This document shows, one piece after another, positions 1 to 64,000 of a DNA stretch of 64,000 nt (positions are counted from its first letter, which is position 1; each line of letters begins with the position of its first letter). The DNA lies in assembly GCA_019096065.1 (NCBI GenBank), contig JAGUCH010000004.1:6386001-6450000 (forward strand), written 5' to 3'. Below the pieces are notes generated by a model, which was given only the letters and a program-made list of their open reading frames with translations, was not told the origin of the DNA and did not search any database. Source of the stretch: Paracyclopina nana (lineage: Eukaryota > Arthropoda > Copepoda > Cyclopoida > Cyclopettidae). Made by a program: the position numbers and the translations under genes.

Positions 1-64
1 CTTTCGCGATAAAAAAGCTAGTTTTTCCTCCACATTAAGATGCGATATCTGGGCCTTTTCAGCG

Positions 65-2255
65 ATGGCAACTTCATTAGGCTATGTGTTGATGAATTGG
101 ACATCAGCCTTTTCGGCTAAAGGTCGACAAAATAAGAAGAAGAAAAAGGAACATGCAGGTCAACTTGCATCAAAGACTGAAGTTGTTGCACCATCGTCAC
201 AAGTCACCAGAGGCTCAATATCCTGCCAAACGATTGGTAATTTCCCCTTAGAAGATCAGTTTTTCAAGGGCCATGGCTTTTTTAACCCTTTTCCTCTAGA
301 CTATGAGTGTGAGGCTTGCACAGAGAAAAGTCTAGAGCTGGTAGACCTGCATCAAAACCTCGAGGCCATTAGAGCCAATGATCAGGAGCTACGAAGAAAA
401 TTGAGTGCAGCCAACTCCAATTTGGCCTCAACTATGGAAAGAGAGGCAAAGTTAAGGTCAGTGACAAAAATGTACTTGCTACTCAATTCTGCTTCAAATG
501 CTTGGCGCATTACCTCTTTTTTCTAAGCTTTTTTAAAGCATAGGAAGAATCTCGTCATACGGATTAGAGACAGCTCCATGCCTTTTAGTGAGCTTAAATA
601 CACCCTTTTCTCTGGCTTTCACAAGGTAGCTTACATAAAAACTCTAACTCTTCCTTTTTTCAGGGCTGTCCACGAGAACCTCATCCTGGAGGAAGCCCAA
701 GCTCGCTATGATCTTGACCAGTTGAGGAAAGAGTTGACTGAGAAACTTGCCGAACGAGATTTGGCTCACGCAGAACGAATCCAGCTGCTTGAACAGGTAC
801 ACGAGCTGCGCACTTCGATGAGGGAGATGTTTATCTAAAGCCTTCATCAGCCTGATGGATCTCACAAAAGCCCCTCTTATTTATTCGCAGGAAGTAGATT
901 TAATTTAAAGCTGTCATGTTTTACTCGAGCTTCTACTGCCGCAATAAAGGACTCCATCTTTTCCTGTGCAACACAACCTGAATTTTATTCGGAGGAGAAA
1001 AAAGTCCTTTTGTAACGTGCTTTTGCAACCAAAAATAATGTATCAAAGAGCTCGTTTGATCTATTCAAATTTATGGAAGGAAAAGAAGATGCAGTAGCAG
1101 CAACAATGCAATGGAGAGCTTCGGCTGCGGTAAAATGTGAAATTAATCTTTGCTTTCTTTTCAGAATATCCATGACAAGGAATGTGAGTGGGCCAAAAGG
1201 AACGAAGCTCTGCGAAGAGATTTGAGACATGCCATTCGATCCTCAATTCAGGACACTGAGAGAGAAGCAGCCTCTCTAGATAACCTTGAACAAGTAAGCA
1301 AACCACAGCAATCATGCTTTAACAACGGCAAAAAATGCTCTCAACATTCATTATGTTTGATGTGCGGAGAGAGTACTAACTTTTCTTAAGGATGTTTTTT
1401 TCAAGCTACAAGAAACAATGAGTAGTATGTAAAAATTCTAACGCACCTTAAAATAGGTCGCTTTATTTTGCATGCTGGAACCACAAACTGAGTTCATTTT
1501 TTTAAAGTGGATGCCACGTTAAGTCACATTTTCTTTTTTTGAAGAACATTTTCCGTAGAACTATTTTTAGTATGATGCACTTAAAAAAAGCATTAGAAAG
1601 ACACGAATGACAAATAATCCTCAAGTTGACATTTTCAGGAAATAGAAAGCCTGCGAACGGTGGTTGAAATGCGATCTGCAGAAAATCGCGAGCTACGAGG
1701 CCATAACAACGAACTAATGGCGCAATTAGATCGTTTGTCGTATCTCGAGTCGGAATTGGCCAATGCGAGGCATCGACTCGACGAAATGACCCTGGTGCTA
1801 CAATATAAAATGGACTCGGAGCGGGAACTACTCGAACTGTCCGAGAGCCTCCAGCAGGAATTGGTCAAGTCTCGCTCGGAAACGTTGCAATATAAGAACA
1901 ACCTCGAAAATAGGCAATACTTACACGGCCAGCAGGAAGTCAATGGTGGACAGCTTCCTACTGCTCTTCCACATTTGAAAATGAAGCACAGTCAGCCTGA
2001 CATCTTCTCCAACTTTAGCAATAATCTGCCTCCTCACAAGAACCATCATCAACAGGCAGGGTGTGCATGAAGCGCTTTAAAGCGATATTTGCTTTTAGAA
2101 AACACTAATTTATGTTTCATTTATGCTGCAGCTCTGGTAGGGTGCAAAATCAATTGGTCATGGATGTGCGTGAAAAGAACGAATCAGTGGCTTGGATGAT
2201 CCAAATGCCCACTGAAACGACCTCTCCAATTGCCACGAAGCGAAACATTAAATAA
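65..2255 (+). CDS. MTUS/ATIP-like coiled-coil protein, 3' part (5' partial)
   Basis: Exons read as about 63/65-236, 300-456, 664-796, 1165-1293, 1639-2060 and 2132-2255 (stop TAA 2253-2255). Every junction has GT-AG ends and matching phase. The product is almost entirely heptad-rich coiled coil (runs such as LRRKLSAANSNLAS and LRGHNNELMAQLDRL), followed by a polar, less structured tail. The segment LEQEIESLRTVVEMRSAEN resembles the C-terminal coiled coil of the microtubule-associated tumour suppressor family (MTUS1/ATIP), which binds microtubules. That resemblance is from memory and is the only basis for the name. The first exon may begin at an acceptor (position 62) or at the ATG at 65, so the true N-terminus may lie outside the window. 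The stop codon overlaps an AATAAA at 2251-2256 and the last codons of the convergent inositol monophosphatase gene. Any other long coiled-coil cytoskeletal protein remains possible. Confidence 0.6.
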
Positions 2256-2256
2256 A
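2248..2256. other. Convergent coding overlap with embedded poly(A) signal
   Basis: The plus-strand coiled-coil CDS ends at 2255 and the minus-strand IMPase CDS ends at 2248, so eight bases are coding on both strands. An AATAAA hexamer (2251-2256, plus) includes the plus-strand stop codon. Confidence 0.8.
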
Positions 2257-3442
2257 CGGACACACTTCTTCACTCTGCTCCCTTGGGAACTTTTCTGACT
2301 TAAAGTCGATCTTTGAGAGCCATTCGTCAGCCAGCTCCTTACTGGACGCAACAAGAATCCTCCTGCTTGCAAGGTCGAAATGCTTGCCACTGGGGTCGAG
2401 GACAACGCCTCCTGCCTCCGAAACAATAATTGCTCCAGCCGCAAAATCCCAAATGTGAAGTCCGCAATGACAGTAGATATCAGCATGTCCTCCTCCCACA
2501 AACGCCAAATTTAGTGCGGCAGACCCTAATTTGTCAAGGCTATTAGAAATTTTGTCGCAATCACAGTGCCAATTAATTATGCTAACAAGATTTAAGTAAC
2601 AATTCTACGAAAAGCTTATTTAACGATGCTATGCAAAAATCGAGCAAAACTCCTCCACTCTTAGGAGGCAATTTTCTCACCTAGGCAACGAAGGCTGTGC
2701 ACTGCGGGGATAATCTGGCGAAAGTTCTCCACTTGCTTGGCTTCCGAGTCGTCTCCATCACGAGACCAGACTTCCAGAATGCATTGAGCAAGCCCCAACG
2801 ACTTGCACTTTGATACCTGATTGTAGCATAAGGGCGTAATTACAATTACAAGTTGACATGTAATTTTTTTTACCTTTATGGGCTTTCCATTGAGCTTGGC
2901 TCCCTGGCCTTTGATAGCTGTGTAAATCTTTCCTATGCATGGAGCCGCTATTATGCCAATGACAAGCCGATGATTTATGGCTAACGCAACAGATATCGTC
3001 ACCAGTGGGTTACTGTGAACGAAATTCATCGTTCCGTCGATGGGATCAATAATCCAGGTGGGTTTTTCAGAGAAACGAAGAATTTGACCGCTCTTCTGCT
3101 CTGACATGCTCTCCTCCCCGATGAATTCATGGTCAGGAAATTGGCTCCTGAAAAGATTAAAGATGACGAAAAATGCGAGGATAATTGGATGACGTGAATA
3201 TCGGTTTTCCTCGTGTCTAAGCGCTTGTTATGAAAAAATTCATGAATTTACTTGAGGCCATCAACAAGCAGGTCTTCAACTAGTCGGTCGGTTTCCGTGA
3301 CCAAATCTGTCGGTTTTAGCTTTTCGGAAATTTTCTTGTCATGATTGTCGATGGCATCGCGGACGACAGCACCAGCATCTTCCACGAGTTTAAGGGCGGC
3401 AACAAAGAATTTGCCAATGTCTTCTTCCGTATACGTCTCCAT
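2248..3442 (-). CDS. IMPA1: Inositol monophosphatase (IMPase)
   Basis: Four exons on the minus strand: 3442-3252, 3147-2874, 2816-2681 and 2525-2248. The joined frame is 879 nt, 292 aa, close to the usual ~277 aa. The enzyme hydrolyses inositol monophosphates to free myo-inositol in the cytosol, feeding phosphoinositide synthesis, with Mg2+ in the active site. Visible metal-binding signatures are FIGEES (exon 2 start), WIIDPIDGTMNFVH (the two Asp of motif 1) and IWDFAAGAIIVSEAGG (motif 2). These are the diagnostic FIG/IMPase motifs and all key acids are present. The region between motifs (exon 3) is more divergent. The ATG at 3442 opens the first exon directly, and a hAT-like MITE begins 106 bp upstream. 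The last exon overlaps the coding end of the convergent coiled-coil gene by 8 bp. IMPA1 versus IMPA2 cannot be decided from sequence alone. Confidence 0.93.
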
Positions 3443-3547
3443 AGATCACAGCAAGGCAAAAACGTTTTAGTAAAAGATAAGGCCAGAGGGCCGAATATTT
3501 CAAATTATATGCTTTGTTTACAAGTTACTGAAGTTACAACACTGCGA

Positions 3548-3987
3548 CAGGGTAACCAGAAAATTTGAGCGGGTTGTAGCCAGATTTCCCCCTAAAATAG
3601 CCAGCTTGGCTATCTCAGACAAATTGCACATAATAGCCACATATTAGTGAAAAATAGCAACATTTTTTGGAATTTTCAAGATAATATTAGTTATAATGAA
3701 ATTTTTTTCCAATTTTTCGGATTGCAGTGAATGAAATCATGGATTTAATTATGATTGTCTTCTTATATTGGTGGCAAAATATTTTTAAAAAGTCAGCCAT
3801 TTTTGCAAATTTCATTTTTCCATGCTTTTTTGATGATTTTCAAGCGTTTAATTATTAAAAATATCAAATTTTCGGACTTTTCAAAAATAGCCACGAATGG
3901 CTATGGCTATTCGGCCTGAATTTCCGTAGCAACACATGGGTCAAAAATAGCCACTTTGGCTATAAATAGCCACATCTGGTTACCCTG
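3548..3987. mobile_element. hAT-type non-autonomous transposon (MITE)
   Basis: A 440-bp A/T-rich segment is bounded by perfect 13-bp terminal inverted repeats (CAGGGTAACCAGA at 3548-3560; its complement at 3975-3987). It is flanked by a perfect 8-bp target site duplication, CACTGCGA, at 3540-3547 and 3988-3995. An 8-bp duplication with CAGGG-type ends is the hallmark of the hAT superfamily. The interior has no long ORF but is studded with the motif TAGCCA/TGGCTA, dense towards both ends, like subterminal transposase-binding repeats. It sits between the IMPase start codon (106 bp away) and the PIGG 3' end. Confidence 0.9.
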
Positions 3988-4299
3988 CACTGCGAAACAG
4001 TGAGCACTCGTCGCGTTGAGTTCGCGACAAATCACGCAACCTTAATGAAAAATGCCTTTTTAAAAATTCTTATTATTTGCAAATGCCATTTAACGAAATA
4101 TCTTTATACAATATTGATTGAATTTTGAAAGCAATGCAATGCCACGTTGACTTACTTCGATTTTGGCAAGATCTGTAACCACCTACGAAAACTAAACTGA
4201 TTTCATAAAAATGATTTAGTTTTCAATATGTTGTCATCGTACTATCTTCGATGCTTGGAAGAAAAATAGTTCAGGCACTAATGAATCTAATTAACTGAC

Positions 4300-6881
4300 T
4301 CAAGTTCGCTTGTATTTCAAACTATAGCTAATCTTAAGGGCCATCAGAGAATAGACAATGTTGACAACAAACACAGCCATAAATAGATACAAAAGCTTTG
4401 GCGAAAATACAGTCCATACGAACAAGTGGTGTCGCTCAATGGTGACAACAGCCAAAAAGAGAACAATTTCAAAGCCTCTGGCAAGCAAAATTGGCTGAAG
4501 GCAACTCGTCATCGAGCCATAAAAATGGGATTTTGAGAGCATTATCACGGCCCATAGAATGGGTCCACTAAACGTGGAAATGGCCAACAAAGTTCCCACT
4601 AGCACAGGATGGAACGAAGATACTCCAGTGTAGGCTGCACCAACATCAATACTTGCCAGCCCATTAGAGTTTCCCTGAAACAAAAGGAAGCACTGAGCTT
4701 CTTCATGCATATTAAAAAGTTTCAAGCTACTCCTCACCAACTGGAAAAAGAAAGCCCAACCGAGGAAGTTATGGGTGATGCTCGAGATTTTGGGGTCCAC
4801 AAGGCTTTCTAGCAAAAGGTGGAATGCATACAAAACTATGTTGTGAGGGGAGGATAGCACAGCCAAAACTAAACAGGTTGCAACGACCATGTCAGCTCTC
4901 ATGATTGCCATCGACATAATGTAAACCAACCTCGCAGGCCACACGACTCTATAATTTGATGATGAGCAGCAGTACATTTAACTGCTCGAGCAAGGAGAAC
5001 TATCTGACAAGTTGAATTACCTTTGGGAATTGAGCTCTGCAACTTTCTGCACGACGACGAGGCCAACAGATATCACAGCCAGAACTTGCCACCATTTAGA
5101 GCTCTCGCGTACCAATCTTTTGCACATTATGGCAGCGAGCAGTAAAGCTCCAATGGCAAGCGTGCATATAAGGAAAGCATAATTATGGCTTTGCTTAAGC
5201 CAATCACCCAGATCCGGTAAGTGGCTCCACTTGTCTCCTGTCTAAATAAAATAATGAAGGCACGTGCCACAAGCTATTTCAGCTGCGGTAAAATTACCTG
5301 ATTGAAAGCCCGCGAGATCCGCAATATGAGCAGGATGACGCAAGCATTTAGAACCTTGGCCCTGCTTTCATAACATATGATGCTATTAAGAACATGAGTT
5401 GCAAAGATCGAGGCTGCCATGAAGTAAACAGTCTGGTGCTCTTCTTCGATAAAAGAAGTGGAAGCTAAGCTCATGATGTGTAAATAACTCCATATGGACA
5501 CACTTTTCAAGCTTATCAAAGGATCATTCAGCAGCAGAAAGCCAATGCCGAGAACAGCCACAACGATGCCTAAGAGCATTATTGAAACATTGCAATCAAC
5601 CAAGTTCTCCTCCACTTCATCAACCATTTCTTCAATTATCACATCTATCTGATCATGGTCAGGCAACGCAGTGCGACCTGAGCATTTTGCTATTTGTTCA
5701 GCATTGTACAATAGTCCATTAGAGCCAGACTCTTCAAACAGGATCGAGCCAAGATTGTTCCGAGGGATTGGCACTCCTGTCATCCAAGCCAATGTAGGCA
5801 CCAAATCTGCTTGTTTGCAAACTTTTGATTTCTGCGAAAGCCTCAGGGATTTATGGGTAATGAAGACAAGAGGGGTCATTATCTCAGATGTGGAAGATCC
5901 TCCGTGACTTCCAGCATCTGCCATTCCATGATCACCAAGAACAACTACAAGTGGTGGCATCTCTGGATATTTCCACCTACTCTGGTCCAGAATCAGCTCG
6001 CTTGTAAGGTATTGAATAGCCTTGCCCATTTCTTGTAGCTTTTGTGGAACTGATGAGCCAAGAGGACCCTCAACATGGCCAATATGGTCTAGACCAAGAT
6101 AGTGCAAAACACTCAAGTCCCAATCTTTCTTCTGTTCAATTTCTTCCGCAAGATGCCTCGTGACATTCAAGTCAACTTGGGTGAAGTCAGATACAAAAAA
6201 TGAGGTAGTGCCATCATGGCGCATGAAATGCTCAGGGAACAATTTGAGCCAAGTGTCATCTCCAAACATGGTCAAGTTGAAGCCATTGAGCTTCCATTGC
6301 TCCACTAGGCTATCTCCTTCCAGCCTGCTAGAGCCAAAGTTCAAGATCACGTCTACAAATCCAGGAATGGAGCCAGTCATCAAGGCCTAGAACCAATCAG
6401 TAGTAGTGTTTGTCCCTTCTTGGCAGTTAACTCTTCACTCACCTTGATCCTCGGCATGGTCACAGTTGGGGCATTTGCTCTCGCCACAAAGGCACTAATG
6501 TCTAACTCATGATCATGCTTTGCAACGAGATCGCTCAGAAATCCGATCTTTTGCGCATTTTCAACCATGCCCACTTTGTCTAACATGCTCTGCGGCAAGA
6601 CAAAATCTGCTCTCAACGCATCGATTACAACCAGGACAACTTGTCCCACTTTCCTTCTCATCCAGTCTCTATATACATTACATGAGATGATTGATGAATG
6701 GACATTGTTGAAATTTGATATAAAAGCGAATAAAAAACGAGACTCACCTTTGAACCCATACGGGCATATCCTCCTCCACTGAAGCCACTCCGGGCATGGG
6801 CTGCTTTATGGGCAAAAATCCGTACATGAAAATGAGGAGAGCAATCCATTGAGTCCATGCAAGGATCATCAGAGTCTTCAT
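4300..6881 (-). CDS. PIGG: GPI ethanolamine phosphate transferase 2 (PIG-G / GPI7)
   Basis: Six exons: 6881-6748, 6668-6443, 6386-5298, 5241-5021, 4948-4738 and 4674-4300; 2256 nt, 751 aa, all phases consistent. The enzyme adds ethanolamine phosphate to the second mannose of GPI anchors in the ER membrane. An N-terminal signal-anchor (MKTLMILAWTQWIALLIFMY) precedes an alkaline-phosphatase-like domain with metal/catalytic motifs VVIDALRADF, TVTMPRIKALMTGS (Thr nucleophile), LHYLGLDHIGH, LGDHGMADAGSHG. LDHIGHVEGP and the TGDKWSHLPDL and GNSNG..SIDVGAAYTG segments point to PIGG rather than PIGO or PIGN. Several hydrophobic segments in the last four exons form the membrane domain. It is shorter than the human protein (~980 aa). 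One extra Leu at the exon 5/6 junction hints that the donor could be slightly misplaced. Start is the ATG at 6881 before the signal-anchor. Confidence 0.93.
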
Positions 6882-7395
6882 TGTTATGAGATACAGTATG
6901 CTATTGGTGCAAAACAACCCAGAGTGATGAGCAGAAATAGAGAGTGGTAGTAAAAGTCAGACAAACAAAAACCAAGCTTGTGTTAGGTACATTTGGGACA
7001 TTGACATGGACAAGTACCATCATCAATCATCATCATCATCACCACCATTTTTAGCTAACCAACTTCAGCCATCTTTTCTAACCAGTTTCTCAACCAACCA
7101 AAAGAGGAGGGAGTTCACTCATCAAACTCCAAAAGCTGCAACGGGAAACCAAGCAATTTAACAGAGTTATAGCAGAATATTCTATTAGCATAATTCTCAT
7201 AAAGTGAAAATTACGAGAGCCAATCATAGATTGCATGGCAATTAGTGAAACATGAAACATAAAGGCACTTCAGCATGAACACATGCTGAACAAATTTGGC
7301 TGGGCCATTTTAAACAAAAGGGAGGTGGTGAATGCAAGTAGAGGCTCACTAATGCCAAACATAAGTTTTCATTAAAACTCTGCTGTAGTTGATTT
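6882..7395. other. Intergenic: PIGG upstream region and 3' UTR of the SR gene
   Basis: No coding potential seen. It contains a TCATCATCATCATC-type microsatellite near 7020-7040. It must hold the PIGG promoter and the 3' UTR of the SR protein gene, both transcribed leftward. Confidence 0.5.
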
Positions 7396-8193
7396 TCAAT
7401 GCCTTGATCTTCTGTAGTTGTCATCCCTAGACCGGCGAGGGCTGGGCGGTCTCTTGTATCCCCACTTGGAGTCGGGGCAATCTCTTGAAAAGTGGCCACG
7501 TTCGCCACACTGATAGCACCTCATGCCAGGGTCAAATCTTCCTCTGCCTCTTCCTCTGGTGCGGGGACGTGCAATGGTAACCCGAATTCTCCTGCCACTG
7601 ACCTCAGTCCCATCACTTTTGCGTTGGGCTTCCTCAGCATCCTCTCTGTAGCGGAAAACAACAAAGGCGAAGCAAGGGACAGACCTGGCCATCCAGATCT
7701 CCTTCAAGGGTCCATATTTGCCAAACAGCTTCTCCAAATCTCGTTTGCCGGCATTGCTGTCAAGGTCTGCCACATGCAGACGGTACCCATCTTCAGGATT
7801 CTGGTCATCAAAGCTCCAATCTGCACCCTCATCTCTGCCTCTCCGTCCTCCTCTTCGGGGACTGTAAGACCTGGACCTGGACCTGGACCGCGTCCTTGAT
7901 CTGCGAGACTTTCTTGGTGACCTGGACCTTGAACGCTTCTTGGACCTGGACCTACTACGGGACCTGGACTTGGACTTGGAGCGACCTCGGGAACTGCCAC
8001 TTGAGTGGCGACGCTTCTCTTTCTCCCCCTCGTTGGCCTTACCTACATCTTTCTCCTCCTCAGCCTTGGTGGGCTTAGTGGCAGTGTCATCGTCATCATT
8101 AGCCTCCTCAATAGTCACCATTCGTTCCGGCCTTGGGCTGCCTGACTCCTCTCGGCTGTTACTCCTGCTCCTGCTCCTGCTTCTTGATCCCAT
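7396..8193 (-). CDS. SR protein with N-terminal RS region, RRM and CCHC zinc knuckle
   Basis: Single coding exon of 265 aa; the ATG at 8193 lies just inside an acceptor (exon start 8200). Order of parts: RS-rich and acidic N-terminal half (residues ~1-125, with long SRSRSRS runs), one RRM (~137-213; RNP2-like LHVADL, RNP1-like CFAFVVF), an RGRGRG linker, a CCHC zinc knuckle (CYQCGERGHFSRDC), and a short R/S tail. The RRM plus knuckle resemble SRSF7/9G8 and insect Rbp1/x16 factors, which bind exonic enhancers and direct splice-site choice. In those proteins the RRM is N-terminal and RS follows; here the order is reversed. A splicing or RNA-processing role in the nucleus is an inference from domains; the exact orthologue is not certain. 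Confidence 0.85.
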   Translation of the reverse strand: MGSRSRSRSRSNSREESGSPRPERMVTIEEANDDDDTATKPTKAEEEKDVGKANEGEKEKRRHSSGSSRGRSKSKSRSRSRSRSKKRSRSRSPRKSRRSRTRSRSRSRSYSPRRGGRRGRDEGADWSFDDQNPEDGYRLHVADLDSNAGKRDLEKLFGKYGPLKEIWMARSVPCFAFVVFRYREDAEEAQRKSDGTEVSGRRIRVTIARPRTRGRGRGRFDPGMRCYQCGERGHFSRDCPDSKWGYKRPPSPRRSRDDNYRRSRH

Positions 8194-8579
8194 GTCAGCT
8201 CTATTAATCAAAAAGAGTTTTCCATAAAAATGAAAATATTCTATGCAATGATAACACTCTAAAAAATTACTTTACGTATAAAAAGGAAGGCGATTTGGAA
8301 CATGGAACTAGTCCACGGTTTTTTTCTTATTTTCTACAATATTATTGATGTATCTACAAAAAGCTATGTCTCCTTGGCACACAAGTCAAATGAAGTGTTA
8401 TAATTGACATAACAGATAAGAAATTGAGTAACTTTTTATAAGAGCAGTCAATAATATAGGAGAAGGAGATAAAAGTGACTGCAGAATGCTTTGATCCGAG
8501 GCTGGCCAGGCTAATATTAGTAAGCAAAGCACTGTGATTGAGAATGTTTGTCATCCAATGAAAAAGCACAATAGCTCAC

Positions 8580-8720
8580 CTGCCACGTCGTCACAAACGT
8601 ATAAAATACATTAAAATACGACACCGCGAAGATGTTTACCTGATTCAACACCGCAACAAAATGCGAAAAATAGACGGCGTCGCTCTTGATGAGGATGAAA
8701 ACTAGTTTTGCCACTTAAGA
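8580..8720 (-). other. Probable 5' UTR exon of the SR protein gene
   Basis: On the minus strand a consensus donor (GGCAG|gtgagc) ends an exon at 8580. The matching acceptor (attaatag) opens the coding exon at 8200, giving a ~380-bp 5' UTR intron. The transcription start is not determined; the upper limit is a guess. Confidence 0.45.
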
Positions 8721-10863
8721 CCACTTGACCGAATCCTTAGCTCACACGCGTGCTCGACTAAGCTGTGACTCAGCTATGAGCTTGCTGAATGTGACTGATC
8801 GATTTTTGATACATGCGGTTGTTCGCCAATCAAAACAATTCTTTTTGTTGTCAATGCACGCAGCTCGACCAATCACAGCAAAGTACATCTATTGATTCCT
8901 TTTAATCAAGGTTTTCTTATATTTGCTCAAAGTATGTACAGCTATTGGATTTCTTGTTGATTTTTAGACCCTCACTTTGATAGCAAAGCAATTGTCTTCC
9001 ATTACATTTGAAGATTTTTTTGGATAAAGCTTGCCTTAAAATTTGAGTCTCGATACATAATAAGGTACACTGTCTACAGACTGCAGGCTTTAATTTAAGA
9101 TTCTGTTTTAGCAGTTTTATTTTATCATTTTGACATTTTACTCATTAACTTCAAATCAACTTATCTTCATAGATTCATTAATTTTTTTTATCATTATTTT
9201 TTTGCATTTCAGCCTTACAGCTGGAAGCGTTATAAGCCTCATTTAGAAATTAATTCAATATTTTCATCATAATCCATGTTTAAACCAATTGGTTCTAAGA
9301 AGCAATATTTCCAGATCATCTTATCGATTAGCATCCCAAATTTACTCTCGGTAGCACGCTGCCAATTTGCAGACTTGCAGTACACTTTCGTTAGTAATTA
9401 GCTTGGCAGCTATGCTTTCATAACCATGATAAAACGGAGGTGAGGATAGTACTTGTCTCGAGTTAAATTGGTAATCTTATGTTAATGTACATGTTCAAGA
9501 TTCTGAATCAGTAGCTCTTACTGAGATGAATTGCAATAATAATGCTTAGGTGTACATTTCTTTTCTGTTTCTACTACAGAAGGGTGAGAGTGGATTTTGC
9601 TCACGCTGCTATTTATATTTTAAAAAAGCAACTGTTTACATGTGCTTCGTTTCCTGAGCATTTGTAAGTCATTTCGCTTTTTCGTCTCATTGAGCTAGTA
9701 TATGAAAGAAATTGTTAGACAGATGATACAATTTGCTGAATTAAAAATCTGACAACAAAGCCGCGTGATAATTGGAAATCATGGATACATGTAATTTTAC
9801 ACAGCTAATTCAATCAAGCCCAAATAAGAAAACTGCTACAATTTTGAGGAGGCAATTCCTTTGAGAGCAAGAGTTTTCCAATTTTCATGCTACGATCAAT
9901 ACGATGTAAAAAACGACATCATTGCCCAATAACTGAAAAATGAAGCCTGCTCATAATTGATGGGATCAAAGGCTAGTTTGCAAAATCAAGTCAGAATGGA
10001 AGTCGCATGGAGATTACAACTAACTCATGATTCTACGCAGCACAAATTGTTTGGATCAATATCAGATTTTCGACCAAATGCCTTTTTGCGTTGCACGGAG
10101 CCGCGGACGGAAAACGTGGTGTGCGCAGACTCCCGCCATTTTTAGCCATCCTTCTTACTCTAGCTATTAGCTAGCCGCACCACCACACTGGCCAAGAGCA
10201 GGCCATGAGGGGAAACGTGGTTGCCAGATCGAGCAAAGTGGAGAACTCGAAAAAAGCCCAATTTTCACGAAACGCAAGCACAAAATTGACATTAAAAAAT
10301 AAATCAGGTGCTTGGTGAAAAATTGCATCACAAGAGCAGCTCTTGATGTCCACTCATTATCCCAGTTTCGGTTATCGATCGTTAGCTGCGGTTGCCATAT
10401 CTGAAAACTCTGCAACTCATGCCGATCCGCGCCATCATCTTTGTGTTGTGTTTGCTGTGTTGCTATTTCTGCACCAAACTTGACCGATGAAACGGGAGAA
10501 GATATTTACGCCAGTTTGTTTTCATTAATTATTCGTCAAATTGGCTTAGGTAAACGCAGCATCAAAACTAACCTTTTTCTAATTAAAAATATTGTGGCTA
10601 TTATAGCTGAACAAGTGACAGAGGTGCATATTCATTTTGATTTAAGCCCCTTAAGATGGAAGGAAATTGCTCTTTTTCGGGATCGTGGCACTTGCAAAGC
10701 AGCACCCTCGCTGTTGTACTGCTTGGGGTAAAATCGTGTTCTCGCCATCCAAGTAAAGGAAGACTTTTCTTCTCCTTTCGACGCGAATCCGCAAATATCT
10801 CGAGCATCATCGAGTCTTATCGGTAATAAAGGCCACCGTAGCCACCGCAAATAAACCTTCAAC
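8721..10863. other. Intergenic region between divergent SR and SERBP1 genes
   Basis: About 2.1 kb with only short random ORFs. It should hold the promoters of the leftward SR gene and the rightward SERBP1-like gene. No transposon ends or RNA genes recognised. Confidence 0.5.
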
Positions 10864-12712
10864 ATGGAGAGTCGCTACGGGATCGGCATCAACAACCGCT
10901 ACGCCCTCTTCCTCGACTCCGAGGATGGCGAGGAGCTCATCATGCCCAAAAAGAAGCCTATGGAGGCCAAGACCGCTCCCGAACCGACGACAACGACTGC
11001 CAAGCAACCCGTGAAGAAGGTGGACTCCATTGACAAGAAGGACAAGCCCGCAGCCCTCAATAGCCGCCCTACCAAAGAGACGAATGCCAAGCCAAACAGT
11101 CGTGAGGGTAAGTCAGCCTCCATTTTCAGCCTTCATCATCCACAAGGAAGTCAACGGCGACCTCAAGATTTTTGTCGAGGTCCTCGTGTTACGCTTGTGG
11201 AAGACCAATCGGACGGACACTATCGCGTGGTCGGGTTGCTATCGGTTTTCGAGGGCTTCCCAATGACCACGCGGTCTGACCTTCCTGTTCCTTGAGAGTT
11301 GACTCTTTTCACACCTGATGAAAATAGTCGTAGTTAGGAATCGGACAATCATGATCTTTTCTTTCTCCAGATAAGGAAAACCGCAACAACCGATTCGACG
11401 GCAAACGAGTTTTGGACGCCCGAAAGCCCCAAGATGGACCCCGTGAAAACCGTGAGGAGCGCAACAACCGACGGAACAAGCCTGCCGAAAATGGAGCCCC
11501 CGGCGTTGAAGGTGATGCTAAACGCGGAGGAGGTCGAGGAGGACCTCGTGGAGGCCGTGGTGGACTTGGAGCTCGTGGAGGTCGTGGAGGCAGTCGCGGA
11601 GGCAAACGCGACTTCGACAGGAAATCAGGCGACGACAAAACGTAAGTGGATTGCCTTAAACCTTACGCCTTCAGCCTAAATGATGAATTAAGATAGGGAC
11701 ACCTGAATTTCTGATTAAAAGAACATCTTATTTACATTCTCTGAAATGGGTTTTTCTAACGTTTCACCCTTTCCTTGAAGACTAGATGATAAATTCAAGA
11801 TGTTTTCTTTTTCAGTGGTGTCAAGGCCGTCGACAAGAAGGACGGAAGCGGCTCCCATAACTGGGGCACCTTTGAGGATGAAATGAAGGCTGAGGAAGAC
11901 AAGGCTAACATCTCTGCTGACTTGAACGAAACCGCTGTTGAGAACGAGACGACTGTTGAGACCGCGGTCAACGAGGCTGATGAGACCAAGAAAGCGATGG
12001 AAGAAGAAGAGGCCAAGACTATGACCCTCGATGAATGGAAGGCTCAGCAGCAAATCGAAGCTGACAAGCCCAAGTTCAACTTGCGTAAGGCTGGCGAAGG
12101 ATCTGATTTGGACCCCAAATGGAAGAAGACTTACGCCTACAAAAAGGAGAAGGAGACCCATGACGATGAGGATGAAGACGTAAGTAAAAGAGTGGCATAT
12201 GCTCAAAATGGCATCAAGCATGATGATAAAAGATAGGGACAACTGAATCAACCTTGATTAAAAACATATCTTTGAACTCTCTCTCTGAGCGCAATTCTAC
12301 TTTTAGATATGGCGTTGTCGTTTCTTATCCGTAGCTTAAACTTTCCGCTTTTTTAGGAGCATGAACTGTATCCTCAAAGGGCGAATCGGCAAAAGAAGAT
12401 CTTGGATATCGAGTTCAACTTTACGGATACCTCGGCGCCAGCTGGTCACGACGGAGGTCGAGGACGTGGTGGCCGCGGAGGCCGGGGAGGTCGGGGTGGT
12501 CGCGGAGCTGGAGGCGACCGTGGCGAACGCGGAGAGCGCGGCGGAAGCCGTGGGGCTAAAGGAGGACGTGGTGGCTTCTCCGGAAAGGTAAAGATTCCTT
12601 TCACTAGTTTAAGTTTCCTCTTGAGTAATGATTGTTTTTGTAGCCTCGAGGCAAGGGAGCAGAGGCTGCACCGAACGTTAACGACGAAATGTCTTTCCCC
12701 TCTTTGGGGTAA
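10864..12712 (+). CDS. SERBP1/HABP4 (Vig-like) mRNA- and ribosome-binding protein
   Basis: Exons 10864-11107, 11371-11641, 11816-12179, 12357-12587 and 12644-12712, phases 1, 2, 0, 0. The family (vertebrate SERBP1/HABP4, fly Vig/Vig2) binds RNA and idle ribosomes and has been linked to RISC and heterochromatin. Family landmarks: N-terminal MESRYGIGINNRYALFLDSEDGEE; NRFDGKRVLDARKPQ in exon 2; an RGG box; the HABP4/PAI-RBP1 core KKDGSGSHNWGTFEDE; TLDEWKAQQ; a second long RGG box (GRGRGGRGGRGG); and the conserved C-terminal NDEMSFPSLG just before the stop. The protein is otherwise low complexity and highly charged, as expected. The start ATG follows a clear 5' UTR. Introns 2 and 3 each begin with a similar stretch (AGATAGGGACA-C/A-CTGAAT), perhaps a small shared intronic element. 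Confidence 0.93.
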
Positions 12713-14735
12713 GCCAACAAGAAGTCTTCATGTCGAATTGTGGCAAGAACAGAGGCAATTGAGTCTATTTTCAATTACTGACTTGGATTGCCTCAACGAA
12801 TCTACAACCATGATTGAAGCAACGTTCACACACAACACACACACACACATCTATATCTACTCCTCAACCTGCAAAATACACACTACTGAATATGTAACAA
12901 CAGAGCCTTGGTTATGTGACATTGCGACAGCCTTGACCTCACCACTCAAAGGCTGGCCTTTTTGTGTTAGCTTTCCATCGACATCACAGACCTGCGAAGG
13001 AGACGTTTTCGATGTTGTGCTCATAATCTTATGGCAGTCAATTCATTTTTCTGTCCTGATTTTTTCGCCATTTCTCTTGTGTATTTCTTTTTGACATGAC
13101 AGTTGAATCATTTACTCGGGAGCAACAAAATCATATTCATTCTACACCGCCCCTCCCCTTAGCAGCACGTTCATTGTGAATGACGGTACTAGTATGCGTC
13201 GTTGGCTTTAAATTCAAGCCAAATAACGCCATACCATTTAACTGATCTCTTCACAGTGTATGCCATGTTGTTAGAAGTGAAGTTTTTTGCGCATTCTGAT
13301 GATATATCTAACTACTCTACTATGATTTATTAAGGAAATTATTGTCTTTAATTTCTCTCCACGGATTACCCCCTCCCTTCCTACTATGAATACTATTATG
13401 TATGATACATTCAGCATTCGCATAAACAGTGTACAGTGGACGATTTCGGCAGATGAAGAGCGTCATAAATGATGCCATTTCAACGGGCATTTTTTCCACT
13501 GTGGCCCACACTGACTGAAAGAAAGGCCAACTATATTTGAGAAGCAACGAAAAAGCCTTAACCAACATCTGGCGGCCTTTTGATCGTTTAATTGCCAAAA
13601 AGTCAAAGTGAAAACAAAGCTTCATATTTCTTCTCTCCGTTTATACAAAATGGTTGTTGGGAGCCTCAAGATATCCCCGGATTGGCCTCGGAGTCCGTGA
13701 AACTAATTGAAGATCAAGCCACCTTTACCACCAAACAATTTTGCCCAAATAATCTTTGAGTAATATGAACTTGTTCTAATATTGCCACAATCACAATTAG
13801 TGAAGAAACGTTTATACAACAGAAAGAAAAGCCATCGGTTTCATTTCTTTCTTGGCAATAATTGAGCCTCTTTTTGCCTTGTCGCAGCATCCGAGTCGTT
13901 CAAATATCACGTGGTCTTCGTGGGCGGATAATTTGCCAGATTTTTGGCTGCTAGGTGAATGCAAATTCACCGTAAGTTGGCACACTGCCGAACTGGTTGA
14001 AGATTCCTTGTAGAGATAATTTTTCCTACAAACTTTGACCGTTTGCAGAAGCTTTCCTCGCCTTATCATCTAGCATATTTTTCAGCGTTGCAGCTTAATA
14101 GGATTCTAGCTGCTTCTATCGGGAAAACCAGTTCTGTCAAGTGGTTGTAAGTCGTGTTACATTTCAGTTTGGTGCATCAAAAACTAGATGAATGCAAAAT
14201 GAGTGCTACTAAAATGTCTCGCCCTGCTTCCCCCCTCATAATTTAGCGCATGTTGGAGGTCAGTGTAAAAAACTTAGCATAGATTGACATCTACTTCAGT
14301 TCATTCTAGCTATATATTAAGGACAGCGAATGTGGCCATTTAGAGTGAGTAGTGCTTAACCTGTGGAAATGCCACAAATACTCCAGGACTTCAAATATAA
14401 CTGGCAAAATGCTAACCATTTCATCAAAATGTGAAATGTGACACCTCTGCATGAGTTATCAGTATTATGCCACGCGCTCGTAACGGGCGGAGCTCGCAAA
14501 AGCTCGGCAAATGAAAAACACGTCAACATAAGAAAACGCTTAATAAAATATCGTCAAATCATTACGAGAAAAAATCGCGCGCAAATTTCATAAAAGTGCG
14601 CAGTGTCCTCAAGGCCATAGGCAGAAGCAAAGTTTGAGGCTGTTGTTGTTGGGCTGGCTTTGCTATAGCTGGCAGCTAAAAGGTTCAGGCTGCGTTGGCT
14701 GAGTCGGGCCGATCAATGGAGCGGTAGGTTGTGAC
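12713..14735. other. SERBP1 3' UTR and intergenic DNA
   Basis: No supported gene. It contains a short (AC)n microsatellite at about 12826-12849 within the likely 3' UTR. Minus-strand ORFs at 13320-13625 and 13812-14069 lack recognisable domains or splice context and are not called. Confidence 0.5.
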
Positions 14736-15229
14736 TAGAGGTGTATCGGGCCAAGAAATGTCGGGCTCGGGTCGGGCTCGGGCTTTCAAAAAATTACTCG
14801 GGTCGGGTCGGGCCGGGCCTGAACTTTTTTTTCAGGCTTCGGGCTTTTTCGGGCCAGTCAAAAAATGTTACGGGCTTTTCGGGCCGAGACAAACTCTACA
14901 ATTTTTCAGGAAAAATCTGAATAAAAATCACTTTATTGTTATGAAATTCTCATCAATTACTGAAGGTTGTGCAAATGAAGAGATACTTAACAATCAAACT
15001 CAATATTAAAGCTCACAATCTGGAGCAATTGTTTTTCTGATTTTGAACAAGTTTTTGAATTTTTAAAAAATGTCATTCGGGCCACTTCGGGCTTTTTGAA
15101 AATGATTTCGGGCTTTTTCGGGCTTTCTGTAAATCGGCCCGAGTCGGGCTCGGGCTGGGGTCTTATTTAGCTCGGGCCAGAAATTGGTATCGGGCTTTCG
15201 GGCTCGGGCCTGAGCCCGATACACCTCTA
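14736..15229. mobile_element. Second hAT-type MITE with CGGGC subterminal repeats
   Basis: A 494-bp element has perfect 16-bp terminal inverted repeats (TAGAGGTGTATCGGGC at the left; complement at the right end). It is flanked by a perfect 8-bp duplication GTTGTGAC at 14728-14735 and 15230-15237. Both arms are packed with CGGGC/TCGGGCT pentamers and hexamers around an A/T-rich centre. No transposase is encoded. It ends 336 bp upstream of the p160 coactivator start codon. Confidence 0.92.
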
Positions 15230-15565
15230 GTTGTGACGCATCTTTTTCGTCGTTTTCCCTTTTCGGCCAATGCTGCCATTTTGGCGTGCTTTAGCTGAGT
15301 CTGAAGTGAAGAAAGGACAGCAGCAGCAGATGCAGCAGCAGCAGCAGCTTATGCGTGCGTTTATGAATCTTAACTTGGACGCGAATTGTGAGGAAACGCC
15401 AGCCTCAGCCTCCAATTGATATTAACAGAAGAGCTCCTCAATCTGCCCCGTCTTGGCTGCCATCTAAACATTGTGCAATATCTTGAGTGCCACGATGAGT
15501 AACGCAGTTCACGGCCATTGGCTAACCACGCTTAGAGCACTTGATTCCAGAGGATTTGTGGCAAG

Positions 15566-18500
15566 ATGAACTTCAGCCGGGTTTCCAGCGTTGCCCCCAG
15601 TGATCCGAAGCTGTACAGCGGAGCCCCCAACGCCCCACGTGGCACTCCTCTGCTTCCCCAGCCCGATCCCAATCACAACAGCCTGTTCGAGCTGCTCGAG
15701 CAGCCCCCACAAGCAGCAGCCTTCGAGCTACAGTCATCGGATGCACTCAGCCTTTTCGACGACCTCGACCTCGACAAGGCCAGGGACCACTTTGGCGCCT
15801 CGTCGACCAGTTTCCTTGTCGATGACCTCGCCGATCTGATCGAGGAGAAATCCACCACACCTATGTTGGTAGTGAGCGCCTCGAATTTCAACATGATGGC
15901 CACCTCCCCGCCAGCCGCCGTCCTCGTGGTCAACGAGACGGAGAGGAGGCGGAATGAGGCGACGACCCTGCTCAAATCTCTTTCAGTCCCCGATCCACTG
16001 CTTGGGCAGCTCGTCTCGGAGTCGCTCACCGGGTTCATTTTCGTCGTGGATGCCCAGGGACGAGTGGAGTTTGTGAGCAACTCGTCGGCTGAGCAAGTGG
16101 GACACTCACCAGATCACATTCGAGGAAACCAAATCTACAACTTTTTGCACCCTGCCGACCACTCCCGGTTCGGGTGCCACCTCGTGCAGCAGCAATCTCC
16201 ACCTACCTCCAACACGGACCCTGACAAGGCCAGGAGGAATTTCACTTGTCGATTCAAACTGCTGAATAGCAACGAGTCCTACATCACCCTCTATGTGGCA
16301 TGCATCACCGTTCGGCGCAATCAGGACAGCGTGGAGACCTCCAGGCTTCTCTGTGTTGCCAGAAAGCTCAGTGACGTGAGCCCGCTCACGATGGTAACTA
16401 CGACCAGCACCAACCCTGTGGTTCAGAATGCTACCGATTTGTTCACCACCAAGCTCGATCCTGCCACATTCAAGGTGATGCTGGCCGACACATCACCTGC
16501 AGCTACCTCGAACAGCCGCCTGAGAGCCTCGGTGGCCGCTAAGACTGTCTCCATGGTGGGCAAGTGCTTTCTGGACTTTTGCCACCCCGATGACCGCGAC
16601 CTCGTGCGCAACCACTTTTTGAGTACAGTGCGGGACAAACAGAGTGTCAGCTCGGTATACAGAATGACTGGCCTGATAGGCAACAACAACGGCAGCATAC
16701 ATCAAAGGCTGACAAATGTGGTACATGTGCAGACCAAGTCAAAGTATCACAAAGCGATCAATAACGGATCCAACTCAGGGTTCATCGTTTCCATTCATTC
16801 AATCGTGGGCGATGTCCCGACCCTTCACACAAACGCTACCAATCGATTGCCGACTACTGCCGTGTCGTCGCAAATTGCGACCTCGACAACGTCTTACCTT
16901 CTGACGGGAACGAGTGATAGCAGTCGAGCGCCAGTTGTGATGATGTCATCAGCAGCCAAAGTGTCAACATTGTCATCGCTGCTAACATCGACATCATCAG
17001 CAGCCATAGCTCCACATGATAAGACACCCCCGTCGTCATCACCCTCGCCGACTTCAGAGAACAGTGACGAGGCTAAGAACCAGCTGTTGAAGCAGTTGCT
17101 GAATCCTAATTATCAGCCTCAGCCGTCGTCCTCGGAGTCATCCTCCGACTACTCCAATCCCCGCATTTTGAAGCTGCTCAGCGGAGGCAACATGACTCGA
17201 ACTGGCGTGAAAAGGTCGGCCAATTCGCCGCTCGATAATCCGCCAGCTCAAAAGACAGTGAGTGTAGTCTGCTCCGAGAATCCTAGCCTCACAGAGCTTC
17301 TGGAGAAGCCTCCTCACTTGTCCATCACTGTGCCTCCACCTGTGCCCACGAAGTGGCATCAAGAGCCACGCGAGAAACTGCCCAAGGATATCATGAGGAA
17401 ATTTCTGCCTCCTCACCCAGCTGAGCGAGCTGCGGCCGCTGCTGCTGCAGCCGCAGCCTCAGCCTCGAAGCCAGCTACGTTGGCAGTATCTGCCCCATCG
17501 ACATCCAACTCGGCGTTGTACTCAGTCCTCACCAACCGGAATCCAGTGTCAAATCAGAGGTCGGGCAATGGTGGTCCCTACCATCCTGTCTACAGCTCAA
17601 ACAGTGGAAATTCTCAAACTGTGACGTCGGCCTCAACGTCTAGCAACCTGCCTCTCTTTGAGGCCTCCGGCTCCCTGGAGGGCTCATCATTTTCTGAGGA
17701 CAAAGACGAGATGCTTTCCGAAATTTTGGACGGGCTCATCGAGTTTCAAGAGAAGAGCCCCGTTTCTATTGCCTCATCAGCATCTTCGTCCTCCATAAGT
17801 GCAGCCTCCAGAGCCGACGAGCGAAGAATCTCGGATATTGAACGATTTTTGGTCAGCTCTGAGCGCAGCTTAATGCAGCAGCAGCTGCAACAGCCCAAGC
17901 CAAAAATAATGTCCTCGCTGGCAGCCTCGGCCCCGTCACTTACGTCAATCCTGTCGGCCCCGCCATTGGCCACGCCCACAGGCCGGCCTCCACCCCCGTC
18001 TCAGTCAAACGGCTCCTCGCGGTCAGCCAACCCAGTCAATCTCGTGCCAAGGATGAACGAGCTACTGCAACAGGTTCCTCCCAACGTCTCCATTCCGGAC
18101 ACGCCGGACCTGGACTCGTTGATGCTCCTTCAGGAGAGAAGAAGAAGAATGTCGAGCGGTGGCACTGTTCAGACCGTATCCTCGGCCTCAGCCGTGAATC
18201 AACAGCAGCCACAGTCCCGCGCAAATGCCCAACTTGGAGGCTTGGCCTTTCAATTGCAGCCAACTATGACCTCCCCTCAGCAAAGTCAAATGGGCCGAGG
18301 GCAGCTACTAATGCAGCACTTGACTTCTAATAGTGGCTCGACGCGATCGACGGTTCAAGCTCCACGGCAAGTTCCGTATAATTTGGAGCCAGCAGCAGTT
18401 TCCGGTGGGGGAGGCCCAATTTATGCCAACTACGGCAATCATAGCCTCCAGTTGCAGCAACAGCAGCAGCAGCCTCCCCAAGTCCGACGGTCGTCGTTTT

Positions 18501-18787
18501 CTGGTGCCAATTCTAACTCGAGTCCTTTGATATCTCCACCCTCAGGAGCTGTTGCGGCTGCAGCTGCGGCCGTTGCAGCAGCCTCGGCTGCCAATCAGCA
18601 GCAGCTTCCGTCTGGTCAACAGCAAGGTCGAGCTCAACGACATTCGAGTGGGGGAACGGTGCATCACGGAGGACCAGTGCGAGGCCAAAATCAGTTGTTA
18701 GCTCGCAGACTCTCCGATTCAGTTGAGAGCACCAACAACAGTGACGAGAAACAAAGATCCCTTTTACAGCAGTTGCTGTCCGAGTGA
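15566..18787 (+). CDS. p160 nuclear receptor coactivator (NCOA/Taiman-like), intronless
   Basis: One uninterrupted 1073-aa ORF. p160 coactivators bridge ligand-bound nuclear receptors (ecdysone receptor in arthropods) to histone acetyltransferases. Residues ~135-220 match the PAS region (DPLLGQLVSESLTGFIFVVDAQGRVEFVS, then GNQIYNFLHPADHSRF); FTCRFKL and VHVQTKSK..SGFIVSIHSI continue the PAS/PAC-like part to ~420. Downstream are receptor-interaction LxxLL boxes: LFELL (near residue 35), LSSLL, LKQLL, LTELL, and LQQLL at the extreme C-terminus. Gln- and Ala-rich tracts follow. Expected size of the family is ~1,400 aa or more. The N-terminal bHLH normally preceding PAS is not in this ORF. A weak acceptor (ttgattccag, ending 15550) with open frame leaves room for an upstream exon, but none with a bHLH was found back to 12.7 kb. 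Compared with relatives, the long single exon is unusual. Confidence 0.88.
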   Translation: MNFSRVSSVAPSDPKLYSGAPNAPRGTPLLPQPDPNHNSLFELLEQPPQAAAFELQSSDALSLFDDLDLDKARDHFGASSTSFLVDDLADLIEEKSTTPMLVVSASNFNMMATSPPAAVLVVNETERRRNEATTLLKSLSVPDPLLGQLVSESLTGFIFVVDAQGRVEFVSNSSAEQVGHSPDHIRGNQIYNFLHPADHSRFGCHLVQQQSPPTSNTDPDKARRNFTCRFKLLNSNESYITLYVACITVRRNQDSVETSRLLCVARKLSDVSPLTMVTTTSTNPVVQNATDLFTTKLDPATFKVMLADTSPAATSNSRLRASVAAKTVSMVGKCFLDFCHPDDRDLVRNHFLSTVRDKQSVSSVYRMTGLIGNNNGSIHQRLTNVVHVQTKSKYHKAINNGSNSGFIVSIHSIVGDVPTLHTNATNRLPTTAVSSQIATSTTSYLLTGTSDSSRAPVVMMSSAAKVSTLSSLLTSTSSAAIAPHDKTPPSSSPSPTSENSDEAKNQLLKQLLNPNYQPQPSSSESSSDYSNPRILKLLSGGNMTRTGVKRSANSPLDNPPAQKTVSVVCSENPSLTELLEKPPHLSITVPPPVPTKWHQEPREKLPKDIMRKFLPPHPAERAAAAAAAAAASASKPATLAVSAPSTSNSALYSVLTNRNPVSNQRSGNGGPYHPVYSSNSGNSQTVTSASTSSNLPLFEASGSLEGSSFSEDKDEMLSEILDGLIEFQEKSPVSIASSASSSSISAASRADERRISDIERFLVSSERSLMQQQLQQPKPKIMSSLAASAPSLTSILSAPPLATPTGRPPPPSQSNGSSRSANPVNLVPRMNELLQQVPPNVSIPDTPDLDSLMLLQERRRRMSSGGTVQTVSSASAVNQQQPQSRANAQLGGLAFQLQPTMTSPQQSQMGRGQLLMQHLTSNSGSTRSTVQAPRQVPYNLEPAAVSGGGGPIYANYGNHSLQLQQQQQQPPQVRRSSFSGANSNSSPLISPPSGAVAAAAAAVAAASAANQQQLPSGQQQGRAQRHSSGGTVHHGGPVRGQNQLLARRLSDSVESTNNSDEKQRSLLQQLLSE

Positions 18788-19177
18788 ATGAGGCTACAAA
18801 ATTGGGACAAAAACACACACATCCACACTGCCGCATCTTTTCATGCTCAATGAAAACGGTTTCTAATTCGAGCTGTGGCTGTCACCAATCCTTTTTATCC
18901 ACAACTACTACTACTACAACGCAGATCCTTTTACTGGTGTTGCTCTATTTTTTTACGCCCATCTGAAGTGTAAGCATGGGCGACGAATGTTGATGATGGT
19001 GAACCACACGCTTCTGAATCCAAAATTTCTGCCACAATCTACTACTTCTATCTATGACCGAATGCATTCCCCGAGTACTGCGAAAAATCACTATATTAAA
19101 TATACTATGTATGGAGTAAATTAGTTTTTTCACACTAAAGACTCTCGTCTTATTCTTCTTTTAAGCTTGCACTCCAA
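18788..19177. other. 3' UTR / intergenic
   Basis: Gap between the coactivator stop and the first DUSP alternative exon. It includes a short ACTACTACTAC run near 18903. No gene seen. Confidence 0.4.
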
Positions 19178-19356
19178 ATGTCTGACGTGGAAGAGTTGAA
19201 CGGAGTCCTCGCTACCGTCAGTCCGTCTGACCTCAACCTTGATACGAGGCCGCTTCCAGGCATTGATAAACAGGTTGACACCGAGTTTTTGTCCCGCTAC
19301 GAGACCGGTGTTGATTGCGACGCTGTATTCGGAGGCCGAATTCTGATAGGAAATTT
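19178..19356 (+). CDS. DUSP3-like phosphatase, alternative first exon 1
   Basis: ATG 19178 opens 59 codons ending in DAVFGGRILIGN, then a consensus donor (TT|gtaagc) in phase 2. The end of the exon corresponds to the substrate-domain start seen in the other two DUSP first exons (VFPGVHLGD and IFPNLFIGD). Joined to the shared exon at 20957 it reads ...ILIGN-L-GAAKNTFYLKKIG without break, giving a 206-aa protein. The N-terminal sequence is unrelated to the other two. That it is used as a first exon is inference from phase and homology. Confidence 0.6.
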
Positions 19357-20329
19357 GTAAGCACAACACCGTGTTTTCCTTTGCAAATATGTCGAGGTCG
19401 AATCGTGAGCTGTGACCGCGCGGATACTGTGAATTGCAAAAAAGACGGCAGTCTCTCGCCAATTTTCTTAAAATGAATAATGATAGGCCGAAAACAACTC
19501 CCAAGATCCAACGTAAGAATGTGAACGATTTGGCCTAGTTCCGATTTCTTGGTAAGCAGGTCCGTCATCACGGATGAATAGAGAAAGTTGTTTTACATAA
19601 CGCGAAAAAAGCACTCTTGGATACTGCTTGACTTTTGAAAACTGAACTGATATAGCACATTTATCTGGGCTGAAAAATGAAACGCTTACAACTAGGAGAA
19701 AATCCCATCTTTTCCTCGTATAATGATTGTAATTACAGTTGCCTTGGCCTCAGTCATGGACATGCACTCAAGAAGCTATACATGGGCGGGGATTCGTCCT
19801 CGGCCGCTATATAGTCTCACTATAATAAAAAACCGAACACAATAGCTTCTAGAGCTGCCTCGATACACAAAGTCAGCCTTCGAAATGAGGTTGAGGCCAT
19901 CTGTGCACTTAATTCCCCACAGAGAACTGTCTCACATTTCTCCCAATTAGCCGGGCTATGGCCATTCCTATAGCATTATTGCTACGTGCTGATGAGAAAA
20001 AGGTGTGGACTATCCTGATGATCCGCAGAAAGCCATATGATTGCCTAGCCGGCAAGGCCTCTCGGCCTTCATGATGAAGAAGGCCTTTCCTCCCATTCTT
20101 CAGCTGATTGTTACATTATACACAGTGCAAAACAGAGATCCACGTATAACATCCATTTTTCACTGGTCTGAAAAACGAATTACTTAACTATACACTAGAT
20201 AGCAATTCTGGGAAATGTGAAAGCAGTTCGCGCGTGCGCGCGTTCTCACGAACTTGTACTTTGACTCCCCCATCTTTGTCACTTCTGGGGAAGGCTGAAC
20301 AGTTGCCCGAGCCTAGCTGGCCAAGAAGC

Positions 20330-20598
20330 ATGTGTAATATGTGTCCTCGGACTCCATCATCATCTTCCTCTAGTGAAAATAGCAATACTGCAATGCCTAC
20401 CAAATGCTCTTGCCAGCCAGCAACCGAGGCTCGAAAGTACCTCAACATTTACAACTGCTATAACGACCATGAAGAGACCACGGCCTACCAGCTCTCCCAA
20501 GTGGCTGTTGACTGGTCCATGAAACTGAATCGCAACCTTGCAGCCAATTGCAGAAATATTTCCGATGAAGTCTTTCCGGGCGTTCACCTCGGCGATAG
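20330..20598 (+). CDS. DUSP3-like phosphatase, alternative first exon 2
   Basis: ATG 20330 (a second in-frame ATG lies three codons later) leads to a Ser- and Cys-containing N-terminus and ends in ISDEVFPGVHLGD, the classic DUSP domain opening, followed by a donor (AG|gtgaaa) in phase 2. Spliced to 20957 it gives LGD-R-GAAKNTFYLKKIG, a 236-aa protein. The downstream frame otherwise terminates just after the donor. Confidence 0.7.
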
Positions 20599-20670
20599 GT
20601 GAAAAGAACGGGACCTTTGCAAGGCTGGACACGAGCGAAGGCCAATTTTAACTTATTACTATAACTAACC

Positions 20671-21497
20671 ATGTCGAGCTACCATACGAGAAGGGGCTCG
20701 CCTACTTTATGGTCGACGTATCACGAGCTCAAAGCTGTGCTCGATGCTCCTCTCATAGAGAAACGAGTGGTTGCAGTGAAATACGACGATTCCAAGAGAA
20801 TCGTCAACATGACCGAGATTTTCCCAAACCTATTCATCGGCGATGAGTTAATACCCTTTTTACTTACTTACAACTACTTTATAACACTATTTAAGTTGCG
20901 CCTTTTACATAAGCGCAGTAACTGTGACTCATATTGTTCTAACGTTGCTTTTTCAGGGGCGCGGCCAAAAATACCTTCTACCTTAAGAAGATTGGAGTGA
21001 CCCATGTGTTGAACACAGCCGAGGGTACCAGGGTTGGTCTTGTGGACACTAACCAAAAGTACTACAAGCCCTTTGGCATCCACTACAAAGGCCTCAAACT
21101 TTTGGACGTCGCCCAGACCAACATTGCTATGTACTTCACCGAAGTTGCAGAGTATATTGACGAAGCCCTCAAATCTGGAGGTATTTTTGCCTTTTTGCCA
21201 AGATTCGGATCTCTCTGACGTCAATCCGGATAAGAATTCGCGTAGCATCATAAAAAACACTTTCGACTTTCTTTTCCAGGAAAGGTCTTGGTAAATTGTC
21301 TCATGGGCATGTCCCGGTCAAGCACTTGTGTGCTGGCCTACCTAATGCTCCGACAAAACATGACAGCCGTGGAGGCTTTGACAGAGGTGCGCAGGTACCG
21401 AGAAGTCAGGCCCAACGATGGATTTCTCCGACAGCTCGCTGATCTCGATAACAAATTGCGCCGCGAGCGCGGGCAGTTGAAAACGCCGCTGCAATAG
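20671..21497 (+). CDS. DUSP3/VHR-like dual-specificity phosphatase (first exon 3 plus common body)
   Basis: Exons 20671-20846, 20957-21180 and 21280-21497; 205 aa, similar to DUSP3 (185 aa). Dual-specificity phosphatases remove phosphate from Tyr and Ser/Thr, typically of MAP kinases. Visible: domain start TEIFPNLFIGDEGAAKN; ITHVLN-like GVTHVLNTAEGTR; a general-acid loop (GLKLLDVAQTNI, Asp in place); and the P-loop VNCLMGMSRSSTCVLAYL, with Cys, Arg and the Ser after it. The residue before the catalytic Cys is Asn (codon 21294-21296) where the signature has His. RPNDGF and the C-terminal helix follow. Exons 2 and 3 are shared with two other first exons upstream. The only poly(A) hexamer found (AATAAA, 21761-21766) lies next to the stop of the convergent zinc-finger gene. 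Confidence 0.88.
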
Positions 21498-21760
21498 TAG
21501 TAGTAGCACTACCATCATCATGCTGTAAAAAAGTTGCATTATTAATTGTTAGCTCCATTTTGGCTTCCAAATCATCATCACCATCAGCGGCTGGTTCTTA
21601 AAACGTACCATACTTCACGATCATACTTTCAGTGATACTAAAAAAATTGTTCTATGGGGACAATGAACGAGTAGTAGCAATCGAGTTTTGAAAAAATTCA
21701 TTGTGTGCTAAAAATAATATCTGATCACCACATCATGTACGCATCATACATAAAGTAGTG

Positions 21761-21766
21761 AATAAA
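21761..21766 (+). terminator. Candidate poly(A) signal of the DUSP gene
   Basis: AATAAA, 264 bp after the DUSP stop and only 4 bp before the convergent zinc-finger stop codon (21771). Normal cleavage 10-30 nt downstream would put the DUSP 3' end inside the zinc-finger coding region, antisense. Confidence 0.5.
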
Positions 21767-21770
21767 CGCT

Positions 21771-23317
21771 TTAAAGTGTTTGCGAAGGGTGAACTTCTCT
21801 TTCGTGACGAGTCCGATGGGATCGATGCTTGAAGTCCTTGCCACAAATGCGACAAGCGTATGGCTTTTCTCCTGTATGAATTCGCATATGGCAGACCAAG
21901 TCGTCTTTGGCATAAAAGACTTTGTCGCAAGAGCCACACTTGTGGTTGCGCACATTCAAATGATCTCGCTCAATGTGGACCCGCCGGTGAACCTTGGACT
22001 TGAACTCTCTGTCGCAGGTTTCACATTTGTACAAGCGAACTTCGGATGATTCTGCGACACCGCCGTGATCCTTAGCAAGGTGCCGTTTGAGCGTGGATGC
22101 CCAAGCGAATTTCATTTCGCAATGCGGACATTTCATCGCGTATTCTTTGTAATGAATGGCCAAATGTTGTCTCAGACTGTCAAGTCGCGCATAGGTTTTT
22201 TTGCACTCGCAGCAGGTGAACACCCCGTTTCTCTTCTCGGCTTTTACCTTTGCGTCTTCCTCGACTTCATTGTGAGCTATCAGCTGCAGGTCACCACTAT
22301 TTACAAGCCATGCTTGGCCAACTTCGGGGACTATATCCACCGAAACTTCACTTGCTGTTGGCAACGGTTCTGACACAATATCCACCAATGTTTCATGAAA
22401 CTCTAATGTGGTAGCCTCACAAAAAGAAGCGTTTTCCTCCACCAAGGACAAAACAGCCTGGTCGACATGAGGAGCTGGGTCGATTTTCACAATATCATTC
22501 GGCATTGAACAGACATGGTGAGAGATGCCCGTGAGTCTTGCAAACCCCTTTTTGCATCGTATGCATACATAAGGGTACACATCTTTGGCATGTTGCTCTT
22601 TATGCAGGTCCAGGTCCGCCTTGAGGTGAAATTGCTTTCCGCAGAACTTGCAATAAAACTTTCTGCGTGGTCTCTTCTTGTCTTTCTTCTCGACATTCGC
22701 ATTTGTCGACTTCGGCTGCTGCAGGTCGTGTTTCCTCAGATGTTGATTCAACGTGGCAATCTGATTGTATCGCTGGCCGCAAAGCTCACATGAGTAGGGC
22801 TTTTCTTTCTTGTGCGTCAGCTTGTGACGGTTCAAGTTGGAGACATGAGAGAATTTTCGCTTGCAGACACTGCAGCTGTGCTCTTTCACGCCCAAGTGTA
22901 TTTTGCTATGGGTTCTCAGGTCACTTTTTTTGTAGAACTGTTTCGGACATACTGCACAGCAATGAGGCCGCTTCTCCTCGTGGTCTCTCTCAATGTGATA
23001 CTTAAGCTGACTAGCCCTGCAAATCATAATTGTAAAAAATACAGGTCACAACGGTGCGAAAAATACTATCACCTCTCATAGGAATCTGGACAAATATCGC
23101 ATCGAAACTGACGGCTGCCATCCGCGCTGTGAGTTCTCCTGTGTCTCCAAAGTTGAGACAAACTCTCATATTGGCTGTCACACACTTGACACTTGAAGGA
23201 ATGCTGGCCATTCTTCATTCCATGGATTTGCAAATGGCCGTACAGGGACTGAGCTTTTTCAAACGACTTTTTGCAAATCGAACATTTGTACCCGCTTTTG
23301 CTACCGACCTCGTCCAT
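21771..23317 (-). CDS. C2H2 zinc-finger protein, about 13 fingers
   Basis: Two exons, 23317-23073 and 23016-21771, joined in phase 2 through finger 3 (DICPDSYER|ASQLKYHIERDH); 496 aa. Fingers 1-8 form an N-terminal block; the eighth (YVCIRCKKGF..ISHHVC) ends in Cys instead of the last His. A ~90-residue acidic, finger-free linker follows (with VDIVSEPLPTASEVSVDIVPE), then fingers 9-13, with one canonical TGEKPY linker before the last. The spacing with short varied linkers suggests a DNA-binding nuclear factor, but some such proteins bind RNA or protein. No KRAB, ZAD or BTB domain is visible at the N-terminus. No orthologue recognised. Confidence 0.9.
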
Positions 23318-24161
23318 ATTTGCGATTTTTGCGTTGAAGTATCATCGTGTCATTTGACAACTTTTTGTTTACAATTTGCATCAGTAATGCTAGTGTAATA
23401 AAGTTGGCGGCAAATTCAAAAAATGTATAGAAAATGCAGTTCCCCATGAACTATATCACCATTTTTTGTAATCCTACATAGCTCTATAAATAATATTCCG
23501 AGGCTGATATTTGCACTCTAACTGCTGAAAAAGAAAAAAAGTGATCTATATAATCTAACGTTTAATTAAGTTGGGTCCCTTCCAATAAAAAATGGAACTG
23601 TCAGCAGAAATGTTGCAAACTTGACATTTTGTCATCATCAGGTCTGCAAGGCAGAGCCAAAAAGAAAAAAAGCTAGAATTTGCATTGATCCATTCATAAA
23701 AGATACATTTTTACCAATTCATCTTTAACTGTCAAGCCTTTATGAAAAGGCTTCATAAGCAAACGATAATTTTAACGGGTCTGGGTTCATCAATGCGATC
23801 ATTACAAGCTGAGCGTTTGCCTAGAATGGTGACCAGACGTGGAAAGCAAAATTGGCGTCTATGTAGTATATAATCACAGTGGCTTCTGACTGTTACTGTC
23901 TGGCCACCTGCACTGTACAATGCTGTCAAAGTTTACGTATGCAACCAAAGCAAAGGCATGTAAAGTGAAAGCTCAGGTATAGGTTGAATCATAATTGTAA
24001 TACTCAGTCCCATCAAAACCCTCGGCAATCATTCTTTCAGGATCCGGTGAGCGTTTTTGCACTTTCTGTAGCTGGAGCACATCATTGCATGCACACTTTA
24101 ATTGAGCATAGTCCACACACTGATCACACAACAACAACAAGCCAGTTTAGAGTAGCAAGTC
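23318..24161. other. Divergent intergenic region (zinc-finger / ethanolamine kinase)
   Basis: About 840 bp between two start codons pointing away from each other. It should hold both promoters. It is A/T rich with no recognisable repeat or RNA gene. Confidence 0.5.
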
Positions 24162-25208
24162 ATGGAGGATGTCAAGCTGTTGCCAGACATTGTCATCAAT
24201 TTTGACACTGAGGAACAACTCAAAAATGGTGCAGCTCAAGTCATAGCACAGGTCAAGCCAGAGTGGCCAAAAAACGAGCATCGTTTCAAGATATTCACTG
24301 ATGGCATAAGCAACAAGCTGATAGGCGTGTACGTAGGCGACAAGAAAAAGGACATGGTCCTTGTCAGAGTTTATGGAGCTCAAACCGAGCTCTTCATCGA
24401 TAGAGAATCCGAAGTTCGAAATATGATGGTTCTAGCGCAATCCGGATGCGGTTGTCAGCTATATGCCCGATTCGGAAATGGGCTCGCATACGAGTTTATT
24501 CCTGGTGAAACCCTGACAATTGAATCAGCCAAGGCAAAAGATGTCTATCCCCGCGTAGCTGCAGCCATGGCTAAGATGCACAAAGAGGTGGATTTGGGCC
24601 CTAATGTCGTAAAGGAGGCTTGCATGTGGAAGAAGCTCCACATGTTTTTGGGCTACGCGGATCCAGAAGCCATAAATGATAAGAGACTGGGAGAAAATAA
24701 CATCACTAAAGAGAGGCTGGAACAAGAAGTGGCATTGTTGGAAGGCCAGCTGAAAGGATGCTCCAGCAAAATTGTGTTCACTCACAACGACCTCCTTCTG
24801 GCTAATATCGTGGTCCAGGAGTCAGGCAAGGTGTCGTTCATTGACTACGAGTATGGAGATTATAACTATCACGAATGCGACGTGGCCAATCACTTTGATG
24901 AGATGGCCGGAGTTGAGAGCATGGATTTCCTCAAGCATTATCCGACACGAGAATTTCAGCTGGATTGGATTCGCTGTTATTTGGAGGCTTTTCACTCGCA
25001 AAGTTCGTCGCCGTCAGAGGACGAAGTGATGGAGTTTTTTGTCAACGTCAACAAGTTCAGCCTCTGCTTTCATATGATGTGGGGTCTGTGGGGATTGGTG
25101 CAAGCCAAGATTTCAAAAATTGACTTTGACTTTGTGGCTTTTGCCTTGTCTCGCCTTAACGAATACTTTCGGGTGCGTGACGAGAGATTGGCCATGAAAC
25201 TCCCTTGA
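24162..25208 (+). CDS. Ethanolamine kinase (easily shocked / ETNK family)
   Basis: Intronless ORF of 348 aa, the usual size for ETNK1/2. It phosphorylates ethanolamine with ATP, the first step of the CDP-ethanolamine pathway to phosphatidylethanolamine, in the cytosol. Protein-kinase-like fold motifs: FKIFTDGISNKLIGVY (glycine loop region), VLVRVYGAQTELFIDRESE, YEFIPGETL, Brenner motif FTHNDLLLANIVV (catalytic Asp and Asn), then VSFIDYEYGDYNYHECDVANHF (metal Asp and the choline/ethanolamine-kinase motif). LCFHMMWGLWGLVQAKISKIDFDF near the C-terminus is characteristic of ethanolamine rather than choline kinases. All key residues are intact, so the lack of introns does not indicate a dead retrocopy. 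It provides CDP-ethanolamine precursors whose product PE donates the group used by PIGG. Confidence 0.95.
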   Translation: MEDVKLLPDIVINFDTEEQLKNGAAQVIAQVKPEWPKNEHRFKIFTDGISNKLIGVYVGDKKKDMVLVRVYGAQTELFIDRESEVRNMMVLAQSGCGCQLYARFGNGLAYEFIPGETLTIESAKAKDVYPRVAAAMAKMHKEVDLGPNVVKEACMWKKLHMFLGYADPEAINDKRLGENNITKERLEQEVALLEGQLKGCSSKIVFTHNDLLLANIVVQESGKVSFIDYEYGDYNYHECDVANHFDEMAGVESMDFLKHYPTREFQLDWIRCYLEAFHSQSSSPSEDEVMEFFVNVNKFSLCFHMMWGLWGLVQAKISKIDFDFVAFALSRLNEYFRVRDERLAMKLP

Positions 25209-25433
25209 AAATAATCATACACCATCATATCCTTGCGCCATAGAAGATGTGTGTGTTCAGCCAATATTTGGAGTGAGATCACGAATATTGACAGGGAGAA
25301 GACACATACTGCTGCACCGAATACACACAAATTTTCGCTAACTTTAAAATACTGCATGCACATTTTAAGAAGCTTCAATAAGAAAGGCGTGACTGAAATA
25401 CAATGAAATCCCTATTTTAGCCATACCGTCAAA

Positions 25434-26381
25434 ATGTCAGATTCGGAGGAGGAGGTCGCGGAAAAGCAATTCAAGATTTGTTTGATAGGTGATAGCCAAG
25501 TTGGCAAAACGTCGATTGCCAACAGATATGCGACCGACAACTTTGGCAAGTTGCCTGCCACCGTGGGAGTGGAGTTTTATCTCAAGAGGACAATTCTACC
25601 CGGACCTCGACACATCGCCCTCAAAGTAATTTTTCCAGCGAATATGAATGCACCATCCTATTGTTGTTGCTATGAAGGTTTGGGACGTCGGAGGAAGTGC
25701 GATGCAGAGTCGCATGCTCGACAAATACGTGTTTGGTGCCAATGCCATAATGCTCGTATATGACGTTACGAACAGCGCTTCATTCGAGAATCTGGAGCAA
25801 TGGCTACGAACGAGCCAACGCGTGACAAGCTCCATGGATAAGCCACCCATGTATGCATTAGTGGCCAATAAAATTGACCAGGAGCATCTTCGTACCGTCA
25901 AGTCAGACCGACATCACAAATTCGCCCAGGTTCGTGTGTACTTTCCGAGTTTGGGGAGGCTTTTCATGTCTTTTTTTAGAGCCACTTACCTCTAACATAA
26001 TTGCAGCAGTAGAATTCGACTTGAAAAGCCTTTTTGAAGGAGACAAAGTTAGTATTTAGTGCAACATTCGCCCTTTCAGGAAAACAGCCTTTTAACGTAT
26101 GCAGTTTCGGCGAAAACGAGCGAGGGCGTGAACCTTTGCTTTCAAAAGGTCGCAGCCGAGTTGGTCGGAATTAGGTAAGTCATTGCTAATTGACTCTAAT
26201 ATGGTAGGACAGCAGCAGCTTTAACCTATATAACCAATTTCTAATTGACAGACTCTCGAAAGCAGAACAGGAGCAACAGCAGGCGGTGGTGAAAGCAGAA
26301 ATTGTCACTTATCCTCAGCACAGGATGGCTAACAATGTGCAGCCATCATCTGTCAAAACAGCCGTTTGTTCCATCCAGTAG
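25434..26381 (+). CDS. RAB28: RAB28 small GTPase
   Basis: Exons 25434-25625, 25678-25929, 26080-26174 and 26252-26381; 222 aa (human 221). RAB28 is a farnesylated Rab-like GTPase linked to cilia and intraflagellar transport. Nearly every landmark is there: N-terminal MSDSEEE; P-loop GDSQVGKT; TVGVEFYLKR switch I; WDVGG switch II; MLDKYVFGANAIMLVYDVTN; NKID and VSAKTSEGV (guanine specificity); CFQKVAAELVGIRLSKAEQEQ; C-terminal CaaX box CSIQ. Human RAB28 ends similarly in CAVQ. The residue after WDxGG is Ser (codon 25696-25698) where Gln is usual. Donor of exon 2 is gttcgt, weak but required by homology. The only intron-1 acceptor that fits (tatgaag) lacks a good pyrimidine tract. Confidence 0.95.
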
Positions 26382-26414
26382 GCGCAATTACTAACAAAAC
26401 CATAGGCTTTTTCA

Positions 26415-26420
26415 AATAAA
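26415..26420 (+). terminator. Poly(A) signal of RAB28
   Basis: AATAAA 34 bp after the RAB28 stop codon. Confidence 0.6.
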
Positions 26421-29400
26421 TTGGTACACCTAATTGTCAAGTGCATGGCATGATTTTTTGGATAATTGAGCACAGAAGAAACTCAATGCCACAAAAGTGA
26501 GACAATTTAAAAATACCCATGTACTATATGGCCAACATCCTGAATTTCTTTGAGGAATTGAAGCTGCTTGCACACAAGCGGTTTTTTTTTAAATTGGAAG
26601 CTTTCTCAAAGGCTCGATTATTGAAGCAATTTACCAATAGAAGAAGCCAAAAGGTTTCAAAATCATTCCCGAAAGAGGGATTTAATCTTGAAAAGGTTTG
26701 GCACCTGGTCGATTATTGAACCGAGACGCAAGCAGTCGTTTTCCAGTTAAAAATAGATATATACTATACTGCAGAGCGCCGCAAGTTTGTCCTGCTTTCT
26801 CCAAAAGCTATATTCCTATGGCCTTTTTTGGCTATTGTTGTTCAGCCTCCAAGCTCATGAGTGTGTATATCACTCTTCTCAAAGTTGGATATGCTCAGGA
26901 GAAGTAGTAGTTGTGCCACCAAAATGCATGCTTGCGCTCTCAAAAGGCCAACGTATTCATTTCTCCAAGAGAGATATAATTTAGCCTCCTAATTGACTGC
27001 TCAAGGCTAGACAAAACTGGGAAGATTGAAATTTGATACACACCAGAGAGCCCCTTGAAAGAAGGAGAAAAAACACAAATTCGACAGCGTTAACTACCAA
27101 ATTTTCAGTCAACTTCTACTGTGGTGGTGATACATTGGGCTTTCTAAAAAATCTGAGGGGTTCGAGACCGTGAATCAAAGCCAAAAATGGAGCATGAAAA
27201 GTGCTTTTAAAATGGATGAAATCAGACTGAAAGGCCTTCTTTGGCTCCAGACAACGAGGCAAAAAAGCAACTTTTTGAGGCAAATCCAAGGATTGTTGGC
27301 CATGAGGGAAACATCTCCAATTTCAAAGCTTCCTCATTTTGGAGCGTCAAAACCTGGCTAAGGAAACTGATTACCAACAAAGAAGCTTGCGTTCGTTTGG
27401 TCTAAGCAAATATAGGCTCCCCTCCTGTTCTATGTACACCCTTAATAGCTATTTTTGGGTACTAATCACCCACAACTACTACCACTACTTTCTCGTCAAT
27501 CAATTCTCAAGGATCTCAGAAGGGGAAGGATAAATGCACTTCAATCTTAGTATGTTTGTCGGACGAAAGCTGACACATTTATTCTTACATGTGTATACCA
27601 ATACACATAACGTAGCTTCATTCACAAAAATACTTCCAATTGCATGCATTGATTTGAATTTAATTGAATGCAAATATCAAAAACTATGATCTTGGTGTGG
27701 CAAAAAGCTGGTAAAAATAGAAAACTAGCTGGGCAAGGTCTTAGCTTTTAACGGAGAGGAAGGCTCACAAACTTCTAAGTGGGCTAAGTTTTGACTTTAC
27801 CATACAAGAGATTGGCCCACGACTACGCACGAGATTTACAAAGGTGGCCTTAGAAGGCATTACAAGACAATAACTGATGATTAATAACTTTGTGTTTGGT
27901 AACACTCAACTTTAATAAGACAGGAACTGAATTATCAAATTCAAAAGGTCCACTTTTAAATATCATGGCTTCTATTTTTGGTGGCTCATCATAATGCCAA
28001 ACTGATATGAGAGAGGCATTCAATGACAATAATACTTCAATCTCAAACGCTAATTAAGGAATTTTCCAAGCTACAACAAACATGCCAAAAATCTGCAAAT
28101 ATGCTTCATGAAGGATGCAGGATTAGGAATTCTTTGAAAATACGCAAAACATGTTACGCAATTCTAATTCAGCGTCACAAAACAGGTTTTACCCGAATAT
28201 AACGTAAGGAAGTCAATATTTTTGCAAAAGTACTTGTTGAGGCTGTTCAATTATTATCCGAAATCCAGCTAATAAGGAAAGCTAGTCAGAGCTGCCAAAT
28301 CCTCAAATCATTAAGCTCCCAGTCATGGTACAGTCACAAAAAAACAATAACGTACCACACGTATGGGTCCACGTTGCACAAAACTGGGGGCGAGCGTTAA
28401 TTTGATGTAGCGAGTCAAAAAAAATCAGCTCTAAAAGTGGTTTTTGAAGGGACGAAAAAGCAAAGAAAGATTAAAATTATCTTACAAAAAATAATTTTTC
28501 ATGCAACATTTTTTCGGCCTCAAAACCAAAATAGAGCAGATAGAAAGGGACCAAAAAATGCTCTCAACAGTGTTCGGATAAATTCCAAAATGCAAAACCA
28601 TTGGTTAAAAAAGGGCCATTTTTGTGATCTTTCCGACCTGTAGGTCTGAAAATGTACTTCCAACAATATTGGCTGTTTTGTACATAGGTCATAAAACATA
28701 GGTGCATAGGTATTAAAACTGTGGTCTGTAGGTTTTTAACAACTGGTCTCCAGCTGAACCACTGTAGTTATAAAAACTAAACATGCACATGTAGTTATTT
28801 AAAAAACGTAAACGCCGCGCCGTAAGCATCAACACTTAGGTCAAAACCCTATTTTGCACTGCAATTATTTACTCAAGATTAAGGGGCACACCCGTCTTCA
28901 GGCACTTCGTCCCCAATCATATTATTATTTTTTTCTGCTTCAAAATGTCACCGATCCAAATCTATCAGCTCCCTAAAAACCTTATAAAGAGCAAGTTTCT
29001 TTGAAGCCAATGGCTGTATATGATACACTACTGACTATAAGGTTCCCCATTTATCCACAACTAGTCGAGTGGCTTAGCATGGGCGAATTGATGACTTCTC
29101 GAAAAAAGCTTCCAAGCTTGAATATGAGCATGTCGGGAGAGACGATAGGAAAATCAATAGTCATCGTCATGTTTCATAATAATCGGGAGTAAAGTTATCT
29201 GAGTGTGCCACTGAATAACGCTAAGAAAGAAAGCCATCATCATAATACTTAGCTCTCTGCTGAATGATGATGATGGTGATGGAGATGAAATCCTTAACGC
29301 TCGATGACTTTTTTGCAGTCTCCTCGCCGCTGCGGCTACACTGATGACAGTGCAGTTCCGGATCTTCCGTTCCACTTTATGCATCCTCCATTTCTTCATC

Positions 29401-29593
29401 TAATAGCAGGAGACTTGATAATGGCTCGTGAGGATTGGAAACTTTTCCCACCTTTCTTCGATCTCTTTATCACTGATTCATTTACCAAAAGCTTTTCCCC
29501 CAACTAATTATGGATTCTTCTGTTTGAATTTCCAAACAACGACTCAAAACGCCAAATTCAAAAATACTGCCTATGACCTCAGTTGTGAGTTTT
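26421..29593. other. Intergenic, no gene recognised
   Basis: About 3.2 kb of A/T-rich DNA with only short ORFs lacking splice context, motifs or codon bias. Nothing supported as an RNA gene or transposon. Confidence 0.5.
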
Positions 29594-30060
29594 TAGTGAT
29601 GGAACGAGTCGAAAAAAATGGGTCCGATCGAGTTCGAGTTGCCTCTAGTGGAAAACGATCGGTCGAGTTGGCAACTTTCAAAATCCGAGTTATTTCGAGT
29701 TTCCAGCATTGCTGCATAAACTGCAATCAGTGCATTGTTAATTGGATTTTTATTATATTGTAGGTAGAAATTAATTCATTCAAAAACTGTCCTACAAGAC
29801 GATAACTGTAAAGAACCATTCTCAAGCTGCTTAGCAAAAATATTAGCAAATTTCCAATTAGCCATATTTGAATATTGAGCAGTTTTGCCAAATTTTTGTT
29901 TTTTAATTTTTTCGAACTTTCGTGTTCGCAAAAATTGCTTCCGAGTTTTCTGAGTTCTCCCGCAATTTTTTTCGAGCGAGTTCGAGTTAAATGCTTATGT
30001 AGTCCGAGTCGATTTAGCCTTTCGAGTTACCGAGTCGAGTTGAAACTCGTTCCATCACTA
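29594..30060. mobile_element. TIR element with CGAGT subterminal repeats (probable hAT-type MITE)
   Basis: A 467-bp segment has perfect 16-bp terminal inverted repeats (TAGTGATGGAACGAGT; complement at 30045-30060). Both arms repeat TCGAGTT/CCGAGTC many times, with an A/T-rich centre. Size, TAGTG ends and repeat style match the two hAT MITEs in this window. The flanks do not give a clean 8-bp duplication (GTGAGTTT against GTGTTTTG at best), so class is inferred. Confidence 0.75.
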
Positions 30061-31992
30061 GTGTTTTGTCACTTACTGAGTTCTAAAGTTAACTCAGCTT
30101 ACCGTTCACCGCTTTCTTGCCATGGGCCAATGCTCTGTCAGGCTCTCAGCTCGTTTCTCAATTATCAGCAATCAAGTCTGTTCGTGTTTTTCATTTTAGT
30201 TTGGCTTGTTTACATTTCGTCTTTTCGCAGTTTTTTCGCACTTTACCTACATATTTCGATTTTCCGCTAACGCCAGTTTAGTACGTGCCATGCACAATTT
30301 TTTTTCCGCCAAATCATCTCGGACGATTCTCGGTCGTTGATGAATCATGAGCGTTGACTCGTCGAGTCATTTGCCGAAATGAAAGCAAACGTGTGTGCAA
30401 AGGGTAAAAAGCTAACAGACACAGCCCAGGCAGATGTTGAGACCCGCATAGTGTGTGAAGGCTTCTCGACTCATCTAAATCAGTAGCTCATCAAATTCGT
30501 CCGTCAGCTAATGCAATGTGACGAGTTAGGCCGAGGAAGTGATTTTCCCTCGAGGAGAGATCGGAACGTGACAATGCGAGTTTGGGCAACCGTTGGCCCT
30601 CATTGACGGTAAATTGTGAGCTTGTGACGTCGCCATTGTTACGAACATGACCTCTTACAACTTTGCTTTTTTTGCAGCTCACTCAAACATGGCGATAGCA
30701 TCATCATCCATGATACCATGAATGCGGAGCAGGCGAAATTCGAAGGCCAAGACACTCTAGATCGTCGCGTGTTACTGCCTTCATAATCTGATAATGTTTG
30801 GCCTTGGCAACATTAAAACGGAGGAATACGGCTGAGTGAATCAAATTTACCCTCTTGATTCTTGTCTGCGCACATGCTACTTATTGTGGGCCGTGTCCTT
30901 GGTCATGGTTTGGTGGCCACACGAAAGGAAGCCATAAACCTAAGAGACCTTCCGCGTTCACATTCTGATTTTTTTTCTAGCCGGCTTACAAAAAGCCCTC
31001 CTTTCAGTTCAGCATAGTCGTCGTGTCGTCTCTCCGCAAGCCTGCTCATTTTCTCTAGCTTGAAGCCTTTGCGTCACTCTCGCGACGACAACCTCGACGA
31101 CTCCACGGACGGCGACGGCGACGGCCACAGACTCACCGGCTGTCCCATTGAACAGAGTTTTTCAGTCCCTTGCCAACCCCGCTTGAGAAGTGATGTAACT
31201 ACATAATTGCTTAGGAAGTCTTTGCATGAGCATATAGAAAAAGGTCCCTTTGAATGGGCTAGAGCAAAGACGCCTCTGCTGTGTGGATAAGTAAGTTATT
31301 TTTGAGGACTGTTTCAATCTACCGTTTTGTTTGCCTTTCTCTACTTTTTTTCGTCAGTCATGCTGCTCTCGAGAAAAGTATACTTCAGATCATTGATTTT
31401 TAGAAGTGCGCCACAGCCAAGTTGGTTTTGGGCTCAGAGGAGTCTAGGGAAGCAATTTCTCTTGTAAATTAATGATGGCTTTCAAGGCGCATTTTTGAAG
31501 CCGGATGGAGCATCTTGACATGAGGTGGAGATTGAAAACTTGAAGGAAAGTGATGATGCAGACAAGTCTTAAAAGACTTGCAGTCAAAGTGAGCATGGAT
31601 GTGTGTGTGTGTTCGGCTCAAAAAAAGCTGCTGCAGGTGCTGGTTGCAGAAAGTCGTAAACTTGAGAAATGGCAATCAAAGAAACTCACTTCTCCCTTGG
31701 GAGTCCTTCATCTAATCACCGAGCCTTTCTAACAAAAACATTGCTTCCTCTATATAGCTGTTGTCCGAAGTTCTCATCACAAAAGAGTAGTACTCGGGAA
31801 TGGTTGCAGGCGTCGTCTATAATCTAATTAAGACATTTCCAGTCAGAGCTAACTAAGCTATTTCCCACAATTATTACACTGTATCAGCCTCGCATATTCT
31901 ATTGCGTGTGTCGTGCGTGAATTAATTTAAAAGTTCAACGATTTCCCTTGCAGGTGTGTGATTTGAGTAATGCAACATGGCATGAAAGTACC
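30061..31992. other. Upstream region of the PDE4 gene with a candidate 5' UTR exon
   Basis: No long ORF. A donor (GGATAA|gtaagt) at 31290 and an acceptor (cccttgcag) at 31954 would join a non-coding leader exon to the first PDE4 coding exon. GAC/GGC-rich repeats at 31080-31135 look like leader sequence near a promoter. Confidence 0.35.
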
Positions 31993-32216
31993 ATGAGCTC
32001 AAACAGTCCAAGCACCGCCCATCGTCATCGGCAAATGAAGCTGGCATGGACGAACTCGACGCATTTCAGATCTTCTTTGGCTGTGCCTACGACAGGATCT
32101 TCAAGTGCTGTCACGTCACCTTCTAATCCGCCGAGGCTTCTGTCGAAAACTGGTCGAAGAAGCAACAAAGGCTTCTCTCGTGGGTGGACTTTTTCTGCGT
32201 CTTCAACTCACAACAG
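31993..32216 (+). CDS. PDE4 alternative first coding exon 1 (most distal)
   Basis: An acceptor ends at 31954. The ATG at 31993 begins MSSNSPSTAHRHRQMKLAW and stays open to a donor (AACAG|gtagga) in phase 2. With the common UCR1 exon at 49621 the junction reads THN-S-FDVDH. The whole sequence is Ser/Thr/Arg rich, like N-termini of long PDE4 isoforms. The splice over 17 kb is inferred from phase only. Confidence 0.5.
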
Positions 32217-35200
32217 GTAGGAAAACCAGAAAATATGCACGTAAGCCTTATTTATGCATCAAGGATCAATTTTACACTGCACGCGTAGAAACCTTACGCT
32301 GCTATCGGAGCCTTAATATTATGTCTTGATGAGAGAGCTGTTTAAGCTGGAAGAAGCCCAAAGCAGCTATCGATTGAGAGATGCACTTTGATGCATTAAT
32401 TTGTTTGTAGTAGTCATTCCCTAGGCTAATGTGCTTTTAAAGGTTCTCTCTTCTGGGAGGAATTTATTTAGGAGGAAAATTGAGGCTAACATAAAATCAC
32501 AGGAGCATGCAGTCCTTTTGTGTATGCTGCTCAGGTTTTTCCAGCAGTTGCTTTTTAAAACCTCATGCTGTTTCATATATTGAAGCCAGATGCGCCTCCA
32601 AAGCTCACTCCTACGGAGCATGATTAACTTGAAAGCTGGCACGACTTTGCTGCATGATGATGAAGTTGGTCGAGGTTTAGAGGCGGGCATTTCTACTTTC
32701 CGAAAAGCTTGCAGCCTTGATTATTATTCCATGCTACTTTTGGCAACTTGAGTCACAAATCTGGCGCCTTGAAACGTGCAGCCTTGCAGCAACTTCCTTA
32801 CGCATTATCTTCTTTTATTAAAAGATACTATAGCAATGTCATCTTCTTCCACCAAGGCTCTTATTACGCTCTGCTGGCTTTTACAAGACAGGCGTCCCTT
32901 GGGAGAGCTTAGCAAAAACGCCCTGTATATTGCTTGTTACGACATTTCCCAAGCTCTGTGAGTGGTCTGTAAACTAACAGATTTGCCCCCTTTTGATTCG
33001 AATCACATGGAATTGATTGAATTACCGTTTTCACGCTTTAATCGAGTTTTATTCCTAATTCTGGTTCTGAATAGAGTGGATGTGTGTGTGTGTTATTATC
33101 ATATTAATTGTGGATTGAGATCGGAGTGCACGCCAATTTTCGCTATGTGCACTTATATTAATGGGCGTGCATTGCAAACGCACCCAGTTATTTTTCATAT
33201 TACCGTACCAAGTAAGTCCATAATGAAATAACGCAAAAATCGCCATAAACAAAGGTGTTATAAAGTTTGATTCGCTCTTAAGTAGCTCTAATGTAAATTG
33301 TCAATTGAATTTTTAAGTTGGATAATAATCAATTTAAGTACACCTTATTTTAGAGCGCATACGGTATACGTGTAATATTAAAAGTTTTCCCATTCGCTCG
33401 GTCCATTTGACGATGGGATTGTGATACGTATCTTAAACAATGTTCACATTTTCGTGGAAAAGGCACTTTTCTCCGTGTGAATTATGGAATGAGAAATGAC
33501 CGCGGAGAATAAGAACAAGGAACCTGAAAAAAGTTCTTTTCTCAGCAGGACAGCATAACTTGGTGCATTTGTTTTCATGAGTGATAATTAATTACATGAA
33601 TTTTGCAAAGTGCACTGAGCTTTTAGAACTGTTATTCCAGCTACAAATGCTGCAACGCTATTTGGAAAATTCTTGCAGTACATTTGCGCCTTTCTGTTCA
33701 GCTTAAAAAACCTTGAGGATGTCACTTAGTTTCGTTTTGCCCACGTGTTTTGTAATTGCACAGTTTTTTAAAGTTGTCGATTGGCTTCGTCAGAACTGTT
33801 ATTCTGATATCGGTCTGTCGTTTTACCAAATATGAAAGAGGATTTTCTTTAATTAATTCCAGTTCCTAGTAAATCTCGAGTATTTGCTTTTTTGTTTGAT
33901 ATTTGCACAAAATATCGAAAGAAAATCACTTCCAAACTGAACCAGGCCAAAATTAGTTAACTTGATTTGCTACCTGAAAACTGAATTGAGATGTAACAGT
34001 ATTTGCATATTTGTCTTTGTGCGTCTTTGATGTCTGCAGATCTGTAAAGTTTGTGGCCTGAAACCTGGTATGGAAAGTTACTCAAAACACACTCGCGATG
34101 GCCATGATTATATGCCTGTGAGGTCGAACTTCCAAGACTGATTGAGGACGTTTCTGGCAGAAGTTCCTCTCTGAGCATTTTCCGATTCCGCAATCGATTG
34201 CACCTCGACCTTGTCCATTTTTCCTCGAATGAGATGGAGCATCATCGGACAGTCTTTTGTAGGATTACGCAGCTTTTAAGATTTTAACCGCGTAATTTTC
34301 CATGCTTTGCCATGAAAAGTTTTCCCTTGCAAGAGGCCGTTTTTCTACAGTTGCCATGTATCTTTGTCTCTCATCTTTGTTGCCCTGCTTGTCTCCCTGA
34401 GAAATGCAGCAGCCTCATTGAGTGGTCATTACTAGCTATGCTTTCTGAAAAAAAAAATAAGTACCTAGGAGCAATGCTATGGTTACGCGAGACGCTTGGA
34501 GCTACCGCCACTACAGCGTTCTTTATGTACCCCTGTAGTACACAGATGCCCAGGATACAAGATGTATCTAGAATAATATGGGTCAGTCAAGGCATTGTGT
34601 GCAGCTATGGCCAAATGCGCATAAAAGCAGCAGTGCTGTTGTTGCTGCACGGCTAATAGCAGTTGAAACTGTAGGAGTTCTTCTTCTCTTTCTTGCCCAT
34701 GAAAACTGATGTAGTGCGTTGTGTGGTTGGCTGCTCTGCAGTAGGAATTCCTTAGTGTCTTATAATTTACACTTACTGCGACCTGCGCATGGTTATGGGA
34801 TACGTATTCTGTGCGACAGTTTTCATCCATTCCAAGGAAGAAGCTCATAGTCGTAGAGTTCATAAAAAAGTCGTCCGTATGTGAAAGCAGTGGAAAATTT
34901 TCACTGTGTCTCTCGGGGGTATGCGTTTCACTTTCCTGCTCGAATCTCCTGTATCATTCAAATATGACGTATTCCTCGAATACGGATAAAATGGGAAACT
35001 ATTTACCCTCTTAGTGCAGGTGTATTACCCAATAACGAGAATAACTGATGTATATGAATAGACATGACAACACGTGGCTAATTTCATGGTTGAGCAAAGT
35101 GGTGTGTTTGCTTACTTTTGAGGCTTGCAGTGGACGGATTCGTTAAGTTTTCCTTTTTTCCAGACATGTGCCAACTTTCCATTGTAAAAGGAGAGAGGGA

Positions 35201-36237
35201 GAAAAACACATGCTGCTACTTCTTGCGCAATTTGGTGTCGTCATTCTATTGTCTCTTTTTTAAAGGCCGGACCTGAAATTGAATTTTTGCAATGTCAGTC
35301 GGCGCAAGTTGAGCTCCTTCATACAAACTCTCCTATGTCGTTTTAAATTCATGAGCACTACTAGCTTTTCAGCCTGGTGGTGCTCACCTTCTTCTTTCAG
35401 CTTTTTATGTGCATGAAAAGAGATCGGCAGTGTGATAACATTTTAAGCCTAGTTGGCATGAGCATTTGCAAAAGTTTGGCTGTAACTCTTACGCATTGAT
35501 CTAAGCAATAATGTAGTTGATTAGAGGAAATAATTAATGCTCCTGTTGTCGGCCATGGCTTAGATGCCAAAATGGAAGAAAGAGCAAAACGCTTTTCACA
35601 ACATCCATATATGTGGGTATACACGAGCATGAAATATATGCGACCGTCTCCAGGTGTGATATATGTCTCTTGGTTGTCTCTGTGTGTTTATAGCAAGGCC
35701 AATCACAAAGGAAGGAGAAGAGCTGCTTTTTTTCGCCCAACGCAAAGCGTTCTCATCCATTATTTGTCATAAATGTCATATCTCGCTAATATTGGAATAA
35801 AGGGCGCTCACGCTTTTGAGCATCAGCAGCAACAGCTACTTTTCTCTCGCTCTCTGCAATTCTCTGCTTCTTGATAATCATAGCTCGGCATCAGTCTGGT
35901 TAATCCCTCTGACAAGGCCAGAAGTGAGCGGAATAAGTCCCGCGGTGCAAAGAAAGCCCTCTCGCGCCTCCTATTTCTCTGCTGCTGAGATGTTCATTCT
36001 TGGGCGAAAGAAAGCCCATCTTGCACTAGCTATGGCGGCCTCAAAGGTCGGTCGAAGGCTGCTTGCTCATGGCACTCGAGTCGCGGCGCATTTCTGTCGG
36101 ACAGTAGCAGAAGCAATGCTACTGCAGCAGTAATACAGCCGAGTTGAGTGAACGACGCACGTCAGCGGCGACGAAGAACGACGGTGAGTCCGCGTTCAGT
36201 TGTTGGTGAAAGGCCCAAAAACCATGAACTAGCTGGC
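32217..36237. other. PDE4 5' intron, no feature recognised
   Basis: About 4 kb of non-coding DNA between the first two alternative first exons. ORFs here (for example 34312-34656, 35816-36133) do not end at phase-matched donors and show no domains. Confidence 0.4.
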
Positions 36238-36374
36238 ATGAATACGCGAAGGCGAAATCGCGGAAAGGTCTTCCTACGCCAGCGAACCTTGTCTTCTGAG
36301 CTCAAGCAGAGGACCATTCGACCAGGATGCCTGGCTAGTCGGAGAAACTCGGGCATACGATCCTTATCGAGCAG
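36238..36374 (+). CDS. PDE4 alternative first coding exon 2 (candidate)
   Basis: ATG 36238 starts MNTRRRNRGKVFLRQ, a short basic N-terminus, and runs to a donor (AGCAG|gtaggc) in phase 2; junction SLS-S-FDVDH. Weakest of the series because it is short and only the phase and donor support it. Confidence 0.4.
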
Positions 36375-38720
36375 GTAGGCAATAATCTAGTTCTCCTGAC
36401 ATTCAGACTAGTCATCGCGTTTCTGAAGAAGAAGCCATGAAAGCAGTAGTGCCTCAAATGACGAGAGCAACAAGAGCACTTTGAGCTGAGGAGAACAAAG
36501 TGTTTTTTCATCAAGTCAGCTCGGGGTATTCCTTTAATAAAGGGTTGGCACTTTCTGCTTCCTCATGATATACTGCCATACCTGCTATGTAGTAAAAGGC
36601 TCGCCCACAGCTTGCAATTTATTACAGAAAGGAAAGGAAGCAGCGGATGCTGTTTGTATCCAGCTTTTTGAAGGTTGTTGTGATCTGACGTTAACGTCCT
36701 CTTTTTAATAAGCAATCTCCCCCTTTTTTTCGTGGGGAAGGGCTTGGCTTTCCGTGGTGAAATTTTAAGGCCCTTGTCAAAGGCTTTCAGCGGTGCTTTA
36801 TACCATTTTCTCTTTTCATCCTCAGCTTCTGGGTAGGATTTGTTGTTGGAGGTATTGATTATTGATGTGGTGTGTGTCTGTGTGCACAATTCTTAGTAGA
36901 ATATATGGTATATTGCAGAGCAAAATTGACCCTCAACTGCAATAGTTGTTGTGCACGCGCTTCTCGTAGCTAGGCACTTGTTCGAGCAAATCAAATTGAG
37001 TGTTGACAAGCGTAAAATATGCCAATACATCCATCAAGTTCTTTTTGTCGAAATCTACTTTAGTGCGACTTCCTTCCAATTTTGTGTTGTCAATCGAATT
37101 CATCAAAAGTTACGAGTCGGGAAAAAAAGCTCGGGATTTTGCAAGCATTTGGAAGTAGTCTAGGGAGCTTCAAACTCGATACAGGTGTGTATCAGGCTCG
37201 ATAGACGTCCAATATAGGATTCATCGGAAATGACAAAAAATCATTGCTGCGCCCTCCTTGAGCAATTCGCCTTTGTATTGTCGCGACAGCTTGACAAAAT
37301 GCTAGCTATCAGGGTTTTCTCCCGGCGAGGTAATTTTCCCTTTCCAAGTCACCACGAATACATGCCCTGCGAAAATCAATCTGCTTTATCCATAAAGAAC
37401 AGCCTATTTGATGGTTATCCTTTGGAAACAAATGCACCTGACGGCAGCAATTAAGGAGTGCGGGATTCATATCTATTGCTTGAGCAAGTGTCATTTGTCA
37501 ATTTGTCCCTGGCATACGTGTCTATTTTCTCAATTACTTGCGCCTTGCCAAACCTTCCTTTTGTGGCTATATTTCTCTGTAGGAATTCACATCCACGTTT
37601 AGTATGCCAAAATCTTGCGCACATTTTGCATATTTCTTCGCGAGCAACTTGTCATTTTTGCCAACTTCCACTTGCATCCTTTGAGTAAAGCAGGGAATTG
37701 TTGCACCATTGCATCATCGGAATGTTGGCTGGTTGGGGGGGAAGCTGCATTGAGCTTTCTCGTATGCTTGAAATGCAATTTATGTAACACTGCGCGAGAT
37801 GGCAGCACCGTAGCAGCTCCTACTAAAGAGAAAGCCACGCAGAGAACGACCTCTATACTTGCAACTTGTGAAGTGTAGTGTGTTCTTGCGCTCGGAAGAA
37901 AGGTGACAACTGAATATTAATTATCACGATCGGCGGTGAAGTGTCGACTTATGCCTCTGATGGCAATCCATTAGGGATCATCGGCCGGGCCTGCTTTCAA
38001 ATTGTGGCACCACATGCCAGCTACTATATGCTATCGTAACTGGTTTCTCTACAGCGGCCGCAGTATCTCTATAGTGGTACTACCAGGTGAAAAGCTCTGC
38101 TGTTTTCGGCGTTGCTGTTGCTCTTCCCAGCTTTATGGAAAAGCACAAGTGGTGCGGTGTGCAACAGTATACGAGTTGTGTGCCAAGAAGGCCTCAATCG
38201 AGTGGCAGCAACCACGGCAGAGGTCATCTTTCGGAAGAAGAGCAAACGAGCAAAAAACCGGAGCTGTCAATCTCAGAAACTAAGTGATACTAGCATATAA
38301 ACACAGTGGTGCATGGTGCTTTTATGGCATTCCGTCATGCCAACTCGTCGGTAAAAGAGGAATCAGAACTTCAATTGCTGTCATGATTGTCGTCAGTGCA
38401 GTGGTCATGGAAGCAGGAAAAACTGTCCTAGACAGCCTCGGCTACAGAAGGAAAAAGAGGTGGTGCATGGTCGAGGGCATCCAATTGCAAGTGTAAAAAG
38501 GAGGAGGAGAAGAAGAAGGGACAAGCTCTTCTTCTACTTCGTCGTCGTCGTCGTCGTCGCCTTCCTTGCTCGCTCTCAGCTCTCATCCATCTCAACAGTT
38601 CGTACATGGCACTCACTACGGTCGTCGCGAAACGACACCATACATATAGAGAGAGTGGCTTTCTAAATTAAAAGAGCTGAAAATGGAAGAAGAGTTTGCC
38701 ATTAGTCACGGGTCGCGACC
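36375..38720. other. PDE4 intronic DNA
   Basis: No supported exon. Contains short GTC-GTC-GTC repeats near 38540-38560 and A/G-rich runs just before the next first exon. Confidence 0.4.
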
Positions 38721-40388
38721 ATGATGTCGCCCATGCATAAAAAGGTGACGGTGGCGGCTGGCAGCCTTTTCAGCGAGTTGGCTCACGCCTTGCGAAGAAC
38801 CATGGGGGAGCCAAGGAAAGCAGCTCCTTCTTCTGCTGCAGCCGCAGCAGCTTCTTCCACCAACACCGCTGGCTCAACTGCGAATTCAACTGTTGATCAG
38901 AAAGCTTCTTCCGAGGCCTTCGATGAGGATAAGCCCACTGGCGACGAGGCCGGCCTTAGCAAGGACTTGGCCGCAGGCCTTTCTGAAGATGTGATGCTGA
39001 AGATCACTTCCTCGACAGCCAGTCCCAAGGGAGGAGGAGGAGATTTTGGCACCGATATTCATCCGGAATTGACATTGGAGCAAATCAAGAATCAACAGCT
39101 CCTGCGTCCGCAACAACGATCCGCCGGCAGCTTCATTCGCAAACGGAGGGACAAAGACCTCGACCTCGAGATTAACACCATGTTTGACTTTCACTCAAGG
39201 GTCGGCCTCAAGCCCAGGCAACAGCAGCAGCAACCGCGCACTAACAACCCGTCGTCGCCCAGTCCTTGCTCGAACAATGGGAGGTCGAGGTCTGCGGCGA
39301 GGCGAAGCTCCGTGGCTGTCATGGCTGGCGGTGCGAATCGGCAGCAGAGGGAAATGCAAAAAATGTCCCGAGATTACTTCGAGGCCCACCATTTGAACCT
39401 CGATTCGTCAGCCACGCTTCAGACCACTCAGAGCAGCTCTGCCGTCCATTATTTGGCCATATCTCCGCCGCGGATTAGAATCACGGATGACAAAGGCTCG
39501 GTGAGCCCAGACATGTATGGCCTTCGACTGGCTGGCCAGCAGCACAGAAAGGAAAAGAAGAATGCCGCCAAAGTAGAAGAAGATGAGAAATTGGAGGAAT
39601 CGGCCAAGTCGGATCACGAGGACAGTGACGGCCTTGGCGAGCTGATGAGCAACCGAAGAGACGATTCAGAGCTGACTCGCCGTCGCACTTCCAGCTCCTC
39701 CACCACTTCCAACTCATCGGCCAACTCATTGACGCGTGGAGGCTCCATCGAGTCGACCAGAGGAGGGGCGGGCTACTGGTCCTCCACTCGATCCAGGTTA
39801 ATATATCTTGCTTAAAATGTACACATCATGGCTCATCATTGGGTGTTGCAGCATCAGCAATGGCTCGATTGATGTGCCAGACTCCCGAAGGTCCAGTGAG
39901 GACTTCATGGGAGGCGCAAGCCTGGCCTCGGCTCCAGTCAACATCGTCATGTCTCCAATTTCGGAAAACTCCCAGCTGGATCGTGAAAGCCTGCAGACTG
40001 TTGACGACGATGGCAGCGAGAAAAGCACTATAACGAAGGCTGTGGCCATGAATGAGCGTCGAGCCTCGCTCAATTTGCCCTTCAACAGCAGGGGAGCGGG
40101 CGAAGGCTCGTCCTCGTCAGCAGTGGCGGAGTCCAAGCGCAAAAGCAACCCATTAGTGACCCTGTCTCCGACCTTTTATGCTCGAGTCCGTCACAGTCCT
40201 TCAAGGACAATGGTTGTCGTGGGAAACCGAGGCTCTCGCGCCTCCGTTCCACGCATCATCAAAACGCGTCGGCGGCAATTCGAGAAAAACCACCTGGGCA
40301 GCGTGAGCCTGGACATCAGCGAGAGCAACTGCGCGATCATCAACCACCTCGCCTCGCCGAACTTGATTCCGGACAACAACTGCAGCAG
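38721..40388 (+). CDS. PDE4 long-isoform N-terminus (two exons)
   Basis: Exons 38721-39796 and 39852-40388 (57-bp... 55-bp intron, phase 2) encode 537 aa of Ser/Arg-rich, largely disordered sequence starting MMSPMHKKVTVAAGSLF, ending in NNC and a phase-2 donor (AGCAG|gtaggg). Spliced to 49621 the isoform is 1233 aa. Poly-Ala and poly-Gln tracts and many RRxS sites (for example RRSSVAV, RRRTSSSS, RKSNP) could be kinase targets. No folded domain is visible. The reading frame over 1.6 kb with a correct small intron makes this the most secure of the PDE4 first exons. Confidence 0.75.
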
Positions 40389-40443
40389 GTAGGGTTTCTC
40401 GCGTTTTTAAGAGGCTTCACTGCCATCATCATCATCAGTCAAC

Positions 40444-40682
40444 ATGGAGGCCGCCTTGATTAAAGTCTCCAGGCAGTTTTCGCTCGGTGGGCTGATGAGC
40501 AATTATGATAATGGCTGCGATTTGCCCGTAATTACGTTACGGCCTCCGTCACCGCCCGCGAGCTCCCCCCCGCCGCAGATTCTCTGCGGGAAGCTGACAG
40601 CAGCGAAGCATCACTCAAGAAAGCAGCCGTCGTCTTCCTGGGTGACTTCGTTGCAGCCTCAAGAAAATAGATCATCATCAAG
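40444..40682 (+). CDS. PDE4 alternative first coding exon 4
   Basis: ATG 40444 begins MEAALIKVSRQFSLGGLMSNYDNG, followed by a Pro/Ser-rich stretch, and ends at a donor (TCAAG|gtattg) in phase 2; junction SSS-S-FDVDH. It starts 55 bp after the previous exon's donor, so it must have its own promoter in or near that exon or be a spliced internal exon. Confidence 0.6.
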
Positions 40683-41820
40683 GTATTGTTGCTCGAGGAC
40701 ACCTAATTAACGGCCTTTTGTCTTTGATCACGCAAATTAATCTGTGCCATCCATCTGAGCTCGTGAGTGATTACTTGCCCTCGCACATCACTCACACAGA
40801 GAGGCAAAAGTGGAGGCTATGGGATTATCATATTCCCTAATCAATACGGACAGTTTCATTGAAAATCCTTGCGTCACATATATACAGTAGTGCAACATTG
40901 CGTGTAAGCCATCAGGCTTTCTCCCTGTAGCACACGCATTATCGTATAGCTTTTGGCTATGAGAAAGTTGCCGTTTTGACATTAGCGTGATACTCCATCT
41001 TCCATGGATAAGTAGGCTTGCAACAGATGAGCTGACCACCTTTGCTGAGCTGCATACACAGACCAAATTCTCCTGCATTGCGAACTGAAATTTGCTTTCT
41101 CTAAGCTGACATCATCATATGTGCCTGTGTATGTGGAATGGTGGCATTTACGATAATACCGAGCTCGAGAAGAAGTCGAGTGAACGCAAACAAAGAGCTC
41201 CTGCTGTACGTAATGCGCAGTTGCTGCGCGTTAATTGATCCAATACGTCAATACTTTGTCCGAATTGCTCCTCGCTTTGTTTCCACACAAAAAAAACTAC
41301 GATGCATGGTATAAAAAGCCCAAATCCTGGTTGGACTTTCACGAGGCGAAACTGTATGATCGTAATTAATGTCGAGCGCCGGCTCACACTTGCTGCTACT
41401 AAGAACAAACAGAGTAATAGCAAAAAGAGAAAGTAAAAGGCGACGGCCGCAAACCTTACACAGTATGTAGAAGCTACCGGGTGTTATCAACCGAATTTAT
41501 TATCGCCGCAGCCGTAGCTGCAGAAGGTGCAAATATGGCCTTTGAAAACATTTGTGAAAGCGGCATATAGTATACATACCCTGTAGATATATGTGTTGTT
41601 GTGAAGGCGCAATGAGCTAGTTGGGAAACGGCCTCGCTACTCGAAGAAGCTCATTTGCATTGGGAAATGAGTGATGATCATGGAAAGCTGAGCTGCTATG
41701 AAATTGATGTTTACCTCTTCGCCGCCTTCTACCTTGGCTCGTCGTAACGCGGACAAGCACGAGCCGCTCGCAGCGCAGATCATCATCGCTTGATAGGTGT
41801 GTCATATCCCCGTCGTGATC

Positions 41821-42074
41821 ATGATGATGAGCAAGAAGAGGCCGATCAGTGTCTCCCCAGTTCTCGCTAATGAACAGCAGAGCATAAAGACGACTGCCAT
41901 AGACGAAAGGCCTCAGTGCAGTAATAAAGTGATCATGCCGCCTTCCAAGCCGCTAAGAAAGTATGGCTTGGCCCAGTGTTACCCTGGATGCTTGACTATG
42001 ACGAACCCTAGCTTGCAGCAGCGCCAACGTAAATGGTCAGCTCCTCCCTTGGGAGGCTTCCATCGTAGAAAGAG
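41821..42074 (+). CDS. PDE4 alternative first coding exon 5
   Basis: ATG 41821 begins MMMSKKRPISVSPVLANEQQ and ends GGFHRRK with a donor (AAGAG|gtaaac) in phase 2; junction HRRK-S-FDVDH. The basic patch directly before FDV recalls the RRHSW.. ending of some mammalian PDE4D N-termini. Confidence 0.6.
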
Positions 42075-42713
42075 GTAAACTTTTCGAGACGAGCGTGACT
42101 TTTGAGAGACGAAATTGCTGCAGCGCGGATGAGGGATTTTGAAATTATAGCACCGCTAGCTCCTTCTTCTTTATGGAGGGAAAGGCCTTAGAGAAAATTG
42201 GCTTTGTTGGCAGCGTTCAACGCCAAAATAACAAAGCTACTGCACAAAAAAAATGCACGCAAGTGTGCCTGGCTGCGCTCGTTATTCAGCTCTTTTCAGG
42301 AGTTTCAACAAAAAATTCCCCAATCGTTTGTTGGCTGGAAAACTGCTAATCCCACGTGCAGCCTAAAAATGAAAGTATACGGTAGGTAGTGATATGAGAT
42401 CTTCAGAGTCAATTATGGCCTCGGAAAAAATTGCTACCCAGTATTCGAGATCTTCATTAGCAGCATGAAAAGAAGGATAAGTTTCCCCTTTGCAGCTGAA
42501 AGAGGTTAGTCATCTTTTTCATGTGATTAACATGAAAAGGGGATTCTGTGCATAGATGGTCATAAATGTGCTGCATTCAATCACCACTAGGCCTTTTTCT
42601 TCGATTGGTTCAGAGAATTGTGAACAGTTTTATATGGTCAATACCCAAGTATACTACAGTTATTTAAATTGCTCTTTATTTTGTAGGCCCCATAGGATGT
42701 TAACAGCTTTTAT
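42075..42713. other. PDE4 intronic DNA
   Basis: No gene recognised; A/T-rich lead-in to the repeat cluster. Confidence 0.4.
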
Positions 42714-43435
42714 AGGGTGCTCATCTATGCTTCGTTTCCTTAAAATCTTACGACAGCCTTAAACCAAATGCTTAAGTTTTCGTACTTCTGATTAATCATA
42801 ACACTTCTAACTCATATGACCAAAAGAGGTCGGAAAAGTGGTCTGATTGAAGCTATGAAAAGTGAGTAAAAATGATCAGTTCTGAAATAGGAAGCTTAAG
42901 TAAAACGCAATTTAACGGAAGGAAAAAATTTCCTTGGTAGGTGAACACAGCATTAAAGTTACACTTTCGAATTATAGGTATCCAAGGCAAGTTTTGCATC
43001 GCCGCCTTTGATCATTTGAGTGAAGATGGCTTACTACAATTCATCCAAAAATAAAAATAGCTCAAAATTGAGCAGTTTGATTTGATTCAGACAAAAACCG
43101 CAAAAGTTCATGCTGTAAAAGTGAGAATGTAATCCCAAATATTAACTGTCAATCAATTTTTGTGGTGTTTTGGGCTCTAAGAACAAAAAAGATGGCTTCA
43201 AAAGATCTCTGTGTTCACCTACACAGGAAATGTTTTCTTTCCGTTAAATTGCATTTTACTTAAGCCTCCTATTTCAGTACTAATCATTTTTACTCACTTT
43301 TGATAGCTTTAAGTAGCCCACTTTTCCCACCTCTTTTGGTTATATGAGTTTGAAGTGTTTTTGTTTATCAGAAGTACGAAAACTTAAGCATTTCATATAA
43401 GGATTTTAAGGAAAGGAGGCATAGGTGAACACCCT
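42714..43435. repeat. Foldback repeat: two inverted ~235-bp copies
   Basis: 42714-42950 and 43209-43435 are inverted copies of one ~230-bp unit, separated by ~258 bp. The unit starts with TGTGTTCACCTAC and ends with AGGTGAACACCCT, so it carries its own short inverted ends. A third copy lies at 43853-44088 in the same orientation as the second. No coding potential. Confidence 0.85.
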
Positions 43436-43585
43436 GTTAAGTGTCATATAACTGAACCTCTGGACATTTAAAGCTATAAACAGAATTATTAGGGGGACTG
43501 TACTGGACAATTTGTCCAAAGAAAGTATCTCTACATAATATAAGCTTATTTCAAATCTCCACTTTTATCATAGAATTCTATTATA

Positions 43586-44540
43586 TACAGTCTGTCCCGG
43601 AGATTTCTGTACACTTTGAAATCAAAAGTTTGTGTTAAAACTTCTGGAAATACTAGACACATTGGATACCGTTGGAAAGCTTGATACTGAAGCCATCTTT
43701 TTTAGTTTTGAGATTTTAAAAAGTATTCATTCAAATTTTGATTTAGACCACAAAATTGATAGTTACTCAAAATTCAAGCCCATTTTCCCTAATTTTATTT
43801 TCACCAAAAAATCATTTATTCCATTTCACTTAAAATTGGTTAAACATTTGTGCTGTGTTCACCTACTCAGGAAATTTTTTCCTTCCGTTGAATTGTGTTT
43901 TACTTAAGCCTCCTATTTCAGAACTGATCATTTTTACTCACGTTTCATAGCTTCAATTAGACCACTTTTCTGACCTCTTTGGTCATGTGAGCTAGAAGTG
44001 TTTTGATTAATCAGAAGTACTACAACTTAAGCATTTCATTTAAGGCTGTCGTAAGATTTTAAGGAAAGGAGGCATAGATGAACACCCTATTGATCCTCAT
44101 AATTAAAAAAATCCCAAAGATGTGTTGTTTAAAACATTAATTTTGAAACTTTTTTTTAGATGGCAGTAGCCTTATTGTCTTTTTCCTTTTTACTGAAAAA
44201 TATCATTTCCAATCATCCACCTTTCTGATGAGCCAGCGCAGTGCTGCAAGGTTTTTTTTCATGAAAAAATGTCAAAAATGGCCGGGATTGGCGTAGCTGA
44301 AAATGTGGTCAAAAATAGCCGGTTTTGTGAAATTTGCTTTTTTGGGGAAACAATTAAGGTTGCCTCAGGAAAATTAAGTTTTCTCATTTTTTTACTTTTA
44401 ATTTCTTTTGTCCATTGAAGCAAAAAAAGATGGCCAAAGATTCAAGCTTTCCAATGATATCCATTGTGTCTCATTTTTGCCGAATTTGTAAGACAAACTT
44501 TTTATTTCTAAGTGTGCAGAAATCTCCGGGACAGCCTGTA
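43586..44540. mobile_element. Tc1/mariner-like non-autonomous element
   Basis: A 955-bp segment bounded by ~30-bp inverted repeats (TACAG-T/G-CTGTCCCGGAG at each end, two mismatches overall) and flanked by TA dinucleotides (43584-43585, 44541-44542), the Tc1/mariner target duplication. No transposase ORF. It carries the third copy of the foldback unit in its interior. Confidence 0.8.
43853..44088 (+). repeat. Third copy of the ~235-bp foldback unit
   Basis: Matches 43209-43435 along its length with scattered substitutions and is nested inside the Tc1/mariner-like element, which suggests either insertion into it or shared internal sequence. Confidence 0.8.
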
Positions 44541-44542
44541 TA

Positions 44543-46008
44543 TGATAAATTCTTAGGGGACAAAACAACATTCTTTTCAAAAACGTTTAAAGCATTTTTT
44601 ATCCATAATTCTGAAATTATTTTTTTAAGCTATTAAGAGAGGTTTTGTTGCATTTTTCCAATATCAGGTGGCCGTTCTTTACTTTTCTCTTGGTTCTTGT
44701 CTTTCTTGAATACAGAGCGATACTTGATAGTAAGCGTCATTCTTGTGTGTTTAGGCTATCCTTAATGTGAAGCTCTGTCATGTTAATTGCAAACGCGATA
44801 AACTGATAGTTCTTGCGTCCTTTGAGGGAAAAGGCAATTTTCTTTGGCCTTGCCTTTGTTTCTAGCGGCTTTTTTTTAGTTCGATTCAATGCCGTTTTCG
44901 GGTTGTAATGGAAGAGATTGTGATCTGATTTCGCTTCTCTCCTTGCCGCAACTTGGGTTTTTCTAATAAAGTAGCTACGTACCAAAGTTCCTTAACTTTC
45001 AAGAGTAGCTCTCAAGTATATAGTTGGTGCAACTGCATTTTCTGGACTATTATACGGTGGATCAATAGTAATGTATCAATTAAACATTACACGAAGAAGC
45101 AGCAAAAAAGTTTTCTCGTGGGCCACGGAGAAATTCCTTATTATGCTTGGAGTAAAAAAAGCGCATAATGCTGAAAGTCGAGGCATGAAACGAAAGCAAG
45201 GAAATACTCGTGCAAACATTACAATTTGCTTCGTAATGGCAGAAAAAGGGCAGCAAAATTCCTTTCTTCTCTAATAACGTCTCGGCAGAAGAAGCAGATT
45301 AAAGCATGAAATAACCGCTTCTTTTTTTAATACGTTTATACTCTGCTTTAAAGTTGACAGTACTACAGTAGCTGGGGAGCTGCTACAAGCTGCAGTCACT
45401 GAAGCTCGAAATTCGTTGAGCCTTCTTTGCACAAATTATCTCCCCTTTTTTGTGAGGCCTCCTAACTCTGCTCACAAACTACCTTTAACTGGACGCTAGT
45501 GATTAAAGTGGCAAAAAGCTAAAGTGGCGCGTGAGTCCTGCAAGCCAATTATCAACGACTTTAGCAGTGACAAGTTCTCGCATAGGAGCTACTTTTTTCG
45601 ACGACGGGGAAGATCAAAGGTCACACAGCTTTGTATACATACAAAATCTGCTTATGCTATTTGAATCAGAAGTGGAAGATATTCCTGGCCTCGAGTCAAA
45701 CGCCGTCAGTCCAACGCGTTCGCTATTTGAGCGAGCATTAGACACTTTTTTTTCAAAGCTGCATTCAAACACGATTTTCGCCATATCTTTACGACATCAG
45801 CTGTGTTACAGTGTATATGAAAAATGTGCAAATTAAGTCCCTCCGGGATCTCCTCTCGTGAAGCCGCATTAACCTCGAACCTGATTACGGAGATAAAAGG
45901 CGTTGTTCTACATCATATGCATAAACGACGACATTAGCAGTTTTAGTGCTACTACAACAAGGACCTGTGCGAAAAAAGCAGTCATCTCTTAAGAGCAGGT
46001 CAGAAGAA
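44543..46008. other. PDE4 intronic DNA
   Basis: Mostly A/T-rich. An ORF at 45531-45836 was looked at but has no supporting splice signals. No feature called. Confidence 0.4.
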
Positions 46009-46448
46009 ATGTCGTCAAACGAGAGATTCACGCCTACTACTTCAGCAGCAAACCTGAATCATCCCGAAATGATGCTATTGGTAAAGAACTCCAAAGTGCA
46101 GTCCTCGTCCACGTACGAGCAAGTGTTGACGTCCGCGTCGTCCTCCACGTCGAGTTTGAGGCACCCAGACATTCCCGAGTCGATCAAGGAGGAAGAGATT
46201 GGCGATATGTATGAGGTCATGCCCAGTGTGCTCAAGCCGGAGGCCTTTGAAATGCTGTCTTCGTCATCAGCTGCTGCTGCTACTGCGGGGCCGAAGTCAA
46301 AGTTGAGGAAAGAGCAGCAGCAGCAACTAAGCAACATAAACATTCGCTGGCAGCATCGCTCCAACAGTTTGCCTCCCACACATGGCAACTTTATTCTGCT
46401 TCATCGGGAGAAGAGACCTACGACAGCTACGAGGCCAAGCAAGAGCAG
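46009..46448 (+). CDS. PDE4 alternative first coding exon 6
   Basis: ATG 46009 begins MSSNERFTPTTSAANLNHPEM and runs 146 codons (acidic IKEEEIGDMYEVMP, poly-Ala, poly-Gln) to a donor (AGCAG|gttgag) in phase 2; junction SKS-S-FDVDH. The open frame continues upstream to 45946 without an ATG, so the start could also be in a preceding exon. Confidence 0.6.
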
Positions 46449-48005
46449 GTTGAGTCAAAGTTTGCCATTATATGCAGACTGCAACTAGCGTACATATGCC
46501 AGCGATTTGCTATATATATATATGCAAAAGTTTGCGAGCTTCTGCACAGTACGGGCTAGCCTCTGATGATACACATATTCCACACGAGCAGAGCTACTTT
46601 GCTACTTGGCAGAGCGTGAGCGTGGAAAATGGCCGATAGAGGCCGCTATGCATCTCACGAGCTTTCCGCGCGAGCGACCTCTTGAGGCTGTTCTCGCGGA
46701 TTATTTTCTTAGTATCCTTTAAAAGCGTCTAGTTGAGCGACCTTGATGCTATAGATGCTAAACGAGTTGTCCTGGGTTCGACTACCTACTATAAACATGG
46801 GAATGGGCTTTTAGCAGCATCCTCTACCATTGTACGCTACTGTTGTTAACATTCTTGAAGTTAGTGCATAGATAGTGTCCCAGTATTTACGAGCATCGCC
46901 ACATTTGTCGGCCGCCGCGCGCACCTCGATCTCGTGCGCCATGTGTTCAAAACAAATGCGGGTCTACTTACAAGGTCTTCAATGGATAATCGAGCAGGAG
47001 ATAAGCTGATGCTGCTTTGTACTTTGAGCCATAAACAGTGCTTTATCAATCACGGCAAAGGTCTTTTTTCTCTCCTTCAATTGCAAAGGTCAAACACTTG
47101 GCTGAGCTTGATCAAAAAATGAAAAAACAGAAATGTCTGCATCACACCTGAGATAAATCAACTGCGAATTATATGTGTTTTACTTCATGGCCTGGCAAAA
47201 GGGCCATTTCTCTTTACGCACCTGAATTATGTGCATGTGAAATGTCAACTGCATTGTGTGCTACAATTCGTAAAAGTGGATTATTTTTCATATGTAATCC
47301 CTATTATCCTACTTTATGCGCTCGCGTCGGCACAAAAATGGGGATTTTTTTCGAGAAGTGGGTAATTTTCGTTGGAAATGATATCATTCCAGCTCATATG
47401 CATAAGCTAGCATAATTAATCCAGGCTTGCATTACAAATCTGCAATTTCCAAATACTACTCAAAGCATAGCAAGAGTTTTTATAATCAGTAAAATCCCAT
47501 TATGATGCTAAGAGCGAGCTCAGATTATTCAAGCGGGAAATATTTATTATATCCCCAATGCAAAATGTGTCTTCGTGTAGCCTTTGCTCCGCTCGATTTT
47601 GTGCAATGTGTCTGGGTTAGCGGTGATTCTGAGTAAAGCAGCGGCTAGGCTCAGCTAGTGGTTGGTAGTGGTGGCATTTCAATTCTCCTCACTCTCGGTA
47701 GGTCGTCGGGCGCCAAGCAACCTAGCCAAGAGTGAATGTGCCCAACTTCTCAAGCCCGATTTCCAGCTCGAAGCATAGACACTGTAATGATCCATCTCGG
47801 TTATGAAATCCTGTTTCGATCCGCAGAAATCCTAACTTATAGGCACGCAAAGCAGCTCGTTTTTCGCCTGTCATGAAATGGAATGACTTGATAATCTTGC
47901 GAATCTGAATATGAGCCCGAATGTGTTGTGGGATTTTGTTATGCAAACTTGTTGTGGCAGCCATGCGTCGCTATTCAGTCAATTCCAAGACGTCACTGGG
48001 TGAAC
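46449..48005. other. PDE4 intronic DNA
   Basis: No gene recognised. A short (TA)n run near 46512-46522. Confidence 0.4.
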
Positions 48006-48223
48006 ATGAAATGCTGCAAGTACTGCAACTCGGAGCTCGACCCCAGAACTGCCATGGGGAGTGTCGTGCTGAGAAACCCAACGTTGAGTGCAAAACGAAG
48101 GCTGCTTGTAGATCGGTGCCATAGCGATACGACAAATTTGTCAGTGCAGGCTCAAATTGCTCGTGTTGCTGCAGCCACAAATTTCTTTGGAGGAAGATCT
48201 GACCCGAATAGGCATCGTCACTC
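48006..48223 (+). CDS. PDE4 alternative first coding exon 7
   Basis: ATG 48006 begins MKCCKYCNSELDPRTAMGS and ends NRHRH with a donor (CACTC|gtaagt) in phase 2; junction RHRH-S-FDVDH. The N-terminal CCKYC is unlike other first exons and could be a lipidation or metal-binding patch (speculative). The donor is the best consensus of the series. Confidence 0.6.
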
Positions 48224-48859
48224 GTAAGTTGAATTCGAATCTCAGGGCTTTGGCTGCTTTGAGTAATTCTCTAAATAGGTGGAACTAGCCTCGGGCAAAA
48301 TGGATTTTTCACCTTCTCCTCTCTTCAGAGCAAGTTTTTTTAAAGTGTGTTATTATGTGGTCAATGTACTAGCGGATTTGGTTGCCACGACAACGCTCAA
48401 AAAATCACTCCAATAATAGTGCCTAATCAAGCTAATTGGACGTCAACAGCGCCATAAAGTAGGCCTTTTCATCAAAAAAGGCCTCTCACCAAAATAGTGG
48501 TGCATTTGGGCTCTTTGCTGATTATTTCGCGAAATTGCTCCCTTTTCCAATCAAGTGGGAAAACTTTTTGTGCTATGGAGTTGAAGGATATTCTAATCCA
48601 CTCACAGAGTTTGTGGCAAACATGCGAAGCGAGGAAATAGGCTCTTAATTGAAAGCCTACTAGGGGATTATTTTTAGTATTTCGCGATATGATGGTCTTG
48701 ATATTTTCTCAATAGACGGATAATTTAGAGGACAAAGGCCACCACCACCACTGCGCTGCTTTTGCTAGTGGTGCTCTCTTCTCTCTTTCCAACCTTGGCG
48801 ATGCGCTTTCTCTTTTTCGAAATCAGTTTACGAAAAGTTCTCCTGGCGTCAACATCAAA
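48224..48859. other. PDE4 intronic DNA / promoter of first exon 8
   Basis: No ORF of note. Pyrimidine-rich stretch just upstream of the ATG at 48860. Confidence 0.35.
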
Positions 48860-49296
48860 ATGTCGTCCGGACCAGCTCTTCCGTCCTCGTCCGGGAAATT
48901 GCCAGACCGAAATCGCATTTTCTCCCTGATCATGCGGCCCAATCGACCACTGACCAGGAGCAACGCTCTGGTCAACTCGAGGAGTCCGGATCAAATGCTG
49001 GATATCCATTCCTGCCTGCAGCAGCAGCAAAAAGTGGCTCTCGCACCTTTGCCAGCTCCACCTGCCCCACCTCCGACTCCGTCATCCCTGTCAAGGACTC
49101 CGACTCCGTCCTTAAAGGCCTTGACCTCGGTCAGCTTGAGCTCCGCATCCGCATCCACATCCACAGACTGCTTTTTGCTCGGAGTGCCCAACCGAAGGCG
49201 TCATAGTGATAGCTACTTTCCTCAAAAGAGGCACAACCGACGGCATAAAATGCGAGGCATATTACATCCCAAATACTCTTACTCGCCAAATCCAAG
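48860..49296 (+). CDS. PDE4 alternative first coding exon 8 (proximal)
   Basis: ATG 48860 begins MSSGPALPSSSGKLPDRNRIF and encodes 145 residues rich in Pro, Ser and Arg (APPAPPPTPSS, NRRRHSDSYFPQKRHNRRHK), ending SPNP with a donor (CCAAG|gttgcc) in phase 2; junction NP-S-FDVDH. RRRHSDSYF looks like a PKA-type site. It is 324 bp from the common UCR1 exon, the shortest splice of the series. Confidence 0.65.
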
Positions 49297-49467
49297 GTTG
49301 CCAATTCTTCTCTTAGAAGCAATTTTAGATAGTTTATACTCTTTATTTTACTTATGAAGCATGACATTAAAATTTCCAATTTTTGGGCTGTTTAAGTTGC
49401 ATCCAAAATGTTATCATGCTCGCCAAATCCAAGGTTGCCAATTCTTCTGCTCTGGAAGCAATTTTAG
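49262..49467 (+). repeat. Direct duplication of a PDE4 exon end and its 5' splice site
   Basis: About 68 bp around the end of first exon 8 (49262-49329, including CGCCAAATCCAAG|gttgcc) is repeated ~137 bp downstream (about 49397-49467). The second copy keeps the donor but the exon's frame stops before it, at about 49355. Confidence 0.8.
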
Positions 49468-49620
49468 CTACACCATTATTACTTTGGTGCCATCACTATA
49501 TAGATGCACCAACACAAAGTTATTATCTTTCAGAACACCTGAACGCGTCGTACGCTATTATGTTTCTTATATAAAGGTTGGCCGCCATTTCAATTACATC
49601 CTTAATTTTCTTTTTTGCAG

Positions 49621-52600
49621 CTTCGATGTCGATCATGCGTCCTCTGGAGGCCGCACACCCCTTGATGGGTATTCCGGATTGGTCTTGCAAAACTCCGGAG
49701 GCCTTCCTACCCGAAGAGAGTCTTTCTTATACCGATCAGACTCGGACTATGAGGTCAACTCGCCGAGGTCGATGTCAAGAGCCTCCTCGATTGCCAGCGA
49801 GGTTGGGTACGCACTTCATGCTAGATTGTACTAAAGGCAAACCTATAAAGTATATTGTGTTCTTTTGCGCAGTCATGGCGAGGACCTGATAGTAACCCCA
49901 TTTGCCCAAATCCTGGCCAGTCTACGCACGATTCGAACAAACTACATCCACCTGACGAACGTTCCCGCGAGGTGAGTCGAAATAGTGTGCCTTATACGTA
50001 GATCTCAGGGATTAGGTTGTTTTGCTTCGGAACTTCGATAAAAGTATTTGTGTTGACGCTGCAGCTTAGAAATCCAATATGTTTTAGTAGCAGTGCTGCT
50101 GTCTAAAATGTTGCGCTCTCCTGTTTTTTGTGCTTCTTATCCATATGTTTGCTCTTTTAGAAATCGCTATGAACGCACACCGTCCAAGGAGAATGTGCCC
50201 AATTCTAGCAACAGCCTCGCGGGGAGACCATCCCTGGCAGGTAGTAAATTACAAATATGGTACATTTCTGAAGCACCATCATGATCGGTTTTTTTTTCAA
50301 TTAGACGAAACGTATATGCGCACAGCCGTGGAGACTTTGGAAGAGTTGGACTGGTGCATGGACCAATTGGAAAGCATGCAAACCCACCGCTCTGTCTCTG
50401 ATATGGCTTCCAACAAGGTATTAATTTACATCAGCATGACTTGCTCACAGGTTACACGTTCCATTTTTCCCAGTTCAAAAGGATGCTCAACAAGGAACTC
50501 AGCCACTTTTCGGAATCCAGCCGGTCTGGCAACCAGATCTCCGAGTATATTTGCACAACTTTTCTTGGTAATACGATGATAACCTTAGACTACATATATG
50601 CATGTATGCTACGCGCTCTCTCTCTCTAGACAAACACCAAGAGCTCGACTTGCCGTCCCAAGTTCACGTGGAAGAGGATGAAGAAGAGGAAGATGACGAG
50701 ACTGAGGATGCCAGCTCGATCAAAGGAACTGGAGAATTGGCGCAGTTGAAGAAAGAACGAAGTCCTAGCCCTAATAGCAGAGGAAATGAGGCGTTGTCTG
50801 GCGAGCAACAAGCAGCAACATCATCATCGAAGGCCTTCGGTCCTCGGCTCATGGAGAAAATTACAGCCAACAACGATGTGGGCGAGCAGACCATTTTCAG
50901 CGGCTCCGACATCCCCCCAATGGGCGTTTCAACTGATCACATGGCGGAATTGGAAAAGGTGCTTTCCCAACCAATTAGGATCCCTAGCTCTCTCTCTTAC
51001 AAATCCTATTACAGGTTATTGGCAACGTTAACTCTTGGGGCCTGGATGTGTTCAGAGTGGCCAGCCTCGTGAGTGAGGAGCGAGCCCTAACTTGCGTCAC
51101 TTACAGGATCTTCCAGGTAAAGCGTGCATACTTTAATGCGAGTGGCTGAGGAAGAGACGTGACTTTATGCCACTTTTCTTTCTCAATAGGAACGAGAGAT
51201 TCTGAAGCACTTCAAAATCCCCGCCCGCACAATGGTGAACTTTCTGATGACTTTAGAGGACCACTACGTAAGAGACATTCCATATCACAATCACCTCCAT
51301 GCAGCAGATGTGACTCAGTCCACTCATATCCTTTTGAATTCGCCGAACCTCGAGGTAATTGTCATATACAAGGCTAGGCAGGGAGCTAAGGTTGCCGCAT
51401 TTTATATTGCTTTTGAAGCAACTCTGGCGGAAAAAGGCAAGCTTTCATATTTGAGTTATCATGCTTTCTTTTTTTCCCCAACAGTCTGTGTTCACCCCGC
51501 TCGAGATCTTCTCCGCAATTTTCGCTTCCAGCATCCACGATGTGGATCACCCCGGTGTCACTAATCAGTATCTGATTAACACGAGTAAGTTATGCATTTT
51601 TTTTAGTTGTTGAAATAGGCTAATTTTTCCATGTTTTCCAGGCTCCGAATTAGCACTTATGTATAATGACGAATCGGTGTTAGAAAACCACCACTTGGCT
51701 GTGGCCTTCAAGCTGCTACAAAACCCTGCCTGTGATATCCTTGCCAATCTGAGTGCCAAACAGAGGCAGACCCTGCGAAAGATGTCGATCGACATGGTCC
51801 TTGCCACCGACATGTCCAAGCACATGTCCCTCTTGGCTGACCTCAAGACCATGGTGGAGACCAAGAAAGTGGCTGGCTCTGGCTTCCTACTCCTCGACAA
51901 TTACAATGACAGGATCCAGGTATGTTTCATATGCGAAAGTGGGGAAAACTTGCAGACGCTATATTCATGTACATATTCCAGGTTCTGCAAAACATGGTCC
52001 ATTGTTCGGATCTTTCAAACCCCACAAAACCTCTGGACATTTATCGCAATTGGGTCGATCGCATCATGGAAGAGTTCTTCAGACAAGGAGATCGCGAGCG
52101 CGAGGCCAACATTGAAATTTCGCCCATGTGTGATAGGTACAACGCGACCATCGAGAAGTCTCAGGTAGTAAATTAATTCTTGGCCATCTTCAATTCACCT
52201 CACGTCCACGTCTAATATTAGGTTGGATTTATCGACTACATCGTGCATCCATTGTGGGAGACTTGGGCTGACCTCGTTTACCCCGACTCGCAGCAGATTC
52301 TCGAGACGTTGGAGAGCAATCGAGATTGGTATAGCTCTATGATCCAGGACTCACCCACAGATCATTATCCAGTAAGTACTACACAAAAAGAGTTTCCTCT
52401 ACATTCGAAGGCTCACTCGGTGACGACTGGGTGATGCATAGCTCAGTAGTAGCCCAATGCATAACTATGCATATACATAAGAGCACCATTTATCCTAGCT
52501 TGCATCTTTTCCTCGTATCTACTTCATACAGATAAACGTGTGCCTTGTTGGAGTGAGCTAGTGCCTATAGAACTTAATTGTCCTTTTTGACACTATGCTT

Positions 52601-53185
52601 TGGAAAGTGTGTTTGAGATGATAAAGAAGGCTACAGCTATCTGCCCTTAATGCTGCTCAAACACACATGATCCGCTAGATTTTACCATGGCACTTCAAAC
52701 AATCCTAGCTGATGCCCATTAGCTGCATAACCCAAAGTATAAAAAAATATCAGTAATAGCTGCTATAATTGGCAGGCATGGAAATTACTCGGATTGCATT
52801 TCATGCCCTGTTTGAAAGTTTTTCGATTAGATGATGCCCATCATGGCATAATGTGAAAATCTGATGCAGCTATAAAGGGGCCCATCAAAATTTCGGCTCT
52901 TCTGCAAATGAGGCCACCACCCAACAACATGTGTGTGTCAGCAGAAAATTACCATTTTCATTTCCCTCGCCGCAGAATGAACTTCGAGAGGGGAGCAACG
53001 AGGACGAGGAGGATGACGAGGACGAGGAAGAAACCAGAGGAGCCTCTCCAAGCGAGGCTGCCAACTCCACTTCTGGCTGTAGCAATGGCCTCCAAATTCA
53101 ACTGCATATCACGAGTGACAGTCAAGACGAGGAGCAGCCATCACGATGTGCCAACGATGAGAAGGAATCTCGGAAAAATACCTGA
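49621..53185 (+). CDS. dnc: PDE4/dunce cAMP phosphodiesterase: common body
   Basis: Thirteen exons: 49621-49806, 49873-49971, 50161-50240, 50305-50417, 50474-50567, 50630-50958, 51015-51116, 51190-51354, 51485-51584, 51642-51919, 51982-52164, 52222-52371, 52976-53185, all phase-consistent (~696 aa). It hydrolyses cAMP to AMP. UCR1 starts FDVDH and carries the PKA site [17 protein letters not shown]2 has [43 protein letters not shown]. Exon 6 adds a long acidic insert. The catalytic domain shows [13 protein letters not shown], the metal/His motif [61 protein letters not shown] and [19 protein letters not shown]. The C-terminus is strongly acidic ([11 protein letters not shown]). The first base (C) completes a Ser codon with any upstream phase-2 first exon. 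All catalytic residues are present. A 604-bp intron precedes the last exon. Confidence 0.97.
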
Positions 53186-53340
53186 ATGTTTGCCGGCGTC
53201 GTGGTTGTGTTTTGTGTGATGTTATATGCTTTTTCTACAACTTACAAAGTGAATCGTCGTCGTGGCAGCAGCAGACTCATCATAGATATGTCAGTGATCA
53301 TCAATGAAGAAATTGTAGTATTTTGTGGCCAGACCCGTTC

Positions 53341-53359
53341 ACACACACACACACACACA
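53341..53359. repeat. (AC)n microsatellite in the PDE4 3' UTR
   Basis: Nine AC units, 155 bp after the PDE4 stop. Confidence 0.8.
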
Positions 53360-53429
53360 TCGAATGCCTATTAATCAGATATAGTACACACATATATATT
53401 TCAGTTCCACAGCATACTATTTTCGTTAG

Positions 53430-53435
53430 AATAAA
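53430..53435 (+). terminator. Candidate PDE4 poly(A) signal
   Basis: AATAAA 245 bp after the stop codon. Confidence 0.45.
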
Positions 53436-53606
53436 GGAAGTCTACGACGACGAGGACTGCTAAAGCAACTTTCCCCCATCTCATATAGTGTATATATACA
53501 CTGTTGTCGCACGTCATGCGCCGCCATCTGTCATGCACTTGCTACCAGCTGATATAGGATATGCAAGTATATAGTGATAGTAGTTTTCAAAGCACAATCC
53601 AAGGAC

Positions 53607-55050
53607 ATGAATAGTGCACTCGCATTCATTGTTCTTCTCATTTTTCCCCATCTGAGTGAGCAACATGCTCGATTGATGGAGCCACCGTCAAGAGCCTCCA
53701 TGTGGAGGGTAGGATTTCCCACTCCCAGGGACATTGATGACAACCAAAGCTACTGCGGAGGATATGGAGTCCAGTTCGGATCCAATGGAGGCAAGTGTGG
53801 CATTTGCGGCGATCCCTGGCACGAGCTGCCTCGGGCTCACGAGGCTCCCAATGGCATCTATGCCACTGGCATCATTGCCAAAGCATACAAACAGGGCTCC
53901 TTTATCCCTGTGATCGTGGACATCACTGCCAACCACCAGGGCTACTTCATCTTCAAGCTATGTGCCAACAATGACATCTTCAGTGACCCTGACCAGAGCT
54001 GCTTTGACCAGACTCCATTATGGGTGGGAGGTATTTTTTTCTTTATGCGCTAGCTATCGAAGAAAACGCGAGACCATCACTCTCATAACACGACTGCTTT
54101 CTAAGGTGGCCTGAAAGAGTATAATCACACGAGATTTCCCATAAACGACTACGAGACCGGACTGAGGATGGTTTATGTGAGGCTTCCCTTGGAGGTTACT
54201 TGCGAGCAATGCATTTTGCAGTGGACTTATGTAGCAGGTACTAAATTACGTACTATCCTATATTTATGTCGTTCTTTTTGGCAGATAGAAACTTGGTGGT
54301 GTTGTGAAGGCTTTTAGTAGCTCCTGTCAACCTCCACTTAGTTAATAGAATTAACCGCGCCAAATATTGAGCTTCTTCTCTCGCAGCTCTTTTTTTTTGT
54401 CGTGCAGTAGTCTACTTCACCACATATATACTGTATACTGCTGCTGCTGCTGAGGCTGAAAAAGCCCCTAAAGTGCTTTCCTTTGAGAAGCTAATGAAGT
54501 CACTTCATCTTCTTGTTCAAGTAACGTGGCTCGGCCTCGATTTATTGCAGGCAACAATTGGGGCACTTGTGAGGACGGCACCTCTGGCATGGGCTGTGGA
54601 CCTCAGGAGCATTTCAGGTCTTGCTCTGACATTCAAATCGTACGTCATCCTCTGCTCTCGACATTATTGGAAAACAATGACGAAAGCAACGATTTGTACG
54701 AGCAATCTCTTCAAGAAAATGAATTGGATGAAGATGATGATGTGGAAAAGGCATTGAGCTTCGGAAACTCCCAGCAGAAATTGGCCTCCATCCGGAGAAA
54801 GGAGGCTTTGCTGAGGAAAAAGAAGCAACTTTTGAGGGAGGTCATTAAGAAGCTACGAGATCTTATTAGCCAATCTCAAATACTGGAAGAAAGTAGGGAT
54901 GACCAAATGGCCTCAGCTCAGAGGACCGTGAGTCAGTTCCTGCCGCCTTCTCGGGAAGGAGGAGGATCTGGTACCAATTTAGCTCAGGCGAGTGAAAATG
55001 GCCAGAAGGTGAGGCCGTGGTGGGACCGCATCATGTCCAACAGACACTGA
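53607..55050 (+). CDS. AA15 lytic polysaccharide monooxygenase with C-terminal extension
   Basis: Exons 53607-54030, 54106-54237 and 54551-55050; 351 aa. AA15 LPMOs are secreted copper enzymes that oxidatively cleave chitin or cellulose. ATG 53607 begins a signal peptide (MNSALAFIVLLIFPHLSEQ) whose cleavage exposes His20 (HARLMEPPSRASMWR), first ligand of the copper histidine brace. The second is His110 (ITANHQGYF); axial Phe207 lies in EHFRSCSDIQI. Conserved Cys pairs (YCGG, CGICGD, CANND, CFDQ, CEQC, TCEDG, MGCGPQ, SCSD) fit the AA15 fold. After the catalytic domain comes ~135 residues without a known module: an acidic stretch, a Lys/Arg/Leu coiled-coil-like helix (RRKEALLRKKKQLLREVIKKL) and a polar tail. 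No carbohydrate-binding module or GPI signal is visible. Substrate cannot be told from sequence. Confidence 0.93.
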
Positions 55051-55061
55051 AATTCTCTCTT

Positions 55062-55067
55062 TTTATT
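55062..55067 (-). terminator. Candidate poly(A) signal of the glutamate receptor gene
   Basis: AATAAA on the minus strand, 215 bp past the receptor stop and 12 bp beyond the end of the convergent LPMO coding sequence, so the two transcripts probably overlap at their 3' ends. Confidence 0.4.
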
Positions 55068-55281
55068 CCTTGCGAGACTGACAACATTTCTCTCATATAT
55101 GGTGTGTGCAATCATAGCAGAAATAAGGTATGCGGTAGTACAAAAGTCTGTAGCCTACATGAGTATTGATATACAGTAGCGCAGGTCATGTGGATTATTA
55201 TAACAGCAAAAGTACTATATAGAATATGCGAAATGGAAAAAGTTCCTCCGATCATGCAGTAGCAGTTTATGCGATTCGGAT

Positions 55282-58200
55282 TTAAAGTGCGGATGAATCA
55301 CCGTAGAAACGAACACTATCCACGTCTCCTCTAGCTGGGCCCAGAGCTAGTCTGGCCTTGTTCCTCATTGCATCCGAGAGGCTCGTTTTGGCCCTTCTGG
55401 CCTCACTGTTGGACTTGAAGCAAAACTCCAGAATGGCGATGAACATGGCGAGGACGAGGAAGGCTGCCAAGAAGAAGAAAACGCCAACCACGTTTGCCAA
55501 GGTGAGCACCCCACGAGAGTACGATTCGCCCTGGGGACATTCGGATTTCCACCACTTGCTCTGAATGGCCTCAGGTACTCGGAGGTTCTGCAGGTTGAGC
55601 AAAGCCTGGTTGACTGAAGCGTGCAGCCCAGACCTCTTGGAGGTCGCGATGCCATAGCCCTTATAGTCGAGCAGCTTGCCAATGCGAAGGGTGTCACAGG
55701 GGAACCTCTCGGTGTAGTAATCATTCATGGAGGCCTCCAAAAGGAAGGCATAGCGGCCTTCGGATTCTCGCACAAACTCCACGCCCTCCCTCGTGCTATT
55801 GACCATCACATACGGCCTGGAGAGCATGAATTCCCACATTTTGTTGTACACATCAATCCTGCTGTTCTTGAAGAACTCCAGGGTGGATCCTCCCAGGAGG
55901 GCACCATACTCTATGGCACTCTGCTTGGCCAGATCGTCGGCAGTGACCAACGGAGGCTCCACCTTGAATTGGAAAAAGCTTGCTTAGTTTAATATTTTTG
56001 TGGGGAGATTTATTGCTCACCATTCGCTCCACGGTGAGGAAAGCAGCCAAGTTGGATGTGTATGCGGCAATCAAAATCATGGAGAAGAACCACCAAGCGC
56101 TACCCACTAATCTGCCCGCCACGGACCGGGGAGCAAAAGAGGTGTACTGGTGCATGAAAGTGCCGAAGGTGAACCAAAAGCTGTTGCCAAGGCTGAAGGG
56201 GTTCTTCACTTTGGTGCCCAGCACAGTCTCCTCGATCCTCCACTCGCAGGGCGAGAAACGGGAGACCAGAAAGAGGACTATGCTCACTCCGAAGTAGGCG
56301 AAGGCGAGGCAAATCCAGATTTCCTTGCTGAGCGGAGTCAGGAATGAGAAGAGATCCTTGTCCTTCAGATTTGTCCTCTTCATCATGATCGAGATGCCAG
56401 CCTCCATGAATGGCACGGTAAAGTCCACGACTTTCTCCCTTTGCGCATTGATGGTAAGGGGGGAAATGGCGATGTCAGCCTCGTTCCGGACGAGTTCACC
56501 AATCATTCCGGTCCAACCTCCAGGGACAGACGGATCTGAGTTGCCATATTGGCCGTCTTTCACCAGTCGGATTTCAAACTTGATATTCAGCTCCTTGGCA
56601 ATCAGCTCGGCCAAGTCGGCGGTGTAGCCCTCGAAGCGAGCATTGCCATATAAAGTTTGTTGCTGACCAGGCACAGGTCTTCGGTACATGAGAAACGGTG
56701 GCTCCAGCACACTGGTCAAGATGAACACAGTGCGGTTCCTGTAATAAGAGAATTATTAATACCATTTTAGAAAAAAATTGCACATGCTTCAGATGATTTA
56801 GGGATTAAAGTTTTCAAGTAGATATTATATTAGGCCCTGCAACTTTTCAGAAATGCTGACTTTTTTGCATAAAAGATCGTATTTACTAAATACCGCACAC
56901 AAACGCACCGCAACGCACACTACTAAATACCGCACACAGGAAAAAATGCAAACGTTTATGCTAAATACCGCACACAAATGCCCAGCAATGCACACAACTA
57001 AATACCGCAAGCTTCTAAATACCGCTAAATGCGAATGCATTTGAAAAAAAACAGTTAAAAGCATTATTTTAATACACACATAATTTAAAAAAATTCACTT
57101 AGTGCTTTAAACTGCCAATGAAATCAGTAGTTTTGACGTATAAACTAATTTTCATTATTGGAAGCGGGCTATAGCAATATTTCTTCTATTTTTTACGAAT
57201 TATTTTGCTGCTTTTTTTTCAAACAAAATCAGATATGGTGCCGGAAGTGCACATAGCTTGCTGAAAAATTTGCAAAATTTGCTTGCGTGCGCTCTATGAC
57301 CAACATCACTTGATTTTTAGCGCAAAAAGGGGCCTTTTCCCTTTCTTGAGCGTCAGTTTGCTATAATAGTTTCATTTGGCAATTAACATTCCTGTCCTCA
57401 ACTGAAGAAAATCACAAAAATGGAAAAAGTGCTGGTGCCATAAAGTATTTTGTTTCACCGTCAGTGCCACCCTACACTACCCAGCTTTAATCGAGATCTT
57501 TCATATGTTGACCAATCTAATGTCATTTCAGCCAGCATATCAGAAAACACTGATTTTTTAAATCCAAAACGATCAAATAAATTTTGAGATGGGTGGCTTA
57601 TACAAGGGGTGCCAATATTATATAGTATCTTTTATTAAAGTGCTAATATTGAATGGTGCCGTTTATAGTAGTGCCAATTTATGTATGTGCCTTTCCCAAA
57701 AAGTGCCTTTACCCTGCAAACATACTAAATACCGGCCAAACTTAAAAAAGGCATAAGACGAAAACAGATTCTGGTTTAGCTATCATGATTCACACATGCA
57801 TATTCATGTTTCCTCGTTTTTTCCTCACAACAAAATAATTTGTTTTATCCTCCAGCCAGTTTCATAAGTTCATTTATATAATATAAAAAGTAGTGCGCAT
57901 TATTTAACAGTGTGCGGTATTTAGTTGTGTACGTACGGTATTTAAGAGCGTGCGGCATTTAGTAGTGTGCGTTGCGTTGCGTTTGTGTGCGGTATTTAGT
58001 AGGTACTATTTATGTTGCATAAATAATAAGTGACCACAAAATCCTTAAATTGCGCAAATTTCATAAATTGACGCGTTAATGATGATTTTTACATTAATTC
58101 TTAGCATTGTGGTATGAAATATTGCTGTGAAAATGTGGAAATTCATTTTCTTAAGGAAGATTCAACTTAATTAGCAACATAAGGAAAATGGCAAATATTT

Positions 58201-60434
58201 CAGATGATACCATATTAGCTGAAATTAATTTGTCCAAGTCGAGAGTTTTTGCGAAATGTTATTTTGAAATACATAAACACGAAAATTAAGCTAGCGAACG
58301 CCTCACTTATCTTTAATATTCGGAAATTGCAAATATTGCCGGTAATTTATGGTTTTTGCTTAATTAATGCTGTCAAAATATGGGAAATTCATTTTCTTGT
58401 GGGAAATTCAAATGAATTGGTAATCTAAGTTTTTCACACCAACTCTCTGTTGACAGAAGAGTCTCAAGTGCGAAATGGAGGTGGAGTTGATTATGCAAAC
58501 GCTCACGAATGATGGGAGCTCTTATGGCAGAAAATAAATCATGTTCAATAAGGTTCTTCTTTTCTGTACTTTTCCACTTACTGATTTTTCGAATGTGTGC
58601 TGTACGTATCCACAGGGTGTTGATGCTGCTGCTGGTGGGAAATTTGCAGCCTCTGGATATCACCCCACGATCCGACTTTGACCAAGTGGCTGTCAGGAGT
58701 CATCTCCAATATGTCATATGTATAGTTGATCCTCTTTCCAAACTCGTCAAATCTATATTGATCGAAAGAAAATTGAAAAAAAAAGAAGTGCGAGAGCACA
58801 AAAGTCGCGCAAAACTTCAGTCCCTATATGCTATAAAATGGTAGTTGGAGCGCCGTTGATTTTCAACAACTTTTCGACTAGGTAGTGAGAAAGTTCTTAA
58901 TGTGGAAAGCTTTCCAAGATTGCCTTTTTCACTTGTATAAGAAGCATAGCTATGCACAATCCACTTTTTGGCTCTGATATTATACCAAAGTGTCATAAAA
59001 AGCTGTGTTCTTGGCAACATCTTGACAAACTCCAAAAAGGTTCCATTGGCTAAATTAAAGTATATGTGCTTCCAAACGAACGATTAGTAAAGAAACAACT
59101 CTTTGAAAGTATTTAAAAACATGTATCTGAATGAATCTTTAAAAAACCCATTTTATGGCACTACTTTTAGCTTAACCATATGTGATAAGCGATTCATACT
59201 TGCAGTACATCAATCATAGTATGCATCTAATATATGGAGCTTAAGTAAATAACAAATGTGCACATGATGTAGCATATGCATAATTCACTACTTGCCTTAT
59301 TTGTCCTGTGAGGCCGTCGATGCGAACACTCTTGAGCGCTTTAGCTATGTCCATACCATGATCCCATCCGTGCCGTTCATCGCCAGACATGTCGCACGTC
59401 ACGCCCTTGGTCCTTTTCCTACTCGTACGGAACAAATTGGGCATTTGCTGCATCAAGTTCTTGAATCCAGCTTCCAAAACTGTGATTGCATCGAATGCCA
59501 AGGCTCCGGTAGCCGTCACTCCTTGATTGCCTATGGACTGGTACTTGGAGCGATCCAGGGAATGCCACTTCTTCAGGAAGTCCCGAGCATAATAGGACTC
59601 CGTATTAACCAGCTTTAGCCCTGTCACATTGATGGCTCCATATTCGACCACGTTGCTATCCCAGTAATCATCGAGAACCAGACCAGCCATAAGATAGTGG
59701 TAGTTTCTGCGACCAAGGTGCACCGATCTGACATGTTGCACAATGATGTCTTTGGCCAGTTGGGCTGAGCAATCGAGGACCACACGCTTGGTTTCTTCGC
59801 GATTTTGCCTCTCCAGCATGAGCAAAAAGTCGATGGCCTCAGACACAGTTGACACCCTGCGTATCATGCTGATTTGGAATCTTGCCTCGCCATTCGGCGT
59901 TCTTGGCACCTCTTTGAAGATTCGCTGCAATCTCAAGAGGCCTTCAAAGTCACTATAGATGTAGATGATTTTTTGCCACCCATAATAGGTGATCAAATCC
60001 ACGAGAGCCTCGTGATACTCCGGCCTGATTTGGATGGTGAAATGCTGCTTCTCTGCATCCTTGGCCTCGTGGTACATTGACTCTGGAAACCAGGGAGTCA
60101 CAAAGGGCATTTCATATGCGTTTGCATAGGAATGCATGGTGTCTAATGACTCTGGATCAACCGTGCCCACCATGGCGTAGATGCCCCGGTCGAATTGTCT
60201 GCACACAATCCTGGTCAACTTGTAGGCATCCACTGTTCGAATTCTGTCTGCGTAGACATTGAACTGGAATGCCTTGGCTGTGTCGTTGGTGTGCTTTTCC
60301 AGCGCGTATTGCATCGCAGTGAACACATCTGAATAGCTGTCCCACACACTGATCCCAATGGGTATTTGTTCAACTGGGTTGGCACTGACTAGCGTGCTCA
60401 GGGCGTGAGCAATTAACAGTAGTCGATGATGCAT
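55282..60434 (-). CDS. Kainate-type ionotropic glutamate receptor subunit
   Basis: Exons 60434-59296, 58752-58582, 56738-56021 and 55962-55282; 902 aa, like GRIK subunits. It is a ligand-gated cation channel of the plasma membrane. Signal peptide (MHHRLLLIAHALSTLVSA), amino-terminal domain to ~residue 380, then GLTGQIRFDEFGKRINYTYDI leading to ligand-binding S1 (SVLEPPFLMYR..FEGYTADLAELIAKEL, ISPLTINAQREKVVDF with the glutamate-binding Arg), M1, pore loop, M3 (AYTSNLAAFLTVERM), S2 (GGSTLEFFKNSRI; YAFLLEAS with the binding Glu) and M4 (VVGVFFFLAAFLVLAMFIAIL). The first intron uses a GC donor (AAATAAG|gcaagt), forced by the homology across the junction. The Q/R site carries His (residue ~633, codon 56150-56152). 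Intron 2 (1.8 kb) holds a TIR element. Orthology to a specific fly GluR is not claimed. Confidence 0.93.
56884..58001. mobile_element. TIR element with TAAATACCGCACAC repeats, in a receptor intron
   Basis: A 1118-bp segment bounded by ~50-bp inverted repeats (two mismatches) that begin TACTAAATACCGCACACAAA. The core ACTAAATACCGCACAC is repeated about five times in the left arm and three times in the right. No ORF and no clear target duplication. Probably a non-autonomous DNA transposon; superfamily unknown. Confidence 0.75.
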
Positions 60435-60909
60435 CTTGACCAGCGATCTGTTGCTGTTATTCTTCCCTGCTTAGGAATGCTTTCAGCTGGGCAAGATGCG
60501 ATCAATACTCTCTTGAGCTTCTCCTTTCTCCTTCTGGTACCAAAGTCAACTAGAGCGGATGGAGCTGCTGCGAAAGCAACCAAACGAAGCGCGCTAAACG
60601 CAGAGACAGTAGTGGTTGCCTCCTATAATTCGAAAGGCTTCAATTCGAGAACTCAGAATGTAATTTTGTAGAGACATAGATTATACGCTAAAAAAGTGCG
60701 CTTTCACTATTTGCACGTAAAAAAAGCTGTGCCTACATAGTTACAGAATGAGCGCAGAACATTAATTAGTGAACTTTGGGAGTTGCATACATTCAAAGTC
60801 TGTTGCAGATTCTCCCTAAATTTTCGGAGCTTTTTAAAGTACGACAACAAGAGTTGCTTGTTTGAGCTGATGGCTTGCATTTTGGCATAGACAGAAGTTT
60901 ATTATGTTT

Positions 60910-61965
60910 TTAAGTTTTGGACGATACAGATAGAGCTTTTTTGGCCACGTGCCTTCTGATCATGGCATCTCTACGTTCAAGTGATGGACCAACTTCCTTC
61001 CAAATTGCATCCTGCTCCTCTAGTGGGATGCTCAGCATGTACTCTTTGAAAATGTCGTACTTGACATACTCATTGTGCCAACCCTAGGCAATAACAAGTT
61101 TATACTTTAAGTAGCTAACTAAGCAATTAATATACGGAAATGTTGACTTACAGCACACAGATATTTGTGGTAGTTATTCATGTTCTTTTTCCTTTTGCCA
61201 TGGAGAATATCCTTGTCAAAGGTATAGCCTCGGAACCGATCGCTGTACAGCTCCCATTTCTTGGTCCATGGTGGATTTCTAAGGGTAACAACTTCATCAT
61301 TCAGAGGGACAGGTTGACCTTCTGGAATCAGCTCAGCAGCCATGTCAACTGGAAAAGTCGAGTGCTTGGGATGGCAGTCTTTGAGGTAGGTCAACTGATC
61401 GTCCAGCCTCCTTTCCAGCTTGAGCACTTCAACATCTTTTACAAGAGGAGAGTACAAGTCAAACATGTACTCCACTCCGATGCCGTTGATGACGTTACGA
61501 ACCAGAATCCATGCACGAAGTCCAGTTCCACCTCTGTCAATGACAATGCCCACAAACTTCTTTTCCTTTTCTGGAAGGGAATTTCCAGATCAATTTTGAA
61601 ATGTCGACAATGTAATTCAACTTACCCGGGCCATCCCTTAGTGGCTTAGCAGTGGTTACAGCTACAACGCTGCCTACATAAAATTCGGGCAGCATGACAT
61701 GCTCACGCCGAGCAAGCATGTCTTTCCTCTCCAATAGCTCACGAGTGTGATTACGAAACAAAGGCTCTGGATCCGGCAGAAATTCAGGGTATGCAAATCT
61801 GTACTCTCTACGCTGCAGAATTGCCTTCTTCTCTTCGGTTAGCCCTGTGCTCCTTCTGAGCTCCTCTGATTCAGCCAGTTTCAATGATGTTGCTGAAAAC
61901 TGCCTTGCCTGCTTCAGGCATGATTTGGCGACAGACAACGAAGAATAACTACGCTTGGTCAGCAT
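60910..61965 (-). CDS. MRPL19: Mitochondrial large ribosomal subunit protein bL19m
   Basis: Exons 61965-61626, 61570-61152 and 61083-60910; 310 aa (human 292). A structural protein of the mitoribosome large subunit. The N-terminus (MLTKRSYSSLSVAKSCLKQARQFSATS) is basic, Ser-rich and lacks acids, as in a mitochondrial presequence. The L19 core is visible: PEFYVGSVVAVTTAKPLRDGPGK..KFVGIVIDRGGTGLRAWILVRNVINGIGVEYMFDLYSP, then VEVLKLERRLDDQLTYLKDCHPKHSTF. A longer C-terminal extension (RNPPWTKKWELYSDRFRGYTFD) is typical of mitochondrial homologues. The start ATG at 61965 is preferred over the in-frame TTG two codons upstream. Donor of exon 1 is CCGG|gtaag in phase 1. Confidence 0.95.
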
Positions 61966-62365
61966 TTTCAAATTGCACGAATTTTCTAGTTTTTCAATGT
62001 TGGTAAATAAACTCGAGTTGCAGAATCAACAGCAGCTCATTTCGCCAAAAAATGTATAAAAGCGACAAAAATTACTTTTATTTGGCTGGAAAGCTACAGA
62101 CTGTTTAACGATTTTTCTGAGGCCAACTTGTGTTTACTAATTTCTGTGAATCAAACTAAAACAGTGATTTCAGCGATGAAAATAGTTACAAAGCATAGTC
62201 CATAAATTATTAAATTTTTGATAGACTTTTGAGTCACAATTATGAAATAAAGTGATACTTAAGAGTGACATGAGCTGAGATTGACTTAGATTGGCCTGTC
62301 ATTGCTTCAAAAGTGTAAACAAATATCAGTGCGCCAAGAATAAAAGAAGAAAATCTTCCGGCAAA
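61966..62365. promoter_or_regulatory. Divergent promoter region MRPL19 / NUP58
   Basis: The 400 bp between two start codons pointing apart must contain both promoters and 5' UTRs. It is A/T rich. No specific element is recognised. Confidence 0.5.
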
Positions 62366-64000
62366 ATGAGTTTCAATTTCGGTGCACAAAACACCGCGCA
62401 GCCCCAAAAAGCTTTTAGCTTTGGAGCTCCTGCGGCCGGAGGCTCGAGCTTTTCATTCGGAGGATCCACTACGCTGCCAACTGCAGCAGTGCAACCTTCT
62501 TCGGCCCCGTCTTCAACATCTTTTTCATTTGGAGCTTCGGCGGCTGCTCCAGCGACGAATTCCTCCTTTGGTTTTGGCACCACAAACTCGGTTGCGCCTC
62601 TCTCTTTCGGAGCAGCAGCAACGACAACATCCACAGCCGGTTTTGGCCAGACTCAAACTTCCACGGGATTAAGTTTCGGTCAGCAGCCTCAAGTCTCATC
62701 AGGTTTAAGTTTTGGCCAGCAGCCTCAAACATCGACAGGGTTGAGCTTTGGTCAGCAGCCTCAAACGTCCACAGCTTTGAGCTTTGGACAGCCTCAGACC
62801 TCAACTGCCGGTCTGAGCTTTGGTCAACCTCAGACCTCCACGACAGGCTTAAGTTTTGGTCAACCTCAGACCTCAACTGGGCTCAGTTTTGGTCAGCCCC
62901 AGACCTCAACTGGGCTCAGTTTTGGCCAACCCCAAACTTCGACTGGGCTCAGCTTTGGTCAGACACAACCTCAAGCTGCTACCAGTGGCCTCGGTGGAGG
63001 CTTTGGATTTGGTGCTCCCGCCACTTCGAAGCCAACCTCAAGCTTGTTCGGTCAGCCAGCAGCCTCCACCGCGCCCGCTTTTGGCCTCGGGACTCAACCC
63101 AATACGTCAATGCCTCCACCGTCTATGGGCTTTGGAGGTTTGGGAGGAACGAGCACTTCGGTGGCTTCAGTTGGTTTGGGCGGCACAACCGGTGGCTTGG
63201 GTGGTACATTGGCGGCCTCAACTGCCACGACTTCAGCATCAGATTCAAAATTAGGAGCTAACCAAAATGTGAAGGAAACTGCCATACCGAATGAGCTGCT
63301 TGAATCAGTGGAGGAATTTAAAAAGTTTGTTAAAGAGGAAAGGAGCACTTCCTCTGACATTGCCCACGTTTCCTCGAAAATGCACGAGAAAATCTCTGAG
63401 GAAATCGAAGGCATGAATCGTCTAGTGATTGGACTGATGACGGGGTTGTCAAGAAATTATGCCATACTTGACAAAATCAAATTGGAGGCCGCTCAGGAAA
63501 TCCTGAATGCAGAAATTGCTCAACGGACTAGGGATACGCCTCCTGGGCTCCAGTATGAGAACATTGCTCCATATGAGTACTTTTCGCGACTCTTGACCAA
63601 CTTTGAAGGTCAGATGCTTCACTACCGCCGTCAAATTGAGGAGACTGAGCAACATCTCCAATCTATGGCCTCTGGTCAGCCGTTCTCAACCGAGGATGTG
63701 GCGAAAGCCCTGCAAAAACTGCACACGGCCTTCATCAGCCTTGCAGGGCGTTATCAGGTGGTGCATGAAGCTGTGCTTGCTCAGGCTGAATCCTTCGTTC
63801 AGTGGCATCGGTAAAAGAACCCTTCCAAACTTTATTGAGCTTAAGCCGAAATCCTATCACTTTTTTAATTCTCAGCCAGCGGCATGGTACCACAGTGGAG
63901 GTTTTCGAACATCACCAGAAGGAGGACAAGGGACACTATCGATCTTTGCACGCCAAAGGTCCTTCACCCTTCAGTGGGCAAGATTTGTTCGCTAGCGTGA
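62366..64000 (+). CDS. NUP58: Nucleoporin Nup58/Nup45 (5' part, runs off the window)
   Basis: Exon 1 62366-63810 (481 codons, phase 2) and exon 2 from 63876 to beyond 64000. Nup58 is part of the Nup62-Nup54-Nup58 central channel complex of the nuclear pore. Residues ~1-290 are an FG-repeat domain (SFNFGAQN, AFSFGAP, then many SFGQPQTSTGL units) that forms the permeability barrier. The structured part starts near NELLESVEEFKKFVKEE and contains the coiled-coil core (NAEIAQRTRDTPPGLQYENIAPYEYFSRLL..MLHYRRQIEETEQHL, GRYQVVHEAVLAQAESF), the diagnostic Nup58 segment. Exon 2 continues RQRHGTTVEVFEHHQ to KGPSPFSGQDLF, matching the C-terminal FG-containing tail. ATG 62366 is chosen because MSFNFG matches the family start; an open frame continues upstream. 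Confidence 0.95.
62650..62970 (+). repeat. Tandem coding repeat in the NUP58 FG domain
   Basis: About nine near-identical units of 33-39 bp encode (T)GLSFGQ(Q)PQTS. Units vary in length by one or two codons and in third positions, and the last few units (62870-62950) are nearly identical in DNA, consistent with recent unit gain or loss. Confidence 0.85.

Follow-up and report, generated by a model that had tools for sequence, protein, structure and literature searches.

A DUSP3-related phosphatase gene of Paracyclopina nana with three candidate alternative 5' coding exons and a common acceptor

The window analyzed here, a 64,000-nucleotide stretch of the Paracyclopina nana genome, carries on its forward strand a phosphatase-like gene in which three tandem 5' coding exons, designated A, B and C, share one phase and, as read from the sequence, one common acceptor. 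Upstream of it, a very long open frame (15545-18787, 1080 codons) encodes a PAS-domain protein with a Ser/Gln-rich tail and ends about 390 bases before the exon A ATG; downstream, a single 350-codon open frame (24156-25208) contains a choline/ethanolamine kinase domain (profile positions 2-300 of 300). Searches of the window with Rfam, at gathering scores, and with ARAGORN returned no match. The features of the locus are as follows.

19092..19104, forward strand: TATATTAAATATA, which may serve exon A as a TATA box or, by its ATTAAA, provide the poly(A) signal for the PAS-domain gene upstream
19166..19177, forward strand: the 12 bases from the acceptor-like site TTCTTCTTTTAAG, scored with a generic matrix, to the exon A ATG
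19178..19356, forward strand: exon A, with a paralog-type N-terminus RPLPGI...GVDCDAVFGGRILIGN and the phase-2 donor TTT/GTAAGC
20104..20329, forward strand: stretch following the acceptor-like CCCATTCTTCAG, possibly 5' UTR belonging to exon B
20330..20598, forward strand: exon B, an N-terminus with the end SDEVFPGVHLGD and the phase-2 donor TAG/GTGAAA
20671..20846, forward strand: exon C, an N-terminus with the end MTEIFPNLFIGD and the weak phase-2 donor TGA/GTTAAT
20957..21180, forward strand: common exon 2 (GAAKNTFYLKK...), with the shared acceptor TTTTTCAG
21280..21497, forward strand: common exon 3, containing the signature VNCLMGMSRS and the stop codon

Rereading of the sequence and its open frames reproduced the coordinates, ATG starts, phase 2 and GT donors that the sequence-only reading had given for A, B and C, as well as the terminal peptides that it quoted (FGGRILIGN, FPGVHLGD and FPNLFIGD). 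All three exons also fit the acceptor at 20957, as it had proposed, joining in frame and without a stop to 20957-21180 and 21280-21497. The resulting proteins, uninterrupted through exons 2 and 3, measure 206 (A), 236 (B) and 205 (C) residues and end at a stop codon placed at 21495-21497 from the lengths. In-frame stops lie upstream of the ATGs at 19136 (A), 20147 (B) and 20662 (C), and only 72 bases separate the end of exon B from the start of exon C.

All three forms contain the Pfam DSPc domain (92.1-93.9 bits against a cut-off of 33.5), and the best solved relative of each is human DUSP3, followed by DUSP13, DUPD1 and DUSP26. With exons 2 and 3 as the query, the 12 top-scoring solved sequences are those of DUSP3, 13, DUPD1 and 26 (92.3-126.9 bits) and the next scores 65.6 bits. 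Within the 205-236 residues, Pfam at E ≤0.001 identified only phosphatase families, and no MAPK-binding (rhodanese-like) domain. The proposed DUSP3-like identity is borne out by these matches, although the CX5R element has Asn for His: VNCLMGMSRS keeps the Cys and Arg of the HCX5R signature but carries Asn in place of its His, and we therefore describe the gene as a homologue of the DUSP3/13/26/29 clade, not as a proven HCX5R enzyme. Counted by eye, the core D-X26-VLV-NC-LMGM-SRS-X5-AYLM follows the extended signature motif quoted for mosquito phosphatases (PMC6264519), except for Asn in place of His and Met in place of Val/Ile. A literature search found no paper on NCX5R phosphatases. In the Yersinia PTP, the His-to-Asn change raises the pKa of the Cys and does not abolish activity, so that, by analogy, the product of the window gene would be likelier a weak enzyme than a dead one.

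The variable exons would supply the region up to and including beta1, the first strand of the catalytic domain, and we assessed their shared ends against a junction control. The control set consisted of all phase-2 GT junctions on either strand of the window, 1078 in number, that closed an open frame of 30 codons or more with an ATG lying over 11 codons from the junction. Each was fused to exon 20957, and the product was scored against the N-termini of solved DUSP chains, six fragments in all. Ranked by best score, exons B, C and A come 1, 2 and 4 of 1078, the third place going to a minus-strand site at 25612; by mean score, C, B and A come 1, 2 and 5. The common terminal element noted earlier is thus present beyond chance, and in both B and C, which end in a genuine family beta1 element, the GT lies two bases past the GD codons. 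A loose beta1 pattern, written after the element had been seen, was run over 549,504 strand-bases, taken from both strands of the window and of 20 samples of its own genome and from the sense strand of four paralog loci; its 6 matches are the four paralog domains, B and C, with none elsewhere. Exon A escapes this pattern because its strand carries one extra residue.

Addition of a variable exon to exons 2 and 3 likewise raised the phmmer scores against solved relatives. Against DUSP3 (3f81), the score rises from 126.9 bits to 135.5 with A, 136.1 with B and 137.3 with C (gains of 8.6, 9.2 and 10.4 bits), and against DUSP26 (2e0t) from 99.3 bits to 102.7, 118.8 and 114.8, respectively (gains of 3.4, 19.5 and 15.5 bits); for DUPD1 the gains are 3.4 (A), 12.7 (B) and 21.2 bits (C). 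The Pfam DSPc score is almost flat, at 92.7 bits without a variable exon and 92.1, 92.6 and 93.9 with A, B and C.

The shared ends had also been taken to imply exon duplication within the gene, a claim that the comparison of the exons with one another does not establish. Pairwise likeness was equalled by 400 of 1000 shuffles for A-B and 571 of 1000 for A-C, and only B-C stood above chance (4 of 1000); with beta1 removed, no pair rose above shuffles, and blastn among the three exons detected nothing longer than words of 7-11 bases, none with an E value better than 0.8. With A-B and A-C similarity at chance level, duplication within the gene is an inference, and the three beta1 elements likely owe their likeness to common descent through the family. 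A collapse of tandem genes was also considered and given low weight: a tblastn search for relics of exons 2 and 3 over 18781-20950 found nothing better than E 0.18.

The origin of the three N-termini was examined by searching the same genome (92 Mb, 10 contigs). Each of A, B and C matched only its own place (E ≤10, best candidates scored), revealing no second copy of any of them, and the core has five related domains on four other contigs, C1, C2 (two), C3 and C8, with identities of 44% (C1), 53% (C2), 53% (C8) and, in two pieces, 57% and 50% (C3). The N-termini on C1, C8 and C3 present a motif like RPxPGF...G(I/V)DC(D)(E/K)VYPG, and exon A carries this paralog N-terminus (RPxPGF...GVDCDEV). 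With beta1 removed on both sides, A still matches C1, C8 and C3 (z 9.9, 7.3 and 7.7; 0 of 1000 shuffles as high in each case), the corresponding counts being 2 of 1000 for C2a and 59 of 1000 for C2b. With beta1 included, A matches all five paralog domains (≤1 of 1000 shuffles) and resembles no human N-terminus of the five compared beyond chance (275 of 1000 at the lowest). The assertion that the N-termini differ completely consequently holds among A, B and C but not for A against its paralogs, whose N-terminus it shares. Deprived of beta1, exons B and C match none of the 10 relatives tried (lowest 198 of 1000); with it, B matches 9 of the 10 (≤7 of 1000; DUSP3, 184 of 1000) and C matches 7 (≤1 of 1000), with C3, DUSP3 and C8 at 11, 12 and 46 of 1000. 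As far as these comparisons go, exon A seems to preserve the old type of N-terminus, joined to a beta1 altered by one extra residue, and in B and C the standard beta1 is kept and is the sole part that they have in common with their relatives.

The exon structure and signature of the paralogs were read at the same loci. Introns near beta1, with sites as read, fall in phase 0 before VYPG on C8 and in phase 1 inside the Gly codon on C3, and the C1 and C2 frames run uninterrupted through the region; with paralog introns differently placed or absent, the intron position of the window gene is not common to C8, C3, C1 and C2. Scanning some 2-3 kb upstream of four paralogs with the beta1 pattern, which is blind to split or A-like forms, turned up no second element. 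The signature reads NC in four of the five paralog domains (C8, both on C2, and C1) and AC, across an inferred splice, on C3, so that His is missing from the CX5R element both in the window gene (21280-21497) and in its closest paralogs (loci L005, L012, L013 and L024). Among the first eight of 34 DSPc matches, other loci carry HC (L001, L003, L006 and L007) or YC (L002), and L008 has no signature motif of the searched form. The C2 paralog frame of 592 residues (L022, G000:C2:14740500-14746500) comprises a full DSPc domain and the beginning of a second, with an LR(L/R)ICW(K/Q)IKPW motif upstream of each. In general and viral contig collections, which hold no animal genomes, 19 and 4 pattern matches were obtained, none of them confirmed.

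Coding potential was estimated with several models, the better of which is an order-4 model built from 51 long ORFs of the same genome. On this model exon A (0.383 bits per codon) equals or exceeds 290 of 296 held-out coding blocks, and none of the 272 shadow frames reaches its score; exons B and C, at 0.105 bits per codon each, lie at the coding mean and equal or exceed 137 of 296 coding blocks, and their score is reached by 38 (B) and 37 (C) of the 272 shadow frames. Exon 2 scores 0.294 and exon 3 -0.102; since exon 3 is coding by homology, the measure misses true exons. In a smaller model the values were 0.186 (A), 0.044 (B) and 0.108 (C) bits per codon, matched or surpassed by 1, 22 and 6 of 87 shadow frames; another gave totals of +17.1, +1.6 and -9.9 bits, respectively. 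The path of a crude gene finder, which includes part of A (19194-19324) and part of exon 2 (20988-21180) and omits B, C and exon 3, receives little weight here because elsewhere the program skipped or invented exons. Taken with the comparisons above, exon A is nearly certain to be coding, exon B is likely to be so, and exon C is less likely than B.

Splice signals were scored with a generic metazoan matrix for donors and acceptors alike; three attempts at self-training matrices on the genome itself reached no believable consensus and were not used. The donors score 3.67 (A), 6.04 (B), -2.14 (C) and 5.58 (exon 2), values equalled by 771, 196, 4248 and 277 of 6428 GTs, respectively, and the shared acceptor at 20957 scores 8.7. 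Acceptor-like sites precede exon A at 19166 (9.1; 80 of 8216 AGs as high) and exon B at 20104 (10.9; 27 of 8216), and none precedes exon C, the best of the 4 AGs between B and C scoring -0.1. These strong sites upstream of the A and B ATGs suggest that A and B may be spliced-in second exons, and spliced leaders, an option absent from the sequence-only reading, may therefore come into play for both. A stop is introduced when A is joined to 20104 or 20624 and when B is joined to 20624, so linking two variable exons at those sites would break the protein. About 90-100 bases upstream of the exon B ATG, at 20230-20239, lies the word GCGCGTGCGC, which resembles the NRF1 motif.

Together, these results establish the feature as real at the level of sequence, and its best reading is a phosphatase gene with variable 5' exons. 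We consider it probable that this is one gene of the DUSP3/13/26/29 clade whose three alternative 5' coding exons use the common acceptor at 20957. Each exon would supply a different N-terminal tail together with beta1 and would be spliced in phase 2 to that single acceptor, one variable exon per mRNA. Each would presumably be transcribed, whether under a promoter of its own or, as may be the case for A and B, downstream of a spliced leader. Mutual exclusion could follow from the layout itself, because C has no acceptor-like site before it and joins of A or B to the sites ahead of the next variable exons bring stops.

How the exon is chosen is where a possible, though doubtful, alternative differs from this scheme, with which it is otherwise compatible: A and B would both be second exons, preceded by at least one non-coding leader exon and driven by a shared promoter, and splicing would select between them. 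The acceptor-like sites at 19166 and 20104 favour such leaders, but with 10 AGs upstream of A and 56 upstream of B one site of this strength before each is not unlikely by chance, and both the TATA-like word found before A in a word scan and the lack of an acceptor-like site before C count against them. It is rather unlikely that only A and B are working alternatives and that C is decaying or rarely used. Its poor donor (GTTAAT) and its start so close behind B, with no acceptor-like site between them and scant promoter room, point that way; set against this, the C frame is intact, its GT lies where that of B does relative to the GD codons, and its beta1 stands second by best score and first by mean score among the 1078 junctions.

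We regard as improbable the more drastic view that the open frames of B and C arose by chance, or that the two exons are what remains of former tandem phosphatase copies after the loss of all their other exons. Their coding bias is not distinctive and A, B and C have no DNA similarity beyond short words, yet neither frame is broken, the two reach a GT in the same phase, the beta1 pattern is confined, over the 549,504 strand-bases scanned, to B, C and the paralogs, and the upstream region yields no exon 2-3 relic better than the E 0.18 match.

On the preferred reading of one gene with three alternative 5' exons, the likeliest role of the arrangement would be to equip one catalytic core with distinct N-terminal regions according to the time or place of its production. 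A human DUSP26 construct lacking the N-terminal helix alpha1 has a distorted, inactive active-site loop, this helix acts as a scaffold, and pairing by N-terminal domain swapping is stated for DUSP3 and DUSP29 (PMC7828806). By analogy with alpha1 of DUSP26, exon choice may alter activity or pairing. A bolder version, in which different alpha1-beta1 segments on an NC-type core set its catalytic state, one form being active and the others weak or substrate-trapping, seems to us distinctly unlikely; if true, it would set an ancestral-type A against B and C, each single in the genome, within a DUSP3-related clade lacking the signature histidine. Should the exons be transcribed, the three phosphatases made by this compact gene would be distinguished by one strand within the catalytic fold and by the segment that in DUSP26 positions the active-site loop. 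Such a gene would offer a small test case for phosphatase control through exon choice; it also draws attention to DUSP3 relatives that, as a group, lack the usual active-site histidine.

Several known systems bear comparison with this gene. Human DUSP3 (VHR; PDB 3f81, 1vhr) is likewise a one-domain protein of similar size, and its signature Cys and Arg, together with an aligned Asp that is presumably the general acid, are kept in the window protein. The window gene departs from it in having NCX5R instead of HCX5R, three alternative N-termini, and parts before beta1 that are not similar above chance; the literature search found no paper on an alternative first exon in DUSP3, and none on DUSP3 in tardigrades. 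The papers found on dual specificity phosphatases and alternative first exons concern glucocorticoids. The variable exons of the UGT1 and protocadherin clusters are long and consist of duplicated domains, each with its own promoter, whereas those of the window gene are alike over about 10 residues only. What the two clusters share with the window gene is the joining of tandem 5' exons to common downstream exons (PMC1885805, PMC3325998). Within the clade of the window gene, an alternative intronic promoter of DUSP13 produces a different N-terminal form (PMC11274236); the DUSP13 locus (DUSP13A, DUSP13B and TMDP-L1), however, has two tandem catalytic frames (exons 1-3 and 7-9), where the window gene has one core and three N-terminal exons. 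Variable 5' exons are thus already known from UGT1 and DUSP13, and we judge the window gene to join that kind. In flies, the DUSP13 row of a published table lists Drosophila CG7378 (PMC6264519, Table 1), which is probably the fly relative of the window gene.
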